A DNA stretch of 64,000 nucleotides from Oscillatoriophycideae cyanobacterium NC_groundwater_1537_Pr4_S-0.65um_50_18 (GTDB lineage Bacteria > Cyanobacteriota > Cyanobacteriia > Elainellales > Elainellaceae). Positions 1 through 64,000 of this stretch are shown in pieces; the first letter of the stretch is position 1; the number at the start of each line of letters is the position of its first letter. The notes beneath the pieces are model-generated. The model worked only from the letters and a program-made list of their open reading frames with translations. It was not told the origin of the DNA and made no database searches. The DNA lies in NCBI GenBank assembly GCA_016208305.1, contig JACQYI010000071.1, forward strand, positions 62,001 through 126,000. Direction: 5' to 3'. The position numbers and the translations under genes are program-made.

Positions 1-396
1 ACCGTCACCGACATTGTGGAACGCGGCATCGATGCTGCCGTTGACTTTGCCCTAGAACGGGCGCTAGATGGCACCGATTGCGTCTGGATCAGCTTCGACA
101 TTGACTGTATTGATGCAGGGTTTGTCCCAGGGACGGGCTGGCCTGAACCGGGCGGTTTGCTGCCGCGTGAGGCTCTGGCGCTGCTAGGCAAAATTGTTCA
201 GCGTGCTCCGGTCTGTGGGCTGGAAGTTGTGGAAGTTTCTCCGCCCTATGATGTCAGTGACATGACAGCCCTTATGGCAACCCGCGTCATTTGTGACACT
301 ATGGCGCATCTGGTGCTATCGGGTCAACTGCCGCGCCAAAAACCTGCCTACATTCATCCAGAAGCCAATATGGCTGTGGATGCACCCTGGTCGTGA
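1..396 (+). CDS. gdmH: Ni-dependent ureohydrolase, probable guanidine hydrolase (3' end only)
   Basis: The frame is open from the first base and ends in TGA at 394-396, giving the last 131 residues of an arginase/agmatinase-fold enzyme; the start lies left of the window. The metal-binding core is visible as SFDIDCIDAGF followed by VPGTGWPEPGG, with the two aspartates of the binuclear centre, and the late acidic motif GLEVVEVSPPYD. The direct followers are HypA-like and HypB-like nickel chaperones and then an ABC importer. As I recall, this is the gene order of Synechocystis sll1077-sll1082, whose first gene encodes the nickel-dependent guanidine hydrolase (guanidine to urea plus ammonia). Older annotation would say agmatinase (speB). 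Family membership is certain; the guanidine assignment rests mainly on neighbours because the substrate-pocket half is missing. Confidence 0.8.
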   Translation, partial: TVTDIVERGIDAAVDFALERALDGTDCVWISFDIDCIDAGFVPGTGWPEPGGLLPREALALLGKIVQRAPVCGLEVVEVSPPYDVSDMTALMATRVICDTMAHLVLSGQLPRQKPAYIHPEANMAVDAPWS

Positions 397-406
397 GGAT
401 TGCCCC

Positions 407-787
407 ATGCATGAAACCGATATGACCAAGGCGCTGATTTTGACCGTAAAGGAGTGGTGGGAAGCCCAGCCTGAGCCGATCGCCATTTCCCAGGTGCATC
501 TCGTGGTGGGTCAGTTTACCTGTGTAGAACCCGTGAGTTTGCAATTCACCTTTGAAGTCCAGACCCGCAACACGTTCTTAGAGGGGGCAACCTTGGTGAT
601 TCGAGAGACGCCGCTGATTGCCTTCTGCCACACCTGCCAAACAGAATACTCTCCCGTGATTGGCCTGCAATATGCTTGCCCAGATTGCCGATCGCCCCTG
701 GATGATATTCGTTCAGGTCGGGAACTCAAAATCGATCGGATTGAGTACGCGCCTGTATCCGTTTCCGTCTCAAATACGACCTGCTGA
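407..787 (+). CDS. ghaA: HypA-like nickel metallochaperone of guanidine hydrolase
   Basis: A 126-residue protein beginning MHE, the N-terminal Met-His nickel site of HypA proteins. The structural zinc site is the pair of CxxC motifs in FCHTCQTEYSP and ACPDCRSP, about residues 77-99. I chose the ATG at 407, not an upstream in-frame codon inside the preceding gene, because it restores the MHE start; it lies 10 bases after the upstream stop. HypA hands nickel to apo-enzymes together with HypB. No hydrogenase or urease gene is visible nearby, and the adjacent ureohydrolase is the likely client, as described for the guanidine hydrolase accessory protein GhaA. A hydrogenase role elsewhere in the genome cannot be excluded. 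Confidence 0.82.
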   Translation: MHETDMTKALILTVKEWWEAQPEPIAISQVHLVVGQFTCVEPVSLQFTFEVQTRNTFLEGATLVIRETPLIAFCHTCQTEYSPVIGLQYACPDCRSPLDDIRSGRELKIDRIEYAPVSVSVSNTTC

Positions 788-805
788 AATATACCCTGAA
801 ACCCC

Positions 806-1510
806 ATGCACCAAACCTTCGATGCTGCTTTAGAAATCAATTTGCTCCATGCGAACCAGGCCGGAGCCGATCACAACCGCGCCCATTTTGATACCTGGGG
901 AATAAGCTGCCTCAATCTGATGAGCAGTCCTGGCGCTGGCAAAACTCAGCTCCTAGAACGCACGCTGGCAGTTCTCCAGAGCGAATTTAGTATCGCTGTG
1001 ATTGAGGGCGACATGACCACCGAACTGGATGCCGATCGCCTGCGGCAGTATGGCGTGCCTGTGATTGCTATCAATACCGGACGCTCCTGCCATCTGGACT
1101 CAAAAATGGTCGCAGGCGGAATTCATCGTCTAGCGCATGACTATAACCCAACTGAGTTTGATCTGGTGCTGGTTGAGAATGTTGGCAATCTCGTCTGCCC
1201 CGCCGAGTTTGAAGTGGGAGAACATGCGAAAGTCGCGCTTTTGAGCATTACTGAAGGAGAGGACAAGCCATTAAAGTATCCGGTGATGTTTCAACAAGCC
1301 GATTGCCTGCTGATCACCAAAATGGATCTGGCTCCCCATCTGGAGGTTGAGATCGATCGCATTGTGTCTAACGTTCGCCAGATGAATCCTCACTGCGCCA
1401 TTATTCCCGTTTCAGCCAAGACCGGAGAAGGCTTGGAAGCTTGGTATGCCTGGGTGCGCGATCGCATTCAGCAAACCCAACAGCTTCAGCGATCGCTTGC
1501 GGCTGTCTAG
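806..1510 (+). CDS. ghaB: HypB-like nickel-insertion GTPase of guanidine hydrolase
   Basis: A 234-residue SIMIBI-class GTPase of the HypB family. The P-loop SSPGAGKT lies near residues 40-47, the metal-site segment is [12 protein letters not shown] (Cys-His pair near residues 92-93), then [10 protein letters not shown] and the guanine-specificity region TKMDL. There is no histidine-rich N-terminal nickel store as in rhizobial HypB. It follows the HypA-like gene by 18 bases and is presumably co-transcribed with it and with the ureohydrolase. GTP hydrolysis would drive nickel transfer into the ureohydrolase. A 34-bp palindrome lies 55 bases after the stop and may end or attenuate the transcript before the ABC transporter genes. 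Confidence 0.85.
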
Positions 1511-1565
1511 TCACGACAGAGCTATATCCCATAGCTTAGAGTCTCACACAAAATAAAACCAAATA

Positions 1566-1599
1566 TTTTTTGGAAGTGCCGCGCGGCACTTCCAAAAAA
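1566..1599. repeat. 34-bp perfect palindrome after ghaB
   Basis: Bases 1566-1599 read the same on both strands: six T, GGAAGTGCC, a GCGC centre, the mirrored arm and six A. It could act as a terminator in either direction. It belongs to the set of long perfect palindromes in this window (13320, 33502, 46143, 59074, 60527, 63909). The arm sequence is not shared with the others. Confidence 0.8.
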
Positions 1600-1757
1600 G
1601 TTCCAGGTTAATTAATTTGTGATCCTTAGTCACCCAGAGCTGAGTCGCATTGCGACCCAAAAGAAGGGAACTCCAATGATCCCATTCTCATCGCCAATTA
1701 TTTATTCTTTCTATTCTCAGTCTCGAAAACGCTACAGAAAAACCTTTGGAGGACATC

Positions 1758-2849
1758 GTGAAAATGCCTGTCTTTTCCACGTATCTCAATCGTTTCAAGT
1801 TCCGATCGCTATACAGTGCTCTTTGTATCATTAGTATAACCTTTATCGTTGGCTGTACCAATCCTGCCGTTTATATTCAAACCACTACCGCAACTGAAAC
1901 AGTAGCCGTCGCTGACCCCAGCGGACTCAAGACTGTCCATCTGGGCTTTAGTGCTTGGCCGGGATGGTTTCCCTGGCAAATTGCCCAAGAAAAGGGCATT
2001 TTTGAAACCCACAATGTTCCAGTCGATCTGAAATGGTTTGATGGCTATCTAGAGTCGATTAGCACTCTGACGGCTGGACAAATTGACGCCAACAGCCAAA
2101 CGCTAGGAGATACCGTTAGCTCCGTGGCAGGAGGAGCCGAGCAGGTGATTGTGCTGGTCAATGACAACTCAACGGGCAACGATAAGGTGATTGTCCGGGA
2201 GGGAATTAACTCTATTGCCGATTTGAAAGGCAAAAAAGTGGCAGCGGAGGAAGGCACCGTGGATCACTTCCTCCTCTTACTGGGGATGCAGAAGGCAGGG
2301 CTATCACCTCAAGACATTCAGTTCGTGCCGTTAGAAACAGGTAAAGCAGCCTCCGCCTTTGCGGCAGGGCAAGTGGATGCGGTTGCGGTGTTTGCCCCCT
2401 TTACGACCCAGGCCTTAAAGCGATCGAACAGTAAAGAGTTATTCAGCTCTAAAGATTTTCCTGGAGCCATTTCCGATCATCTCGTGGTAACGCGTCAGGT
2501 GATCTACGAGCATCCTGAGCAGGTACAGGCACTGGTCGATTCCTGGTTCGCCACATTGGACTTTATCAAGAACAATCAGGCCGCTGCCTACGAAATTATG
2601 GCCAAGAGAGCAGGCGTTTCCATCGATGAGTACAAAGCCTATGCCGATGGAACTCGCCTCTTTTCCGTAGAGGAGAATCTAGCCGCGTTTCAGCCGGGTA
2701 AAGATATGACCTCTTTGCTGTTTGCCGCAGAAGCGATGGGCAAATTTCTCTCCGAGGTGGGCTTAGCCACAACACAGCCCAATACGACACTCTTGTTTGA
2801 CGATCGCTTTGTCAAAGCCTACGTCCAGAAAACCGAAAATCCTGCCTGA
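1758..2849 (+). CDS. ABC transporter substrate-binding lipoprotein (NMT1/TauA type), likely guanidine importer
   Basis: A 363-residue periplasmic binding protein with a lipoprotein signal: basic N-terminus, hydrophobic stretch and lipobox IVGC ending at Cys33. The mature part shows the NitT/TauT SBP pattern: VHLGFSAWPGW, then AQEKGIF, then ADLKGKKVAAEEGTVDHF, and AAGQVDAVAVFAPF. I place the start at the GTG at 1758 because GGAGG sits five bases upstream; an ATG at 1764 is the alternative. Permease and ATPase genes follow in order. Located behind the ureohydrolase and its nickel chaperones, it probably captures guanidine or a related cation. By sequence alone this family also takes nitrate, taurine or pyrimidine precursors, so the substrate is inferred from context. 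Confidence 0.8.
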   Translation: MKMPVFSTYLNRFKFRSLYSALCIISITFIVGCTNPAVYIQTTTATETVAVADPSGLKTVHLGFSAWPGWFPWQIAQEKGIFETHNVPVDLKWFDGYLESISTLTAGQIDANSQTLGDTVSSVAGGAEQVIVLVNDNSTGNDKVIVREGINSIADLKGKKVAAEEGTVDHFLLLLGMQKAGLSPQDIQFVPLETGKAASAFAAGQVDAVAVFAPFTTQALKRSNSKELFSSKDFPGAISDHLVVTRQVIYEHPEQVQALVDSWFATLDFIKNNQAAAYEIMAKRAGVSIDEYKAYADGTRLFSVEENLAAFQPGKDMTSLLFAAEAMGKFLSEVGLATTQPNTTLLFDDRFVKAYVQKTENPA

Positions 2850-2918
2850 TTTCATGCTCATTCACTGCTCTATTCAGTCTTTTTATCCTTCTATTGACAC
2901 CCTTCTCCCCCATGAATT

Positions 2919-3770
2919 ATGAGCCAAAGTACTAGTCCTCACTCTATCCAATCTCTGATCAAGCCTAAATCCATTCGCCCCACGGTATTCTGGCGGCTCG
3001 CTGAAGATATCCCCAGACCGCTCAACACAGTATTGATGATTGCTTCGATCGCCATTCCCCTGCTGCTGTGGTGGCTGGTCACAACATTTGGCAATATCGA
3101 TCCTAAATTTTTGCCTTCTCCAGCCAAGGTGATGGAAGCCTTTGGGCGGCTGTGGAGCACCCGTGAACTGCTCAAAGATACGGTGGCCAGTCTATGGCGG
3201 GTCGGAGTCGGCTTTTTGTTTGCAGCGCTACTATCGATTCCGGTGGGCGTTTTGATGGGCAGTTTTCCCAGCATCCGCGCTCTACTAGAACCCGTCTTTG
3301 GCCTAATGCGCTATATGCCTGCTCCGGCTTTTATTCCCCTACTGATTCTTTACCTGGGTATTGGAGAAGAACCCAAAATCACCCTCATTTTTATCGGCGT
3401 ATTTTTCTTCAATTCGCTGATGGTAATGGACACGGTGAAATTTGTGCCTAAAGAGCTGATTGAAGCCACCTATATGCTGGGGGGCAACCGCTGGGAGGCG
3501 CTGACTCAAGTTATCTTGCCGCATGTGCTGCCAGGAATTTTAGATGCTTGCCGCATTAACTTAGCAGCCGCTTGGCAATTGGTGATTGTCTCCGAGTTGA
3601 TTGCAGCCACAGAGGGGTTGGGTCGTCGCATCAGCGTGGCGGGTCGATTCCTGAGAACCGATGAGATTTTTGTCGGATTGATTGTGATTGGCGTGATCGG
3701 ATTGGCGTTTGATCTGCTGTTTCAGTATCTCTTGCGGCTGACCTGTAGCTGGGCGAGTCAGAAGCGATAG
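2919..3770 (+). CDS. ABC transporter permease, NitT/TauT family
   Basis: A 283-residue inner-membrane protein with about six helices and the BPD_transp_1 layout. The EAA loop that contacts the ATPase is present as EATYMLGGNRWEALTQVILP near residues 188-207. The N-terminal 35 residues are cytoplasmic and polar. The gene lies 69 bases after the binding-protein gene and 64 bases before the ATPase gene. It is presumably a homodimer forming the channel of the importer predicted for guanidine. Confidence 0.85.
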   Translation: MSQSTSPHSIQSLIKPKSIRPTVFWRLAEDIPRPLNTVLMIASIAIPLLLWWLVTTFGNIDPKFLPSPAKVMEAFGRLWSTRELLKDTVASLWRVGVGFLFAALLSIPVGVLMGSFPSIRALLEPVFGLMRYMPAPAFIPLLILYLGIGEEPKITLIFIGVFFFNSLMVMDTVKFVPKELIEATYMLGGNRWEALTQVILPHVLPGILDACRINLAAAWQLVIVSELIAATEGLGRRISVAGRFLRTDEIFVGLIVIGVIGLAFDLLFQYLLRLTCSWASQKR

Positions 3771-3834
3771 AGAGGTTTTAGGTTTTCTCAATCCCCTTTT
3801 CTCTCAATTCCCTCCATTTAAGGAAACTAAACCG

Positions 3835-4608
3835 ATGTTTTTGCAAATCAATAAGCTGAACAAGAATTTTGAGACGCAGTCTGGAACGCTGGTGGTACTC
3901 AAAGATATTGACATGGCGATCGAGCAAGGTGAATTTATCTGTGCGGTTGGGGCTTCTGGCTCAGGCAAGTCAACGCTGCTGCGCCAAATTGCCGGACTGG
4001 ATCACCCCACGACCGGAGAAGTCAGAATTGAAGGCAATTCTGTGACGGGGCCTGGACCCGATCGCGGCATGGTATTTCAGCACTATACGCTGTTTCCCTG
4101 GAAGACGGTGCAGGAAAATACCGAGTTTGGACTGAAGCTGCAAGGGGTGCCGAAAAAAGAGCGGCGCGAACAAGCCAGCTATTACTTGAATGTGGTGGGG
4201 CTATCTCAGTTTGCTCAAGCCTTACCAAAGGCGTTGTCAGGCGGGATGAAACAACGGGTGGCGATCGCTCGAGCGCTAGCCTCGGAACCCAAAATTCTGC
4301 TCATGGATGAACCCTTTGGCGCATTAGATATCCACACGAAGGAATCGATGCATGAATTTATGATTGATCTATGGCAACGCACAGGTATTACCGTTTTTAT
4401 GATTACCCATGATGTCGAGGAAGCCGTGTTCCTCTCCAATCGCATTTATGCTCTGGGTGCACGTCCCGGTACGGTGCGCAAGGTGATGACGATCAGTCTG
4501 CCCAATCGCACGCATCTGGTAAAGCGCCAGTCTGTCTTCCACGACTACCGGGATGAGCTAATGGATCTGTTGCGGCAGCATGGTCAAGAGGCGTTAGCTA
4601 CTCTATAA
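3835..4608 (+). CDS. ABC transporter ATPase, NitT/TauT family
   Basis: A 257-residue nucleotide-binding subunit. Walker A GASGSGKST near residues 43-51, Q-loop in GMVFQHYTLFPWKT, signature LSGGMKQRVAIARAL, Walker B ILLMDEPFGALD and H-loop ITHDVEEA are all intact. A run AAGGAAAC lies about ten bases before the ATG. It is the last gene of the cluster that starts with the ureohydrolase, and it energises the adjacent permease. Similarity to TauB, SsuB and NrtD families means it carries no substrate information by itself. Confidence 0.88.
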   Translation: MFLQINKLNKNFETQSGTLVVLKDIDMAIEQGEFICAVGASGSGKSTLLRQIAGLDHPTTGEVRIEGNSVTGPGPDRGMVFQHYTLFPWKTVQENTEFGLKLQGVPKKERREQASYYLNVVGLSQFAQALPKALSGGMKQRVAIARALASEPKILLMDEPFGALDIHTKESMHEFMIDLWQRTGITVFMITHDVEEAVFLSNRIYALGARPGTVRKVMTISLPNRTHLVKRQSVFHDYRDELMDLLRQHGQEALATL

Positions 4609-4713
4609 CTCACCGTTTGTTCGTCTCGCTCACCCTACTCTGGTCAGGTTTTTGGTATAAGTTTCCTTAACGACTCCGTTCATTTATCAAATCACATCGT
4701 TTAGGAAAGATTC

Positions 4714-6285
4714 GTGGACTTTATCATCACAGCAGTTGAAGTCGGTGCACTCATTGTTGCATTCACGATTCTCAATGCTTTAGTGAAAGCCAGCTTTAAG
4801 ATTCTTACCAGAACTTGGCTTCAGAGATTTTCTAGCCAACTCGAAGCCCAGCAGCAGAATATCAGTTTGCTGCTGCTGCTGCTGGGTGCAGGAAGCTGTC
4901 TTGTGTTGGTTAGCGTCAACTCGGTGTTAATCTACCAGGGCAAGAGTGTTGAGGCATTTCAACTCGGTCTGATTCAGAGTATTCCGTCCCAGTTTTGGAC
5001 AATGCTGGGGGTTGCGATCGGCAAAAGTGTGATGCTGCTGCTGTTGGTCAAGCTCACGCTTCCCCTGATGCATCGTCTGCTGGACTGGGCCTGCCGTCTG
5101 GCTCAAAACTACGATCGCATTGTGGCGAACGATGAGAGCGTTGAGGCGTTTTTTAGCTATCTCAAAATCATCCTAACGCGCAGCATCTGGATTCTGTCGG
5201 GCATCTTTTGTACGCAATTCCTGCATCTGCCGGATGTCATTCCTAAGTACCTTTTGATTGCGCTCAAAGCCTATGTGGCTATTGCCGTTGGGCGACTTTT
5301 AATTAAGGCGATCGCGGCACTAGTCGATACGGTAGATGCCCTGAGCCTCCAGCATTCGCATCCTGACAATTTACTGCGCCACTATGAGCGGTTTCGTCAC
5401 CTGGTTCCCGTCCTCAAAAAGTGTCTGGAATATATTCTCTATGTCGGCATTGCCACACTGATCATTCACGATATTGAGTTCATCGCCTGGATTGCCGGAT
5501 TTGCCGATGAAATCATTGCCATTATTGCTATTTACTTTGCCAGCGGCATTTTGATTGAGCTGGTCAATGTCGTTCTAGAGGATTTGGTTTTAAGAACTGA
5601 ACATTTAACCGACCTCCAGCGGCAGCGCCGATTGACGATCATTCCGTTATTTAAAAGTTTTCTAAAATATGCAACGTATTTCTCAGCCGCGCTGATTGTA
5701 CTGAGGCTGGTGCAGCTTGATCCGACTCCCCTGCTGGCAGGTGCAGGCTTAGCCAGTTTGGTGATTGGTTTTGGAGCACAAAATCTGATTAATGATATTG
5801 TTTGCGGATTTTTCATTCTGTTTGAAAACTACTATTTGGTCGGTGACTATATTGAGGCGGGCAAAATGGAGGAAAGATCGGTAGAAGGGGTGGTGGAGGC
5901 GATCGAACTGAGAACGACTCAAATTCGTCATCCTGACGGTCAGCTCCAGATTATTCGCAATGGAGAAATTGGCTCAATTGTGAATTACTCCAAGCAATAT
6001 ACCTATGCAAAACTGGATGTGCCTGTCCCAGATTCTTCTAATCTAGAGCGGGTGTATCGCCTGATTGAGCAGGTTGGGCAGCAGCTCAAGGCAGAGTATC
6101 CGGATGTTTTGGAATCTACGCAGGTGGATGGGCTAGAAAACTTTGGTGAACATAACTTGGTGCTGCGTACCCTAACGAAGGTAAAACCGGGGAAACACCT
6201 GAATATTCAACGTCTGCTCCGCAGCCGATTAAAAACTGCTTTTGACCAATCGCTGGCTACTGAGTCGATCGAGCCATTGGGTTGA
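4714..6285 (+). CDS. MscS-family mechanosensitive channel
   Basis: A 523-residue membrane protein. The N-terminal half holds several hydrophobic helices; the pore-lining helix and beta domain are recognisable as SLVIGFGAQNLINDIVCGFF then ILFENYYLVGDYIE, about residues 345-385, followed by a cytoplasmic domain with the inheritance EAIELRTTQIRHPDGQ. The start is GTG at 4714, with AGGAAAG about five bases upstream. Such channels release solutes on hypo-osmotic shock. It follows the ABC transporter by about 105 bases in the same direction, but a functional link to that operon is not shown. Confidence 0.85.
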   Translation: MDFIITAVEVGALIVAFTILNALVKASFKILTRTWLQRFSSQLEAQQQNISLLLLLLGAGSCLVLVSVNSVLIYQGKSVEAFQLGLIQSIPSQFWTMLGVAIGKSVMLLLLVKLTLPLMHRLLDWACRLAQNYDRIVANDESVEAFFSYLKIILTRSIWILSGIFCTQFLHLPDVIPKYLLIALKAYVAIAVGRLLIKAIAALVDTVDALSLQHSHPDNLLRHYERFRHLVPVLKKCLEYILYVGIATLIIHDIEFIAWIAGFADEIIAIIAIYFASGILIELVNVVLEDLVLRTEHLTDLQRQRRLTIIPLFKSFLKYATYFSAALIVLRLVQLDPTPLLAGAGLASLVIGFGAQNLINDIVCGFFILFENYYLVGDYIEAGKMEERSVEGVVEAIELRTTQIRHPDGQLQIIRNGEIGSIVNYSKQYTYAKLDVPVPDSSNLERVYRLIEQVGQQLKAEYPDVLESTQVDGLENFGEHNLVLRTLTKVKPGKHLNIQRLLRSRLKTAFDQSLATESIEPLG

Positions 6286-6364
6286 ATCTTGTTGCGATCG
6301 CCCCAGGCTCATTCGCCTTGCTGCCGATCGCAGTAAAATATACCTAGCGTTGCCGTCTCTGATC

Positions 6365-7063
6365 ATGATCGTTTCCCGCTCTGATGCTCAATCTGATGCT
6401 CAATCGGCCTCCCCATCGATGGCCGTTTTTTACCCCAGTGCAGATGGTAAACCTGTGGCTGAAACCTACGTCCATTTTTATGCTCTGCTCGTGACGCTGG
6501 AAGTCTTGAGGCAGTATTTGCAGGGACGCAATGCCACAGTGTTAGGCAATCAGTTTTTGTACTATGCCGAGGGGTTCCCGAAGTTGCGGGTGGCACCCGA
6601 TGTCATGGTGATTTTTGACGTGGCTCCCGGCGGACGGGACAACTACAAAATTTGGCAAGAGAAGCAGGTGCCTAGAGTGGTGTTTGAGATCACCTCGAAA
6701 AGCACCAGAGCCGAGGATATGCGGGAGAAGAAGACGCTGTATGAGCGGCTGGGCATTCAGGAATATTGGCTATTTGACCCGAAGGGCGAGTGGATTAGCA
6801 CACAGTTGCGGGGCTATCGTTTGCAGGATGCTGGCTATGCCCTGATTACGGATGGGCGGAGTGAGCCATTGAAGCTGCGGCTGCAAGCTGAGGAACAGCT
6901 CATTGGGTTTTATCGAGAAGATACGGGTGAGAAACTGCTGATTCCAGAGGAGTTGGCAGCGGCTCTGGCGCAGGAAAGAGCGGCAAGGCAGCAAGCAGAA
7001 AACCAGGTTGAGCGATTGAAGGCGCAGTTGCGATCGCTGGGCGTTGATCCTGATGCGCTCTAG
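6365..7063 (+). CDS. Uma2-family PD-(D/E)XK nuclease-like protein
   Basis: A 232-residue protein of the Uma2 (formerly DUF820) family, which is greatly expanded in cyanobacteria. The restriction-endonuclease-like core is seen as LRVAPDVMVIFDV, then RVVFEITSKSTRAEDMREKK and YERLGIQEYWLFDP. The C-terminal 45 residues are a charged coiled coil (AAALAQERAARQQAENQVERLKAQL). I chose the ATG at 6365, about 80 bases after the MscS gene; an upstream extension would overlap that gene. Cellular role unknown for the family; links to mobile DNA have been suggested. Context (repeat-rich spacer and a CHAT-NTPase module next door) is accessory in character. Confidence 0.8.
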   Translation: MIVSRSDAQSDAQSASPSMAVFYPSADGKPVAETYVHFYALLVTLEVLRQYLQGRNATVLGNQFLYYAEGFPKLRVAPDVMVIFDVAPGGRDNYKIWQEKQVPRVVFEITSKSTRAEDMREKKTLYERLGIQEYWLFDPKGEWISTQLRGYRLQDAGYALITDGRSEPLKLRLQAEEQLIGFYREDTGEKLLIPEELAAALAQERAARQQAENQVERLKAQLRSLGVDPDAL

Positions 7064-7082
7064 GGCGATTGAGCAGACTGCG

Positions 7083-7196
7083 CTGAATCCGAACTTGGGG
7101 GTAAACCCCCAAACCCCCTGTCAGTGGACGGCTGCGTCGCTGAATCCGAACTTGGGGGCAGACCCCCAAACCCCCTGTCAGGGGACGGCTGCGTCC
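7083..7196. repeat. 57-bp tandem duplication
   Basis: Two adjacent 57-bp units, 7083-7139 and 7140-7196, each running from CTGAATCCGAACTTGGGGG to GGACGGCTGCGTC. They differ at only a few positions (GTAAA versus GCAGA; CAGTGG versus CAGGGG). Each unit contains a small inverted repeat of G5/C5. Confidence 0.85.
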
Positions 7197-7324
7197 CCCG
7201 ACACCCCCTCCAGATGAGGTATCAGGTGGGAGTGAGGGGGCGCTTTGCATGGGAGGAGACGCAGGGAGGTTCATTCGGTTCGTTAGGGAGAGGGGAGGGG
7301 ACTGCAAGGTTGCCTCGATCTACA

Positions 7325-7360
7325 CAGTCACCTGCACCCAGTCACCTGCACCCAGTCACC
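7325..7360. repeat. 14-bp tandem repeat
   Basis: The unit CAGTCACCTGCACC occurs at 7325-7338 and 7339-7352 and partially at 7353-7360. Confidence 0.85.
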
Positions 7361-7606
7361 GTACACCGAGGTGGCAATGCGAAGCGCTTTATCCGTCACA
7401 CAATCCACCCCTTGCGGAGGGGGTCTGGGGGACGCGCCCGTCCCTCAGCAAGGGGGGTGTGGGGGGAAGGCTTCCCCCCACGGTTCGGATTCTCAACCTC
7501 CAGCAATGAACAGAATCCTACAGGCATTCACTATGCCGATCGACTTTACGTGAGTTGAGCATTCAGGAGCCAGGAGTCCATAAAGTCAGGCGCTCCTCCC
7601 TCCCCA

Positions 7607-10606
7607 TTACTCAAGCTGCTGCTGCACCGCCTGGAGCAATGCCTCAACCTGTGCCGCCTTAGGAGAGCGCAGATGCTGCAAAATCTCAAAGGCTTCCTGA
7701 AGATAGGGCAGCGCCAGAGAGGGATTGCCTTGCTGGTTTGCTAAACCTCCTAGCCACCATAGCGTCATGGCTTTGCCCTGCACATTGCCAATTTTTTCCT
7801 CAATTTCTAGCGATTCCTGGAAGAGGGCGATCGCATCCTCCATTTGCCCTTGTTGGGCGTAAATGACTGCCATCTGGTGCAACGACGCGGCTTTGCCTTG
7901 CACATTGCCGATCGATTCATAGAGCGCTAAGGACTGTTGGTAGAGCGCGATCGCTTCATTCACTTGTCCCTGTTGGGCGTAAAGGATAGCCATACAGTGC
8001 AACGACGCGGCTTTGCCTTTCACATCGCCGATCGATTCAAGCAGCGCTAAGGACTGTTGGTAGAGTTCGATCGCTTCGTTCACTTGTCCCTGTTGGGCGT
8101 AAATGCCTGCTGAGTTATGAAGGATCGCTGCCTTTTGTTGTTGATCTTCCTCTGGGCAAGTGGCAAGCGCTTTTTGGTAATTTTCTAATGCTGAGACAAC
8201 TGCACCCAATGTTGCTTGCGATCGTGCCAAGCTGTGATGAATCCGGTAGTCAGCCGTCAATGCCACCGTCTTTTCACCCAGCGCCACGGCATCTCGAAAG
8301 CGGCTCTGGTTATACCAGCGATGCCCTAGCTCTGAACCCAGTTCGGCGGCAATTGCTTCATTTTTCGCCAGCATTGCCAGCCGATGCACTTCCAGAGCTT
8401 GAATTTCTGTCGCATTTATGCCCTGCCACCAGCACTCATACAGGGTTTGCGCTGCCGCTGCATACAGCGGCTCTGCCTCCTGCGGCAGATGCAGCGGCAA
8501 AATTCGGGGCACGCGCAGGGTTTGATCGGGGCTGACCTCCAGCAGACCCAGGGCAATGGCGCGATCGATCCACTCTTCTCCAGCCGTGACGCTGGCAAAG
8601 GCGGCAGGCGGTACGGGCAGCTCAAACACCAGCCCTCGTGACAGCACGATGCGGAGATCATCAGGGATCTGCTGCAACAGCCGCGCTTCAAGTACCTGCT
8701 GCCGTAGCTCCGTCGGGTCTGCGGCAAGCTGGTCTAAAGTGGCGGCGCGATCGGTCTGGGGTTGCGGCTGCACCCTGTCGTTTAGCGTTTCCAACAGACG
8801 CGGATTGCCGTCCGCCAGCAGTTTCGCTTGGGCTTGCCAGCTCAGGATCAGCTCGATCTCGGCGGCTGCGGTATCGGACTGGCGGGGCGGCGGCTGCAAT
8901 GCCGACAGCCGATCACACTTTTTTTGCAGATCTGCCCCTTGCAGCCCATCCAACGGCTGCCGCATCATCCCCTGCAAGGGAGCAATATCAAAATCGTAGC
9001 GGCTGGTCAGAATCAGCCGATGGCGCAGATCGGTTTCCTGAATTGCCCAAAACAGCGCGTTCAGCACTGCGGCGGCAGGCGGTTTCAGAATATAGCCCGT
9101 CCCCTCTGCCTCCAGGTTTTGCTCAAAGTCATCCAGCACCAGCAGAAATGGTTTCTCTCCCTGCTCTGCCAACTGCTGGAACACCCCTCGCAGGCGAAAA
9201 GGCAACTCCTCTTCTGGATCTTGTAATCTTTGCCGCAGCGATCGATCGTCCAGCATCTTCGTCAGTTCATTCACCAGCTTCGCCGGATCAATCCGTCCCT
9301 GCCACACCCGCCGCTGAAACTGGGGGAGGCGATCGCATAGCCTTGCCGCGACGCTGCTTTTGCCCAGCCCGCCCATGCCGTGGATGAGGACGGCGATCGT
9401 CTCTGGGTCGGTCGTCAGCGATCGCAGACAGCGCTGCAACGGTCGCCGCCGCCCCACAAAGCTTTCCCGCGTCGGCACCCTAATTTGGCGGGTGAGCGGA
9501 TCAAGAAACTCAGTCGCCATCGAAGGCTTGGGAGCAGATTTCCATCCCGGTGTGCTGGCGGGCTTCACTAAGGCTCCCGGCAGCGTTTTCGCCGCATACA
9601 GCCGCAGTAGATGCCAGTCTCGCGCCTCTTGCTTTATCAACGCCTGATAGGTCAACGCTACCGCATCCGCTAGCGACTTGCCTCGCGCCAAAGCCTCATA
9701 CAGCGCTGCCGCTGCGGCAGTGGCATCGGTATCCAAAACATTTTGCCCCCAGCCCAGCACCGCAGTTGCCCCATGCTGCAACAGCGCCTCCGCCATTGAG
9801 GGCACTGCCCCCTGCTCTGCCGCTTGCCCCGTCCGACAGCCCGACAAAAACACCAGCGGCGGCAAGGGCGGCTGTAGGGTGCTGGCGATCTCCCTGGCGC
9901 TGGCATAGTACGCCTCTCCGGTGGCAGTTTCGGTAATAAAGCGCGGCTGTCCCTCCCGAAAGGTGGCGTGCCCCGTCAGATGCACCCCATCAAAGAAGCC
10001 CTGCCCTTGGCGATCGACCAGATAACCCAACTCCTCCAGACAGCCGCTCTCTTCTACCGTCAACCCAATGCCCGTCCGGGCGGCAGCTCGTAAAATCTGC
10101 GCCTCCTCCTGCTCATAGTCCAGCACCGGAGTCACCGATTCCGGCGAGGTTGCCATAAACAGCAGATTCAACGCCCGGTTTTGCGGCTGCGATTCGATCG
10201 TCAGCTCTGTCACCTGATCTGACGCAGCCCAGCGCAACGGCACCACCGCAGGCAGTCGCTGCACCAAAAACTGCGCCCCATCATGCAGCACCTCCCATGG
10301 CAAATGCGCCAGCCTTCCGGCAACCGCGATCGCCAGCACCACCCCTTCCCCCGAAAGCTCCTTCAGCTTTTGCACCAGCCAGCGATCGCTACCATCCAGC
10401 CACCGAAAAAGCTGCCGTCCGGTCGTCGCCAGATCCGCCTGAAGTCGCGCCGAAACGTAATACCCCTCTTCCGCTTGCCGAATCAGGGTGGCAATATCCC
10501 CCAACGCCAGCGATCGGCTGTCATACGCATTCGGGTTATCCCCAAACGATCGCAGCTCCACCGCATCCCCGCTGATTTCCTTCAGGTCAAAATGCAGAAT
10601 TCGCAT
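7607..10606 (-). CDS. CHAT protease - STAND NTPase - TPR conflict protein
   Basis: A 999-residue multidomain protein. Residues about 1-340 form a CHAT (caspase-like) domain with the catalytic pair visible as HLTGHATF (His213) and VFLSGCRTGQ (Cys257). Residues about 385-650 form a STAND/NB-ARC-like NTPase: P-loop HGMGGLGKSS (409-418) and Walker B FLLVLDDFEQN (487-497). The C-terminal 200 residues are tetratricopeptide repeats, three of which are nearly identical. This is the effector-switch-sensor architecture of NTPase-centred conflict systems: ligand binding by the repeats would release the switch and activate the protease, killing or arresting the cell. The gene lies 31 bases downstream of a small EACC1-like gene, likely one transcript. 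Trigger and protease substrate are unknown. Confidence 0.88.
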   Translation of the reverse strand: MRILHFDLKEISGDAVELRSFGDNPNAYDSRSLALGDIATLIRQAEEGYYVSARLQADLATTGRQLFRWLDGSDRWLVQKLKELSGEGVVLAIAVAGRLAHLPWEVLHDGAQFLVQRLPAVVPLRWAASDQVTELTIESQPQNRALNLLFMATSPESVTPVLDYEQEEAQILRAAARTGIGLTVEESGCLEELGYLVDRQGQGFFDGVHLTGHATFREGQPRFITETATGEAYYASAREIASTLQPPLPPLVFLSGCRTGQAAEQGAVPSMAEALLQHGATAVLGWGQNVLDTDATAAAAALYEALARGKSLADAVALTYQALIKQEARDWHLLRLYAAKTLPGALVKPASTPGWKSAPKPSMATEFLDPLTRQIRVPTRESFVGRRRPLQRCLRSLTTDPETIAVLIHGMGGLGKSSVAARLCDRLPQFQRRVWQGRIDPAKLVNELTKMLDDRSLRQRLQDPEEELPFRLRGVFQQLAEQGEKPFLLVLDDFEQNLEAEGTGYILKPPAAAVLNALFWAIQETDLRHRLILTSRYDFDIAPLQGMMRQPLDGLQGADLQKKCDRLSALQPPPRQSDTAAAEIELILSWQAQAKLLADGNPRLLETLNDRVQPQPQTDRAATLDQLAADPTELRQQVLEARLLQQIPDDLRIVLSRGLVFELPVPPAAFASVTAGEEWIDRAIALGLLEVSPDQTLRVPRILPLHLPQEAEPLYAAAAQTLYECWWQGINATEIQALEVHRLAMLAKNEAIAAELGSELGHRWYNQSRFRDAVALGEKTVALTADYRIHHSLARSQATLGAVVSALENYQKALATCPEEDQQQKAAILHNSAGIYAQQGQVNEAIELYQQSLALLESIGDVKGKAASLHCMAILYAQQGQVNEAIALYQQSLALYESIGNVQGKAASLHQMAVIYAQQGQMEDAIALFQESLEIEEKIGNVQGKAMTLWWLGGLANQQGNPSLALPYLQEAFEILQHLRSPKAAQVEALLQAVQQQLE

Positions 10607-10637
10607 TCAGGTTCGCCCCGGCATCCAGAATTTGAGA

Positions 10638-10961
10638 TTAAGCGTCCAAAATCTTTTGAATTTGCTCAATTGTGGCATTTTCCAACAGCAACCGCTGCCC
10701 GTTGCGTCCCACAATCAAGACTTTCTCAATCTTCTTCCCCGACTGACTGCGGCGATACTCTTGATACCACTTGCGAATCTGCTCCGCGATCGCCATCGTG
10801 CCGCCCACAATGCCGACGATCGTGGCAATCACCGCTAGCGTTCCCTCCCGCTGCGCCTCCTCTTCAGTTTCCCAACTGCCCTCAACCCCCGGAATCGCCA
10901 GCAGTTCCTCCGTGGCAGCGATCGCATCGATCCCCTGCACTTCCAACAAAATTTCAGCCAT
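10638..10961 (-). CDS. EACC1-like small protein (effector-associated constant component)
   Basis: A 107-residue protein. An acidic N-terminal part (residues 1-40, including IDAIAATEELLAIPGVEGSW) is followed by GTLAVIATIVGIVGGTMAIA, a hydrophobic Gly/Ala/Ile helix, then a basic segment KWYQEYRRSQSGKK and a beta-hairpin-like end (KVLIVGRNGQRLLLENATIE). This order matches the EACC1 proteins that precede CHAT- or trypsin-effector NTPases in bacteria. It sits immediately upstream of a CHAT-STAND-TPR gene in the same direction, which supports the call. EACC1 is thought to be a constant partner that couples effector and switch; its biochemistry is not established. The assignment is from pattern and context. 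Confidence 0.7.
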   Translation of the reverse strand: MAEILLEVQGIDAIAATEELLAIPGVEGSWETEEEAQREGTLAVIATIVGIVGGTMAIAEQIRKWYQEYRRSQSGKKIEKVLIVGRNGQRLLLENATIEQIQKILDA

Positions 10962-11628
10962 AGCTTTCTCACTGCAATAGTGATCTCACTCTAAAGGCAA
11001 ACCCACCCTCAGCAAATGCGCCAAGTCACAGTTGCATACAGCCACTCCATTTCTTCCATCGGGTTGACTTTGCGCCCGTATGTACAAGGTAGGGTTACCG
11101 TAAAGGCGAACGTTGCCCGATCGATCGTTGTAAATCAATCTCAAATCAGTTCCCGTCTTTGTATCCTTTCGAGACACACTCAATATGCTCTTTTGTCTAC
11201 TTAGACTTCTCATCATTGATCATTTCTGGGTTTCAGATTAGTTAATACCTTCGACAGACTGACTTGCTAACCGCTCACGCCTCATCAATCGACCAACCGA
11301 ATTCAGCAGCCACCCACAGCAGGAACGGTATTAACAAACAAGCCATCGACTATCAGTTGCTCAGCAAGGCGATCGCTCTTATCAACCGCTCATCTAACTC
11401 ACAACCTCAGCTTTAGTCTGCTAAATCAGCCTTTCTGCCTATGCAAAAGCCTCAGTATCTTCCTATAGTATGTAATAGTTGATACTGAGTTAGTAAAATT
11501 TTATTTCTTAAGATATATAGACTCCTTAGATCATTTGTGCATAAGCACTCTACTCGCTAAATCCTCTAGCTTACAAGTGAGGAGGAATAAGGGTTTCATC
11601 GTTTCTATTGACTAGGTGCTTAACTGCA
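10962..11628. other. Intergenic region with one doubtful small reading frame
   Basis: About 670 bases between the divergent EACC1-like and EAL genes. A 76-codon frame on the minus strand (10986-11216) ends 24 bases before the EACC1-like gene, but it has no clear ribosome-binding site, no recognised domain, and competes with a 62-codon frame on the other strand. I do not call it a gene. The part from about 11440 to 11540 is A/T-rich and is the likely promoter area of the EAL gene. A GGAGGAAT run at 11581 lies too far from either candidate start to be decisive. Confidence 0.4.
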
Positions 11629-13209
11629 ATGCGGCGATTGCCCTCCTTTTACTGGCTGCTTCTGGTTGTACTGCTTGCCAGCTTTGTTCCAGTTGTCGTG
11701 CTGTTAGCAGTCTCTTACTATCAAGCTATTCAGAGCAGCCAAGAACAACTAGCAGCAGAGATTGATCAGTCGGTGCGCCGCACGAACGACCTGTTGACCA
11801 CTGCCGATACCCTTTTAACTCGGATTGCTGCCGATACGGGTGGACAGAGCAGCCCAGAGGCTTTTAATCTAATTCGTCGGTATGCCTACAACGATCCACG
11901 TTTTCGTGAAGTCGGCATTATCGATGAGCGAGGCTTTTTAGTTCTTTCGAGTCTGGGTGTTGTGAACCCACCTATCCTCGTTCCCGCAGCACTTCGTGCC
12001 AATCCTAGCCGTCGAGTCACTCAGGTTCTGGGGCCTGTCAAAACAGTGCTGATGAAAGAAAACTCTTTGATCCTGAGTTTGCCGACACACGGAGAAGGAG
12101 AGGTGAACTTGCTAGTTGATCCAGCAGTTCTAACGCATTTTCTCGATGATAGTGAATTAGGGCCTAATGGTTTTATTGCCTTTGTCGGACAAGATAGTCA
12201 CTTAATGGGAGGGGTTGGGCTGTTGCCAGATGAGCGACTCGATATAACGTCTGCTCAAACGTCGATCGATCGATCTAAAATTCAGGTCGTGCGATCGACC
12301 CGTAAGCACGATATAACGATCGTTGGACAAATTCCGCTCCGTTGGGTGTTGCGATACTGGTGGCATGATCTCACGATCGGGATTTTATTTTCGCTGTTGT
12401 GCAGTGGATTCCTCATGGCACTCTTAATTCGATCTGCTCGTCGCACCTACGGCATTGGGCATGACATTCGGATAGGTTTAACTCACCATGAATTTGTAGT
12501 TTACTATCAGCCCATCATAGATTTGAAAACCCAGCGTTGCGTCGGTGCAGAGGCACTGGTGCGGTGGCAGCACCCTAATCTGGGTCTGATTGCTCCGGAT
12601 GCTTTCATCCCTATCACTGAACAAACAGGGCTAATTCAGGAATTGAGTGAATGGGTGATTCAGCAAGTCATTCAAGACCAAGCTGAGTTGCAGGAGGATG
12701 CGGTTCGATACATCTCGATTAACTTGTCACCGACCTTGCTGGGTTCTGAAGATCTGCTAGATTACGTGACTCAAACTTTGGCAATACATTCGCTTCCGGC
12801 TCAACGAATTTTGTTTGAAGTGACAGAAACCAGATTGGTTGAACCTGTCTATGCTAATCGTCTGAGCAGCTTTCGCCAGCTGGGGATACGTTTGGCGCTC
12901 GATGATTTTGGCACGGGTTACTCCAGCCTGAGATATTTAGACAAATTTGAGTTTGATTATCTCAAGATCGATCGATGCTTCATTCAGCGCATTCAAACCG
13001 CCGAGGGCAGTCCCATCATGGATACATTGATCGAGTTGGGGCATACATTAGGCTTAGAAGTGATTGCTGAAGGCGTTGAAACCGTAGAACAATGCGACTA
13101 TCTACAACAGGCTGGCGTCAGGTATGTTCAAGGATGGCTCTTTGCGAAAGCGATGCCGTTGGCTGATTTCAGTCAGTTCTTGCAACAGCAACAGTCGTTA
13201 CCCTTATAA
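11629..13209 (+). CDS. Membrane-bound EAL c-di-GMP phosphodiesterase with a CSS-type sensor domain
   Basis: About 526 residues. A first membrane helix (WLLLVVLLASFVPVVVLLAV), a periplasmic domain of roughly 200 residues, a second helix (IGILFSLLCSGFLMALLI), then a full EAL domain. Catalytic motifs are intact: GAEALVRW, NLSPTLL, DDFGTGYSSL, DYLKID and EGVET, so hydrolysis of cyclic di-GMP is expected. No GGDEF domain is present. The layout matches E. coli PdeC-type proteins, but the periplasmic CSS segment reads LVLSSLG, with no cysteine anywhere in the domain. I prefer the ATG at 11629; a TTG at 11608 would add seven residues. No neighbour clarifies the signal. Confidence 0.82.
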   Translation: MRRLPSFYWLLLVVLLASFVPVVVLLAVSYYQAIQSSQEQLAAEIDQSVRRTNDLLTTADTLLTRIAADTGGQSSPEAFNLIRRYAYNDPRFREVGIIDERGFLVLSSLGVVNPPILVPAALRANPSRRVTQVLGPVKTVLMKENSLILSLPTHGEGEVNLLVDPAVLTHFLDDSELGPNGFIAFVGQDSHLMGGVGLLPDERLDITSAQTSIDRSKIQVVRSTRKHDITIVGQIPLRWVLRYWWHDLTIGILFSLLCSGFLMALLIRSARRTYGIGHDIRIGLTHHEFVVYYQPIIDLKTQRCVGAEALVRWQHPNLGLIAPDAFIPITEQTGLIQELSEWVIQQVIQDQAELQEDAVRYISINLSPTLLGSEDLLDYVTQTLAIHSLPAQRILFEVTETRLVEPVYANRLSSFRQLGIRLALDDFGTGYSSLRYLDKFEFDYLKIDRCFIQRIQTAEGSPIMDTLIELGHTLGLEVIAEGVETVEQCDYLQQAGVRYVQGWLFAKAMPLADFSQFLQQQQSLPL

Positions 13210-13319
13210 CAGGCTCAGAGGGCTGAAACACCTTTTTCCCTCTTCGTGAGTAAGCAACTCTTGCACTGTACGGATGTCATAGCTGCCCCCAAGGTAGGGC
13301 GATCGTCAGCTAGGCAGGC

Positions 13320-13358
13320 ATTAAAAAATCAGGAGGCTACGCCTCCTGATTTTTTAAT
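13320..13358. terminator. 18-bp-arm hairpin between convergent EAL and leuA genes
   Basis: Perfect inverted repeat ATTAAAAAATCAGGAGGC, loop TAC, mirrored arm. A-runs on the left and T-runs on the right make it a plausible bidirectional intrinsic terminator for both converging genes. A 15-bp tandem repeat (AATCTATTGTAGGTA type) starts at its right edge and runs into the leuA stop codon. Confidence 0.85.
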
Positions 13359-13388
13359 CTATTGTAGGTAAATCTATTGCAGGTCAAT

Positions 13389-15020
13389 CTATCCCACAGG
13401 CTGAGCCGCATCATGCTGCGGGTGTAGCGCCTTACCCGCTTGCAGACTGGCATAGAGGCGGTTCAGGGCATTGGTGTAAGCCAGTGCCGAAGCCACAATA
13501 ATATCGGTATTAGCCGCATGACCTGAGAAAATCACATCCTCATGCTTCAGGCGAATGGTGACCTCTCCCAGCGCATCAATGCCCTGGGTCACCGACTGTA
13601 CCGAAAACTCAATCAGCTGATTCGGAATATCAATCACGCGATTGATCGCCCGGTAGACCGCATCCACAGGGCCTGTGCCGATCGCCGCATCGGTCAGTTC
13701 CTCTCCTTCAGGTGTGCGTAGGGTGACGGTGGCCGTGGGTCGGGCATGATCGCCACAGGAGACTTGAATATGCTCTAACCGGAACAGTTCAGGAGCCTGC
13801 TGCGTTTCGTCATTGACGATCGCCTCTAGATCCCAGTCGGTAATTTCTTTCTTTTTATCCGCCATGTCTTTAAACCGCAGGAAGGCGCGATTTAGCTCCT
13901 GATCGGCCAGATCAAAACCCAGCTCCTTTAGGCGCACTCGGAAGGCATTGCGTCCCGACAGCTTGCCCAAAACAATCTGGTTGTCGTTCAGCCCGATCGA
14001 CTGAGCATCCATAATTTCGTAGGTCAGCTTGTGCTTCAGCACGCCGTCTTGGTGAATTCCCGACTCATGGGAAAAGGCGTTGGCACCGACGATCGCCTTA
14101 TTCGGCTGCACCAGCATCCCCGTCAGGTTCGACACCAAGCGCGAAGTTTTGTAGATTTGGCGCGTGTCAATCTGGGTTAGCGGCGCTTCCGAATCCACCG
14201 GACGACCCAAAAACGGATTAAAATACTGCCGCCGCACATGCAGCGCCATCACCAGCTCTTCCAGTGCCGCATTGCCTGCCCGTTCGCCAATGCCGTTGAT
14301 CGTGCATTCTAGCTGCCTTGCGCCATTCTTCACGGCTTCCAAAAAGTTCGCGACAGCCAGACCCAAATCGTTATGCCCATGTACCGAAATAATCGCCTGA
14401 TCGATATTCGGCACGTTCTCTTTAATGCCCTTAATGATTGCCCCAAATTCGGCAGGCGTGGTATAGCCTACGGTATCGGGAATGTTAACCGTCGTTGCTC
14501 CAGCCGCGATCGCCGCTTCCAACACCTGATAGAGAAATTCTGGATCAGAGCGTCCGGCATCTTCAGGCGAAAATTCCACATCCTGAACGAAGCTCTTGGC
14601 ATAGGCGACCATCTCTGGCGCAATTTCCAAGACTTCTCGGCGCGTTTTTTTCAGCTTATATTCCAGGTGAATATCTGAGGTGGCAATAAAGGTGTGAATT
14701 CGGGGCTTAGCGGCAGCAGACACAGCCCTAGCAGCCGTTTCGATATCCGAGCGCGTCGCACGAGCCAAACCGCAAATGGTTGGGCCATCTTCGGTGCCCA
14801 CCTGCTGGGCAATTTTGCTGACCGCCTCAAAGTCGCCAGGGCTAGCAAAGGGGAACCCAGCCTCAATGATGTCTACCCCCAAGCGCGCCAGTTGACGGGC
14901 GATCGTCAGTTTCTCGTCCACGTTGAGGGTGGCTCCGGGTGACTGCTCGCCATCCCGCAGGGTTGTGTCGAAAATGATAATCCGGTCAGTCTGCGATCCA
15001 GGTTGGGGTTGAACGCTCAT
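13389..15020 (-). CDS. leuA: 2-isopropylmalate synthase
   Basis: 543 residues. It condenses acetyl-CoA with 2-oxoisovalerate, the first committed step of leucine synthesis. The N-terminal TIM-barrel begins with [13 protein letters not shown]; metal-site histidines appear in SVHGHNDLG; further hallmarks are [14 protein letters not shown] and HESGIHQDG. The C-terminal 130 residues form the LeuA dimer allosteric domain, where leucine feedback normally acts. Length fits the bacterial long form. Start ATG at 15020. A terminator-like palindrome lies just downstream. No leader peptide or attenuator was recognised in the 350 bases upstream. Confidence 0.95.
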
Positions 15021-15371
15021 AAGTTGAAGGCAAAATAAGGGAAGCGAAAAACTGTAGCAATAATAGCTATTTTAGAGGCTGGCTTGGCGATCGGTGGCGA
15101 TCGAGGGTGAATTATCAGCTTTCCGTGACAGGGCAGGCAAAAGCGACGTTTCTTGTCAAAAATCTCAACATTTCTCTGGGCTGATTTTTGGTTGGGAAGC
15201 AGCGTTGGAAAAGAGCGCTGCATACCTCTCTTCAACAAAAATTGAACCTCCGATTCAACCAAGTCAATGCCCCATGCCAAAATTCATTCTCTAGAAAGTA
15301 GCGAGAAAGCCCCGTTGTCTGGATAAGATGGCTGCATATCTGCCGCGTTTAGATTTGGTAGGGCTAGTCTT
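15021..15371. other. Divergent promoter region, leuA and ATP-grasp gene
   Basis: 350 bases between two divergently read genes. An 87-codon minus-strand frame (15017-15280) overlaps the leuA start and has no recognised content, so it is treated as chance. No riboswitch or strong hairpin was seen. Confidence 0.5.
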
Positions 15372-16994
15372 ATGCAGGGTTCACTTTCTTCAAAATCTCA
15401 AGACGCCGCTCAGGCAGAGACTGCCCATTCTGAACAGTTTCGCCTGTTGCAAAAGCAGTTACGCGATCGCTGGCAAGCCGATGGCGAAGATGATTCCGAT
15501 ATCTTGATTGTGCCGTCGCTCAGCTTAGACCAGGGCGAACTGCGCAAAGTCAAAGGGGTACACCACTATGAAGAACGCCTGCTGTTTTCTCTCATCCGGC
15601 TCCAGAATCCGCGTGCCAGACTGATCTACATCACCTCGCAGCCTATTCACCCCAGCGTCATCGACTACTATCTCCAGCTTTTACCTGGCGTTCCCTTTTC
15701 CCATGCCCGCGATCGCCTACTGCTGTTTTGCGCCTACGATGCCTCGTTGAAGCCCTTAAGCCAAAAGATTTTGGAGCGACCTCGGCTGATGGCGCGCTTG
15801 CGAAATGCCATGCGGAGCGATCGGGCTTACATGACCTGCTACAACGCCACGCCGCTAGAGCGGGCGCTGTCCGTTCAGCTCAATATTCCGCTCTTGGCCG
15901 TCGATCCCGATTTGCTCTATTGGGGAACCAAGAGTGGCAGTCGTGAAATCTTTCAAACCTCAAAAGTGCCTTGCCCCGATGGCAGTGATCTAGTGTGGAA
16001 TGCCGCAGATCTGGCGGTGGCGGCAGCAGAGCTGTGGGAGAGAAATCCTCACCTCAAACGGATCGTCGTCAAGCTCAACGAAGGCTTTTCGGGAGGCGGT
16101 AATGCCATTCTCAACCTTAAGCCGCTCCAGGCCGTCGCGCCCGGTCTGGCCTCTTCCTCAGAACGGGTGGCAGCCATTACCGATCGCTTTGCCTTTCTCA
16201 GTTTCCAAACCGACACCGAAACCTGGGACAACTTTGGCAGCCGCATTCCTGAGCTAGGGGCGATCGTTGAGGCTTTTATCGAAGGCGAAGAAAAGCGATC
16301 GCCCAGCGTTCAGGGCAAAATTACGCCAGCAGGCGAAGTTGAGATTCTTTCTACCCATGACCAGATTTTGGGAGGCCCCGATGGACAGGTCTTTTTGGGC
16401 TGTCATTTTCCAGCCGACGAAGCCTATCGCGTGCGGCTCCATCGGTTTGGGATGCAGGTGGGTGAGGCATTAGCGGCCAAAGGCGCACTCGAACGCTTTA
16501 GCCTCGACTTTATTGCTGTGCGTCAGCCTGCACCCACAGCCGATGCTCCTGAAGAATGGGATATTCAGGCGATCGAGATTAATTTGCGCAAGGGCGGCAC
16601 TACCCATCCCTTCATGACGCTAAAACTGCTCACGCATGGGCGCTATGATTTTGCCACCGGAACTTTCTACAACCAGGAAGGCAAGCCCAAATACTACGTC
16701 GCCACGGACAACCTGCAAAAAGATGCCTATAAGGGACTTAGCCCCCGTGACTTGATGGATATCATTGCTCAACATAATCTGCACTTCAATAGCAATACTG
16801 AAACAGGCACCGTCTTTCATCTGATTGGCTGCCTTTCAGAGTTCGGCAAACTGGGGCTAACCAGCATTGGCAATTCGCCCCAAGAAGCCGAGATTATTTA
16901 CCAAAAGGTGATTCAAGCGCTAGATCAAGAAACTCGCAATGGGCAGGCAACCCCCCTCACGCCCACTTTTCCCAGCACCTGGAATGGGCATTAA
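15372..16994 (+). CDS. ATP-grasp ligase, PGM1-related peptide/carboxylate-amine ligase family
   Basis: 540 residues. The N-terminal 150 residues include VPSLSLDQGELRKVKGVHHY and ARLIYITSQPIHPSVIDYY, typical of the pre-ATP-grasp domain. The ATP-grasp fold follows, with RIVVKLNEGFSGGGNA (adenine-side Lys and Gly-rich loop, residues about 233-248), FIEGEEKRSPSVQ and the Mg-binding end IQAIEINLRKGGTTHP. The family includes PGM1 of pheganomycin synthesis, which joins amino-acid-like units, but cyanobacterial members are uncharacterised. It stands alone, divergent from leuA; no precursor peptide gene was found beside it. The substrate is unknown. Confidence 0.75.
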   Translation: MQGSLSSKSQDAAQAETAHSEQFRLLQKQLRDRWQADGEDDSDILIVPSLSLDQGELRKVKGVHHYEERLLFSLIRLQNPRARLIYITSQPIHPSVIDYYLQLLPGVPFSHARDRLLLFCAYDASLKPLSQKILERPRLMARLRNAMRSDRAYMTCYNATPLERALSVQLNIPLLAVDPDLLYWGTKSGSREIFQTSKVPCPDGSDLVWNAADLAVAAAELWERNPHLKRIVVKLNEGFSGGGNAILNLKPLQAVAPGLASSSERVAAITDRFAFLSFQTDTETWDNFGSRIPELGAIVEAFIEGEEKRSPSVQGKITPAGEVEILSTHDQILGGPDGQVFLGCHFPADEAYRVRLHRFGMQVGEALAAKGALERFSLDFIAVRQPAPTADAPEEWDIQAIEINLRKGGTTHPFMTLKLLTHGRYDFATGTFYNQEGKPKYYVATDNLQKDAYKGLSPRDLMDIIAQHNLHFNSNTETGTVFHLIGCLSEFGKLGLTSIGNSPQEAEIIYQKVIQALDQETRNGQATPLTPTFPSTWNGH

Positions 16995-17069
16995 GTCGAT
17001 ATTCGATCGCGGCCTGTGCCACGCGGCGCCGTGTAACGATTCACTTCTTGAAAAAGCGTTTATGTAAGC

Positions 17070-17093
17070 AGTCTCAGCCGATTGGCTGAGACT
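17070..17093 (+). terminator. Hairpin after ATP-grasp gene
   Basis: Ten-bp stem AGTCTCAGCC with loop GATT and its mirror, 75 bases beyond the ATP-grasp stop. No long T-run follows, so termination is likely but not certain. Confidence 0.6.
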
Positions 17094-17277
17094 ATTCAGT
17101 AAAATACTGAGCAGTAAATGCAACTTTTAGCACATAGCGCAGCGTGTGCGATCGGCAAAGCCTGGGTACTTTAGATCATAGGTCGGCATTGCTCTTGCAA
17201 GGTTGGATTTATTTTGAACAGGTGAATCGCGCCTTTCCTCATAAGTTCAGCCTCAGATTGAGCAGCACCGATGCCTA

Positions 17278-18588
17278 ATGGGGTGTCCGGTTTTATGTCG
17301 CTTTAGAGCAAACTTCATGCTTAATCATTCTGCACCACTAACGAGCTATCTTCCTTGGCTCATGACAGGTGAAAACTTGCTGATTTCCGGTTGCTATATG
17401 GCGATCGGAATTACCATCGCTAAAGGGATTTGGCGTAATCGAGCAGCGGGAATTAGTCCAGTCATTGTGGCCGTTTCGGCAATATTTTTTAGTTGCTCCC
17501 TAGGGCATGGATTGCATGTCTTAGAAATGATGCAATGGAGCGATTTACTCTTGTGGCAAACCGCAGCAGACTTAATCACTGTGCTGGTCGCCGTCAGATT
17601 TCTCAGCTTTTATGAAAGTTTTGATGTTTTAGCTCAAATTAGCCAAATTGTAGCTTCTAAAGTTCAGCTAGAATCGCAAAATGAGGAGCTTCAGCAAGTG
17701 ATTGCTCAGCTTAAGCATACACAGATTCAGCTCGTACAAGCCGAAAAAATGTCGAGTTTAGGGCAGTTGGTTGCAGGCATTGCCCATGAAGTGAATAATC
17801 CCATCAACTTTATTTATGGCAATCTTTCTCATGTCAAAGATCATGTCAACGATCTCATGAGCGTTGTCACACTTTACCAAAAGCACTATCCAACGCCCGC
17901 AAAAGAAATTCAAATTAAGATAGCAGATGTTGACTTAGAGTTTGTCCAGACTGATCTCTACAAAGTTCTAGATTCTATGCAGACGGGTACCCACCGCATT
18001 CGTCAAGTTGTCCTCTCTCTACGTAATTTTTCCCGTATTGATGAATCTGAATTTAAGGCGGTAGATATTCATGAAGGCATTGAGAGCACCTTACTGATTT
18101 TGCAGCATCGCCTCAAGGAAAAGCCGCAGCTTCCCGCCATTCAAATCATTCGAGACTATGGTGATCTGCCGTTAATAGAGTGCTACCCCAGTCAGCTCAA
18201 TCAGGTGTTGATGAATATTCTGACCAATGCGGTAAATGCCCTCGAAGAATTTAATGCCGATCGCACCTATGAAGCGATTGTAGAGCAGCCTAGCTGGATC
18301 AAAATTCAAACCGCTCTGATCGATCACCATTCCATCCAGATTTCGATCGCTGACAATGGTCTTGGCATTCCTGAACCGATTAAGCAACAGATTTTTAATC
18401 CGTTTTTCACCCCTCAGCCTAGCGGTATGGGCACCGGAATGGGCATGTCTATCAGCTACCAGATCATTACTGAAAAACATCAGGGCAAGTTGGAGTGCTT
18501 CTCAACACCCGGCAAGGGTACAGAATTTATCATTCAAATTCCGATAGGGAGGGGCAGGTTTAGCGAGTTATTAAAGAGAGAGGCATAA
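17278..18588 (+). CDS. Sensor histidine kinase with ETR1-like three-helix membrane domain
   Basis: 436 residues. Residues about 30-115 form three membrane helices, followed by a coiled coil (about 115-155) and a complete kinase: H-box GIAHEVNNPINF with His170, N-box in LMNILTNAVNA, and G-boxes ADNGLGIP and GTGMGMS. There is no receiver domain and no regulator gene beside it. The membrane domain carries Tyr40, Cys73 and His77, with the Tyr-Cys spacing (33) and Cys-His spacing (4) equal to Tyr32, Cys65 and His69 of the ethylene receptor ETR1; Asp25 of ETR1 is replaced by Asn33. A signal bound at that site, perhaps copper-dependent, is inferred. The ATG at 17317 is an alternative start that keeps all helices. 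Confidence 0.8.
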   Translation: MGCPVLCRFRANFMLNHSAPLTSYLPWLMTGENLLISGCYMAIGITIAKGIWRNRAAGISPVIVAVSAIFFSCSLGHGLHVLEMMQWSDLLLWQTAADLITVLVAVRFLSFYESFDVLAQISQIVASKVQLESQNEELQQVIAQLKHTQIQLVQAEKMSSLGQLVAGIAHEVNNPINFIYGNLSHVKDHVNDLMSVVTLYQKHYPTPAKEIQIKIADVDLEFVQTDLYKVLDSMQTGTHRIRQVVLSLRNFSRIDESEFKAVDIHEGIESTLLILQHRLKEKPQLPAIQIIRDYGDLPLIECYPSQLNQVLMNILTNAVNALEEFNADRTYEAIVEQPSWIKIQTALIDHHSIQISIADNGLGIPEPIKQQIFNPFFTPQPSGMGTGMGMSISYQIITEKHQGKLECFSTPGKGTEFIIQIPIGRGRFSELLKREA

Positions 18589-18635
18589 AGCTATCCGCAA
18601 AACCCGCCCCTACAGAAGATTTTCTAAGCGAGAAA

Positions 18636-19595
18636 TTAGGATGGCGTTTCATGGGTTTCATAGGCAGCCACAATCCGCTGAACCAGAGGATGCCGCACCA
18701 CATCTGCTTTAGAAAGATGACAGAAAGCGATGCCCTCCACATTGCGGAGAATTTTTTGTGCTACCGATAGCCCCGACTGCTGATAGGCTGGTAAATCAGT
18801 CTGGGTAATGTCACCCGTTACCACCATGCGCGATCGAAATCCCAATCGTGTCAGCACCATTTTCATCTGAGCAGGCGTGGTGTTTTGGGCTTCATCTAGA
18901 ATGACGAAGGCGTTGTTGAGGGTGCGGCCTCGCATATAGGCGATCGGCGCAACTTCCACAATACCCCGCTCCATCAAGCTCGCAATTTTCTCAGGGTCAA
19001 CCAGCTCATGCAGCGCATCGTAAAGCGGGCGCAGGTAAGGGTTGACCTTCTGCTGCAAATCTCCTGGCAAAAATCCTAGCTTCTCACCCGCCTCAACCGC
19101 AGGGCGCGTCAAAATTAAGCGCTCATACTGGTTCGCCAATAATGCCTGTACGGCCACCATCGTCGCCAAAAAAGTCTTCCCGGTTCCGGCTGGGCCGATG
19201 CAAAAGGTCAGGTCATGCGTTCGAATCGACTCAACATAGCTGCGCTGCCGAAACGTCTTGGCGCGAATGTCTTCACCTCGACGGGTGCGGACAATCACAT
19301 CTTGCTGAATCTGGCGTAGCTCATCCTGGCGATCGCTATTCAAGGCATGGCGTGCCGTCAAAATATCGGCAGCGTCGATGCGCTTACCTTGACTCCAATA
19401 AGGCTCTAGCGATTGCACCAAACGCTCGACTAGGGCAACTTGAGCCTCTGTACCTGCAACCACCAAAGACTGCCCACGCAAAACGATCGTTGCGCCTGTT
19501 TGCTGTGCAAGCTGTTTGAGGTTTTCTTCCCGCTCACCCGCAATGGCGATCGCGCTTTCAGGGGTGGGGAGTTCGATGCTTAAATTTGTTCCCAT
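18636..19595 (-). CDS. phoH: PhoH-family ATPase
   Basis: 319 residues from the ATG at 19595 (MGTNLSIELP), which avoids a proline-rich upstream extension lacking family character. The N-terminal part is a KH-like domain (AIAGEREENLKQLAQQTGA), then the P-loop ATPase: FCIGPAGTGKTFLA, Walker B AFVILDEAQNT, and VVTGDITQTDLP. PhoH/YbeZ proteins act in RNA metabolism and ribosome-linked processes with YbeY. It is the last gene of the leftward rpsP-KH-phoH cluster, an arrangement common in cyanobacteria that supports an RNA role. Confidence 0.9.
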   Translation of the reverse strand: MGTNLSIELPTPESAIAIAGEREENLKQLAQQTGATIVLRGQSLVVAGTEAQVALVERLVQSLEPYWSQGKRIDAADILTARHALNSDRQDELRQIQQDVIVRTRRGEDIRAKTFRQRSYVESIRTHDLTFCIGPAGTGKTFLATMVAVQALLANQYERLILTRPAVEAGEKLGFLPGDLQQKVNPYLRPLYDALHELVDPEKIASLMERGIVEVAPIAYMRGRTLNNAFVILDEAQNTTPAQMKMVLTRLGFRSRMVVTGDITQTDLPAYQQSGLSVAQKILRNVEGIAFCHLSKADVVRHPLVQRIVAAYETHETPS

Positions 19596-19647
19596 GCAGT
19601 GGCTATGGGGAAGCGATAGGGGAGGTAAGAGAAAGTAACAATAAATC

Positions 19648-20031
19648 TCATCGAGGTTGAGAACGAATGGGGCGAGGGGGCGGAACGCGAGGGGGAGCGG
19701 CCTTTTCTTCGACGGGTTCTCGGTCAGCTGAAGAGCTGCCAAACACCTCTAGGTGCGCCATTTTGCCTGCCGACTGTGCCACCGCTTGCAGCACAGTGCG
19801 AATCGCCTGAATATTGCGCCCACCTCGACCAAAGACCCGCCCTTTATCTTCACCTTCAAAGGCCACGCGCACCAGCACCCGCGAGGTACGCGGCGAAATC
19901 TCGCAGTCTACGCGCAGAGAGTCAGGCGACTCTAAAAAAGGCAAAACCAAGAAGCGAACTAGCCCAGCATAATCTGGGCTACTTACGGCTTCGGCAGGTG
20001 TAGAGGGAATCTGATCTGGCACAGTTGACAT
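19648..20031 (-). CDS. KH-domain RNA-binding protein
   Basis: 127 residues. A single type II KH domain occupies about residues 20-95; the RNA-binding GXXG loop is in FGRGGRNIQAIRTVL. The C-terminal tail is rich in Pro, Arg and Glu (APPRVPPPRPIRS). It lies between rpsP and phoH, as the KhpA/YlqC proteins do next to rpsP in many bacteria. It is longer than typical KhpA (about 80 residues) because of both tails. RNA binding is expected; targets are unknown. Confidence 0.85.
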   Translation of the reverse strand: MSTVPDQIPSTPAEAVSSPDYAGLVRFLVLPFLESPDSLRVDCEISPRTSRVLVRVAFEGEDKGRVFGRGGRNIQAIRTVLQAVAQSAGKMAHLEVFGSSSADREPVEEKAAPPRVPPPRPIRSQPR

Positions 20032-20079
20032 TCAGTTGATGACATCAAACTTCTGACAGCCCATGATCAAGGCTAATCC

Positions 20080-20346
20080 TCAAGCAGTGGGAGTTACTTC
20101 AGCAGCAACCGCTTCATAAACATTGGCTTTCTCAAGCAGCCGACGGACGGTTTTGGTAGGCTGTGCACCCTGCTCTAGCCGCTTTTGCGTCGCAGGTACA
20201 TTCACCTTTAGCTCATCGGTTCTGGGATTATAAAAGCCTAGCTCTTCTAGAGGACGGCCATCGCGGCGAGTATCACTATTCATCGCCACAATCCGATAGC
20301 TAGCCTCAAATTTCTTTCCAAATCGCTTTAAGCGTATCTTAATCAT
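20080..20346 (-). CDS. rpsP: 30S ribosomal protein S16
   Basis: 88 residues from the ATG at 20346, beginning [12 protein letters not shown], the standard S16 start, then [18 protein letters not shown] and ELGFYNPRT. An upstream extension to 20409 is possible in frame but gives residues not seen in S16. First gene of the leftward rpsP-KH-phoH cluster. S16 is an early assembly protein of the small ribosomal subunit. Confidence 0.97.
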
Positions 20347-20549
20347 GCTTGAAAATCTTACTCCTGTGAGTTCCTGTAAGGTTGAGGCTTTTGGCGAAGC
20401 TGAATTCAATTTGAAATTGAACTCAATTCAACGGTCTTGCAGCCTACTTTTGGCTCCAAGAACCTTGGCTCCAAAGTTAAAATCATATCACCTATTTTAG
20501 CAAGCTGTTAACCCCTATGCCGTGAGTTTGTCAACTCATTTGGCAGGCT

Positions 20550-20674
20550 AGTGGGTGAGTAGGGGGGTGGATGAGAGAGTAGGACGGTGGATGAGTAGTG
20601 GAGTGGGTGAGAGTTTCCCCTCTACCCATTTACCCATCCTCCTACTCACCCATTTGCCCATCCACCCATCCACC
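20550..20674. repeat. G-rich/C-rich quasi-palindromic simple-sequence tract
   Basis: From 20550 to about 20614 the plus strand carries purine-rich GTGGGTGAG, GGTGGATGAG variants; from 20616 to 20674 it carries the complementary CACCCATTT, CCATCCACC variants. Together they can fold into a long imperfect hairpin. It lies between the 3' end of the glycosyltransferase gene and the rpsP upstream region. Confidence 0.75.
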
Positions 20675-20680
20675 TGAGTG

Positions 20681-22360
20681 TCAATTGCAGTGATAGAGCT
20701 GATACTCATAGCCGCTCGTATAGGTTTTGGGCTGAGAATCTAGCTGACAGCGCCGTTCATCCAAGTCTACAGGGGCATGGAAATTAACCAACCACAGATC
20801 GATCGGGTCAGAGCGTTGCGCCAGAGCTTGTCGTAGAGTAGAGGTGGCTACACAGGCAGCAGAGCAGGGGTTTTGCGGCTCGTGAGCCAACAAAAACTCA
20901 GGAGGATTCGATCGCCCTTCCTGTAAAAACTGCCAGCCAATTCCCATGATTTCGCCCGTCTGCACCAGCGTATTTTGCGTCGTAGCAATCAATATAGGGA
21001 CTTGCGATCGCGCTTCCATCAGGGGCACTAGACTATCGGGGCGATAGTATTTGCGATAGCCCAGGTTGTTGACCACCGTGAGGCTGCTGAGCAATCCCAA
21101 CACCAGCACCAGCCCAACGGTGCGCTTCGTTTTGCCAGTCCAGAGGGCTGCCAAACTGGTGCCCAGCAGCAAAATCACGGCGGGGAAATAGACAAAGCTG
21201 TAGCGGGCGCCGCGTGTAATATCGGCTCGCAACCCATAGCTGATAAAGAAAAAGAGAGCGATCGCGCCCAGTACTACCCCTATCATCAGTTGCACAATGG
21301 CTCCTGTCTGCGGTGTAGCGATCTGCTGCCGTAATCCTCGCCAAAGCTGCGGCACCACCCAGAGGATAAACAGCACCATGATGGTGCCTGCGGCGATCGC
21401 CACGGCCAGCTCATCCGATTCGAGCGGTAGCAACACTAGCATCGTCACCCAGGCCGCTAGAGATTGGGCCAGCGGATTGACCAGATCGAGCCAGTTGAAC
21501 GGCTGAACATTTTGAATCCACTGGGTGATTTCGCGGCTGCGGATATCTTGCAGGATGGGTAGCCAAATGGCACTGGCGATCGCAGTCCCCAGCACTACTG
21601 CGTAGAGACTCCGCCAAGACGAGGAGAGTAGCACGCGCCGATCGGATCGCGCCTGAGCGATCGCCAACCCCATCAAAGCCAAGGCCATCGCGCTGAGGCT
21701 CAAGATAAAGAAATAGTGGGTGGCAATGCCCAAACCATTGACGATTATCCACAAACCCACAAGCCACGCTGGCAATGGGCGACGGTGCAAAATCTGCCGC
21801 CCTGCTACTACTAAGCAGCCCAAAGAGGCAATCACCCACAAGATTCCTAGAGTATAGTGGCGGGCTTCTTGAGCCAGATAAACCCCAAAGGGAGAGACGG
21901 CCATGAGGGCTGTGGTCAGGTGGCTGGCGAGGGGCGAGCGCAACATCAGCCAACTCAACCCAAACGAGGCCGGAATTGCCGCAACTCCCAATAGTGCCGG
22001 AAGCGATCGCGCTAGACCTAGTGAAACCAACCCTGTCTTGCCGGAAAACAGTTGCAGCCAAGCATTAGATAAGAGGAAATAGAGCGGCGGATGCACATCT
22101 TCGGCAAACAGATATTGCGTGACGGCATGGCTGCCTTGAGGCGGCAGCTGAAGCGGCTGCATCAAAACATCTAGGGCGATCGCCCGATCGAGCGGCACTG
22201 TCTCAAAGCTATGCCCCAGGCTGAATACCAGTGTGGCAAATTCATCTGTCCAGGGAGGTTTGGCGGTCAAATGGGTCAACCGCACTGCGACACCGATGCC
22301 AATCCACAGCAGCAGCAGGCAGGGCTGAAACCAGGCTGTCTGAACCAAGTTTTGTTTCAT
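20681..22360 (-). CDS. GT-C membrane glycosyltransferase, family 39-like
   Basis: 559 residues with roughly eleven hydrophobic helices and a soluble C-terminal tail of about 130 residues. The catalytic-loop acidic motif after the first helix is PPWTDEFATL, and a second lumenal motif is AEDVHPPLYF, both typical of ArnT/PMT-type transferases that use polyprenyl-phosphate sugars. A short run AQEARHYTLG is also characteristic. It would act at the periplasmic face to glycosylate lipid, glycan or protein. No sugar-synthesis genes are adjacent; the substrate is unknown. Confidence 0.82.
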   Translation of the reverse strand: MKQNLVQTAWFQPCLLLLWIGIGVAVRLTHLTAKPPWTDEFATLVFSLGHSFETVPLDRAIALDVLMQPLQLPPQGSHAVTQYLFAEDVHPPLYFLLSNAWLQLFSGKTGLVSLGLARSLPALLGVAAIPASFGLSWLMLRSPLASHLTTALMAVSPFGVYLAQEARHYTLGILWVIASLGCLVVAGRQILHRRPLPAWLVGLWIIVNGLGIATHYFFILSLSAMALALMGLAIAQARSDRRVLLSSSWRSLYAVVLGTAIASAIWLPILQDIRSREITQWIQNVQPFNWLDLVNPLAQSLAAWVTMLVLLPLESDELAVAIAAGTIMVLFILWVVPQLWRGLRQQIATPQTGAIVQLMIGVVLGAIALFFFISYGLRADITRGARYSFVYFPAVILLLGTSLAALWTGKTKRTVGLVLVLGLLSSLTVVNNLGYRKYYRPDSLVPLMEARSQVPILIATTQNTLVQTGEIMGIGWQFLQEGRSNPPEFLLAHEPQNPCSAACVATSTLRQALAQRSDPIDLWLVNFHAPVDLDERRCQLDSQPKTYTSGYEYQLYHCN

Positions 22361-22760
22361 GGATGGAGTGGGTTATGACGATCGCGATTCTTTGGCTCAA
22401 CTGAGTCGCAGAGTCACAGGTAGTATACGGGAAAGCGATCGGACAGTTCGATTGGCTAATGCATTTCACCGTCTCTGACAGGACTTCAGTCCCAGCGCTC
22501 CAAGGCAGGTCTGACCATCAAATTTGCTGCTTTAACATTCATGCCTTTCTGGCGCGCCAAGTTCGGGCAGGAGCGATCGCGCTTTTACGAAAATTCCTCC
22601 GCTATGTGGCTGATCGAGAAAACACGGGAATTCTGAGGCAAGCGTCCGTGAAGGGGCTTCAAAGAATCCGTAAAAATTGCGTGACGTTCCGGCAAGGTCG
22701 GAGCGATCGCGTCATAACGGATAGAGGGAAGCCATAACAGCAATTATTCAGAGATTATTT
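22361..22760. other. Promoter region between glycosyltransferase and HTH-ATPase-nuclease module
   Basis: 400 bases between divergent genes. It contains two copies of GGAGCGATCGCG (about 22571 and 22699). A 92-codon plus-strand frame (22459-22737) has no recognised domain and is not called. The promoter of the three-gene module presumably lies here. Confidence 0.4.
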
Positions 22761-23456
22761 ATGCCTACAACAGAGATTAAATCTAGCAAAGCTCATCTAG
22801 CAACCCATCAGCCAAAGCCTGAGTCTCACGCCTGTTTTCAGACGCGTGCCCTTTTGTCTCTCTGGAGTCTGGAGAAGAAAGAGGGAAAAGCTGTTAGTGC
22901 AGGAAAGCTGAGCAAGCACAAAGCGCTTTTTGAAGAAATGGAAACGGCAGGGACGGTCAACATTACCCGCAACAGTAGATATCAATACCTCTCAATTTCA
23001 GATGAAGGCAAAAGTCAACTAATCAAAGGTCTAATGAGCGCTGAATTTAGCTTTGCTGGAACGGTGGTTAGCTCTAGAGAGTCGCTAGACGCTCTGGAAT
23101 TAGTGATAGGACAGAGTGCTGGGATTGCGGTATCTAACGGCAACGGCAATGCCGCAGGAGCAAAAGTGGTAGAGGCGATCGCTTCTTATGACGAATTTAA
23201 GTCTGTAGCGCTGGAGGTCTTCGATCAGCTAAATCGGGATTACAACATGGATAATCTCGTGCCCATTTATCGGATTCGGAGAGAAGTGGGCGATCGGTTG
23301 AGTCGGGCTGAATTCGATGAATGGCTGATGGAAATGCAAGCTCAAGATATTTGCCAGCTTATCGGTGGTGAAATGCCAGACATCACACCTGAGAAAGCCG
23401 AAGATTCTATCAAAACAGCATTGGGTGGCCTTCGCTACTACGTGAGACATCTGTAG
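22761..23456 (+). CDS. Winged-helix protein of a putative three-gene nuclease module
   Basis: 231 residues, not a family I can name. Residues about 25-90 look like a winged helix of MarR-like type (LSLWSLEKKEGKAVSAGKLS, then ISDEGKSQLIKGL). The middle is a Gly/Asn-rich linker (NGNGNAAGAKVVEAI). Residues about 150-231 look like a second winged helix: VPIYRIRREVGDRLSRAEFD, WLMEMQAQDICQLIGGEMPD, ending in GGLRYYVRHL. The next gene, an ATPase, begins 64 bases later in the same direction and a nuclease gene overlaps that one. A DNA-binding or adaptor role is likely; it might also repress the operon. One HIP1 site occurs in the gene. Confidence 0.6.
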   Translation: MPTTEIKSSKAHLATHQPKPESHACFQTRALLSLWSLEKKEGKAVSAGKLSKHKALFEEMETAGTVNITRNSRYQYLSISDEGKSQLIKGLMSAEFSFAGTVVSSRESLDALELVIGQSAGIAVSNGNGNAAGAKVVEAIASYDEFKSVALEVFDQLNRDYNMDNLVPIYRIRREVGDRLSRAEFDEWLMEMQAQDICQLIGGEMPDITPEKAEDSIKTALGGLRYYVRHL

Positions 23457-23520
23457 CTAATTTGCGTTCTCTATTCATCTCAATCAGGTTTATTAGCTTT
23501 TCACTATCTGTCGGCATATT

Positions 23521-25464
23521 ATGACTACTTCTGTAACATCCTCCCTCGAAGAAATCAACGCTGTTCTTCACGACCATAATCCCTTTGCTCAGCCTCCTTA
23601 CGTTAATGCCAATAATGTTTGGGGTAAAGGATTTCCAGATGTTGAGTTTCTGAATGCTCATGCTTCTGATGCCGTTTTTCGAGCATTGGAAGAGATTCGT
23701 TTAGGGCATTACTCCACGACATCTATTCTAATTACGGCTCAAGATGGAACTGGAAAGACCCACATCATTAGCCGAATTCGTCATCGTCTACAAGCCCAGG
23801 GCGGAGCTTTATTCGTTTTCGCTAACAAGTTTAATGATCTCAATCAGATTAAGCAGGGATTTCAGCAAATTTTAGCTGAGAGCTTGAGTAATATTGGCAG
23901 CCAAGGAGTTAAGCAGTGGCAAGAACTAGCTGCTGCAATGGCAAATGACGCTCTTAAGTTTGTCAGTGCAGATGCAAAACCCATTGCTGCCAAAGATTTT
24001 GTCAAGCGTATTGAAACTATTGATGATGAGGATAAAGTTCAGCGGTGGATTAATCAGTTAACTAAAGCTTTCTGTAAAACCAGATCTGTTCAAGACCCTG
24101 ATATTGTTCGAGCCATCTTTTGGACGCTTTCAGACGATGAAGCAGCTTTTGCGTCTAACTGGTTGGCAGGCAAAGCACTCGCTCAGTTCAAGGCTAATGA
24201 TTTAAGGTTGCCTGATCAAAAGCAGTCTTTTGATGCAACTCTCCAGATTTTGGCGCTCATTAGTGAGTACAACGAACTCGTCATCTGTTTTGACGAGCTT
24301 GATGTTCTTGATTTTGACGATCGTGGTCTGCATAAGTCACAAATCGTAGCGAGTCTTGTTAAAGAGCTATTTGAGAACCTCAAGCGAGGTGTTATCCTCA
24401 GTGTGTTGATGCCAGGTACATGGACGGATCGAATCAAAAAAGAATTGCCCGGAGGCGTTTCACAAAAAATGACTACTCAGGGTAATCCCTATGACTTGAG
24501 GTACATGGATGGAGATTCAGCGCTTGAACTAGTCGCCTTTTTCCTCAAAGAGTTCTACGAATCAAGATCGCTATGTCCACCTCATCAAGTTTATCCATTT
24601 GATGAGGGAGCGATCAGAGCAATTGGACGTGAGAAACCTACTGTTCGAGAAGTATTGCAGTGGTGTCGAGAAAACTGTAAGCCGACAGCTGAAATTGATG
24701 AGGATCTGTCAGTTGACAACGGTAAAAAATCATCGGTTTTACTCATCTCTGAAACTGATCCAGTGGAGATGGCTTTCATCAATGAATTGGATGAGGATAT
24801 TATTAATAGTTTAGATGACAATTATCTTCTGGCAGAAGCTTTATTGCTAGGCTTCCAGACCATAATTGGTGAGACAGTTGAGGGAGTGACTCTTGAAGAG
24901 GTTACTACGGGAGTCGGCAAAAAAGGAAAAAGGGATGATTATCTCAACTTCAAAATTCTAGGCGAAGAAGCAGGATATATCGTCAGCATTGGCGTTGCAG
25001 TTTTACAATACGATGGGGGACGAGCGCTTGGTGCGGGTCTACGAAGGTTAGTAGACGAGGAAGAGCGATTCGATCTCACTCGTGGATGTTTAGTTCGGTC
25101 AAAAAATAAGCCTATCAACAATTACTTCATCTCAACCTATCTTAATCCATTGATTGAAGAAGGCGGTGAGTTTGTTGAGCTTAACGAGAAGGAGATTAAG
25201 CCTCTCATTGCGCTTCGATCGGTTTACCAGAAGCGTGGATCAGACTATAAAATCACTGAAGAAGATATCACAAATTTCATTTCCAAGTACGGAGCAAAGT
25301 ACTGGTTAGGAATTCACAACCCCTTGCTTAAAGAAATCTTGAGCGATCCTTCTTATCAAATCCCTGAAGGAATTGAAGATGAGCCTGAATCTTTACCAGA
25401 AAATGTAGCTAACGACTTAGATTCAACAGAGACAGAAGATCTACAAGAGTTGATACATGTCTGA
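23521..25464 (+). CDS. ORC/Cdc6-like AAA-type ATPase of a putative defence module
   Basis: 647 residues. P-loop LITAQDGTGKTHIISRI (GTGKT at 76-80) and Walker B LVICFDELDVLD (about 253-264) mark an ORC/STAND-like NTPase; the region after Walker B (LMPGTWTDRIKKELPGG) fits a sensor-1 strand. Residues about 380-410 (EGAIRAIGREKPTVREVLQW) resemble a lid or winged-helix segment. The C-terminal 230 residues have mixed alpha/beta character with no motif I can assign, and end in an acidic tail. The gene overlaps the downstream nuclease gene by eight bases, suggesting translational coupling. It contains no GCGATCGC octamer in 1.9 kb, unlike most neighbours, which hints at recent transfer. Possible roles: clamp loader, translocase or switch for the nuclease. 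Confidence 0.7.
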   Translation: MTTSVTSSLEEINAVLHDHNPFAQPPYVNANNVWGKGFPDVEFLNAHASDAVFRALEEIRLGHYSTTSILITAQDGTGKTHIISRIRHRLQAQGGALFVFANKFNDLNQIKQGFQQILAESLSNIGSQGVKQWQELAAAMANDALKFVSADAKPIAAKDFVKRIETIDDEDKVQRWINQLTKAFCKTRSVQDPDIVRAIFWTLSDDEAAFASNWLAGKALAQFKANDLRLPDQKQSFDATLQILALISEYNELVICFDELDVLDFDDRGLHKSQIVASLVKELFENLKRGVILSVLMPGTWTDRIKKELPGGVSQKMTTQGNPYDLRYMDGDSALELVAFFLKEFYESRSLCPPHQVYPFDEGAIRAIGREKPTVREVLQWCRENCKPTAEIDEDLSVDNGKKSSVLLISETDPVEMAFINELDEDIINSLDDNYLLAEALLLGFQTIIGETVEGVTLEEVTTGVGKKGKRDDYLNFKILGEEAGYIVSIGVAVLQYDGGRALGAGLRRLVDEEERFDLTRGCLVRSKNKPINNYFISTYLNPLIEEGGEFVELNEKEIKPLIALRSVYQKRGSDYKITEEDITNFISKYGAKYWLGIHNPLLKEILSDPSYQIPEGIEDEPESLPENVANDLDSTETEDLQELIHV

Positions 25465-26965
25465 AGCAGTTTTACTTGACAGGATTTTATCTTTACCTGC
25501 TGTTGATATTGCAGCACTTTTGCAAGGGCAAGTTATAGCGGCTTTGCCTAATGTCTTTGTGCAAGAAGGATGGAAGTTTATGCTCTATCCTCACGTAGAA
25601 GCAGCAACTGCTCTACCCACTGAGCAGAAATACCGTTCGCACATTTTACCTTTAACTAGAGCAACGATCGCTTACAACCAATCTGAAACTGTGGCGATCG
25701 AAGCATGGGCAAGATGTGAGTATTGCAAGATGTTGACGGAAGTTGAACAGGTAGAAGCTCTGTCAAGTTTAAGTATTTGGACAAAAGAGGCGCTGAGAAA
25801 AGCTTTAGATCAAAGGCAACATTTATTTTTAGCTTTTCTCCGCGTCTATCGAATGCCCAAATTAATTAAAGTCGATCGTAGCGTTGTGGCACCTGAGAAA
25901 TTTGGTAAATTTGTGGGCTTACCTATTTTAGGTGAGCAGTTCAATAAGCCTTTCAAGATCACTCAGATCTTACCTGTTGTAAATGACGCTGTATTTAATC
26001 AACGCAGTCAACAGTTAAAAGAACTGCGTCCTCCAATGCATCCTGAACTTGAGGAATTACAAAGCGCGATCGCTCAACTCTCCCCATCTAGCCCTGCATC
26101 TCAAGCTCTCGACCATCAAATCAAAGTATTTCTTGGGTGGACTGATGATTCACCTAAAATTCAACCCGATCTAGATTCAGTTTGGATTAAAACGCTCGTC
26201 ACAAGTGGCAGCTCTAGCGATGGAGATTTGTTTGAAAAGATGGTTCGTAAAAGCTTGATTGAACTTGGTTTTTCTAATTCCAATCAAAATCCAAAAGCCA
26301 GCCTTGATCCTAAAGCGACAGGGGGTGCAGGTGGACTTGATGTATATTGTGAGGCTCCCTTTCCGCTGGTAGGAGAATGCAAGGCAAGCAAGTATGAAAA
26401 AGTACCTAACAGCGTATCTGCTCAACTTATTCATTTGGGAAATACTCATTTAGGAAAACAGAAATTTGATCAATCTATCAAAGTCATTTTCACACCTGGA
26501 ATATTGACAGAACCCGCCGAAAAAGCAGCTCTTGAAAATCAAATGAATGTGATTCATCCAGAAACTCTACAAAGGCTAGTTGAACTCAAGAAGAAGTATC
26601 CAGGCTCCATCAACCTGATTGATCTAAAGCCTTGCCTAGAATCAGCACCCTTCGGTGAAGATTCTGATCTCAAACTCCATAAATACATGGACAAAATAGA
26701 GCAAGGAATTAAAATTCGATCAGATCTGATTGAGTCAGTGAAGCATCTTACTAAACCTGGGAAAACTCAAATAGGAGTTGTAGAAATTAGCACCTGTTAC
26801 GATATCAAATTTGCTGAAAACTACAGCCATGAATTAGACAAAGAAACAGCTTATGACTTACTCAAAGAGCTTGCTTCGCCGCTGGTTGGCTGCTTAGGGC
26901 GAGTAGGAGCTAACAGCCTCAATAGCGATCGCTTCTATTTCCTACGTGACTTGCCGATCGCTTGA
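25457..26965 (+). CDS. DUF1802-like domain fused to a PD-(D/E)XK (Mrr-like) nuclease
   Basis: 502 residues. Residues about 35-140 resemble DUF1802, a cyanobacterial domain often found beside or within restriction-type proteins: KFMLYPHVEAA, then IEAWARCEYCKM, LSSLSIWTKEALR and FLAFLRVYRMPK. Residues about 250-350 show a restriction-endonuclease core: Glu260 in GDLFEKMVRKSL, Asp295 in GGAGGLDVYCEA and the Glu307-Cys-Lys309 triad in LVGECKASKY. The C-terminal 150 residues are unassigned. Start ATG at 25457 lies inside the end of the ATPase gene. DNA cleavage controlled by the ATPase is inferred. A single-strand or RNA substrate is possible too; methylase partners were not seen. Confidence 0.75.
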   Translation: MSEAVLLDRILSLPAVDIAALLQGQVIAALPNVFVQEGWKFMLYPHVEAATALPTEQKYRSHILPLTRATIAYNQSETVAIEAWARCEYCKMLTEVEQVEALSSLSIWTKEALRKALDQRQHLFLAFLRVYRMPKLIKVDRSVVAPEKFGKFVGLPILGEQFNKPFKITQILPVVNDAVFNQRSQQLKELRPPMHPELEELQSAIAQLSPSSPASQALDHQIKVFLGWTDDSPKIQPDLDSVWIKTLVTSGSSSDGDLFEKMVRKSLIELGFSNSNQNPKASLDPKATGGAGGLDVYCEAPFPLVGECKASKYEKVPNSVSAQLIHLGNTHLGKQKFDQSIKVIFTPGILTEPAEKAALENQMNVIHPETLQRLVELKKKYPGSINLIDLKPCLESAPFGEDSDLKLHKYMDKIEQGIKIRSDLIESVKHLTKPGKTQIGVVEISTCYDIKFAENYSHELDKETAYDLLKELASPLVGCLGRVGANSLNSDRFYFLRDLPIA

Positions 26966-27054
26966 TTCAGAAAAATTAAGCTAACCCTTACAACCTTGCG
27001 CCCCAACTCCCCCCTCATGAGAAAATAGGGTTCAAGTCTAGGGGTAACAGCAAA

Positions 27055-28266
27055 TTGGATCAGTCCCTGCATCAGATAGCAACACAGCAGCCTTCCAGCG
27101 ACTGGGCATGGCGCTTTTGGTATGCCGTACCCCTCTATCCTTATGGCAAACGGCGCACCCTGCGAACCGAAGTCGTCAAAGACACGATCTGGACATTCGA
27201 GCAAGTTCAAGGCATTCTCTACGTCGTTGTGCCTATCCGTATGACGATCGTTAAACTCGAAACAGGCGGTTTGCTAGTCTATGCGCCGATCGCCCCTACC
27301 CGCGAATGCCTGCGTCTGGTTAACGAAATCGCCGCACAACATGGCGCAGTCAAATACATCATTTTGCCCACCGTTTCGGGTATTGAACACAAAGTCTTTG
27401 TAGGGCCTTTCGCACGCAACTTTCCCGCAGCCCAAATTTTTGTCGCTCCCGATCAGTGGAGCTTTCCCCTCAATTTGCCCCTAAGCTGGCTGGGCTTACC
27501 CGCAAAACGCACCCATGTCTTGCCCCCAGACAGCAGCAAAACCCCCTTTGGCAATGAGTTTGACTATGCAATTTTAGGCCCGATTCAGTTGGGGTTAGGG
27601 CCATTTGAAGAAGCCGCCTTTTTCCATCGGCGATCGCGCACCCTCCTCGTCACCGACACGATTCTATCTGTGCCTTTAGAACCTCCGGCGATCGTGCAGT
27701 TAGACCCTAAGCCACTGCTGTTTCATGCCAAAGATCACGTCTTTGATACCGTCGAAGACACGCCCGAAAACCGCCGCAAGGGCTGGCAAAGAATTGCGCT
27801 ATTCGCCTTCTACTTTCGTCCCAGCGCCATCAAAATCACCGAAATTAGGCAGTCCTTTCGAGATGCGCGCCAAGCCCCCGATCGCTCTAAGTCCAACTAC
27901 TTCGGCTGGTTTCCCTTTGAGTGGAGAACCGACTGGCAGCGATCGTTCCAGGCGCTTCAGGGTAACGGTCGGCTCTTTGTGGCACCCATCTTGCAGGCGT
28001 TGATTTTGAATCGATCGCCCCAAGCCACAATCGATTGGGCAAACCGCGTCTCAAGCTGGAATTTTCAGCGCATCATTCCCTGTCACTTAGACTCGCCCTT
28101 GCAAACCGATCCGCATCAGTTTCGGCAAGCCTTCGCTTTCTTAGAAAAGAATTCTAGCGCGGCGCTGCTTCCAGAAGCAGATTTTCAACTGCTCAGAGAG
28201 CTAGAGGCAGGTTTGATCCGCCGGGGAATTACGCCGCCAGCAGCAGAAAAGATTGAGCGAAGCTGA
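27055..28266 (+). CDS. DUF4336 protein (metallo-beta-lactamase-like fold)
   Basis: 403 residues of a cyanobacterial and plant family of unknown role. Recognisable stretches are YVVVPIRMTIVKLETGGLLV near the N-terminus, APTRECLRLVNEI, KYIILPTVSGIEHKVF and PFARNFPAAQIFVAPDQWSF, resembling a beta-lactamase-fold protein with degenerate metal ligands. No ATG precedes the conserved region; TTG at 27055 follows AGGGG by about 12 bases and gives the longest sensible start. It converges on the carbonic anhydrase gene with two bases between the stops. No functional link to the upstream nuclease module is evident. Confidence 0.7.
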   Translation: MDQSLHQIATQQPSSDWAWRFWYAVPLYPYGKRRTLRTEVVKDTIWTFEQVQGILYVVVPIRMTIVKLETGGLLVYAPIAPTRECLRLVNEIAAQHGAVKYIILPTVSGIEHKVFVGPFARNFPAAQIFVAPDQWSFPLNLPLSWLGLPAKRTHVLPPDSSKTPFGNEFDYAILGPIQLGLGPFEEAAFFHRRSRTLLVTDTILSVPLEPPAIVQLDPKPLLFHAKDHVFDTVEDTPENRRKGWQRIALFAFYFRPSAIKITEIRQSFRDARQAPDRSKSNYFGWFPFEWRTDWQRSFQALQGNGRLFVAPILQALILNRSPQATIDWANRVSSWNFQRIIPCHLDSPLQTDPHQFRQAFAFLEKNSSAALLPEADFQLLRELEAGLIRRGITPPAAEKIERS

Positions 28267-28268
28267 AC

Positions 28269-28940
28269 CTAACCTTGAGTTGTAATCAGCGGATCGGGCA
28301 CCGGGAAAGAGCGCTTTTCGAGCAGCGTAAATTCTCGTAGTCCGGCATTGTACGCAAAAACCATCCCAGATTCGATTTCATAGATCCAGGCATGAAGGTT
28401 GAGTTTGCCGCTATGGATTTTAGAGCGAATAGAGGGATAAGTCTCCAGATTTTTGACCTGAGTTAGCACATTTTGCTCGATGGCAATCTTCCAGAGTTGT
28501 TCAGGCTCCAGTCCGGCGTAATTGTCTAACACCAAGCGACGGGTTGCCTCCCCGTGACGTTTCAGCCAGTCATAAACCAGAGGCATTTTCTCAGACAGGC
28601 TACCAATTTGCAGCAATCCCTGCATGGCCCCGCAGGACGAATGCCCACAAATAATCACATCTTTAATATCTAATCCCTGCACCGCATATTCAATACCCGC
28701 CGCCTCAGCACTATTTGCCGAGCCATAGGCCGGAATGATATTGCCGACATTTCGCATCACAAATAGCTCACCTGGCTGCGCCTGCGTAATCAGACAGGGA
28801 TCAATGCGCGAATCAGAGCAGGTGATGAACAAAACATCGGGAGATTGCCCCGCCGACAGCCGCTCAAAAAGCTCACGATGGTCGTTGAAGTAGTTGTCGT
28901 GAAAGGCATTTAGCCCTTGGATCAGACCTGTGACCGACAT
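28269..28940 (-). CDS. Beta-class carbonic anhydrase
   Basis: 223 residues. Zinc ligands and partner residues are visible: FITCSDSRIDP (Cys plus the Asp-Arg dyad) and VIICGHSSCGAMQG (His and Cys). MRNVGNIIP and SANSAEAAGIEYAVQGL are family hallmarks. It interconverts CO2 and bicarbonate; whether it is carboxysomal, cytosolic or periplasmic cannot be read, since no signal peptide is seen. Start ATG at 28940. Its stop almost touches that of the convergent DUF4336 gene. Confidence 0.93.
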   Translation of the reverse strand: MSVTGLIQGLNAFHDNYFNDHRELFERLSAGQSPDVLFITCSDSRIDPCLITQAQPGELFVMRNVGNIIPAYGSANSAEAAGIEYAVQGLDIKDVIICGHSSCGAMQGLLQIGSLSEKMPLVYDWLKRHGEATRRLVLDNYAGLEPEQLWKIAIEQNVLTQVKNLETYPSIRSKIHSGKLNLHAWIYEIESGMVFAYNAGLREFTLLEKRSFPVPDPLITTQG

Positions 28941-29279
28941 GGTTTTCTCTCCGAAGGTTGATCAAGCACGCAATATTTCTAAATGTCTGCCCAAAATTTC
29001 TGTCTTATTGCAGACGGCGATTCTTATAATCTTTCCCCAACTACATTGGAAGTATCTCATTTTCCATATTTTTATTAAAAATTTTGAGTTTGTCCACACA
29101 AAGTCTTATGTATGCCCTGTGCCATCGGGTGAGGAGAATTTTTTCTGAGGGTTTCACAGGGCAAAGCTTTTAGAAAAAATCTTGATCGACTTCAGGCAAA
29201 TTAGAGCTATGGTCTCTACTCACACAGCCCTTACCATTGTCCTGTAGGCTAGATTTACCTCATTTCTATCCGCTCTCCC
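28941..29279. other. Divergent promoter region, carbonic anhydrase and ABC exporter
   Basis: 340 bases, A/T-rich from about 29010 to 29110. A 72-codon plus-strand frame (28930-29148) overlaps the carbonic anhydrase start and is considered chance. No structured RNA was seen. Confidence 0.45.
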
Positions 29280-31004
29280 ATGAAACCGCGCTCTAGCTAT
29301 CTGCAACTGCTGCCCTATCTGCGTCCCCATTGGCAGACGATCGCCCGAGCCTTAGTTTGCACCGTGGTCTTTACGGCCTGCTGGCCGATCTTGGCGGCAT
29401 TGGCAGGTCAGCTCCTGGGGTTTTTGGTCAAGGGCGATGTGTCTTCCCTGGCGCGGGGCGCAGGCGTGGTAGCGGGCGTGTTTTTTGTGCAGAAATTTGC
29501 TCAGTATGGGCAAGATTCGCTGATGGCAAAGGCGGCATTGGCGATCGCCCTAGACTTGCGGAAGCAGGTCTATGCCCATCTGCAAAAGCTCAGCCTCAGC
29601 TACTTTGAGCGATCGCAGACGGGAGACTTGTCCTATCGGCTCACCGAAGATATCGATCGGATTGGCGAAGCGGTCAACAAGGTGTTTCATGACTCAACGC
29701 CCTGCATCTTGCAGCTCATCGCCGTCTTTGGCTACATGGTGTATCTCAACTGGCAGCTCACCCTCGCCAGCCTGATTGTGGTGCCGCTGCTGGGCGGGCT
29801 AATTAGCTGGTTTGGCGAACGCATGCTGGTGTTTTCTCGCCGCAGCCAAAACCTGGTTTCCGACCTATCTTCCCTGCTGACGGAAGTGTTTAGCGGCATT
29901 CGGCTGGTGCGGGCGTTTGCGGCAGAGGAGTATGAGATCGATCGCTTTGGCATCGAGGCCGAGCGCAACCGTCAGGCCAAATATGAGGCAGCATGGCTTC
30001 AGGCGGTGCAGTTTCCGGCAGTCGGTTTTCTCTATGCCCTGAGCGTCCTGCTGCTGCTGATCTTGGGCGGCTGGCAGATTTCTACAGGCAACCTGACAGG
30101 CGAAGAATTCGGCAGCTATGTGGTGGCCGTCGCCATGCTCATAGACCCAATCGCCCACCTCACCGAAAACTACAACACCTTTAAGCAGGGACAAGCCTCC
30201 GTTGATCGCATTTTTGAGCTGATTTCCCTTCAGCCTGGAGTGATGGAAAAGTCAGGCGCGATCGCTTTACCCACCGTCACAGGCAAAGTCGAATATGCCA
30301 ACGTCAGCTTTTATTACGATGCCGAGCAGCCCGTACTGCAAAACCTTAGCCTTTTGGCGCACCCCGGAGAAGCGATCGCGCTCGTTGGGCCTTCGGGCGC
30401 AGGCAAAACCACGCTGGTCAATCTGCTGCCTCGCTTCTACGACCCCCAAGCCGGACAGATTCTGATTGACGGCATTGATATTCGGGATGTGACGCTGCGG
30501 AGCCTGCGCCGTCAAATTGGCATTGTGCCCCAAGAAACAACGCTATTTTCCGGGACAATCGCCCAAAATATCGCCTTTGGCCAAAAGGAATTTGACCTTG
30601 CTGCCGTCGAGCAAGCCGCCAAAGTCGCCAACGCTCACTCGTTCATTAGCCAGTTCTCCAACGGCTACTTTTCCTGGGTGGGGGAACGGGGCGTCAATCT
30701 GTCGGGTGGACAAAAACAGCGAATTGCGATCGCCCGTGCCGTCCTGCTCAATCCCCGCATTCTGATCTTGGATGAAGCCACCTCTGCCCTAGATTCCGAG
30801 TCAGAAGCTCTGGTACAGGAAGCCCTGGAACGGCTGATGCAAAACCGCACAGTGTTCATTATCGCCCACCGCCTCGCCACCGTCCGCCGTGCCGATCGCA
30901 TTCTGGTGATTGAGCAGGGTCAAATGGTAGAGGCGGGCACCCATGAACAGCTTTTAGAGAAGGGCGATCGGTATGCCAAATTCTATGCGCAGCAGTTTCA
31001 GTAG
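29280..31004 (+). CDS. ABC exporter, fused membrane and ATPase domains (MsbA-like)
   Basis: 574 residues, a half-transporter working as a dimer. Residues about 1-320 form six membrane helices with the intracellular loop LSYFERSQTGDLSYRLTEDI. The ATPase half has Walker A GPSGAGKTT, Q-loop IGIVPQETTLF, signature LSGGQKQRIAIARAV, Walker B ILILDEATSALD and H-loop IAHRLATV. This is the lipid-A/multidrug exporter group, which in cyanobacteria includes HepA-like glycolipid or polysaccharide exporters. The substrate cannot be decided from sequence. ATG at 29280. Confidence 0.9.
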   Translation: MKPRSSYLQLLPYLRPHWQTIARALVCTVVFTACWPILAALAGQLLGFLVKGDVSSLARGAGVVAGVFFVQKFAQYGQDSLMAKAALAIALDLRKQVYAHLQKLSLSYFERSQTGDLSYRLTEDIDRIGEAVNKVFHDSTPCILQLIAVFGYMVYLNWQLTLASLIVVPLLGGLISWFGERMLVFSRRSQNLVSDLSSLLTEVFSGIRLVRAFAAEEYEIDRFGIEAERNRQAKYEAAWLQAVQFPAVGFLYALSVLLLLILGGWQISTGNLTGEEFGSYVVAVAMLIDPIAHLTENYNTFKQGQASVDRIFELISLQPGVMEKSGAIALPTVTGKVEYANVSFYYDAEQPVLQNLSLLAHPGEAIALVGPSGAGKTTLVNLLPRFYDPQAGQILIDGIDIRDVTLRSLRRQIGIVPQETTLFSGTIAQNIAFGQKEFDLAAVEQAAKVANAHSFISQFSNGYFSWVGERGVNLSGGQKQRIAIARAVLLNPRILILDEATSALDSESEALVQEALERLMQNRTVFIIAHRLATVRRADRILVIEQGQMVEAGTHEQLLEKGDRYAKFYAQQFQ

Positions 31005-31273
31005 GTTGAATTAGGAAACAGATTGGATCGAGCTTCAGCTGTAGGATGCTTCTCTTGTTTCCATCAGCAACAGTTTCAATGTTCCACTTATTTATCTGTG
31101 CCAGGTTATCTGAGGTGGAACCGTCAATAAAAAAATGCTTTTGAAGTAAAAAATAGAGGGATTGCAGAAAAGCTTACTTCTCTCTAAAGGTTGAGAAATC
31201 GTCTAAAATTGCACTAAAGAGCATCTTTTTGAATAATTCTGTGCCTGTTTCCTTTCAGTGAATCGTAATCAGT

Positions 31274-33454
31274 ATGGTTAGAAAAATCCTAATCCTGACC
31301 GCAAATCCTAAAGATGCTGAAAGATTGCAGGTGCATAATGAGATACAAAGCATTCAAGACAAGCTCAGAGGAGATAGGTTAAGAAATCCCAAGAAACAGT
31401 GTCAATTTGAAATTGTTTTCAAATGTGCGCGACCGGGTACCTTATTGGACGATATCGAGGATGAAAAGCCAGAGATTATCCACTTTGGTGGGCATGGAAC
31501 TGAAGACGGGCTGATCCTTGAAAACGACAATGGAGCTTCTCATCGCGTTAGTAACGATGCCTTAAAAAGGCTATTTCGGCTTGTCGGAAATGATGTCAAG
31601 TGCGTACTTTTAAATTCTTGTTACTCAGAAACGCTTGCTGAATCTATTAGTGAACATGTCCCCTATGTTATTGGTATTCAAGGAGCCATATTAGACAAGA
31701 CAGCGATCGCATTTGCTAGCGGTTTTTATAAAGCGTTAGGTGATGGCAAGACCATCGAATCTGCGTTTGAGCGAGGCAGTGTAGCGGCTCATTTTTTCAA
31801 TAAAAATGAAGTTATAGAGTTGTTCAAACAAAAACCACTCAACGGTTTTGAAAAATTTTGGCACAGTGCGCAGCATTCTATCTTCGGAACTTTAGCTATC
31901 GTAGGCAATCGAATAGGACAACGCGTTCTGTTTCTAACGGGGCTGATCGGCATTGGGGTTTCGCTAGCGCTTGTACTGAGCATTGTGAATCAAGGATTAA
32001 ACTCCCAGGCTGTATCCGAGGCTCTTTGTAGCGATCAAGTAGGACAGGCTGCGGCACAAGCGACTGACATTGTTCCATCTTCTCAAGAAAAAGGACTCAT
32101 CAGTAGTGGAGAAACGGTACTCCTAACCTATCGAGCAAACGCCGATCTTATCGAAAAAGGGGCTGCTGCTTTTAGACAAGCAGAGCAAGGAGATCAAAAT
32201 TATGAGTCTGCAATTTCCCTTTTTAGAGAAGCTATTAAGAAAGATAAAAGTAATCCAGAAGCCTACATTTATCTGAACAATGCGATCGCGCGAAATCAAT
32301 CAAAAGCGCAAGCTCGCAAGCCCTATATTTTGGTAGCCGCAATCCCTGCAAGTAGTGATACTCGAAGAAATCGAGCTGAGGAAATGCTGCGTGGAATCGT
32401 AGATGCTCAGGCTTGTTTTAATGACATAGCTCAGAAGAGTTGCTCTGATAATCCCAAAGAATATCTGTTAGAAGTCAAGCTGGTCGATGATGCAAATGAT
32501 CCTGAAGAAATTGTCCCTAAAGTTGCTAGAGAGATTGCCCAAAACAAAGATGTTGTGGGGGTGATTGGGCATTTCTCCAGTAACTCAACTAAGATTGCCC
32601 TCCCTATCTATGAACGGTACAGATTAGGCGTTATTTCTCCGACAAGTACCAGCTCGGATTTGCAAAGCGAGTTCTTTTTCAGAACGACGGTTTCTAGTCA
32701 AGTTTATGGAAAAAAGATTGTTGATCAAATACGAAAATATAACGTCAAGCAGGTGATCGGTTTTATTGACCCTCTGGACGATTATAGTCGTAACCAATGG
32801 AGTGAAGTTGAGCAGCTTCTCCGAGCAGACGGAATCCGTGCTGACGCAATTGAGCTAAGCGATCCAACCGCAGAACAGGAAATCGATCGCCAATCCAATG
32901 CGGATCATGCGTATGTCTTGATTCCCCCTTCAACCCGTACAGGCAAGTTCGCATCTGATGCTGAGATTTTTCAGAGATCTGCCAGAATTGCCGAAAAGCT
33001 CTCACAGAAGCGTGGCAGTCTTTTCATCGGAGGCAGCACTTTATACTCTTCCACCACCCTAACGCCAAACGGTTCAGCGTTTGAAAGCATGATCTTGATC
33101 GCGCCTTGGTTCGCTGGCTCCTCTGTTGAGACGGAGGACTATGCCAAGGTAGCCGCAGAGAAGTGGGGAGGTCAAGTCAACTGGGTCACTGCCAATAGCT
33201 ATGATGCTGCCCAAGCCTTCACGAGCGCTCTGTCCTCAGTTGACGAAACGCTAAACAGAGATGAATTGCGTGGAGATATTATTAATAGACTCAAAGCAGT
33301 AAAACTCTCCTCACCCCGCACATCGGGAACTCCACTTCAATTCAACGACGAACGTGAACCTATAAAAGAACCTCTTTTAGTTAGAGTCGTGCGAGGTAGA
33401 GATTGTTCACCCGTCAGAGAAGGCTACGTCTTTCAATTGCTTCCTGACTCATAA
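31274..33454 (+). CDS. CHAT protease - membrane helix - periplasmic receptor-ligand-binding protein
   Basis: 726 residues with an unusual order. Residues 1-200 are a CHAT (caspase-like) protease with EIIHFGGHGTED (His74) and CVLLNSCYSETL (Cys116). A single membrane helix follows at about 218-238 (RVLFLTGLIGIGVSLALVLS). Residues about 275-330 include one TPR-like pair (NYESAISLFREAIKKD). Residues about 345-726 form a type 1 periplasmic binding fold of the Leu/Ile/Val-receptor kind: YILVAAIPASSD, VVGVIGHFSSNSTKIA, VISPTSTSSDLQ and VTANSYDAAQAF. The protease would be cytoplasmic and the receptor periplasmic, suggesting ligand-controlled proteolysis across the membrane. No operon partner is visible. 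ATG at 31274. Confidence 0.85.
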   Translation: MVRKILILTANPKDAERLQVHNEIQSIQDKLRGDRLRNPKKQCQFEIVFKCARPGTLLDDIEDEKPEIIHFGGHGTEDGLILENDNGASHRVSNDALKRLFRLVGNDVKCVLLNSCYSETLAESISEHVPYVIGIQGAILDKTAIAFASGFYKALGDGKTIESAFERGSVAAHFFNKNEVIELFKQKPLNGFEKFWHSAQHSIFGTLAIVGNRIGQRVLFLTGLIGIGVSLALVLSIVNQGLNSQAVSEALCSDQVGQAAAQATDIVPSSQEKGLISSGETVLLTYRANADLIEKGAAAFRQAEQGDQNYESAISLFREAIKKDKSNPEAYIYLNNAIARNQSKAQARKPYILVAAIPASSDTRRNRAEEMLRGIVDAQACFNDIAQKSCSDNPKEYLLEVKLVDDANDPEEIVPKVAREIAQNKDVVGVIGHFSSNSTKIALPIYERYRLGVISPTSTSSDLQSEFFFRTTVSSQVYGKKIVDQIRKYNVKQVIGFIDPLDDYSRNQWSEVEQLLRADGIRADAIELSDPTAEQEIDRQSNADHAYVLIPPSTRTGKFASDAEIFQRSARIAEKLSQKRGSLFIGGSTLYSSTTLTPNGSAFESMILIAPWFAGSSVETEDYAKVAAEKWGGQVNWVTANSYDAAQAFTSALSSVDETLNRDELRGDIINRLKAVKLSSPRTSGTPLQFNDEREPIKEPLLVRVVRGRDCSPVREGYVFQLLPDS

Positions 33455-33501
33455 CTGAGATTTAAAAGATATCGCTGTATTCACAGCGTTAGGACGGGGA
33501 C

Positions 33502-33536
33502 ATTTTTGAGGGCGCGCTCTGCACGCCCTCAAAAAT
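33502..33536. repeat. Palindrome with GCGC-TCT-GC core after CHAT-receptor gene
   Basis: Inverted repeat with arm ATTTTTGAGGGCGCGC, loop TCT and a mirror arm holding one mismatch (C/A at 33515/33523). It lies 48 bases past the CHAT-receptor stop. The core resembles those at 46143 and 59074. Confidence 0.8.
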
Positions 33537-33575
33537 TTCATGACGGCTACAGCCAAAGTAGTTTATCTAATAACA

Positions 33576-33599
33576 AAGCCCCTGGCTGAGCAGGGGCTT
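33576..33599 (-). terminator. Hairpin downstream of ctaE
   Basis: Nine-bp stem AAGCCCCTG with a six-base loop, 67 bases beyond the ctaE stop on the minus strand. The sequence beyond it on that strand is A/T-rich (GTTATTAG), so a terminator is plausible. Confidence 0.6.
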
Positions 33600-33665
33600 G
33601 ATTTAATCGGGGTAGAAGCTTCACTGATCAAACGATCGGCTGCAATCTCTCACATAGGACAACTT

Positions 33666-34286
33666 TCACAAAAGATAGAGCAGGATAAACAGCACAATCC
33701 AGACCACATCGACAAAGTGCCAGTAAAGTTCGGCAGCTTCTACACCAAAGTGGTCATGGTCAGAATAATGTCCAGCCTTCTGAGCACGCCACAGCACTGC
33801 CAGAATCAGGCAAACGCCCAAAAAGACATGAAGACCGTGGAAGCCCGTTAGCACATAAAACGTACTGGCATAGAGGTTAGTCGTCAAACCAAACTCTAGC
33901 TTGCTGTATTCATAAAGCTGCCCCATCAGGAACACAGCACCCATAATGGCAGTAATCGAAAACCAGGTGCGCAGCCCTTTGACATCATTCTTTTTAATAG
34001 CCGTATCTGCATTGTGAATGATAAAGCTGCTGGCAATTAGAATGACCGTATTAATGGCAGGCAAAACTAACTCCCGCTCTGGAGTGCCCTCAGGTGGCCA
34101 GCTAGGGTAGACCGCACGAAAGGTGAGGTAGGCCACAAACAGCCCCAGAAAGATCATACTTTCTGCACCCAGGAAGACCAGCAGACCAAACAAGCGAAGA
34201 TCAGGATGCTCCTCATGGGCAGGAGCCACGACTTCTTCGTTGTGGTAGTTTAGAGCCGCTTTATTTGGATCGACAGTACCTTGCAT
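33666..34286 (-). CDS. ctaE: Cytochrome c oxidase subunit III
   Basis: 206 residues from the ATG at 34286 (MQGTVDPNKAAL); a start at 34319 would add eleven residues. Five membrane helices are visible, with FGLLVFLGAESMIFLGLFVAY, FYVLTGFHGLHVFLGV and the end YWHFVDVVWIVLFILLYLL typical of COX3. It is the last gene of the leftward ctaC-ctaD-ctaE operon and part of the aa3-type terminal oxidase of the respiratory chain. Confidence 0.95.
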   Translation of the reverse strand: MQGTVDPNKAALNYHNEEVVAPAHEEHPDLRLFGLLVFLGAESMIFLGLFVAYLTFRAVYPSWPPEGTPERELVLPAINTVILIASSFIIHNADTAIKKNDVKGLRTWFSITAIMGAVFLMGQLYEYSKLEFGLTTNLYASTFYVLTGFHGLHVFLGVCLILAVLWRAQKAGHYSDHDHFGVEAAELYWHFVDVVWIVLFILLYLL

Positions 34287-34358
34287 AGCGCTTAAGTTGC
34301 GAGGGGAAAAGGAGGACAAAGCCAGGGTAAAAACTGCCCACTAGGGAGTGAGAAAGAC

Positions 34359-36032
34359 TCAAGAACCCGAAGAGCTTCCGGTCAAAACAGGTTCAGCGCT
34401 AGGAGGCAATGCGCCATTTTCGGAATGATGCTCGCCGTAGTCATAAGGACCCGTCATTAAAACAGGCAAGACTTCAAAGTTTTCGATCGCGGGTGGAGAA
34501 GAGGTCTGCCACTCTAGGGTCAGCGCATTCCAGGGGTTATCTACGGCTTTGGCACCCTTCACCCAGCTCCAGACGGCATTGATCAAGAAGGGAACCGTAG
34601 AAACGGCCAGAATGTAGGCTCCTACCGTCGCCACCTGGTTCAGCGTTGTGAACCGAGCGTCATAGAAGGCAATCCGGCGATTCATGCCGAGCAGACCCAA
34701 CTCATGCATGGGCATAAAGGTGAGATTCATGCCGATAAAGGTAAGGACAAAATGAATTTGCCCCAGCGTTTCATTCACCATGCGCCCCGTCATTTTGGGG
34801 AACCAATGGTAGATGGCAGCATAGATACCAAAGACTGACCCGCCAAACAACACGTAATGGAGGTGAGCCACGACAAAGTAGGTGTCATGGACGTGGATAT
34901 CAAAGGGTACTGCCGCTAGCATAACTCCAGTAATGCCGCCAATCACAAATACAGCAATAAAACCCATCGCAAACAGCATGGCGCTGTTGAAGGAAATTTT
35001 GCCGCCCCAGATGGTAGCCAGCCAACCAAACACCTTAATGCCTGTGGGTACCGCAATGATCATCGTAGTGATCATAAAGAACATCCGCAGCCAGGCTGGA
35101 GTACCGCTGGTAAACATGTGATGCGCCCAAACAATTAGCCCCAAAAAGGAAATAACCAGACTGGAATAGGCGATCGCCTTGTAGCCAAAAATGGGCTTCC
35201 GGGCATGGACGGGCAGAATCTCCGAAATTGCCCCAAACAGCGGCAGCACCATGATGTAGACAGCCGGATGAGAGTAGAACCAGAACATGTGCTGGTAAAC
35301 GATTGGGTCGCCGCCGCCCGTGGGGTTAAAGAAGGAGGTGCCCGCCAGTAGGTCAAAAGCCAGCAGGATCAGTGCGCCTGCCAAAACCGGAGTTCCCACC
35401 AGAATCAACCCAGCCGTCGCCAGCATTGACCAACAAAATAGCGGCATCTGATGGATAGTCATGCTAGGTACCCGCATCTTAAGGATGGTGACCAAGAAAT
35501 TGATCGCACCCAAGATGGAGGAAGTACCTGCAACGAGCAGGCTAAAAATCCAAATTCCTTCTCCCACTTTTCCAGTCATCAGACTCAGAGGCGGATATGA
35601 AGTCCAACCGGCTTGAGGAGATTCCAGGAAAAAGCTCAGCACCAAGGCAATACCAGAGGGTGGCACCATCCAAAACGCCATAGCATTCATCTTGGGGAAA
35701 GCCATGTCGCGCGCCCCAATCATTAGGGGAATCAAATAGTTAGCCAATCCCGCTCCGGCAGGAATGATCCATAGAAAGATCATGATCGTGCCATGCAGCG
35801 TTAGCAGACTGTTGTAAGTGTCTGGGGTGACAAAGTCAGAGGCAGGCGTGGCTAGCTCTGTGCGAATGGCAGTTGCCAGTGCTCCGCCAATGGCATAGAA
35901 AAAGAAAGCTGTTACAAGGTATTGCAAACCGATGACCTTGTGGTCTTCGCAAAAAGTGAAGTAATGCCACCACTTGCGCTCGGCATGGGCATGAGCGCTG
36001 GGAGCGATTTGCATTTCTGCTTGGGTCGTCAT
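34359..36032 (-). CDS. ctaD: Cytochrome c oxidase subunit I
   Basis: 557 residues, twelve helices, the catalytic subunit carrying haem a and the haem a3-CuB site. Visible landmarks: LLTLHGTIMIFLW (haem a ligand region), FWFYSHPAVYIMVLPLFG (CuB His and cross-linked Tyr region), IVWAHHMFTSG (CuB His pair) and YFVVAHLHYVLFGG (haem a3 and a ligands). The C-terminal tail is Ser/Gly-rich. ATG at 36032. It lies 91 bases downstream of ctaC and 72 bases upstream of ctaE. Confidence 0.97.
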   Translation of the reverse strand: MTTQAEMQIAPSAHAHAERKWWHYFTFCEDHKVIGLQYLVTAFFFYAIGGALATAIRTELATPASDFVTPDTYNSLLTLHGTIMIFLWIIPAGAGLANYLIPLMIGARDMAFPKMNAMAFWMVPPSGIALVLSFFLESPQAGWTSYPPLSLMTGKVGEGIWIFSLLVAGTSSILGAINFLVTILKMRVPSMTIHQMPLFCWSMLATAGLILVGTPVLAGALILLAFDLLAGTSFFNPTGGGDPIVYQHMFWFYSHPAVYIMVLPLFGAISEILPVHARKPIFGYKAIAYSSLVISFLGLIVWAHHMFTSGTPAWLRMFFMITTMIIAVPTGIKVFGWLATIWGGKISFNSAMLFAMGFIAVFVIGGITGVMLAAVPFDIHVHDTYFVVAHLHYVLFGGSVFGIYAAIYHWFPKMTGRMVNETLGQIHFVLTFIGMNLTFMPMHELGLLGMNRRIAFYDARFTTLNQVATVGAYILAVSTVPFLINAVWSWVKGAKAVDNPWNALTLEWQTSSPPAIENFEVLPVLMTGPYDYGEHHSENGALPPSAEPVLTGSSSGS

Positions 36033-36123
36033 AGCGGGTTCAACAGGCTTGGGGTTAAAGAATCAACACAGCGATCGATTAGGGGTGGAGCTGAGCACCA
36101 GCGGCATGAGCGCCCTACCAGCG

Positions 36124-37185
36124 CTAAGCTGCCGGAGTAGCAAGGTTAGCCGAAACTTGTTTCAGAGCATCCGACGGCATCGGCATCGTGTGATGGAGAT
36201 GATCTAGCGTCTGGGCATCAAGACCCATTTGGTGAGCCACCGGAACGAGATAATCAGCATCCGATCGCTTTTCACCCGTCGGGGCAGCCATCAGCTTTTC
36301 TAAGTCTGCTGCCGTTTGAGAGTCGCTCTCAGGAGCGGGCATCTGCTCTTGAACCCACTTGTCGTAATCCTCAGGCGCTTGAACATACAAACGGCTAGCC
36401 ATGCCACCATGATACGCACCGCAAAGTTCGGCACAAACGATGGGATAGTCGCCTACGCGGGTTGGAGTAAATCGCAGCTCCGATTCCATACCCGGAATGG
36501 TGTCTTGCTTAATGCGAAACTCAGGGAGCCAGAAGGCATGAATGACATCCTGCGACTTCAGGTTGAGGCGGACATTTTTATTGGCAGGTACATGCAGCTC
36601 TCCGGTGGTGATACCTAAATCAGGGTAAGTGTAGATCCAGGCATACTGCATGCCTAGAACGTTAACCGTCAGATCAGGAGGCGAACCGATGTTTTGGGGT
36701 GAAGCGCCGATGCCCAACGCCATGTGGTTATGGTGCGCTTTTTTCGGAGCCGCATCCATCAAAGACATAGCCGTTCCATCTTCAGAGGCCATCGCGACCT
36801 GAACGCCTGGGTCTCCGGCAGCATCTGGGTCAAAGCCCCCCATGCTGTTGTAAACGTCAAAGCTATAGACCCCCAGCACGAGGACAATCACCACTGGAAT
36901 TGCCGTCCAGACGATTTCTAGAGGAATATTGCCTTCGATCGCTGGCCCATCTGTCTCGTCTCCGGGCTGACGCCGAAACTTAAGCAGGCAGATAATCAGC
37001 ACGCCCCACACCAGCAAGAAGATGGCGGTGCTAATGATCATCATGGTGTCAAACAGCCCATCTACCAGGGCAGCATCGCTGGAAGCTTGCACAGGCATCA
37101 GCCCATGATTTTTTCCGTACCATATGCTAACCAGCGTCAGGAGGATGCCAGCCAGCATTGTCAGAATGTTACTTGGAATTTTCAC
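36124..37185 (-). CDS. ctaC: Cytochrome c oxidase subunit II
   Basis: 353 residues. Two N-terminal membrane helices, then a periplasmic cupredoxin domain with the complete CuA motif CAELCGAYHGGM and the earlier VIHAFWLPEFRIKQD. The aromatic electron-entry patch is MQYAWIYTYP. An insert at about residues 125-165 is rich in His, Ala and Gly (KKAHHNHMALG). The start is GTG at 37185. First gene of ctaCDE; it accepts electrons from cytochrome c6 or plastocyanin. Confidence 0.96.
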   Translation of the reverse strand: MKIPSNILTMLAGILLTLVSIWYGKNHGLMPVQASSDAALVDGLFDTMMIISTAIFLLVWGVLIICLLKFRRQPGDETDGPAIEGNIPLEIVWTAIPVVIVLVLGVYSFDVYNSMGGFDPDAAGDPGVQVAMASEDGTAMSLMDAAPKKAHHNHMALGIGASPQNIGSPPDLTVNVLGMQYAWIYTYPDLGITTGELHVPANKNVRLNLKSQDVIHAFWLPEFRIKQDTIPGMESELRFTPTRVGDYPIVCAELCGAYHGGMASRLYVQAPEDYDKWVQEQMPAPESDSQTAADLEKLMAAPTGEKRSDADYLVPVAHQMGLDAQTLDHLHHTMPMPSDALKQVSANLATPAA

Positions 37186-37802
37186 AGCTAATCCGGGTTG
37201 GGCGAAGGGAAGAAGTTTGGGCAGTTGCTTCGATTTAAGCGCTGTCTACTCTATTTAAGAGTGCGAAAGGCGACTGGAGGATAAATTCAAGAAAGAGTTA
37301 AGAGAGTTGCTTAATTTCGATCGCTTTTGTAAGGGGACAATCTTAAAGGCCATTCTGGGTCTGTCCACCTAACACGTTAAACCAATCAGCTCCATTCAAC
37401 CAGGCTTATCTGGCGATCTCGGCAAAAACGATCCAAATTTCGACAATCCTTAAGCATGTTTTTGGGATCAAGCCAGTTTTGTGTAGTCCTGAGTACTAAG
37501 TGGATGTCAAAATTCATAAATTTTGTTTGCATAGGCAAATCTCTACCGCTTGAGCAAGTGAGTTGAATTTGCCAATACCGAGCTGAGCCGTTCTGTTCTA
37601 GTGTCTCTGTCTCTAAAACAATCGGAAGAAATTGCTAAGGCTTTTCGCATTCTTTGAGTGCATTCACTAGAGTAAAGGCATAGCCTATTGTAAAAAAGTT
37701 GTAAGAAAGCCTGGTTCTGACTTGAAGCACAAACTGCAATGCGTTTGAATCGATTTGTCAATTTTTTTCAGTTGCCTTCAATTGCCTCCGGAGAGTTGAC
37801 CC
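37186..37802. promoter_or_regulatory. Divergent regulatory region, ctaC and ctaA
   Basis: 617 bases without a supported gene. A GTA-N8-TAC element (NtcA consensus) is at 37483-37496, and a TAAATT (-10-like) begins 20 bases beyond it, about 285 bases before ctaA. A 72-codon minus-strand frame (37543-37761) is not called. NtcA control is an inference from a short motif that occurs by chance about 16 times in a window this size. Confidence 0.4.
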
Positions 37803-38804
37803 ATGGCTGACTCCAGTCTCCGTCCAGATTTGGCTGCATTAGCTGCATCTCAGGTAGCTCAAATTCAAGCAGCTTCTGACTCTCAAGCTTTCGATTCTGA
37901 AAAATTTGAGCCGAATAGTCCCTCCAGCAAGCGGGTGCGATCGCTGATCTGGAAGATTGCCATTGCCACCCTGATCTTGATGGCGATCGGCAGTGCCACC
38001 CGCGTCATGAATGCCGGACTCGCCTGTCCCGATTGGCCCCTCTGCTATAGCACGCTAATCCCTAGCCAGCAGATGAATCTCCAAGTCTTTCTGGAATGGT
38101 TTCATCGTTTGGATGCCGCTCTCATCGGCATTTCCACCCTAATTTTGCTAGGTCTAACAGTCTGGTATCGCCGGGTTTTGCCCCCTTGGACTCCCTGGAT
38201 GGCGCTCTTGGCGCTGGGACTCATCCTCTTTCAGGGTGTCCTAGGAGGACTCACCGTGACACAGCTTTTGCGCTTTGACATCGTGACGGCTCATTTGGGA
38301 ACAGCGCTCCTCTTTTTCACCACGCTGCTGGTCATGGGCACACTGCTGCGCCCCTATCAAGCAACGGGAACAACCGGGAAGCTGCCTTGGATCGGCCTGA
38401 CTGCCGCTCTGCTCGTCTATTTGCAAAGCCTTTCGGGAGGTCTGGTTGGCTCTCAATGGGCATTGCATCAGTGCCTATTGGTTTCACAGCTTTGCAGCGT
38501 CATGAATACGCACTTGTTTGGGGTGGTGCCAGCCAGTCTGGCCACTTTAGGAGTCGCGATCGTCACCCAGCGGACAGCGGCTCTCTGTGACTCTTTGAGA
38601 AGATTGGGCAGATTGGCAGGGCTGCTGTTGCTGCTTCAGGTAATTTTGGGCGTTGCCACGTTTCGACTGCACCTGCAAGTCGAGCTGCTCACCGTTAGTC
38701 ACCAAGCGATCGGAGCTTCCTTACTGGGAACTCTGGTTTGCTTTACCGTTCTGGCATGGCGCGATCGCCATCTCTCAAAAGCCTTTCCTGAAGGAGCCAG
38801 TTAA
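37803..38804 (+). CDS. ctaA: Haem A synthase
   Basis: 333 residues with a polar N-terminal 50 residues and eight helices. It oxidises the C8 methyl of haem O to give haem A for the adjacent oxidase. Landmarks: GSATRVMNAGLACPDWPLCY (Cys pair in the first loop), EWFHRLDAALIG, DIVTAHLGTALLFF and the late His in LLTVSHQAIGASLLG. A GGAGA precedes the ATG by about nine bases. ctaB follows in the same direction, 120 bases on. Confidence 0.93.
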   Translation: MADSSLRPDLAALAASQVAQIQAASDSQAFDSEKFEPNSPSSKRVRSLIWKIAIATLILMAIGSATRVMNAGLACPDWPLCYSTLIPSQQMNLQVFLEWFHRLDAALIGISTLILLGLTVWYRRVLPPWTPWMALLALGLILFQGVLGGLTVTQLLRFDIVTAHLGTALLFFTTLLVMGTLLRPYQATGTTGKLPWIGLTAALLVYLQSLSGGLVGSQWALHQCLLVSQLCSVMNTHLFGVVPASLATLGVAIVTQRTAALCDSLRRLGRLAGLLLLLQVILGVATFRLHLQVELLTVSHQAIGASLLGTLVCFTVLAWRDRHLSKAFPEGAS

Positions 38805-38924
38805 CCCTCTTGTCCAGCCCAGCGACAAAGATCCGAACCAGCGGCAAAGCACTGCCACCTCTCTTCACACCTTTTTCTCGATCCTTTGATTTTTCCTGCC
38901 CAACTGTTTAAGACGAGAATCCTA

Positions 38925-39905
38925 ATGCACGAAACCACCTGGAATGAAGCAAATCGCCATCACCAAAATCTTTGGCAGGTGATTCAGAGCTACTGGCAAC
39001 TCACAAAGCCTCGCATTATTATTCTGCTGCTGGTCACGACGGCTGGCAGCATGTGGATTGCCTCTGCCGGACAGGTTGATCCGTTCCTGGTAATTATTAC
39101 GCTGCTGAGCGGTGCGCTGGCTTCTGCCTCCGCTAACGTGATCAACTGTCTGTACGATCGCGATATTGACTATGACATGGAGCGCACTCGCCACCGCCCC
39201 TTGCCTTCAGGCCGCATTCAGCCTAGAGATGGCTGGGTGTTTGCCATTCTGCTGGCAGGGCTATCGTTTACGCTGCTGACGGTATTTGCCAACTTGTTGA
39301 GCGCTTGTCTTGCAATGTCAGGCATTCTTACCTATGTGGTGGTCTACACCCACTGGCTCAAGCGTCACAGCACTCAAAATATTGTGATTGGGGGTGCGGC
39401 AGGTGCTATTCCGCCCCTAGTCGGTTGGGCTGCCGTCACGGGTGAGCTGAGCTGGGCAGCCTGGGCGTATTTTGCCATCATTTTCCTTTGGACTCCGCCC
39501 CACTTCTGGGCGCTGGCGCTGATGATTCGAGAAGATTATGCCAAGGTGGGCGTGCCAATGCTGCCTGTGATTGTGGGTGAGGTGCCAACCGCCCGCCAAA
39601 TCTGGATCTATACGCTGCTGCTGATTCCCATGACGTTGGTGATGGTCTATCCGCTGCATGTCATGGGTGCAGTATATGCGGCGATCGCCCTGTTCTTAGG
39701 GGGTGTCTTCATTGCCAAAGCTTGGGCGCTATTGCAAACCCCGTCTGACTTAACCGTGGCTCGGTCGCTGTTTAAGTACTCTATTCTTTACATGATGCTG
39801 CTGTCAGCTGGTATGGCGATCGACAGTTTGCCGATTACGCATACCCTGGTGGCGATCGCGACCGACAATCTGACAACAGTATTGAGCCATTTGCCCATCC
39901 GGTAA
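38925..39905 (+). CDS. ctaB: Protohaem IX farnesyltransferase (haem O synthase)
   Basis: 326 residues from the ATG at 38925 ([13 protein letters not shown]); a TTG at 38886 is less likely. UbiA-type prenyltransferase with the two Asp-rich motifs [19 protein letters not shown] and [14 protein letters not shown]. It makes haem O, the substrate of CtaA. Nine helices are apparent. The gene sits between ctaA and an ABC transporter pair. A strong terminator follows. Confidence 0.95.
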
Positions 39906-39954
39906 GACTGGGGTGCGCTGCAAATTGAGCATTAATCAGCATTAAATTAAGTAT

Positions 39955-39984
39955 TGAGGGGCGATCGTCCCTCATTTTTTTTGG
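39955..39984 (+). terminator. Intrinsic terminator after ctaB
   Basis: Stem TGAGGGGC with loop GATC and its mirror, followed by eight T. Typical rho-independent structure, 50 bases past the ctaB stop. Confidence 0.85.
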
Positions 39985-40051
39985 TTGAGCTGGTTTTGCA
40001 GCCTTTACAATAAAGATTGAGATTTGTTGCGTAAGCTCAAGAAAGCAATTT

Positions 40052-41071
40052 ATGGCTCCTGCGGTTTCGATCGAAAAACTTCAGAAACGCTTCGGCTTGG
40101 TCGAGGCGGTAAAAGATGTGTCGCTACAGGTAGAACCCGGAGAGATTTTTGGTTTACTAGGGCCAAATGGTGCCGGAAAAACCACAACACTGCGCTGTCT
40201 TTGTACATTGGCAACGCCTGACTCAGGGAAGATTGAAATTTCTGGGATTTCAGTCTTAGACGAACCCAAACTGGCACGGCAAAAGCTGGGCTATGTGGCT
40301 CAAGAAGTGGCGCTAGATAAGGTACTCACGGGACGAGAGCTGCTACAGCTTCAAGCCGCGATCTATCACTTGCCTCGCGGATCGGTAAAAGCCCAAATTG
40401 AACAAGCGATCGATCTTCTAGGACTACAAGAATGGGCCGATCAGAAAACAGGCAGCTATTCTGGCGGCTTAAAAAAGCGGCTAGACTTAGCGGCTGGATT
40501 GCTGCACAGACCCGATGTTCTAGTGCTAGATGAACCGACCGTTGGGCTAGATATTGAGAGCCGCCTCATTGTCTGGGGATTTTTGCGTCAGCTGCGAGAC
40601 AGCGGCACTACAATTTTGGTGACAAGCCACTATTTAGAAGAAGTGGATGCCTTAGCCGATCGCGTTGCCATTATCGATCGGGGTGTGGTGATTGCTTCTG
40701 GTACGCCCTCAGAGCTGAAGGATAGGGTGGGAGGCGATCGGGTGACGTTGCGCATTCGCGAGTTTACTCCTCCCGAAGAGGCCGAGCGTGCCAAGGCTCT
40801 GCTGCAAGATCTGCCGTTTGTTCAAAATGTGATCATCAACTCGGCTCAAGGCAACTCGCTCAATCTTGTCGTGGCCGCCCAAAGTGAAGCCTTGTCCGCG
40901 ATTCAGCAGACGCTCAAAGCAGCTGGATTGCCGACCTTTGGCATTTCTCAGTCTCGTCCCAGCCTCGATGATGTCTATCTGGCGGCAACGGGGCAAACCC
41001 TTATGGATGCCGAAATGGCAGCCTCAAGCCAACGTGACCTAAAGGCAGAGCGAAAGCAGAACATGCGCTAG
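40052..41071 (+). CDS. ABC-2 exporter ATPase (DrrA-like)
   Basis: 339 residues. Walker A GPNGAGKTTT, signature YSGGLKKRLDLAAGL, Walker B VLVLDEPTVGLD and H-loop VTSHYLEEVD. The C-terminal 110 residues after the core are the extra domain of daunorubicin-type exporter ATPases. The permease gene follows 180 bases on. Cyanobacterial cta clusters often carry this pair, but its substrate is unknown. ATG at 40052. Confidence 0.87.
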   Translation: MAPAVSIEKLQKRFGLVEAVKDVSLQVEPGEIFGLLGPNGAGKTTTLRCLCTLATPDSGKIEISGISVLDEPKLARQKLGYVAQEVALDKVLTGRELLQLQAAIYHLPRGSVKAQIEQAIDLLGLQEWADQKTGSYSGGLKKRLDLAAGLLHRPDVLVLDEPTVGLDIESRLIVWGFLRQLRDSGTTILVTSHYLEEVDALADRVAIIDRGVVIASGTPSELKDRVGGDRVTLRIREFTPPEEAERAKALLQDLPFVQNVIINSAQGNSLNLVVAAQSEALSAIQQTLKAAGLPTFGISQSRPSLDDVYLAATGQTLMDAEMAASSQRDLKAERKQNMR

Positions 41072-41170
41072 GCTAGACAAGGGCGATCGCCCCTCCAGTT
41101 AACCGCTTTCACAACCTTTCATAGGATTAACTTCCAGATTTAAGAATTTCTAAGTTTAAGCATCCCCAAC

Positions 41171-41230
41171 ACCTACCCTCCCGATTCACACCCTCCCAAC
41201 ACACACCCTCCCCCATACCCACCCTCCCCG
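41171..41230. repeat. ACCCTCC pyrimidine-rich repeats
   Basis: The heptamer ACCCTCC (with CACA/ATAC spacers) recurs about five times on the plus strand between the exporter ATPase and permease genes, ending about 20 bases before the permease ATG. Function unknown. Confidence 0.7.
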
Positions 41231-41250
41231 ATACCTAGAAGAACTGCTCT

Positions 41251-42144
41251 ATGAGCCAAACCATTACCCCTTCATCTGGCAACCTCAACGGATCGCAAGC
41301 GCCCAGTCCAGCGATCGCCCCTTCTGCCACGTTCAGCCTTGCCGAATTTTCTCAAGAAACGCTGGCTTTGACTCGTCGCCTGTTTATTCAGCTTCAGCGT
41401 CGCCCTTCAACCTTAGTGGCAGGCATCATTCAGCCTGTGATGTGGCTGGTGCTGTTTGGAGCGCTGTTTCAGAATATGCCTCAGGGACTATTTGGGGGTA
41501 GCCAAAACTATGGACAGTTTTTGGCGGCAGGTGTAATTGTGTTCACCGCCTTTAGTGGAGCGCTCAACGCCGGATTGCCCGTGATGTTCGATCGCGAGTT
41601 TGGCTTTCTCAATCGTCTTTTGGTAGCACCGCTGGCCTCCCGCTTTTCCATTGTCCTGGCTTCTGCCATCTTCATTGCCACCCTCAGCCTAGTGCAGACT
41701 TCGGTCATTATTGCTATGAGTGCCTTTCTTGGGGCAGGGTTGCCACATCTGTTGGGCTTGGGGCTAGTGATAGCGATCGTGCTCGTCCTGGTGTTGGGTG
41801 TCACAGCGCTGAGCTTGGGGTTGGCCTTTGCCCTACCGGGACATATTGAGCTAATCGCAGTCATTTTTGTCTCTAGTCTGCCTTTGCTGTTTGCCAGCAC
41901 CGCTCTTGCTCCCCTCACCTTTATGCCCAACTGGCTCAAAATTGTTGCCAGCCTCAATCCGCTCAGCTACGCGATCGAACCGATTCGCTACATCTATACC
42001 CATCCACACTGGCTGTTAGGAAGCGTGATTATGGAAACGCCCTTTGGTGCTGTAACCTTGGGACTGTCTCTGTTGATTCTGGTAGGGTTTAGTACGATCG
42101 CCCTTCTCTCAATCCGCCCCTTGCTGCGCCGCTCTTTCACCTAA
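41251..42144 (+). CDS. ABC-2 exporter permease (DrrB-like)
   Basis: 297 residues with a soluble N-terminal 45 residues and six helices. Family landmarks: LVAGIIQPVMWLVLFGALFQ, VMFDREFGFLNRLLVAPL and FASTALAPLTFMPNWLK, then ASLNPLSYAIEPIRYI. It pairs with the DrrA-like ATPase upstream. The substrate may be a lipid or small molecule. ATG at 41251. Confidence 0.87.
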   Translation: MSQTITPSSGNLNGSQAPSPAIAPSATFSLAEFSQETLALTRRLFIQLQRRPSTLVAGIIQPVMWLVLFGALFQNMPQGLFGGSQNYGQFLAAGVIVFTAFSGALNAGLPVMFDREFGFLNRLLVAPLASRFSIVLASAIFIATLSLVQTSVIIAMSAFLGAGLPHLLGLGLVIAIVLVLVLGVTALSLGLAFALPGHIELIAVIFVSSLPLLFASTALAPLTFMPNWLKIVASLNPLSYAIEPIRYIYTHPHWLLGSVIMETPFGAVTLGLSLLILVGFSTIALLSIRPLLRRSFT

Positions 42145-42244
42145 CTCTCATCATTGACTCTCTAAAATCAGGGAGCAATCTTCAGGCAAACTGCGTCTTC
42201 GCTAAGATAAGAACTATTGTTGGGTACTTGAATCCAAAATCCCT

Positions 42245-42646
42245 ATGAAAGCCGTCATCACAACTCGCTCTATTTCTCAGCCTTCTGTTTCGGTCAGCCT
42301 GTGGGGCGCAGGTTTTCTGGCTGCGGTGCTATTGGCGATCATTTCTCTACCCGCTCAAGCCCAAACCACTAGTGCCGATCTCCAGACTCCGGTAGGCAGC
42401 AGCGATCGCGATGCCAATACTAATAACGGCAGCCTCGATAGCCTCAACGGCATGTTTGACTTGATCCACCGAGTCCAGCAGGGTAGCATCCGCGATCCCT
42501 ATCAGTTCAGCCGCGACCAGCAGCAGAGCATTAATTCTGAAGCCTCTACTTTTCGCCAACGTCAGGCCGAGCTATTGAAACAGCAAGGACAAACAGGGGC
42601 AGTGCCGGGGCAGATTACGGCTCCTGACAATCAGGAAATTCGCTAG
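42245..42646 (+). CDS. Secreted hypothetical protein
   Basis: 133 residues, not recognised. A signal peptide is visible: hydrophobic stretch WGAGFLAAVLLAIISLP and cleavage likely after AQA near residue 39. The mature part is polar, rich in Gln, Ser and Asp, with a predicted helical stretch FSRDQQQSINSEASTFRQRQ. It follows the exporter permease by 100 bases in the same direction but may have its own promoter. Export to the periplasm or thylakoid lumen is inferred. Confidence 0.6.
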   Translation: MKAVITTRSISQPSVSVSLWGAGFLAAVLLAIISLPAQAQTTSADLQTPVGSSDRDANTNNGSLDSLNGMFDLIHRVQQGSIRDPYQFSRDQQQSINSEASTFRQRQAELLKQQGQTGAVPGQITAPDNQEIR

Positions 42647-42846
42647 GCAAAAGATGGGCTTAATCCATAAGCTTTTTCTTGTTGCTTAAGTCATGAACTG
42701 AAGATTTTGTCTTCAGACTTTAGCGTCAAACACTCCATACAGGTTTAATCTCTGAAATACTGAAAAAGGGGGAGGCTTATTTTTTGGCCTCGCTCTATAT
42801 TGGCAGATATTATCTCAATTAAATCGGAGTGGAGAGAATGATACTC

Positions 42847-43029
42847 ATGGAAGCGGCTCAGGCAGGTTCTTTCCCCTGGGCATTTACCGCCGTCTATGTC
42901 GTTGGCTTTATTGCTGCTGTGGCAATTGGTTCGGTTGCCTGGTACAACTCGAAGCGCCCACCCGGCTGGGAAAACAAGTCGCGCCCTGACGTAGTACCCG
43001 AAGTCAACGCGGAAGATCCTAAGGTTTAG
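42847..43029 (+). CDS. psb35: Psb35-like small photosystem II assembly protein
   Basis: 60 residues with one membrane helix (WAFTAVYVVGFIAAVAIGSVA) followed by WYNSKRPPGWENKSRPD, a pattern I recall for cyanobacterial Psb35 (Ssl2148 in Synechocystis), a photosystem II assembly protein linked to Hlip/chlorophyll-binding complexes. Several starts are in frame (GTG 42829, ATG 42838, ATG 42847); GGAGAG at 42831 best suits the ATG at 42847. A terminator follows at 43081. The name rests on memory of the family, so it is moderate. Confidence 0.6.
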   Translation: MEAAQAGSFPWAFTAVYVVGFIAAVAIGSVAWYNSKRPPGWENKSRPDVVPEVNAEDPKV

Positions 43030-43080
43030 TTCATCTAATTTAGCCCATCTAAGCTCAGACAAAGCTATATAAACCGCAGG

Positions 43081-43107
43081 CTGGGGACAAAGAGACTTTA
43101 TCCCCAG
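43081..43107 (+). terminator. Terminator after psb35-like gene
   Basis: Twelve-bp stem CTGGGGACAAAG with one C/A mismatch, loop AGA, followed by TTTT. Confidence 0.75.
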
Positions 43108-43194
43108 TTTTGGCATAGCTCTGCTTTACCGCCTTCTAATTTGCCAAAGCCCCATTGTTGCCAAAGCTCAATTGCCGTATTGGACTTCACGCCT

Positions 43195-43455
43195 TCAAGC
43201 CAAATGCATTTTTAAGACAGATTTGGGCGCACGCCGCACATTGCAGAGGATGGTATCATGGCCCAAGCGTGAACATGCCTCATAGCGATGACAGCCCGAA
43301 AACCCATAGTATTGCCCCTCGACTTCCAGGACATCGATCGGCTCCTGTAGGCCGATTTCTTGGATGGATGCCATCAGCGCAGAAACTTTAGCAGCATCAT
43401 TTTGGCGAAATAAGGGACGACGAATTTCGTTAATGGGAATAGCTTGAACTTTCAT
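43195..43455 (-). CDS. srx: Sulfiredoxin
   Basis: 86 residues, the normal length. The ParB/sulfiredoxin fold is shown by AIPINEIRRPL at the start and the catalytic GFSGCHRYEAC motif with Cys55. It uses ATP to reduce over-oxidised (sulfinic) peroxiredoxin cysteine. Start ATG at 43455. Fifty bases upstream is a 23-bp dyad element nearly identical to that before the peroxiredoxin-glutaredoxin gene at 45377, implying shared control by a redox-responsive regulator. Confidence 0.92.
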   Translation of the reverse strand: MKVQAIPINEIRRPLFRQNDAAKVSALMASIQEIGLQEPIDVLEVEGQYYGFSGCHRYEACSRLGHDTILCNVRRAPKSVLKMHLA

Positions 43456-43504
43456 AACTCAAAATGCATTACGTAGACAACGAGCAGGTCTTATCTCTTT
43501 ATAT

Positions 43505-43527
43505 CATACTCATAACGAGTACACTTT
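43505..43527. promoter_or_regulatory. Shared dyad operator, srx copy
   Basis: Core TACTC-ATAAC-GAGTA (perfect five-base arms at 43507-43511 and 43517-43521). The 23-bp block around it matches 45327-45349 at 21 positions. It lies 50 bases upstream of the sulfiredoxin start. Regulator not identified. Confidence 0.7.
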
Positions 43528-43650
43528 GTGAGGACGATCGCCCTTAATGTGCCCCTCATTTGCTAAATAATTTTTTATTTTTTATTCAGAACCCGGATCT
43601 AAGCTGAGCTGTGATGTACTACCAACAAGCCTCAGTAGATCTCAAATATT

Positions 43651-44901
43651 ATGCAATCTGTGATGAGAAGACGGTTTTTCGGCGTTTGGCTGAGCCTATT
43701 TTGTTTGACTTGCAGTTTGCTGCTGCCTTTAGCACGTCCTGGCCTGACGCAAACGGGACTGCCAACCGCACAAGAGCTGCGGGGCGTTTGGCTAACGACG
43801 GTAGATAGTGATGTGTTGTTTAGCCACGATCGCCTCAAGCCAGCCCTGCAAACTCTGGCCGATCTGCACTTCAATACGGTGTACCCAGCCGTTTGGAACT
43901 GGGGCTACACCCTATACCCCAGCCAGACAGCAGCAGAGGCGATCGGGCATGCGACAGATCCCAGAGTGCCCGATCTCAAAGCTTGGGATGCCTTGGCCGA
44001 TGTTGTTGAGTTAGGGCATCAGCAGGGGTTGACTGTCATGCCCTGGTTTGAGTTTGGGTTTATGACCACGGCTGACTCAGAACTTGTTACCCAGCATCCC
44101 GACTGGATCAGCGATCGCCAGGATGGTAGCCAAATTTGGCAAGATGGCATCTATCAACGGCGCTGGTTAAATCCTTTTAAGCCAGAAGTACAGCAGTTTA
44201 TTCAAAGCCTAATTTTGGAGATCGTCACTCGCTACGATGTAGACGGCATCCAGTTTGATGATCACTTTGGTCTGCCTGCGGAGTTTGGCTATGACGACTT
44301 TACCCAACGGCTTTATCAGCAAGAGCATCAAGGGCGGCTGCCTAGTTCTGATCCAGGCAATGCCGAGTGGGTGCGCTGGCGTGCGGCCAAAATTACGGCT
44401 TTTACGAAGCAAGTCTTTCACGCGATTAAAGCGCAAAAGCCTAACGTTGTCGTTGCCCTATCGCCCAACACCTATGCTTTTTCCTATCGCCACTATCTCC
44501 AAGATTGGAAAACCTGGGAGCGGAGCGGCTTGATCGAAGAGCTGACCTTGCAGGTTTATCGAGATAGCTTGTCAGATTTTGTAGCCGATCTGGCGCGCCC
44601 AGAAGTACTGGCTGCCAAACAGCATATTCCAGTCAGCATTGGCATCTTGACTGGGCTAAAAGATCTGCCTGTCTCTATTGACCAAGTTGAGGCACAGGTC
44701 GCCTCTGTGCGCGATCGCCAGTTTGCAGGCATCTCTTTCTTTTTTTACGAATCGCTGTGGAATCTGTCGGGTCAGGGCGACTATACCCTCAATAGTCTGA
44801 CCTTGGCCGGCCATCCATCTCGCCATACGGTTTTCCGTCGCCTGTTTAGCACGCCCGCCGATCGCCCTAATTTATTAGATAATTGGATGCCGCCACGGTA
44901 G
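43651..44901 (+). CDS. Secreted GHL10-type glycoside hydrolase (DUF187)
   Basis: 416 residues. Signal peptide at residues 1-34 (GVWLSLFCLTCSLLLPLA), then a TIM-barrel of the family-10-like glycosyl hydrolase group: LRGVWLTTVDSDVLF, FNTVYPAVWNWGYTLYPS, VMPWFEFGF and YDVDGIQFDDHFGLP, where the Asp pair probably belongs to the active site. Ends near residue 416. Such enzymes may act on exopolysaccharide or wall glycans. A DUF2809 membrane protein follows after nine bases, suggesting co-transcription. Confidence 0.82.
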   Translation: MQSVMRRRFFGVWLSLFCLTCSLLLPLARPGLTQTGLPTAQELRGVWLTTVDSDVLFSHDRLKPALQTLADLHFNTVYPAVWNWGYTLYPSQTAAEAIGHATDPRVPDLKAWDALADVVELGHQQGLTVMPWFEFGFMTTADSELVTQHPDWISDRQDGSQIWQDGIYQRRWLNPFKPEVQQFIQSLILEIVTRYDVDGIQFDDHFGLPAEFGYDDFTQRLYQQEHQGRLPSSDPGNAEWVRWRAAKITAFTKQVFHAIKAQKPNVVVALSPNTYAFSYRHYLQDWKTWERSGLIEELTLQVYRDSLSDFVADLARPEVLAAKQHIPVSIGILTGLKDLPVSIDQVEAQVASVRDRQFAGISFFFYESLWNLSGQGDYTLNSLTLAGHPSRHTVFRRLFSTPADRPNLLDNWMPPR

Positions 44902-44910
44902 ATCCTAGAT

Positions 44911-45321
44911 ATGTCACTTTTGAGCCGTCGTTTGTTGAAATATCGTCTGGCGCTGCTGCTCAGCCTGGTGGCGATCGTTCCTTTAGGCTACTGGGTCAGG
45001 TTTGCTCCACTAGGGGCAAGCGGATTGCAGGATGCCTTGGGCAGCGTGGCCTATGAGATCTTCTGGATTTTGCTGGGCGTTTTTTTATTTCCGCTGGTTT
45101 CTCCAGCGAGAGTGGCGATCACAGTAGGCTTGGCTACCTGTGCGATCGAATTTTTGCAGCTTTGGCAGCCGCCTTTTTTGCAGGCGCTGCGCGCCACAAT
45201 ACCAGGACGCTTGGTGCTGGGCAACACCTTTAGCTGGGCAGATTTTCCGGCATACTTAACGGGCAGTCTGGTCGGGTGGCAGTGGGTCAAAAAACTGCAT
45301 GGGCTTATCTCTGCTGCTTGA
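44911..45321 (+). CDS. DUF2809 membrane protein
   Basis: 136 residues with four helices. Recognisable DUF2809 stretches are IPLGYWVRF-like VPLGYWVRFAP, YEIFWILLGVFLFP, ATCAIEFLQLWQPPFLQALR and LGNTFSWADFPAYLTG. The function is unknown. It starts nine bases after the glycoside hydrolase stop. The shared redox dyad lies directly after its stop codon. Confidence 0.75.
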   Translation: MSLLSRRLLKYRLALLLSLVAIVPLGYWVRFAPLGASGLQDALGSVAYEIFWILLGVFLFPLVSPARVAITVGLATCAIEFLQLWQPPFLQALRATIPGRLVLGNTFSWADFPAYLTGSLVGWQWVKKLHGLISAA

Positions 45322-45326
45322 CAAAA

Positions 45327-45349
45327 CATACTCATAACGGGTACGCTTT
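45327..45349. promoter_or_regulatory. Shared dyad operator, peroxiredoxin copy
   Basis: Core TACTC-ATAAC-GGGTA with one arm change relative to the srx copy; 21 of 23 positions identical. Its right end is 27 bases from the peroxiredoxin-glutaredoxin ATG, a position suited to a repressor or to overlap with the promoter. Confidence 0.7.
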
Positions 45350-45376
45350 AGATTCAACTTAAAGGAGTCAGATTTT

Positions 45377-46111
45377 ATGTTGCCGAATAAAGAAGGACAG
45401 CGCGTGCCCAACGTCACATTCCGCACACGCAAGGACAGCGACTGGGTCAACATCACCACAGACGAGCTGTTTGCAGGAAAAACGGTGATTGTCTTCTCAC
45501 TGCCCGGAGCGTTTACCCCCACCTGTTCTTCGACACATCTCCCTGGCTACAACGAGTTAGCAGCTGTATTTAAACAGAATGGGGTAGACGACATCGTGTG
45601 TTTGTCGGTCAACGATGCCTTTGTGATGAACGAATGGGCAAAAGAGCAGAGCGCCGAAAATGTAAGGCTGATTCCCGACGGCAATGGCGAATTTACCGAA
45701 GGCATGGGTCTATTGGTCGATAAGTCTGACTTGGGCTTTGGCAAACGCTCTTGGCGCTATTCCATGCTGGTCAAAGACGGGGTGATAGACAAGATGTTTA
45801 TCGAGCCTGAAGAACCGGGCGACCCCTTTAAAGTGTCTGATGCTGAAACGATGTTGAAATACATCAACGGTGAAGCTGTCAAACCCAAAGTCGTGTCGCT
45901 ATTCACCAAAGTAGGCTGTCCTTTCTGTGCCCGTGCAAAAGCTCTGCTGCAAGAGCAGGGTCTAGCTTATGAAGAGATCGTACTGGGTCGGGATGCAACC
46001 CTGCGATCGCTCAGAGCGATTACCGGAGCCACAACCGTTCCCCAAGTCTTCATTGATGGTGAACTCATTGGTGGATCTGAAGACCTTTCTAACTATTTTG
46101 GCGTGAAATAA
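45377..46111 (+). CDS. Peroxiredoxin 5-glutaredoxin hybrid
   Basis: 244 residues. Residues 1-165 are a Prx5-type peroxiredoxin with peroxidatic Cys50 in [16 protein letters not shown]. Residues about 170-244 are a glutaredoxin with the CPFC active site (Cys181, Cys184) and the GSH-binding [17 protein letters not shown]. Such fusions reduce hydroperoxides with glutathione without a separate reductase partner. AAAGGAG precedes the ATG at 45377. The upstream dyad is shared with sulfiredoxin, so the two probably respond together to peroxide. A palindrome follows the gene. Confidence 0.93.
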
Positions 46112-46142
46112 GGATTGTCTAATCTCATAGCCGTTTAGAAGA

Positions 46143-46175
46143 TTTCTGAGGGTGCGCTCTGCGCACCCTCAGAAA
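46143..46175. repeat. Palindrome between convergent peroxiredoxin and PBP genes
   Basis: Fifteen-bp perfect stem TTTCTGAGGGTGCGC with loop TCT. It lies between two converging stops (46111 and 46193). The GTGCGC-TCT-GCGCAC core matches those at 33502 and 59074 closely. Confidence 0.85.
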
Positions 46176-46192
46176 AGTCCCTGATGCCTAGC

Positions 46193-48616
46193 CTACGGCG
46201 AAGGAGGTGCTTCGGGCAGCGGTGCAACTGGCTCAGCAGGAACCACCACAGGAGGGGGTTCAGAAATAGGCTCAGGGAGCGGCGGCTCTGCGACAGTTTC
46301 GGGCAGCGGCTCTGCGGCTGCGGGTTCAGGCTCAGCTGCCGCACTTGCGGGTGCTGGCTCAGCAACAGTAGGTTCCGGTTCGGGGGCAGGCTCAGGCGCA
46401 GTATCTACCTGGCTAGAACCAGAAGACTCTGAACCACCACTATAGGAATCGTTGGAATAGCTTGAGTTAGAGTCACTCCAACTGCGGCTAGATCCCTCGC
46501 CGCTACCGTCATCACCACTAGGGCCGCTATTTGTAGAGGCAAAGACCCGACCTGGGCGAACAGGTTGCGCCTTGATTGTGCCATCTCGGTAGTCCAAATT
46601 ATCAGGCAGATCCGGAAACTCTTCAACGGGGATGTCAGCCGTCAGCTTGCTCATAAAATCGTACCAGGTGGCTGCCGCCGTGCTGCTGGCACCATAGGTG
46701 GGGCTACTATCATCATTGCCCATCCATACCCCTGTGACCAGTTGAGGAATATAGCCGACAAACCACAGATCGCGCCTCTTCTCAGAGGTTCCAGTTTTTC
46801 CGGCAACAGCGCGATCGCCCAATGCTGCCGCGCCTCCAGTGCCGCCTTGCACCACCCCTTGCAGCATCCAGGTCATGATGGCTGCGCTGTCAGCATCGAT
46901 CGCCCGCTTCGGCTTATAGTCTGCCTGGTAAATCACCTTGCCAAATCGGTTGAGGATGCGCGTCACGCCATGCACTTCAATATGGTTACCTTTGTTGGCT
47001 AGAGTACCGTAGGCGCTGGTTAGCTCCAGGAGATTCACCTCAGAGCTGCCCAAGGCTAGAGAGTAGGCAGGCAGCAGCTTCGACTTAATGCCCATGCGCT
47101 GCGCCATCTTCACGACCGGATCAAACCCCACATCCACCAGGGTTTTGACGGCCACGATATTGATGGAAGAGGTGAGAGCATCCTTCATGCTGACCGAACC
47201 ACGGTAGTTTTTGCCGTAGTTGCGTGGCTCATAGCCATCCACAACATACTTGGCATCAATGTAGCCCCGATAGGGAGAAAATCCAGCGGCGATCGCCGTG
47301 GCATAGACAAACGCCTTAAATGTAGAACCCGGCTGACGCTGAGCTTGGGTGGCTCGGTTGAATTGGCTCTTGCCAAAGTCATCTCCACCCACGAGCGCCT
47401 TAATTTCACCGTTGCGCGGATCAACCGAAACCAGTGAGGCTTGTTCAAATCCTTCTGCTCCGCCATAGTAGGCGATCGCATTTTTCACCACTGCCTGAGC
47501 CTGTTTCTGCCATTTCAAGTTGAGGGTGGTTTCTACCGTCAATCCCCCCACTTCTAGCTCGTCTTTTGAGATGAGCCGAGGAAGCTGCTGCTGAACGTAA
47601 GAGGTGAAATAGGGAACTGGGCTAGTGGCATTTCTGAGGGCACCGGGCTTGAGCTTAATTGGCGTAGCGATCGCGGCATTGCCTTCAGCCTCAGAGATAA
47701 AGCCCACATCAATCATCCGCTTGAGCACAACGTTGCGGCGCTCTTGGGCGAATTCTAGATTAACCAACGGAGAGTAGGCGCTAGGTGCGGGAGCCATGCC
47801 TGCAATCAGCGCCATTTCTCCCAGCGTTAGCTTATCAACGGGCTTGCTAAAGAAAATCCAGGCTGCATCAGCAACGCCATAAGCCCCCGAACCCAGATAG
47901 ACCAGATTGAGGTATTGCTCCAGAATTTGCTTTTTATCAAGCTCCTCCTCCATCTTTTGAGCCAGCAGAGCTTCGCGTACCTTGCGTCCCAGGCTGCGCT
48001 CTTGATCCAAAAAGACAATGCGGGAAAGCTGTTGGGTGATGGTGCTGCCCCCTTCTTTCACCTGTCCCGACATGACGTTGGCTAGAGAGGCACGGGCGAT
48101 CGCAACGTAATCCACCCCTTTGTGTCCATAAAAACCCTGATCTTCCGAGGCAATGAATGCCTCAGGCAAACGGGGCGGCATTTGTGTGATGGCGACTTTT
48201 TGACGAGTTGCAGACCCAATCTGCTGCAAAACCGTGCCATCAGAAGATTTTAGCGTTAGCGATCCGGCTCGGGTATAGGTCAGCACGTCCTTCATATCGG
48301 GCAGATCTTTGTCGATCGCGACGAGCGCGTCCCTACCTGCGATCGCGATCCCACCTGCACCCAGCCCCAATCCTACAATTCCCCAAGCCCACCACTTCTG
48401 GTAAAGCGGGCGACGAGGTGGCTTAGCATCTTTGGGTGAAGCTTGCCTCCTGCGGCGGGGCTGAGGCTTAGTTTCACTCACCTGTTCTAAAATCGTGAAC
48501 TCAGAAGTCTTGGAGTGAGCTTTGCCATTGCGACCATTTGCTGAGTGCTCAGCAGACTTATTCAATTTGCCCTGTCGGCTGGACATGGCTCTAAACCTGG
48601 CAAGAAAATTAGTCAC
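46193..48616 (-). CDS. Class A penicillin-binding protein (PBP1A type)
   Basis: 807 residues. Cytoplasmic basic N-terminus, one membrane helix near residue 75-95, GT51 glycosyltransferase with FIASEDQGFYGHKG and STITQQLSR, then a transpeptidase with nucleophile Ser in RQPGSTFKAFVYA, SSIN as the SxN motif and VAGKTGTSE. The last 120 residues are low-complexity, Ser/Gly-rich and then Pro/Glu/Ala-rich. It polymerises and cross-links peptidoglycan. I favour the GTG at 48616, with GAGGA six bases upstream; ATG at 48586 is the alternative. It converges with the peroxiredoxin gene. Confidence 0.92.
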   Translation of the reverse strand: MTNFLARFRAMSSRQGKLNKSAEHSANGRNGKAHSKTSEFTILEQVSETKPQPRRRRQASPKDAKPPRRPLYQKWWAWGIVGLGLGAGGIAIAGRDALVAIDKDLPDMKDVLTYTRAGSLTLKSSDGTVLQQIGSATRQKVAITQMPPRLPEAFIASEDQGFYGHKGVDYVAIARASLANVMSGQVKEGGSTITQQLSRIVFLDQERSLGRKVREALLAQKMEEELDKKQILEQYLNLVYLGSGAYGVADAAWIFFSKPVDKLTLGEMALIAGMAPAPSAYSPLVNLEFAQERRNVVLKRMIDVGFISEAEGNAAIATPIKLKPGALRNATSPVPYFTSYVQQQLPRLISKDELEVGGLTVETTLNLKWQKQAQAVVKNAIAYYGGAEGFEQASLVSVDPRNGEIKALVGGDDFGKSQFNRATQAQRQPGSTFKAFVYATAIAAGFSPYRGYIDAKYVVDGYEPRNYGKNYRGSVSMKDALTSSINIVAVKTLVDVGFDPVVKMAQRMGIKSKLLPAYSLALGSSEVNLLELTSAYGTLANKGNHIEVHGVTRILNRFGKVIYQADYKPKRAIDADSAAIMTWMLQGVVQGGTGGAAALGDRAVAGKTGTSEKRRDLWFVGYIPQLVTGVWMGNDDSSPTYGASSTAAATWYDFMSKLTADIPVEEFPDLPDNLDYRDGTIKAQPVRPGRVFASTNSGPSGDDGSGEGSSRSWSDSNSSYSNDSYSGGSESSGSSQVDTAPEPAPEPEPTVAEPAPASAAAEPEPAAAEPLPETVAEPPLPEPISEPPPVVVPAEPVAPLPEAPPSP

Positions 48617-48998
48617 GGTACATCCTCACAAACCACCACAGGCAGAACTTTGTTCTCACTTGCAGCCCCTGAAAGCCATTGCGAGAGGCAAAAACTGCCA
48701 GCCCAAAGGCTACCTGCTCAACAGCGCTTTACTGAACTGCTGTTAGCAACCAGCATAACCCTAGCTTTATTTAACTTCACCTAAACTTAGTCTGTTTTGG
48801 AGCAAAGTACAAGTTTGGCACAAAGGATTGGCTTCAATCGAAATCACTCTCAGCAGATGATTTGTTTTCTAAAACGAGAACAGGATGCCTCTGGCTAAAA
48901 CGTTTGCAACAAGCCAAGACCATTGACTTGACTCACCTGAACCTAGGTGATTCTGTCTTTAATTACAAGGTGATTCTGTCTTTAATTACAAAGAGTTG
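48617..48998. other. Spacer between chlG and PBP gene
   Basis: 380 bases between the chlG stop and the PBP start, both genes on the minus strand. A 74-codon and a 79-codon plus-strand frame near 48522-48784 overlap the PBP start and are not called. It contains a 23-bp exact tandem duplication beside chlG. Confidence 0.5.
48946..48991. repeat. Exact 23-bp tandem duplication
   Basis: The unit starting GGTGATTCTGTCTTTAATTA and ending CAA occurs at 48946-48968 and again at 48969-48991 without change, eight bases before the chlG stop. Confidence 0.9.
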
Positions 48999-50027
48999 CT
49001 ATACGCCTGCATGACCTAGCGCCAGCGCCGTTACCAACATTCCCAACACGAGAAAAGGCTGGGCGCTTGCCTGATATTTCACATCGTTCTTGAGTGGGTC
49101 ACGCAAGAAGTACATATCTTGAAACGTAATTTGCGGAATGATCAGCAGCACCAGCAGTACTGCAGAAAGGTTTTGGTGAATGTGAACTAAAAACGCCGCA
49201 ATTCCCGACTGAAAAATGTCGATCATCAGCACACAAATCCAGGCGGCAGTGCCAATGCCAAACATGACGGGTAGCGAAGCCAACCCCAGCTGGCGATCGC
49301 CCTCGACGCTCTTAAAATCATTCACGACCGCAATGCCCAAACCCGCCATGCTGTAGAACAGCGTCAGGATGACGATCGTAGCGTTGAGTTCGCCAAACAA
49401 CGCATGACCCGCCCACCAAGGTAAGGCAATATAGCTTGCGCCTAGAGCATAGTTGCCCAACCAGCCATTCTGCTTCAGCTTTAGCGGCGGCGCTGAGTAG
49501 ATATAGGACAGAAAAGAACCGCCGATCGCCAAGGCTGTAATGGTGGGAAACCGATGACCCGCCCACTGATCGAGCGCAAAGGCAATGCCAATGCCAGCAA
49601 ACAGCAGCACTAGGATCTGCACAGTCACTTGAGGAATGGAAATCGCGCCGGATGGAATGGGGCGATAGGGTTCATTAATGGCGTCAATCTCGCGATCGTA
49701 AAAATCGTTGAGCGTCTGGGTATAGCCCGTAAGCAAGGGCCCCGACAGCAGCATACAGGCGGCTGCAATCAAAACATTTTCCAGCGTCCAGACGTAGTTG
49801 CCTGAAGAAGCAGCACCACAGACCACGCCCCAAATTAGCGGAATCCAGGTGATCGGCTTCATAAGCTGCAAGCGAATTTTCCAAATGGAAGTTTCGCCCG
49901 ACTGCGCGCCTTTCATACCCAAGAGCTGTCGAGTTTTGGCATTGCGATCGTCCGTATTGGCAGCAACCTCAGGAATACCAGGCAGAGAGGGTTCGGGCGC
50001 AGGAGAAGAGGTCGTAGGCTCAGACAT
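48999..50027 (-). CDS. chlG: Chlorophyll synthase
   Basis: 342 residues, UbiA-type prenyltransferase that esterifies chlorophyllide with phytyl or geranylgeranyl diphosphate. The two Asp-rich motifs are QTLNDFYDREIDAINEPYRP and NDFKSVEGDRQLGLASLPV. About eight helices and a soluble Pro-rich N-terminus of 45 residues. ATG at 50027. A Get3d-type ATPase and a PetP-like gene lie just upstream in the same direction, a photosynthesis-linked group. Confidence 0.95.
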   Translation of the reverse strand: MSEPTTSSPAPEPSLPGIPEVAANTDDRNAKTRQLLGMKGAQSGETSIWKIRLQLMKPITWIPLIWGVVCGAASSGNYVWTLENVLIAAACMLLSGPLLTGYTQTLNDFYDREIDAINEPYRPIPSGAISIPQVTVQILVLLFAGIGIAFALDQWAGHRFPTITALAIGGSFLSYIYSAPPLKLKQNGWLGNYALGASYIALPWWAGHALFGELNATIVILTLFYSMAGLGIAVVNDFKSVEGDRQLGLASLPVMFGIGTAAWICVLMIDIFQSGIAAFLVHIHQNLSAVLLVLLIIPQITFQDMYFLRDPLKNDVKYQASAQPFLVLGMLVTALALGHAGV

Positions 50028-50135
50028 GACGGCTTGGCTTACCTAAAGGAACAGAGCAAGGAGAAGTAGACAAAAAATCAAATTGCAGCCCTCCTAAAGG
50101 AGTTTGCAATCCCTTAAAGATATCTTGGCAGGAGG

Positions 50136-51263
50136 CTAGAGCGAAATGATCAAATAGCCTTCGTGAAACTTAGCGCCTGTCACCTGCCTCCCTCGTAGTT
50201 CTGGCGGCAAGAATACATTGCGGCGCTGATCGCCCACTTCCACCGTGATTTCAGGGCCATATTGCGTTAGCTTGACCTGCTTCTTATCAAATCCCGGTAG
50301 GAAGAGATAAACCTTGCGCTCAGCGCTATCAATCCGAATCGGCTGCGGCGCAGTTTGGCCAAAGTCAGGCATTGCAGTCATCAGGGGCTGCCAGTCTTCG
50401 GCTGCTTTTTCGGGAATTAGGCTGAGGGTCAGCGGGGCAAATTCGGTGCGGAGCGCCTCACTCGACTCACTACCCGGAGTTCTGTTTAAGGCTGCGTTTA
50501 CCAAAACACCGCCTACGGTGATGCCGCTCTGCTGGGCACTGCCCCAGAGGTATTTAGCGGTGGCGATCGCTTCTGGACGATCGCTCGTGACCAAGTAGGC
50601 GATGACACGCTTAGGATCGGCAATGGCGGCTCTGCCCTGGTCAAGCATATTCGTAGCCTGATTAGCGGCAGGCTGGTTAAACATATCGCCCCCCGTCCAA
50701 CCCACATTTAGCACCGCTGCTGCGATGGGTTGCAGAAAAGGCGACAGGGTTTTGCCCAAGTCTGAATCGGCAAACACCTGACGAAAGCGACGCATGTACC
50801 AGCTAAAAATTTCCGGTGCGCCTAGCATCCGCAGCGTGGATTGATTGCCCTCGCCATCATAGACAATGACATCGTACTGGCCGCTAGCATCAGCCTCACG
50901 AATGGCATTAAGCGCCAGAGAGTCATCCATACCCGGCAAAATGCCTAACTCCTGCCCGTAAACTGCCTTGAAAAAGGGAGTGCGCAAATATTGAGCTTCT
51001 TGCTTCTTTAGCTCTTCCCAAACTTGCTCCAGTAGCGCCGCTGACTGAAGCTGTTTCACCTGCAAATTAGGCGCTAGGGTCTGCGGTTCTGGACTCAACG
51101 TATCACTGGGAGAAACACCCACTTGCAGTCCCCAAGCCGGACTGGAATCTTGCCCCAAGAGCAAAACTCGCTTGCCTTGAGCCGCAAACTGTCTGGCAGC
51201 AGCGATCGCCACCGTCGTGCGACCCATTCCACCTTTGCCCAAAAACGTTACCACTAGCGCCAT
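50136..51263 (-). CDS. Get3d-type ArsA/Get3 ATPase with alpha-crystallin-like C-terminus
   Basis: 375 residues. N-terminal SIMIBI ATPase of the ArsA/Get3 family; the deviant Walker A is LGKGGMGRTT, with Arg15 where the family consensus has the second lysine. Residues about 295-375 look like an alpha-crystallin/Hsp20 domain (RKVYLFLPGFDKKQVKLTQY, ITVEVGDQRRNVFLP). This combination is described for Get3d of cyanobacteria and plastids, proposed to handle hydrophobic clients. It lies 108 bases upstream of chlG in the same direction. Client proteins are unknown. Confidence 0.8.
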   Translation of the reverse strand: MALVVTFLGKGGMGRTTVAIAAARQFAAQGKRVLLLGQDSSPAWGLQVGVSPSDTLSPEPQTLAPNLQVKQLQSAALLEQVWEELKKQEAQYLRTPFFKAVYGQELGILPGMDDSLALNAIREADASGQYDVIVYDGEGNQSTLRMLGAPEIFSWYMRRFRQVFADSDLGKTLSPFLQPIAAAVLNVGWTGGDMFNQPAANQATNMLDQGRAAIADPKRVIAYLVTSDRPEAIATAKYLWGSAQQSGITVGGVLVNAALNRTPGSESSEALRTEFAPLTLSLIPEKAAEDWQPLMTAMPDFGQTAPQPIRIDSAERKVYLFLPGFDKKQVKLTQYGPEITVEVGDQRRNVFLPPELRGRQVTGAKFHEGYLIISL

Positions 51264-51308
51264 GCTTCAATGTCCTACCCTGGGTTAATCTGGGGTTAAT
51301 CTCGTCAC

Positions 51309-51503
51309 TCAGCCCATTGGCATGATCTCATCTTCAAAAAACCAGGTGCTGAATTGGTCGTCAAACTTGACGACTACACCAATGCCTTGACCGTCAGTTA
51401 CTTTAAAGCCCTGTATCGTGCCAATTTTGCCTAAGTGAGCCACAACTTCCTTGCTAGAGCGATCGCGTAAACGCTGAACCCGCACTCTTTGACCTATTTC
51501 CAT
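51309..51503 (-). CDS. petP: PetP-like SH3-fold protein (DUF2862)
   Basis: 64 residues from the ATG at 51503 (MEIGQRVRVQRLRDR). A GTG directly before it could add one residue. The pattern VGQ-VRV-RLRDR, LGKIGTIQGFKVTDGQGIG and VKFDDQFSTWFFEDEI fits the small cyanobacterial protein PetP, a peripheral subunit of cytochrome b6f with an SH3 fold (DUF2862). It lies 45 bases upstream of the Get3d gene. Assignment is from memory of the family, so moderate. Confidence 0.7.
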   Translation of the reverse strand: MEIGQRVRVQRLRDRSSKEVVAHLGKIGTIQGFKVTDGQGIGVVVKFDDQFSTWFFEDEIMPMG

Positions 51504-51610
51504 CACAATTCCACATCATCAAAGGATCTTGCATCAGTCTATCAGTGTATTGCATTTGATTAAGCTATCCTGAGAGCTTGAATCGAGGAATTTTTTTTGA
51601 GGGTAGACCT

Positions 51611-52384
51611 ATGCTAGCGAAGCGAATCCTGCCCTGTTTGGATGTCAAAGCAGGACGTGTGGTAAAAGGCGTTAACTTTGTGAATTTGCGAGATGCAGGC
51701 GATCCGGTAGAGCTGGCACAGGTCTACAACCAGGCAGGCGCAGATGAGCTAGTGTTTTTGGATATCACGGCCACCCACGAAGATCGAGATGTGATCTACG
51801 ACGTGGTTTATCGCACCGCAGAACAGGTGTTTATTCCGCTGACGGTGGGTGGTGGAATAAACAGTTTAGATACGATCAAGAAACTGCTGCGCGCCGGAGC
51901 CGATAAAGTCAGCATCAACTCGGCTGCTGTCCGCGATCCAGAGTTTCTCAATCGAGCGAGCGATCGCTTTGGCAACCAGTGCATTGTGGTGGCGATCGAT
52001 GCGCGTCGTCGGACTGATCCGGCCAATCCGGGCTGGGATGTCTATGTGCGAGGCGGGCGCGAAAATACGGGGCTAGATGCGATCGCTTGGGCTAAAGAGG
52101 TGACAAGGCTGGGCGCAGGTGAGCTATTAGTGACCAGTATGGATGCCGATGGCACCTACGCGGGCTATGACCTAGAGCTAACTCGGTCGATCGCTGAGCA
52201 GGTAGAAGTTCCGGTGATCGCCTCAGGGGGCGCGGGCAACTGTCAGCACATTCATGCGGCACTCACCGAGGGTAGAGCGGAGGCAGCACTGCTGGCCTCG
52301 CTGCTGCACTTTGGGGAGCTAACGGTAGCCGAAATTAAGCAATTTTTGACCGAGCGAGAAGTGTTGGTGCGATCGATAGCTTAA
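51611..52384 (+). CDS. hisF: Imidazole glycerol phosphate synthase, cyclase subunit
   Basis: 257 residues from the ATG at 51611 ([20 protein letters not shown]), the standard HisF start; catalytic Asp in PCLDV and in the late TSMDADGT motif. Also visible: [23 protein letters not shown], and [10 protein letters not shown]. With HisH it makes imidazole glycerol phosphate and AICAR. hisH is not in the window. A start at 51578 would add eleven non-conserved residues. Confidence 0.97.
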
Positions 52385-52495
52385 AGGTAAATCAGCCTAA
52401 AGGCTGGGGGGATGAGCCTAGCGACCCTCATGCGGTAGGTTAACCCGGCTCATTTTCGGGAACTCTACGGTTAGTTTGTCAGAACGCTAACCGAT

Positions 52496-53425
52496 ATGAC
52501 CCTAGAGACAAGCCGGAAGCTTTCATTCGATCGCTCCACGATCGCCCTTTTCAGCCTACTGCTCATCCTGTATGTGCCGCTGCTGGCCTATTGGGTGTAT
52601 GGCTGGTTGACTAAAAATATCAGCATTGAGCATGAGTACTTCAGCCACGGGCTGCTAGGGTTACCCTTTGCAGCCTACCTCTGCTGGCATCGGCGCGAGC
52701 GCTGGCGGCACATGCCTGATACAACCAATCCGACAAGGCAAATTTTAGGGCTGTCGCTCTTGATTCTGGGCGTATCGTTTTATCTCAGCAACCTGACGGA
52801 TCTGATCAATCTATCTCTCTTCACGCTTTTGATCGGCTTCTGTATCGGACTCAAAGGCTGGCCAGGGCTGCGGCTGCAAGCTTTTCCCCTGCTGCTGCTG
52901 CTGTTGGCCACCCCCAACGAAATTCCATATCTATTAACACCCTACACGCTGCCCCTACAAAGCCTGATCGCAGGTGTAGCGGGCTTTATTTTGACGCAGT
53001 TGGGCATGGATGTGCGGGTCGATCAGATTTACCTCTTTGTCAACGATCGCATTGTCGAAGTGGCTCCCTACTGCGCCGGATTAAAGATGCTGTTCACCAG
53101 CTTTTATGTAGGGCTGCTGCTGCTTTACTGGACGGGACAAACCTCACGACAAACGATCGCCTACTTCTATGCAGGCATCATCTTCATCAGCGTTACCGCC
53201 AATATTGTCCGCAATACCCTACTGACCTTTTTTCATGGCACAGGGCAAGATGCAGCGTTTCAATGGCTCCATGACGGCTGGGGCGGCGATGTTTACTCTA
53301 CGGCCATGTTGGGATTAATTGTTTTGTGGCTGCGCAGCCTGGAAGCTTGGAACGCAGCTGCCGAAGACGATTTCGAAAGCGACCCTGAAAACGGCTGTGA
53401 AACTGAGCCACAACCTGGAATTTGA
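52496..53425 (+). CDS. crtB: Cyanoexosortase B (membrane sorting protease)
   Basis: 309 residues with about eight helices. The catalytic triad is recognised as Cys193 in EVAPYCAGLKML, Arg239 in ANIVRNTLLTFFHG and a late His in QWLHDGWGG. Exosortases cut PEP-CTERM-type sorting signals and are linked to extracellular polysaccharide. The next gene is the typical small partner of this subtype, one base downstream of its stop, and polysaccharide export genes follow. No PEP-CTERM substrate is visible in the window. The symbol here denotes cyanoexosortase B, not phytoene synthase. Confidence 0.88.
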   Translation: MTLETSRKLSFDRSTIALFSLLLILYVPLLAYWVYGWLTKNISIEHEYFSHGLLGLPFAAYLCWHRRERWRHMPDTTNPTRQILGLSLLILGVSFYLSNLTDLINLSLFTLLIGFCIGLKGWPGLRLQAFPLLLLLLATPNEIPYLLTPYTLPLQSLIAGVAGFILTQLGMDVRVDQIYLFVNDRIVEVAPYCAGLKMLFTSFYVGLLLLYWTGQTSRQTIAYFYAGIIFISVTANIVRNTLLTFFHGTGQDAAFQWLHDGWGGDVYSTAMLGLIVLWLRSLEAWNAAAEDDFESDPENGCETEPQPGI

Positions 53426-53426
53426 C

Positions 53427-54152
53427 ATGACGCTGCAACCCCTTCCTAACTTTTCCTCTCGTCGATCGCCCTACAAAATTTGGCTGATTCTGTTTGTGTT
53501 GGCGATCGCCCTTGCCAGCGCCATTCCCAACTACCTGACGGGCAATTGGTCACTCAGCAGAGTGCCCAAACTGAGCAATGTTCCCCAGCTCCAAAGGCTA
53601 CAAAAGTCAGGCTTGAGTTTACCAGGCTGGCAGACGCTAAACCAAAAAACGATCGAGATTGGCGGGCATAAATGGTCAACCCAGGCGATCGTGCCGCAAT
53701 CTAGCCCCACTGATCCCGCCATTTTGCTCATGCTGCGTCCCCAGACCTGGCATCGTGACTTGCCGCAAGTGGATTGGATGGATGTTCGAGGCGGACGTAA
53801 CTGGACAGAAGAAGAGGAGCGATCGATCCGGTTCTCTGTAGCCGTTGAGCCAGAATCCGCTGCGGCATCACCCACACTGGTCAATGCCCGGTTTCTGCGC
53901 GGCTGGACAGCAGACAAAACCTATGCCGCCTTGCAATGGTACGCCTGGAAGGATGGCGGTCACTCAGCTCCGAGCCAATGGTTTTGGGCAGAGCAATTCT
54001 CACAGTTGCGCGATCGGCAGCATTTACCCTGGGTAGCCGTCAGTCTGCTGCTGCCCATGCCGCCCTTGAGCGAACTAGAAGCCATCCAACCTCAGGCCGA
54101 GGCGCTGGGTCAGCTGATTCAATCCAGGCTAGCGACAGAAGTTTTCCCATAA
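53427..54152 (+). CDS. Cyanoexosortase B system-associated protein
   Basis: 241 residues from the ATG at 53427, one base after the exosortase stop, so translation is probably coupled. One N-terminal membrane helix (IWLILFVLAIALASAIPN), then a soluble periplasmic domain with LQKSGLSLPGWQTL, PAILLMLRPQTWHRDLPQVDW and an acidic/aromatic stretch. It resembles EpsI-like partner proteins fused to or following exosortases. Its role in sorting or glycan attachment is inferred from the constant pairing. Confidence 0.8.
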   Translation: MTLQPLPNFSSRRSPYKIWLILFVLAIALASAIPNYLTGNWSLSRVPKLSNVPQLQRLQKSGLSLPGWQTLNQKTIEIGGHKWSTQAIVPQSSPTDPAILLMLRPQTWHRDLPQVDWMDVRGGRNWTEEEERSIRFSVAVEPESAAASPTLVNARFLRGWTADKTYAALQWYAWKDGGHSAPSQWFWAEQFSQLRDRQHLPWVAVSLLLPMPPLSELEAIQPQAEALGQLIQSRLATEVFP

Positions 54153-54314
54153 CGTTAGTTTTGTCTCGCACTTACTCAGTGCTTATATCTCTTAGTTCTT
54201 ATAGCTCCATATCTCACGGTCATCTCTTAGCCCGCTCAACCCAGTCATCTCAACCCAGTTCTTGCCTCCCGCATCGCTCTCGTCAGATTGTCTTGTTGGA
54301 TTTATCTAGCACTC

Positions 54315-55604
54315 ATGGTTTCTGCCCCTCCTCTCCCCAAGCCCCCCCTTGCCTCTAGGTTTGTGCCCAGCATCCTGCTATTTTGGCTGCTGCAAGCAGG
54401 TCTACTGCCACTCGTCGCCCTCAGTCAACCCCTACACAATCCAGCAAACCTCCCCTTCCCACCCTCTCTCCCTCCCACCCTCTCTCCTACTCTCCCTCCC
54501 TCCCTCCCTCCCTCCCACTCTCCCTCTCCCACCCAGCAGCTCTTAAAAGACGCGCGCCAGAGACTGATCGATCGCGGTGAACTCACCGGGTCACCTGACG
54601 AAACAGGCAACGCACCCCACACCGAAGCTGCGCCTTTAGATCCCTTCTTGGGCTATCAGTTGAGTGGCGGTGACACAATCTATGTCAATGTTCTGCGGTT
54701 TCCAGATCTATCGTTTCAAGGCACGATCGATCTGGAGGGCAATTTGCTCGTACCGCTCGTGGGAGTCTTGCACCTCAAAGGATTAACCACAGCACAGGCT
54801 CGAAGCCAGATTCAAATTGCGCTCGATCGCTATGTGGTGAATCCCCAGGTGGATGTAATTTTGATTGCCCAGCGACCCGTTCAGGTCACGATCTTAGGTG
54901 AGGTTGTGAAACCTGGACTTTACCCTCTGCCCGCGCCTCAGCTCTCCGTTGCGCTGCTGGCCGCAGGGGGAAGCACAGGGCTGGCCGATCTACGTGTTGT
55001 CAAAATTCGGCGAACCTTGGCCGACGGATCGATCGCCGAGCGAGAGGTTGATCTGTTTACGCCGCTCCGCGATGCCCAGTCTGTCCCCGATTTACGCCTG
55101 GATGATGGAGACACGATCATCATCCCCACGCTAACCGCCGAGAGTGAAGGATACGATCGCAACCTGATCGCCCGATCCAATCTGGCACAAGCCCAAATCA
55201 GCATTCGCGTGCTCAATTACGCCACAGGTCGAGGTGGCAGCTTGGGTACCCTCCAATTGGTCAATGGCAGCAGTTTTGTCGATGCCTTAACCGCCATTTC
55301 CCCCGACCTGAGCAGCGCCGATATCCGACATATTGCCCTAGTTCGTTTTGACCTACAGCAGGGCAAAGCCGTCACCCAAAAGCTAGATGGCAAAGATGCC
55401 ATGTTGGGCGATACGTCTCAAAATCCCATGCTGGAGCAAAACGATGTGATTGTAATTGGGCGAAATTTTGTTGCTCGCATTACCTACGCTCTCAACACCT
55501 TTACCCAACCTTTTCGCGACATTCTGGGCTTCCTGCTGTTTTTCGACTCTCTTTCTAATAGCGCCCAAAACCTTTTCCAACCCGACGGCAGCACCTCTCG
55601 CTAG
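54315..55604 (+). CDS. Polysaccharide export protein (Wza-like) with Pro/Ser-rich tract
   Basis: 429 residues from the ATG at 54315. Signal peptide at about residues 15-38, then a Pro/Ser-rich low-complexity stretch encoded by repeated TCCC, and two SLBB/Poly_export domains: LSGGDTIYVNVLRFPDLSFQ, QVDVILIAQRPVQVTILGEV-KPG and a second SLBB region near residues 210-260 (DDGDTIIIP). It would form the outer-membrane channel of an exopolysaccharide exporter with the Wzc-like protein downstream (ten bases after its stop). The TCCC tract could shift the frame if its unit number changes. Confidence 0.83.
   Translation: MVSAPPLPKPPLASRFVPSILLFWLLQAGLLPLVALSQPLHNPANLPFPPSLPPTLSPTLPPSLPPSHSPSPTQQLLKDARQRLIDRGELTGSPDETGNAPHTEAAPLDPFLGYQLSGGDTIYVNVLRFPDLSFQGTIDLEGNLLVPLVGVLHLKGLTTAQARSQIQIALDRYVVNPQVDVILIAQRPVQVTILGEVVKPGLYPLPAPQLSVALLAAGGSTGLADLRVVKIRRTLADGSIAEREVDLFTPLRDAQSVPDLRLDDGDTIIIPTLTAESEGYDRNLIARSNLAQAQISIRVLNYATGRGGSLGTLQLVNGSSFVDALTAISPDLSSADIRHIALVRFDLQQGKAVTQKLDGKDAMLGDTSQNPMLEQNDVIVIGRNFVARITYALNTFTQPFRDILGFLLFFDSLSNSAQNLFQPDGSTSR
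54493..54516 (+). repeat. (TCCC)6 tetranucleotide tract inside the Wza-like gene
   Basis: Six uninterrupted TCCC units within a longer C/T-rich stretch (about 54455-54531). Four-base units inside a reading frame allow slipped-strand frameshifts; two neighbouring frames are also open across the tract. Confidence 0.85.
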
Positions 55605-55613
55605 GCTCTCCTC

Positions 55614-57767
55614 ATGGCTCCTCCCTTACTCACTCGCTATCTCCTCGCACTCGATCGCCACAAATGGTTTGCTCTAGCCGGATTCATTGCCGTCACGGGG
55701 CTTTCGGGCGGTGTGGCGATTCTCCAGCCGCCACCCTCCAGCATTTATTTGGCTGAAGGACTGCTGATCTATGGCGCGCCACCTGAGATATTTTCGACAA
55801 CTGGGGCAAAACTGCAACAGCAGGGACAAGCCGTTACCCCAGAGATGCTGCTCTCTCGTCCTGTCTTGGAGTACACCCTGCAAAAGCTTGAGGAGCAAGA
55901 CATCAAGGTATCCGTTAAGCGGATTCAAGAGAGCACCAAAGTAGTGATCGCGGGGCAGGGGGATGACAAAGCTGCACCTGAGGCCAAAGAACAGACCCAA
56001 GGCTTACAAGTTTCTGTCACCTACCGCGATAGCCGAGGAGAGCGAGCCACTGCGATCGCCACTGCCCTCATGGACGCAATGGTAGAGCAGAGTCGCCAGT
56101 TTAACCAGCAGCAGCTTAACCGCATCAACGCCAACCTTAATCAGCTCTTGCCCAAAGTGACGCAAGAGTTGAGACAGGCCGAACAAAACCTTGAAGGGTA
56201 TGTGCGGCAAGAGGGAACTGCCCTGCAAGCCGCCGAAAGCGGCTCGTTACTCAGCAACATTACGGCCAACCAGCAGCAGCAGCGGCAGCTTCGCCTGAGT
56301 TTGTCTGGCATCGAGGCACAGCTTGTGAGCCTGCAATCTCGTCTGGGGATGACTCCCGATCAAGCCTATGCTTCTTCGGCACTCAGCGCCGACCCGATTA
56401 TTGGCGATCTGCGTGCCAAAATTTACCAGACCGAAGCCCAGCGCGATCTGCTAGCTAAAACGCTGCGACCCGATCACCCACTCATGGTGGATTTGCAAAA
56501 CCAGTTAAGTACCTATGCGCAGCTCTTGCAGTCTCGCGTAAGTGAAGTCTTGGGTGCCCCTCTGCAAGACAGCCAAATTCGGCAATCAATTAACCTCGAC
56601 CCAGCACGTCAACAGCTTGCCAGCACCTTAGTGGGGTTACAAACGCAGCGAGAAATTTCGCAGCAGCAATTGGCAGCTTTGAGTCAAACGGAACAAGAGC
56701 TACGGCAGGAATATTCGGGCATTCCCAACAAGCAGCTGGGGCAACAGCGTCTACAACAGCAGGTTATTCTCAAGCAGACCTTTTATGACCAGATTCAAGC
56801 TCGCTTAGCTGACGTGAAGCTAGCACAAGAGGAAACAGTGGGCAGCTTAGTCATTGCACAACCGCCGCAAGTCGAAGCCCTGCCTGTCAAAGCAGCCAGC
56901 AGCTTGGCGATTTTACTCATAGGCAGCTTGATGGGTTTGGTCGTGGGAGGTGGCCTGGTGCTGTTGCTCGATTCGATCGATCCCGTTATTTACACCCTAG
57001 AAGACCTGCAAAATGCCCTAAAAGCAGAGGATGTGCCAATTTTGGGGCTATTGCCGACCTTACCCTGGGATGGAGAAACCGCCAGTTTGGCGATCGCCAC
57101 CGATGCTTTGCCCACTGCTTATACAGAAACCTATGAGCGACTGCGGGGCAACCTTCAGCGACTGGGAGGCAGTAAAGGGTTACGGGTGGTACTCGTTACC
57201 AGCACCTTGAACGAAGAAGGCAAAACCGTGGTGGCCTATAATTTAGCGATCGCATCGGCGCGGGCTGGCAAGCGCACGCTGCTGATAGAAACCAACTTGC
57301 GATCGCCCTCTCCTGCAATCGCCCTGAAAGTCACGCTTGATTCCCACAGCCAGCTTGAGCCACTGCGCTACTATGGCAACCTATCAGACTGCATTCAAAT
57401 GGTGCCCGCCATTGAGAACCTTTACATTGTGCCTAGTGTCGGCCCCCAACGACAGGCCGCTGCCCTTTTGGAGTCTAGCGAGATGCATCGCCTGCTAGAG
57501 GATGCCCGCAACCGCTTTGACTTGGTGATTCTGGATGCACCTGCCCTCGATCGCTACAACGATGCCCTGCTGCTAGAACCCTACACCGACGGTCTGCTCT
57601 TGGTGACTCGCCCAGGCTATACAGAATCAGGGCCGCTCAACGAAGCGACACAGCAATTTGTTGAGTCTGAAGACATTCAGTTTTTAGGTGCTGTTGTCAA
57701 TGATGCGAATATGCCCCTTCAGTTTTCGGAAGCGATCGAAGTTGCGCGATCAACTGTTCTTCAATAA
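55614..57767 (+). CDS. Wzz/Wzc-like polysaccharide co-polymerase with BY-kinase-type ATPase
   Basis: 717 residues. N-terminal membrane helix near residue 20-38 and a second near residue 440 (SSLAILLIGSLMGLVVGGGL) enclose a periplasmic coiled-coil domain. The C-terminal ATPase has P-loop STLNEEGKTVVAYNLA, Walker A' LLIETNLRSP and Walker B VILDAPALDRY. Walker A' departs from the usual LLID-x-DLRRP (Asp to Glu and Asn), and no Tyr cluster is seen at the C-terminus, so autophosphorylation may be lost. It controls chain length and export. ATG at 55614, ten bases after the Wza-like stop. Confidence 0.83.
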   Translation: MAPPLLTRYLLALDRHKWFALAGFIAVTGLSGGVAILQPPPSSIYLAEGLLIYGAPPEIFSTTGAKLQQQGQAVTPEMLLSRPVLEYTLQKLEEQDIKVSVKRIQESTKVVIAGQGDDKAAPEAKEQTQGLQVSVTYRDSRGERATAIATALMDAMVEQSRQFNQQQLNRINANLNQLLPKVTQELRQAEQNLEGYVRQEGTALQAAESGSLLSNITANQQQQRQLRLSLSGIEAQLVSLQSRLGMTPDQAYASSALSADPIIGDLRAKIYQTEAQRDLLAKTLRPDHPLMVDLQNQLSTYAQLLQSRVSEVLGAPLQDSQIRQSINLDPARQQLASTLVGLQTQREISQQQLAALSQTEQELRQEYSGIPNKQLGQQRLQQQVILKQTFYDQIQARLADVKLAQEETVGSLVIAQPPQVEALPVKAASSLAILLIGSLMGLVVGGGLVLLLDSIDPVIYTLEDLQNALKAEDVPILGLLPTLPWDGETASLAIATDALPTAYTETYERLRGNLQRLGGSKGLRVVLVTSTLNEEGKTVVAYNLAIASARAGKRTLLIETNLRSPSPAIALKVTLDSHSQLEPLRYYGNLSDCIQMVPAIENLYIVPSVGPQRQAAALLESSEMHRLLEDARNRFDLVILDAPALDRYNDALLLEPYTDGLLLVTRPGYTESGPLNEATQQFVESEDIQFLGAVVNDANMPLQFSEAIEVARSTVLQ

Positions 57768-58193
57768 AGGATTACAGGCTAACTCGTTTGTCATGACTCA
57801 GGGTGAGCAGCAGCTGATTTGAAAAATTCAAATTTCCCCCCAGCAATCACAGTATCGATATGATTCTCATATCTTTTTAAAGTATAAAAACCTTGAAGTA
57901 TGAGAGTCAAAAGCATAATCTCTCAATATTTTGGTTGAGGACATCGAGAAATCGAGTCGTGGCCTTGCGTTTGTTAAGGTTTGGTTGCACAAAAGCTGAG
58001 ACAGTACAGCCCTACTGTAAAATTCTGAAACTTCAGTAGAATTACAGGGAATTAGCGCCAAATTCATGGCTGCAATAATCCAAAATGCTGATGCCCTGCG
58101 GCACTGAAGCCTGGAGAGGGTTACCCCATAGCCCCTCTCAACCGTTACATCTGATGTCACCTTCACCTGAATTACTTGTAAGGAGTTTATAAA
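57768..58193. other. Promoter region of aqpZ
   Basis: 426 bases without a supported gene. A 99-codon minus-strand frame (57867-58166) has no recognised content. AAGGAG precedes the aqpZ start by seven bases. Nothing else firm was seen. Confidence 0.5.
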
Positions 58194-58955
58194 ATGCCAC
58201 TTACAAAACGCTGTATTGCTGAGTTTATTGGCACGTTTTGGCTCGTGTTTGGCGGTTGCGGTAGCGCTGTGTTAGCGGCGGCTTTTCCCTATACTGCTGC
58301 CCCCGACGGCAATTCCAACTTTTTTGGTCTGGGCTTTTTGGGCGTGTCCTTGGCCTTTGGTCTGACGGTTCTCACCATGGCCTATGCGATCGGTCACATT
58401 TCCGGTTGTCATCTCAATCCGGCTGTGTCCTTTGGTCTATGGGCTGGGAAGCGTTTCCCCGGTTCAGAGCTACTGCCCTACATCATCGCTCAAGTCTTGG
58501 GCGGTGCTTTGGCAGGTGGACTCATCTTCCTGATCGCTAGCGGTAGGGAAGGCTTTGCCCTTACAGGAAGCAACCCTCTAGCCACCAATGGCTTCGGCGC
58601 ACATTCGCCGGGGGGCTACACGCTGGTAGCTTGCTTCATTGCTGAAGTGGTTCTCACCTTTATCTTCTTGATGATCATCTTGGGAGCAACCGATCGCCGC
58701 GCTCCTCAAGGTTTCGCTCCCATTGCGATCGGCATGGCTTTGACGCTTATCCACCTCATCAGCATTCCAGTCACCAACACCTCCGTTAACCCTGCTCGGA
58801 GCACAGGTGTAGCCTTGTTTGCGGGTGTTGAACTCCTTAGTCAAGTCTGGCTGTTTTGGCTAGCACCTATTCTGGGCGCTGTCTTGGCGGGTTTCCTCTA
58901 CAACTCTGTATTTGAAGTTAGCCCCCTAGAAGAGCGTGTCAGAGAGCATGTTTAG
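58194..58955 (+). CDS. aqpZ: Aquaporin Z
   Basis: 253 residues, six helices and both NPA loops: HLNPAVSFG (75-77) and SVNPARST (199-202, with the selectivity-filter Arg). A His in LTLIHLIS near residue 187 also fits the water-selective filter rather than a glycerol channel. It provides water flow across the plasma membrane. ATG at 58194 after AAGGAG. A strong terminator follows the gene. Confidence 0.95.
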
Positions 58956-59018
58956 GCTCATGTTCTGATGCGTTTGTAGAATTGATGGTTTGATCTGTGG
59001 GGTGTCCCGCAAATACAG

Positions 59019-59053
59019 AGGAGGACTGCGGTAGCCGCAGTCCTCCTTTTTTA
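59019..59053 (+). terminator. Intrinsic terminator after aqpZ
   Basis: Stem AGGAGGACTGCGG, loop TAG and mirror, followed by about six T. It ends the aqpZ transcript. Confidence 0.9.
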
Positions 59054-59073
59054 TATCCTCAGTAGATCGCAAA

Positions 59074-59114
59074 TTAGGGTTTTGTGGTGCGCTCCGCGCA
59101 CCACAAAACCCTAA
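59074..59114. repeat. 19-bp-arm palindrome between aqpZ and DUF3181 gene
   Basis: Perfect inverted repeat TTAGGGTTTTGTGGTGCGC with loop TCC. It lies between converging genes and follows the aqpZ terminator by 20 bases. The GTGCGC-TCC-GCGCAC core matches those at 46143 and 33502. Confidence 0.85.
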
Positions 59115-59165
59115 AAGCTGGATTTCAGAAAAATAGTAGCGCTTTGCAATCTACTGCTCCTATTT

Positions 59166-59468
59166 CTACAAGTCATGCTGAAATTCTTCAATAACATCCA
59201 TGAGATGTACTTGAGACTGCATCGGCAGCAGATCAGACAGAGGAACCTCTCGCTTGCCGCCCCCTAACTTAATAGAGATACCTTTTAGAATGTCTAGAAC
59301 CTGATCTTCCAAAACGCTGCCCTTACTCAGGAGCGGATAAAGCTGCTCGGCGAGGGCAGTGTGCAAATGGGCATCACGCAGATACAAATGCCATTTAGCC
59401 ACATCCATGTAGACGTTCTCGCCGATCGCCCCGGCCAATTTTTCGATCGCTTCACTGGAACCAACCAT
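59166..59468 (-). CDS. DUF3181 family protein
   Basis: 100 residues of a cyanobacterial family with no assigned function. Landmarks: EKLAGAIGENVYMDVAKWHL and LRDAHLHTALAEQLYPLL near the N-terminus, then GISIKLGGGKREVPLSDLL. Soluble and largely helical. A 2TM protein gene lies 20 bases upstream in the same direction, so the two are likely co-transcribed. Confidence 0.78.
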   Translation of the reverse strand: MVGSSEAIEKLAGAIGENVYMDVAKWHLYLRDAHLHTALAEQLYPLLSKGSVLEDQVLDILKGISIKLGGGKREVPLSDLLPMQSQVHLMDVIEEFQHDL

Positions 59469-59487
59469 AAAATTTGTCTCCTAGACA

Positions 59488-59748
59488 CTAGCCCTGACGA
59501 GATGACGTGGGATCAGAATAATCTGCGATCGCAAAGATGTACAGCCCATGAGCCACCAAGATTGCCAGCGTGATGCCCGTGAACCAAATAGTCCATGGCC
59601 AATCCGCTTTTTGAATAATGCGGGCGAACCAGGCTCCAGAATTGAAGCAGCCAAAAGCCGCCACATGCACCGCAAAAGTCATCCGATCGTCTAATTTGCG
59701 GTAATCAGGGTCTTTGCGATCGGGTTTACGAGACCAACGAGGAGGCAT
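59488..59748 (-). CDS. 2TM-domain small membrane protein
   Basis: 86 residues with a basic N-terminus (MPPRWSRKPDRKDPDYRKLD), two hydrophobic helices (VHVAAFGCFNSGAWFARII and WFTGITLAILVAHGLYIFAI) joined by a short loop with KADWPWT, and a short polar tail. This is the cyanobacterial 2TM type. Role unknown. It precedes the DUF3181 gene by 20 bases. Confidence 0.7.
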   Translation of the reverse strand: MPPRWSRKPDRKDPDYRKLDDRMTFAVHVAAFGCFNSGAWFARIIQKADWPWTIWFTGITLAILVAHGLYIFAIADYSDPTSSRQG

Positions 59749-59866
59749 AGATCAATCAGGATAAGGAATGGGGAAAAAGGAACGGGAACAAACAGTGACC
59801 CTTGTTTTTGAGGGCACAGCTGCATTCATCGCTGAATGCCGTAAGGCTTCTCTAACTTGTCTTCTT

Positions 59867-60382
59867 CTATTGTAGAAGGGAATAGTCGCCTGATTTGCCG
59901 CCTGTTTTCTGTAAGAGGTAGATGGACTCGATCTGAATCGATTTTTCTAGCGCTTTCGCCATGTCATACAGCGTTAAAGCCGCCACCGAAACAGCCGTCA
60001 GCGCCTCCATTTCTACTCCTGTCTCCGCTTTAATTTTCACCTCAGCCTGGATCTGATAACCTGGTAGCTCGGCATCGGGCGTAATCTTTACCTCTACCTT
60101 GTGCAGTGGCAAAGGATGGCAGAGCGGAATCAAATTTGCCGTCTGCTTAGCCGCCATGATGCCCGCGAGTCGAGCAGTGCCCAACACGTCTCCTTTGGGC
60201 GCATTGCCCGACTGAATAGCCGCGAACGTTTCTGGCAGCATTCGCACTCGCCCCACGGCGATCGCCGTTCTCACCGTTGGCACTTTGGCGGAAACATCCA
60301 CCATTTGGGCTTGCCCTTGGGCATCGAGATGCGTCAGAGACGCAGAAGATAAAGGATTTTGTGTCACAGCTCTTTCTATCAT
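59867..60382 (-). CDS. moaC: Cyclic pyranopterin monophosphate synthase
   Basis: 171 residues. It converts the MoaA product to cPMP in molybdenum cofactor synthesis. Landmarks: [33 protein letters not shown] followed by [26 protein letters not shown] and MAKALEKSI, with the end [13 protein letters not shown] at 60382. A tRNA gene lies 50 bases upstream on the other strand. Confidence 0.96.
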
Positions 60383-60433
60383 GGGGTTTTGTGTGTTACT
60401 ATATCAATCAGTGCAAGAAATTGCGCAAAAGTT

Positions 60434-60507
60434 GGGTGTGTAGCTCAGTGGACTAGAGCACGTGGCTACGGACCACGGTGTCGGGGGTTCGAATCCCTCC
60501 TCGCCCG
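60434..60507 (+). tRNA. tRNA-Arg (ACG)
   Basis: 74 nt, CCA not encoded. Acceptor 5' GGGTGTG and 3' CTCGCCC with discriminator G; D arm TAGCTCAGTGGACTAGAGCA; anticodon stem CGTGG/CCACG with loop CTACGGA, anticodon ACG (read as ICG after deamination); T arm GGGGGTTCGAATCCCTCC. A T-T mismatch occurs in the acceptor stem. Confidence 0.96.
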
Positions 60508-60526
60508 TACAAACAGAAAAGCCTGT

Positions 60527-60564
60527 AAGAATAGAGGAGATGCTTAAGCATCTCCTCTATTCTT
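60527..60564. terminator. 38-bp perfect palindrome after tRNA-Arg
   Basis: AAGAATAGAGGAGATGCTT and its exact complement with no spacer. It lies between the tRNA and the converging MFS gene and can end both transcripts. Confidence 0.85.
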
Positions 60565-60592
60565 CTATGGAGCGATAGGCAGCAGGTCAGCA

Positions 60593-61843
60593 TTAGGAAA
60601 GATGCTGAGCGATCGTCAGATCAACCGCATAGACATCTCGCCCTTGCCCTAGCGCATATCGCAGTGACGTGGGCAAAGTTTTGCTGGCACAGGTCAGAAA
60701 AATCAGGAGTCCCAAAAAAGATAGAGCCGCAGAAAGCCCAAATAATCCGCGATAGCCCCAGTCTGCGGCGATCGCCCCTAAAACCGGGCCTGCCAAGGCG
60801 ATTCCGGTGTCAAATCCGACCATACAGACCCCAAAGGTTCGCCCTCGTTCGTCTGGGTGCGATCGGTCTGCCATTAATGCCGCCATCATCGGAATCAAGA
60901 TGCCCGCACCCATGCCTTCCAGAATTGCCGCCATCAAGAACATCGTCTCATTCTGAGCTTGCCAGAGAATCGCCATTGCCAGGGCATAGAGCACCAAGCT
61001 AATGCTGATAAAGCCGCCTCGCCCGTAGCGATCGCTCAAAGGGCCAACAATCAGTCGAATGCTGAAGCTGGCGATCGCAGCAGCGGTATAAAATAGCCCG
61101 ATATTGAGGCTTACCCCCGCCTCACGGATAAACAGCGGTACAAAAGTACTCAGCGTTCCAAACGCCAGCCCAATCATCAGCAAAATTAAGGCGGGTATGC
61201 GAATCCGCGCATCGCCCAACAGACTCCAAAAAGGCTGGTTAGAAGTTCGATTGGCTTGGTACGGCATGACCGGAGGGGCAATGACTTGAGCCGTAAAAAT
61301 TAGCCCAATCACGCCCAACCCAGCCGTCATCAAAAACATAGGAGTATAGCCAAACCACTCGTGACAAAAGCCGCCCAGAGCAGGGCCGATCGCCATCCCC
61401 ACCGGGTTAACCAAGCTCATGTAACCAATGACTTCTCCCCGATTTTGGGGTGGCGACAGGTCAACCACCAGCGCATTATAAGCCAGGGCAAACGCCGCAA
61501 TACTGATGCCGTGAAAGGCGCGAATCCCAATCAGGAGCGGAATGCTTTCGGTTGCCATATAGCCAAGGGGGGCGATCGCAATCACAGCCATGCCAATTAG
61601 TAGCACGAGTTTCCGACCGCGATCATCTGCTAACTGAGCCAGCCAGCTGCGAGAAGGTAGCAGACCCAAGGCAAAGGCACCAATCACAATGCCGACCGTA
61701 TGCTTGTCTGCGCCTACAGATTCGACATAAAGCGGCAAGGTAGGCAACATGGCCGCCAGCCCTGCCCAAAACAAAAGACCTGCCGCGAATAAGATCAGCA
61801 GGTTGCGCCGGAGTGCTGGACTTAAGGTATCAAAGACTTTCAC
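60593..61843 (-). CDS. MFS transporter, multidrug-efflux type
   Basis: 416 residues, twelve helices. The MFS motif A-like loop between helices 2 and 3 reads WLAQLADDRGRKLVLLIG; FVPLFIREAG and GPLSDRYGRGGFI are in the second half. Drug:H+ antiporter-like. ATG at 61843. Alone in its direction; substrate unknown. Confidence 0.87.
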   Translation of the reverse strand: MKVFDTLSPALRRNLLILFAAGLLFWAGLAAMLPTLPLYVESVGADKHTVGIVIGAFALGLLPSRSWLAQLADDRGRKLVLLIGMAVIAIAPLGYMATESIPLLIGIRAFHGISIAAFALAYNALVVDLSPPQNRGEVIGYMSLVNPVGMAIGPALGGFCHEWFGYTPMFLMTAGLGVIGLIFTAQVIAPPVMPYQANRTSNQPFWSLLGDARIRIPALILLMIGLAFGTLSTFVPLFIREAGVSLNIGLFYTAAAIASFSIRLIVGPLSDRYGRGGFISISLVLYALAMAILWQAQNETMFLMAAILEGMGAGILIPMMAALMADRSHPDERGRTFGVCMVGFDTGIALAGPVLGAIAADWGYRGLFGLSAALSFLGLLIFLTCASKTLPTSLRYALGQGRDVYAVDLTIAQHLS

Positions 61844-62086
61844 AACAATTTAGATCTGAAGGAGAAGTAGCGAAGGGGCAGCCATTGCTCAGGCAGGGTC
61901 AAGCCCCTATTAAATAATGATGGCGACTTTCTGATTTTTTTGCAGCTTCAGGATTCTGGCAGATCTTTTGGCAGATCTATGGAGAAGCCTCATCCCTCGT
62001 CTTATAATAGGATTTGCAGCGTCATTGTATACAATTTCTAGCCGCAATTTGCCCTGCAAGTCTTGGGTGTAGCCAACCCCACAATG

Positions 62087-62542
62087 TTATTTTTCCCGGT
62101 CGAGTCGTTTTTCAGCATATTTGATCACATGCAAAACAAGCGTAGTGGCGATCGCCCCCGTTAAGGCCATAAACCACAGGCCACAACCCGCCGCCACACC
62201 CAGAGAAGCCGAAACCCAGATAGCCGCTGCGGAGGTGAGTCCCTGGATTTTGATCTCATCCGGCGTTCTTCTAGATTTGGCAAAGATTTCTCCCGCTCCT
62301 AAAAAGCCGATGCCCGACACGATGCCCTGAATGATGCGCGTCGTATTGTCCAGGCTGTTTTGACCAAACTGTAGCCCTGTCATCACAAATAGAGCCGATC
62401 CTAAACTGACGAGCATGTGGGTACGTAACCCGGCTGGCTTACGGCCAATTTGTCGCTCTAAACCCACTAAGCCTCCCACAAAAATAGCAAGGCTCAAGCG
62501 GGCAAGAATGCTAATCCAATCTGAAGGATCTAACGGAAGCAT
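62087..62542 (-). CDS. MgtC/SapB family membrane protein
   Basis: 151 residues from the ATG at 62542 (MLPLDPSDWISILARL); an extension to 62656 would overlap the upstream DUF3288 gene. Landmarks: GGLVGLERQIGRKPAGLRTH, GIVSGIGFLGAGEIF and IQGLTSAAAIWVSASLGVAA. Four to five helices. MgtC proteins affect magnesium or membrane-potential homeostasis. It follows DUF3288 after 37 bases in the same direction. Confidence 0.88.
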   Translation of the reverse strand: MLPLDPSDWISILARLSLAIFVGGLVGLERQIGRKPAGLRTHMLVSLGSALFVMTGLQFGQNSLDNTTRIIQGIVSGIGFLGAGEIFAKSRRTPDEIKIQGLTSAAAIWVSASLGVAAGCGLWFMALTGAIATTLVLHVIKYAEKRLDREK

Positions 62543-62579
62543 GGCAAAATGGCTACTTTCTAATTTTCTTGCCGATGCG

Positions 62580-62885
62580 CTAGCTCCAGTCTTCTCGCTG
62601 GTTGCTTCGTCCTCGGTAAATCTGAGAAGTCTGATGAATTTGGCGCGTTTTGGCAAATAGCTCTTCTTCAGTGAGCTGCCAGCGGTTCAGCACTTTCTCC
62701 ATATCGGCTTGAATATCTCTAGCTCCGGGAAAGCCGCGATAGCGAATGCGAAGACGAGCCAGTTCTGCCAGATTAAAGTCGTTAGGTTCTCCGGCTAGTA
62801 GCGTATTGGCAACCTGGCGATCGCTCTCCCACTGAGGATGCTGTTGGTCTTTGGACTGCTGTTTATTGGGGGTGAGTTCTGCCAT
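62580..62885 (-). CDS. DUF3288 family protein
   Basis: 101 residues of a cyanobacterial family with unknown function. Landmarks: SKDQQHPQWESDRQVANTLL, AELARLRIRYRGFPGARDIQ and WQLTEEELFAKTRQIHQT. Soluble, helical. Likely co-transcribed with the MgtC gene. Confidence 0.8.
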   Translation of the reverse strand: MAELTPNKQQSKDQQHPQWESDRQVANTLLAGEPNDFNLAELARLRIRYRGFPGARDIQADMEKVLNRWQLTEEELFAKTRQIHQTSQIYRGRSNQREDWS

Positions 62886-63061
62886 AACATGCGGGGAGAT
62901 GATATTCAGGGTTCGATGCGTTGGGCAACAGGTCGGGCTGGCTCAGTTGGGGTAGCTAAGCAGCAAATCTGGGCGTGATCCAACGGACAATATTCAGAGA
63001 GAATAATAGTAGCTGAGGATAGCGTTGCTGAATCTATTTCCTCAAACATAAAGAAAGGTCT

Positions 63062-63087
63062 AAACTCCGGGCGGAATACCGGAGTTT
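63062..63087. promoter_or_regulatory. Nine-bp hairpin upstream of 1-Cys peroxiredoxin
   Basis: Stem AAACTCCGG with an eight-base loop, about 60 bases before the peroxiredoxin ATG. No T-run follows. It could be an operator dyad or leader structure. The 64-codon minus-strand frame across it is not called. Confidence 0.4.
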
Positions 63088-63148
63088 GTGAGATGATCAT
63101 TAATGCTCTAAAATTTTGTACTTAAAGCGACAGACAGGAAGTTCAATC

Positions 63149-63787
63149 ATGCCACTCAGACTCGGTGACACAGTTCCCAACTTTACCCAAGCTTCTACTC
63201 ACGGCGATATCGATTTCTTCGCATGGGCAGGCGATAGCTGGGTCATCCTTTTTTCTCACCCCAAAGACTTTACCCCAGTTTGCACCACAGAACTCGGCAC
63301 AGTTGCAAAACTCAAGCCTGAATTTGACAAGCGCAATGTTAAGGCATTAGCGCTCAGCGTCGATGACGTCGAGTCTCACAAGGGTTGGGTGGGCGATATT
63401 GAAGAAACCCAGGGCACAGCGCTCAACTACCCCATCTTGGCAGATCCCGATCGCAAGGTATCTGACCTGTATGACATGATCCACCCCAACGCTAACAATA
63501 CATTGACGGTGCGATCGGTCTTCATCATCGACCCTAACAAGAAGCTGCGCCTCACCCTGACCTATCCTGCCAGCACCGGACGCAACTTTGATGAACTGCT
63601 GCGAGTCATTGATTCACTTCAGTTGACAGATCATTACAGCGTTGCCACCCCTGCCGACTGGAAAGATGGCGATGATTGCGTCATTGTGCCTTCCATCACC
63701 GATCCTGCAGAGTTGGCAGAGAAGTTTCCCAAGGGCTATACAGCAGTTAAGCCTTACTTGCGTTTGACTCCTCAGCCTAACAAATAG
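63149..63787 (+). CDS. 1-Cys peroxiredoxin (Prx6 type)
   Basis: 212 residues from the ATG at 63149 (MPLRLGDTVPNFTQAS), with AGGAA eight bases upstream. The peroxidatic Cys45 is in HPKDFTPVCTTELGT; the Prx6-type C-terminal arm ends near residue 212 and contains DWKDGDDCVIVPSI. It detoxifies peroxides and acts without an obligate resolving Cys. A terminator follows. The srx/Prx-Grx dyad is not seen in its upstream region. Confidence 0.95.
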   Translation: MPLRLGDTVPNFTQASTHGDIDFFAWAGDSWVILFSHPKDFTPVCTTELGTVAKLKPEFDKRNVKALALSVDDVESHKGWVGDIEETQGTALNYPILADPDRKVSDLYDMIHPNANNTLTVRSVFIIDPNKKLRLTLTYPASTGRNFDELLRVIDSLQLTDHYSVATPADWKDGDDCVIVPSITDPAELAEKFPKGYTAVKPYLRLTPQPNK

Positions 63788-63848
63788 ACGGCGATCGATG
63801 GGTTCCTAGGTCATAGACCTCTTAAAAATTAGGTTGATGGGTTATTAC

Positions 63849-63874
63849 AAGGCGTTCTAAAAGAACGCCTTTTT
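63849..63874 (+). terminator. Intrinsic terminator after peroxiredoxin
   Basis: Stem AAGGCGTTCT with loop AAA, followed by five T. Confidence 0.88.
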
Positions 63875-63908
63875 GCATTTAATCTTTTGCATTTAAATCT
63901 AGCGGTAG

Positions 63909-63987
63909 TGTTCTAGACATGTTGTTAATTTTTTTGAGAGGCGCGCGGAGCGTGCCTCTCAAAAAAATTAACAACATGTCTAGAACA
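63909..63987. repeat. 79-nt palindrome, 38-bp arms, at the window edge
   Basis: Arms run from TGTTCTAGACATGTTGTTAA through seven T and GAGAGGCGCGC to a GGA loop, then the mirrored arm, with one G-T wobble near the loop. The arm is far longer than a terminator stem. It is close to the right edge; a downstream gene end may lie outside the window. Confidence 0.85.
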
Positions 63988-64000
63988 TCACCAAATCTAG

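What the first reader, a model, noticed from the sequence alone, without database searches (positions are those of the whole stretch)
22761..26965. Uncharacterised three-gene module: winged-helix protein, ORC-like ATPase, DUF1802-PD-(D/E)XK nuclease
Seen: three same-direction genes, 64-base gap then an eight-base overlap; P-loop GTGKT and Walker B FDEL in the middle gene; Glu260, Asp295 and Glu307-x-Lys309 nuclease core in the last, fused to a DUF1802-like N-terminus. The ATPase gene has no GCGATCGC site in 1.9 kb and looks A/T-richer than its neighbours. Known: regulator-ATPase-nuclease sets are typical of phage and plasmid defence. Inference: this is a compact defence or mobile-DNA restriction system that I cannot match to a named type; there is no methylase, helicase or SMC beside it.
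Basis: partly seen in the sequence, partly recalled or inferred. Interest (0 to 1): 0.82.

Follow-up and report, generated by a model that had tools for sequence, protein, structure and literature searches.

The report
Cyanobacterial nuclease operon with swappable cutter
This is a conserved three-gene operon of cyanobacteria, probably a system that cuts invading DNA with the help of an ATP-driven partner, and related strains keep the same operon in the same place while exchanging the cutting domain of the nuclease for a very different one.

Summary
The three genes are real and form a conserved operon. Of 386 cyanobacterial genomes, 55 carry the nuclease at E<=1e-50; 53 have all three genes side by side, 2 are split by contig ends. 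Predicted structure makes the nuclease an ASCH domain (DUF1802), a FokI-like PD-(D/E)XK core and a winged helix; the first protein looks like two winged helices; the second is an AAA+ ATPase. No named system matched, but the gene set fits one sentence of a 2024 survey predicting a counter-invader role. New here, as far as my searches show: operons about 95% identical in the ATPase, at the same chromosomal site, can carry nuclease cores only 40-50% alike, exchanged between recurrent breakpoints and nearly independently of ATPase ancestry. Around the set defence genes were not enriched (25 genomes); in Nostocales it has one usual housekeeping site, where remnants also occur. Best reading: an ATP-dependent, methylase-less restriction system whose DNA-facing parts are diversified by recombination. 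No function was tested; repair and abortive infection remain possible.

The parts
22761..23456 (+). P1, 231 aa, predicted two winged-helix domains (residues about 23-92 and 143-230)
   Evidence: ORF; AF2 model pLDDT 80.9, pTM 0.48; weak fold matches to winged-helix proteins
22827..23036 (+). P1 N-terminal winged helix; this copy lacks 11 residues after residue 52 that >80% of members have
23187..23450 (+). P1 C-terminal winged helix (LVPIYRIRREVGDRLSR), shared with the cousin system and with cyanophage proteins
23521..25464 (+). P2, 647 aa AAA+ (AAA_16) ATPase, probably Orc/Cdc6-like
23740..23760 (+). P2 Walker A region (ending GTGKT); G76, G78, K79 in 111 of 111
24286..24303 (+). P2 Walker B (CFDELD); D258 in 110, E259 in 103 of 111
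24811..25365 (+). P2 C-terminal region, by analogy with PMC10853773 an inactive REase-like domain plus winged helix; not modelled here
   Evidence: inference from alignment and paper
25457..26965 (+). P3, 502 aa nuclease: ASCH-like + PD-(D/E)XK + winged helix
25478..25966 (+). P3 DUF1802 = ASCH/PUA-like domain (residues 8-170)
   Evidence: Foldseek's first six rows are Zymomonas ASCH entries (E 0.015-0.046); VIA Z 8.0-8.5 for those
26168..26701 (+). P3 nuclease core (residues 238-415), FokI/N.BspD6I-like; the exchanged cassette
26375..26383 (+). P3 catalytic E307-C-K309 (with E260 at 26234-26236 and D295 at 26339-26341)
26699..26962 (+). P3 C-terminal winged helix (residues 415-502), exchanged with or without the core

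Best explanation
An ATP-dependent, methylase-less restriction system of the chromosome. P2, an Orc/Cdc6-like AAA+ ATPase, and P1, a double winged-helix protein, would assemble on invading DNA and use ATP to position or license P3. P3 would read the DNA (base or modification) with its ASCH domain and cut with its FokI-like core, helped by its own winged helix. The DNA-facing parts (P3 core, P3 winged helix, P1 N-terminal winged helix) are exchanged by recombination at the resident site while the ATPase stays the same, so that lineages change specificity or escape inhibitors. Shown here: operon, conservation of catalytic residues, exchange. Predicted from models: folds. Inferred: assembly order, ATP licensing, what the ASCH domain reads, and that the target is invading DNA.
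For: Operon: 53 of 55 genomes and 76 of 80 loci; P2-P3 gap -4 to +10 in 52 of 75 loci. Active site invariant in 111 of 111 although cores are exchanged. Fold: ASCH-like, FokI-like core Z 14.5, winged helix Z 8.6. Exchange: L040 vs L130, P2 and the first ~210 residues of P3 88-99% identical at DNA level and both outer flanks mostly 89% or more, core 53-62%; core type changes 32 times on the P2 tree of 111 members against 36.6 for shuffled labels; breakpoints at 229-237 in 17 of 20 close pairs and at 417-420 (8) or 462-470 (11); correlation of identity with the ATPase domain: core 0.15, P3 tail 0.21, P1 N-domain 0.29, other P2 parts 0.79-0.93. Company: in one genome a PLD-SNF2 gene (DpdE, DrmD, HKD+Snf2-like) follows P1 in place of P2-P3, beside the same upstream neighbour as in trio loci; a homologous cousin operon carries exonuclease-nuclease-FtsK; published prediction of a counter-invader role.
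Against: No experiment. No enrichment of defence genes: PADLOC (E<=1e-8) lists 58 families among 149 neighbour proteins, each in 1 protein (Csx1, Cas12f, PD-T4-6 among them), and 117 families among 135 control proteins, up to 3 proteins each. P2 and P3 not found on plasmids or viral contigs, P3 not in phages. 33 of 36 Nostocales loci at one housekeeping site. The ASCH fold rests on an AF2 model (pTM 0.61), Z 8.0-8.5, no Foldseek E below 0.001; the tool warns that Z near 8 can be a common arrangement. P1 shows two, not three, winged helices, with weak matches. Only one of 57 genomes with P1 at E<=1e-20 shows the PLD-SNF2 replacement. Core type keeps a slight link to ancestry (7.4% of shuffles reach 32 or fewer). 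In 4 of the 51 refetched trio loci P2 is broken in frame.
Confidence: 0.55

Rival explanations
1. A resident DNA-repair or replication-linked nuclease: Orc/Cdc6-like loader plus structure-specific nuclease, kept at a fixed chromosomal locus.
For: Usual site by pgi/mdh/mutM in 33 of 36 Nostocales loci, housekeeping neighbours, no enrichment of defence genes; not on the plasmids searched; P3 not in phages.
Against: Patchy (55 of 386 genomes), remnants at the site in some genomes, P2 lower in GC than flanks in 68 of 68 loci, and exchange of the core, which I would not expect of a repair enzyme.
Confidence: 0.2
2. An abortive-infection type nuclease: P1-P2 sense infection and P3 degrades the cell's own DNA or RNA; cores are swapped to escape phage inhibitors, not to change recognition.
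For: Fits swapping of the catalytic core with constant active site; cyanophage genes carry the P1 C-domain, possible decoys.
Against: ASCH-like domain plus winged helix plus FokI-like core look like DNA-recognition modules; no toxicity data.
Confidence: 0.15
3. A relic of a Tn7-like element (TnsC-like ATPase, TnsA-like nuclease with winged helix) without transposase.
For: Nuclease core followed by a winged helix next to an AAA+ ATPase resembles TnsA-TnsC (recalled, not tested).
Against: No transposase among the nine neighbouring proteins scanned in the window; usual site in Nostocales; TnsA not among the 50 fold rows shown (inconclusive).
Confidence: 0.05

Closest known systems
Orc/Cdc6 + REase-ASCH + DndG-like triple winged-helix operon, predicted in Rakesh, Aravind and Krishnan 2024 (PMC10853773; abstract, passages and section 22 seen)
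   Same: Same three components: Orc/Cdc6-type ATPase, nuclease fused to ASCH, multi-winged-helix protein; predicted counter-invader role
   Different: One sentence, no name, no test; 'cyanobacteria' 0 times in its main text, DUF1802 not in it (library search); supplements not seen; it speaks of mobile neighbourhoods, here a usual site in Nostocales; no cassette exchange in the section read; the P1 model shows two winged helices, not three
Orc/Cdc6 + HerA/FtsK capture systems of the same paper (the cousin operon L065, L066, L069)
   Same: P1 and P2 homologous (hhalign 97.0% E 1.1e-10; 99.8% E 6.7e-29)
   Different: Third gene is 3'-5' exonuclease + PDDEXK_1 + FtsK (L066) in place of ASCH-nuclease-winged helix
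PUA-superfamily type IV restriction enzymes (EVE-HNH, SRA, winged-helix fusions; PMC7641849 and PMC11037411, passages)
   Same: Reader domain plus nuclease, no methylase beside it
   Different: Here a separate AAA+ ATPase and a winged-helix partner; that ASCH reads 6mA in DNA is predicted but not shown (PMC11037411)
McrBC (recalled)
   Same: AAA+ ATPase with a PD-(D/E)XK nuclease in a neighbouring gene
Type I restriction HsdS (recalled)
   Same: DNA-recognition parts swapped between constant flanks
   Different: Here the swapped part is the catalytic core itself with its winged helix

Membership tests
Orc/Cdc6 + REase-ASCH + multi-wHTH operon (PMC10853773) | REase fused to ASCH | tested here: met
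   P3 model: Zymomonas ASCH Z 8.0-8.5, N.BspD6I core Z 14.5; catalytic residues 111 of 111. The ASCH part is the weaker match
Orc/Cdc6 + REase-ASCH + multi-wHTH operon (PMC10853773) | Orc/Cdc6-clade AAA+ ATPase | tested here: inconclusive
   AAA+ shown (AAA_16); clade only hinted: the cousin ATPase hits orc1/cdc6 model TIGR02928 at E 6.4e-4, far below its cut-off
Orc/Cdc6 + REase-ASCH + multi-wHTH operon (PMC10853773) | DndG-like triple winged-helix protein | tested here: inconclusive
   Two winged helices in the P1 model; no hit to DndG/DptG models; fold matches all E>0.04
Orc/Cdc6 + REase-ASCH + multi-wHTH operon (PMC10853773) | Inactive REase between AAA+ and C-terminal winged helix of the ATPase | not tested
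   P2 not modelled (structure cap spent on P3 and P1); the only related test, P2 vs P3 by hhalign, finds nothing
DndFGH | DptF/G/H proteins with a HerA/FtsK translocase | tested here: not met
   No PADLOC or NCBIfam hit to them for P1-P3 at E<=1; no translocase gene in the operon
Named defence systems in PADLOC-DB 2.0.0 | Match to a system protein | tested here: not met
   Best Avs2 E 1.3e-3 over 68 residues of the P-loop only
Type I / II R-M | Cognate methyltransferase gene alongside | tested here: not met
   None among the window's nine neighbouring proteins scanned; the rest of the genome was not scanned for one
McrBC type IV | McrB GTPase and McrC | tested here: inconclusive
   No McrB/McrC family hit; distant homology not excluded
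Tn7-like TnsABC | DDE transposase next to TnsC | tested here: not met
   None among the nine neighbouring proteins scanned
ASCH modification reader | Binds a modified base | not testable with these tools
   needs a binding assay

The most novel reading that the evidence does not exclude
A restriction machine that keeps one motor and changes its blade: a constant AAA+ ATPase drives interchangeable nuclease-core and winged-helix cassettes that are swapped by recombination at a resident chromosomal slot, so that diversification acts on the catalytic domain itself; cyanophages answer with copies of the P1 docking domain, carried among their virion genes, as decoys.
Probability: 0.3. Interest if true: 0.82.

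Novelty: new variant of a known kind. Interest (0 to 1): 0.6.

Why it matters
If true, it gives a recurrent but unnamed cyanobacterial restriction system with concrete genes to test, suggests that DUF1802 is an ASCH-like reader, and adds a mode of arms-race evolution in which the catalytic core, not a separate recognition subunit, is exchanged. The natural swap pairs (about 95% identical ATPase, 40-50% identical core) are ready-made experiments on what the core decides: sequence, modification or resistance to phage inhibitors.

Tried and rejected
HIP1: the absence of GCGATCGC in P2 is within chance (P 0.096). The control list had 136 ORFs; one of 2,496 aa was left out. These batches were passed as 'alignments' only to have each member scanned; the tool lists 25 of 58 and 25 of 117 families and does not say how many proteins had any hit. 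Pfam of the neighbours shows the top 25 of 109 families.

PDB profile searches with the P1, P2, P3 alignments gave nothing significant. Homology between the P2 C-terminal region and the P3 nuclease: none by hhalign. P2 and P3 in viral contigs and plasmids, P3 in phages: none (P2 was not searched in the phage collection).

Literature: DUF1802 in 1 paper (listing, not relevant); Sll1717/DS41 (20 of 23 listed, none relevant by title); cyanobacterial defence (15 of 1,222 listed, none opened); ASCH/EVE and restriction (12 of 14 listed; four papers opened in passages or one section); TnsA-FokI-TnsC (0 papers); effector or domain swapping (two papers, listing only, not relevant); ASCH-Cdc6-REase-wHTH (5 listed). 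That cassette exchange is not in print rests only; most subscription journals, preprints and supplements were not searched.

Rows dropped for the swap analysis: of 126 trio loci plus the window, L049, L056, L067, L084 (P2 reading frame broken), L096 (several copies) and 6 with short P2 or P3 were left out (116 kept), then identical P2 proteins were merged (111). Core type was set by a motif rule for 109 and by eye for 7 of 116. The 20 breakpoint pairs come from 25 loci and are not independent. Partial correlation of the P1 N-domain with the P3 tail (0.46, permutation maximum 0.25) may be clade structure and is not used as proof of contact. The labels pgi, mdh and mutM come from Pfam for the neighbours and were given by eye to the three query proteins.
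Full report
What is there. Three genes on the + strand: P1 (22761-23456, 231 aa), P2 (23521-25464, 647 aa), P3 (25457-26965, 502 aa), 64 bases between P1 and P2 and an 8-base overlap of P2 and P3. Nine neighbouring proteins were scanned: histidine kinase, PhoH, KhpA, ribosomal protein S16 and one protein without a family on one side; DUF4336, carbonic anhydrase, ABC transporter and a CHAT/periplasmic-binding protein on the other. P2 is an AAA+ ATPase (AAA_16, E 5.6e-8), P3 begins with DUF1802 (E 7.6e-27), P1 has no family. PADLOC and NCBIfam give only weak matches, for P2 mainly Sll1717-family ATPase (1.3e-6, below its cut-off), DS41_1 antiphage protein (1.4e-4, below its cut-off) and Avs2 (1.3e-3).

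A conserved operon. Of 386 cyanobacterial genomes, 68 match P2, 65 match P3 and 71 match P1 at E<=1e-3; these counts include distant cousins and stand-alone DUF1802. P3 at E<=1e-50 leaves 55 genomes, one place each; 53 have P1-P2-P3 adjacent, in order, on one strand (51 refetched loci and L028, plus the window), and in 2 (G153, G155) contig ends split the set. In 4 of the 51 refetched loci P2 is broken into two reading frames. A scan of GTDB contigs found 228 loci with a P3 relative; of the best 80, all cyanobacteria by title, 76 hold the trio, 75 of 76 in the same order and strand. In those 75 the P1-P2 gap is 30-70 bases in 59 and the P2-P3 gap -4 to +10 in 52; 7 have a P2-P3 gap of 300 bases or more. 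Oscillatoria contigs L096 and L099 carry several copies.

What the proteins are. P3 was modelled with 73 homologues (pLDDT 84.9, pTM 0.61). Residues 8-170 match ASCH domains: Foldseek's first six rows are Zymomonas ASCH (E 0.015-0.046, probability 0.97-1.0) and VIA gives those Z 8.0-8.5, with two further proteins at 8.7. Residues 238-415 match the cleavage domains of N.BspD6I and FokI (Z 14.5 and 14.1, rmsd 2.8 and 2.7) and HindIII (11.2), residues 415-502 a winged helix of ORC (Z 8.6, rmsd 2.4). E260, D295, E307 and K309 are invariant in 111 of 111 members, as are G76, G78, K79 of P2; D258 is kept in 110 and E259 in 103 (Q in 8). P1's model (pLDDT 80.9, pTM 0.48) has winged-helix topology twice, with only weak fold matches, among them winged-helix regulators and ScpB. 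In this genome the P1 N-domain lacks 11 residues after residue 52 that most members have.

Cassette exchange. In 28 aligned P3 proteins two core types appeared, mixed among close relatives. For 111 members (62 and 49 of the two types) the type changes 32 times on the P2 tree and 30 times on the P1 tree; shuffled labels on the P2 tree give 36.6 on average (29-45 in 500 shuffles; 7.4% at 32 or fewer), so type and ATPase ancestry are nearly independent. Pairs with P2 about 95% identical can have cores 41-49% identical (L155/L114, L130/L040). At DNA level L040 and L130 have P2 and the first ~210 residues of P3 at 88-99% and both outer flanks mostly at 89% or more, while the core falls to 53-62%; other dips, partly gaps, lie in one stretch far upstream, in the start of P1 and just behind P3. 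In 20 pairs of different type with P2 at 85% or more (25 loci, not independent), the drop begins at residue 229-237 in 17 (204, 209, 209 in the rest) and ends at 417-420 in 8, 462-470 in 11 and 499 in 1, near predicted domain borders or the conserved ELSSPL motif. Identity in the core (r 0.15), the P3 tail (0.21) and the P1 N-domain (0.29) hardly follows identity in the ATPase domain, unlike other P2 parts (0.79-0.93) and the P1 end (0.83); the P3 linker (0.46), P1 C-domain (0.55) and ASCH (0.69) lie between. With an invariant active site this looks like exchange of working cassettes, not decay. That it serves specificity or escape is inference.

Where it sits. Among 149 neighbour proteins from 25 genomes PADLOC (E<=1e-8) lists 58 families, each in one protein; among 135 control proteins 117 families, up to three proteins each: no enrichment of defence genes. 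Of named loci over 18 kb, 33 of 36 Nostocales hold pgi, mdh or mutM homologues in the flanks fetched (up to about 10 kb), against 0 of 16 in other ranked orders and 0 of 4 without a ranked order. At that site a P3-tail fragment lies in G024 (E 1.3e-10), a P1 N-fragment plus P3 tail in G284 and a lone tail in G087, which has a whole trio elsewhere; in G101 and G334 nothing of the trio is found there. P2 is poorer in GC than its flanks in 68 of 68 loci and P3 in 63 of 68, P1 in 30 of 68.

Links to conflict. A cousin operon (L065, L066, L069) has homologues of P1 and P2 (hhalign 97.0% and 99.8%) and, in place of P3, a protein with 3'-5' exonuclease, PDDEXK_1 and FtsK domains (scanned in L066). 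In G129 P1 is followed by a PLD-SNF2 protein (DpdE, DrmD, HKD+Snf2-like) instead of P2-P3, with the same upstream neighbour as four trio loci of its family; this is one case of 57 genomes with P1 at E<=1e-20. The P1 C-domain occurs in six IMG/VR contigs at 42-46% identity, in Planktothrix phage PaV-LD among head genes, and inside a Mu-type portal polyprotein, while P3 has no relative in the viral and phage collections and P2 none in viral contigs. Whether these phage copies act on the system is unknown.

What is known. PMC10853773 (abstract, passages and section 22 seen) states that Orc/Cdc6 genes occur in operons with a REase-ASCH fusion and a DndG-like triple winged-helix protein and infers a role against invaders; it also describes systems like the cousin, with HerA/FtsK and a 3'-5' exonuclease. 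I take the trio to be of this class; the number of winged helices in P1, the ATPase clade and the inactive REase in P2 are not settled here. PMC7641849 and PMC11037411 (passages) support PUA-type domains as readers of modified bases, with the caution that reading of 6mA by ASCH is unproven; PMC12839542 (passages) concerns BREX relatives. No name, test or cassette exchange was found in the searches listed in Tried and rejected.

Verdict. Most likely an ATP-dependent restriction system with exchangeable DNA-facing modules; repair, abortive-infection and transposon-relic readings remain. Novelty lies in the exchange and the link to DUF1802, not in the gene set.

Noticed in passing
L206 4425-5711, L207 1446-2732, L208-L211; L212 4816-6294 (PaV-LD ORF078R): Cyanophage proteins with one or two copies of the P1 C-terminal winged-helix domain, mostly among virion genes (by eye; PaV-LD by annotation); possible decoys.
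   Followed up: partly
L197 8283-12083: A Mu-type portal polyprotein, probably of a prophage, contains the P1 C-domain.
   Followed up: partly
L196 9357-13576: P1 followed by a PLD-SNF2 helicase-nuclease gene in place of P2-P3, same upstream neighbour as trio loci.
   Followed up: partly
L065, L066, L069 (about 5.9-11.4 kb): Cousin operon: winged-helix protein, ATPase, and an exonuclease-PDDEXK-FtsK fusion whose translocase part matches SspH (L066, E 8.7e-70).
   Followed up: partly
L047, L048, L058, L068: A P2 paralogue (636 aa) without P1 or P3 beside it, FDRLD in place of FDELD in L047 and L058; in those two the next gene encodes a small vWA-like protein (read by eye).
   Followed up: no
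L096, L099: Oscillatoria genomes with several copies of the trio in tandem.
   Followed up: no
G000:C41:509989-510504: This genome also has a stand-alone DUF1802 protein (about 200 aa), as do 25 of 117 genomes searched (frames under 300 aa).
   Followed up: no
window 31274-33454: CHAT-like domain fused to a periplasmic-binding-protein domain.
   Followed up: no
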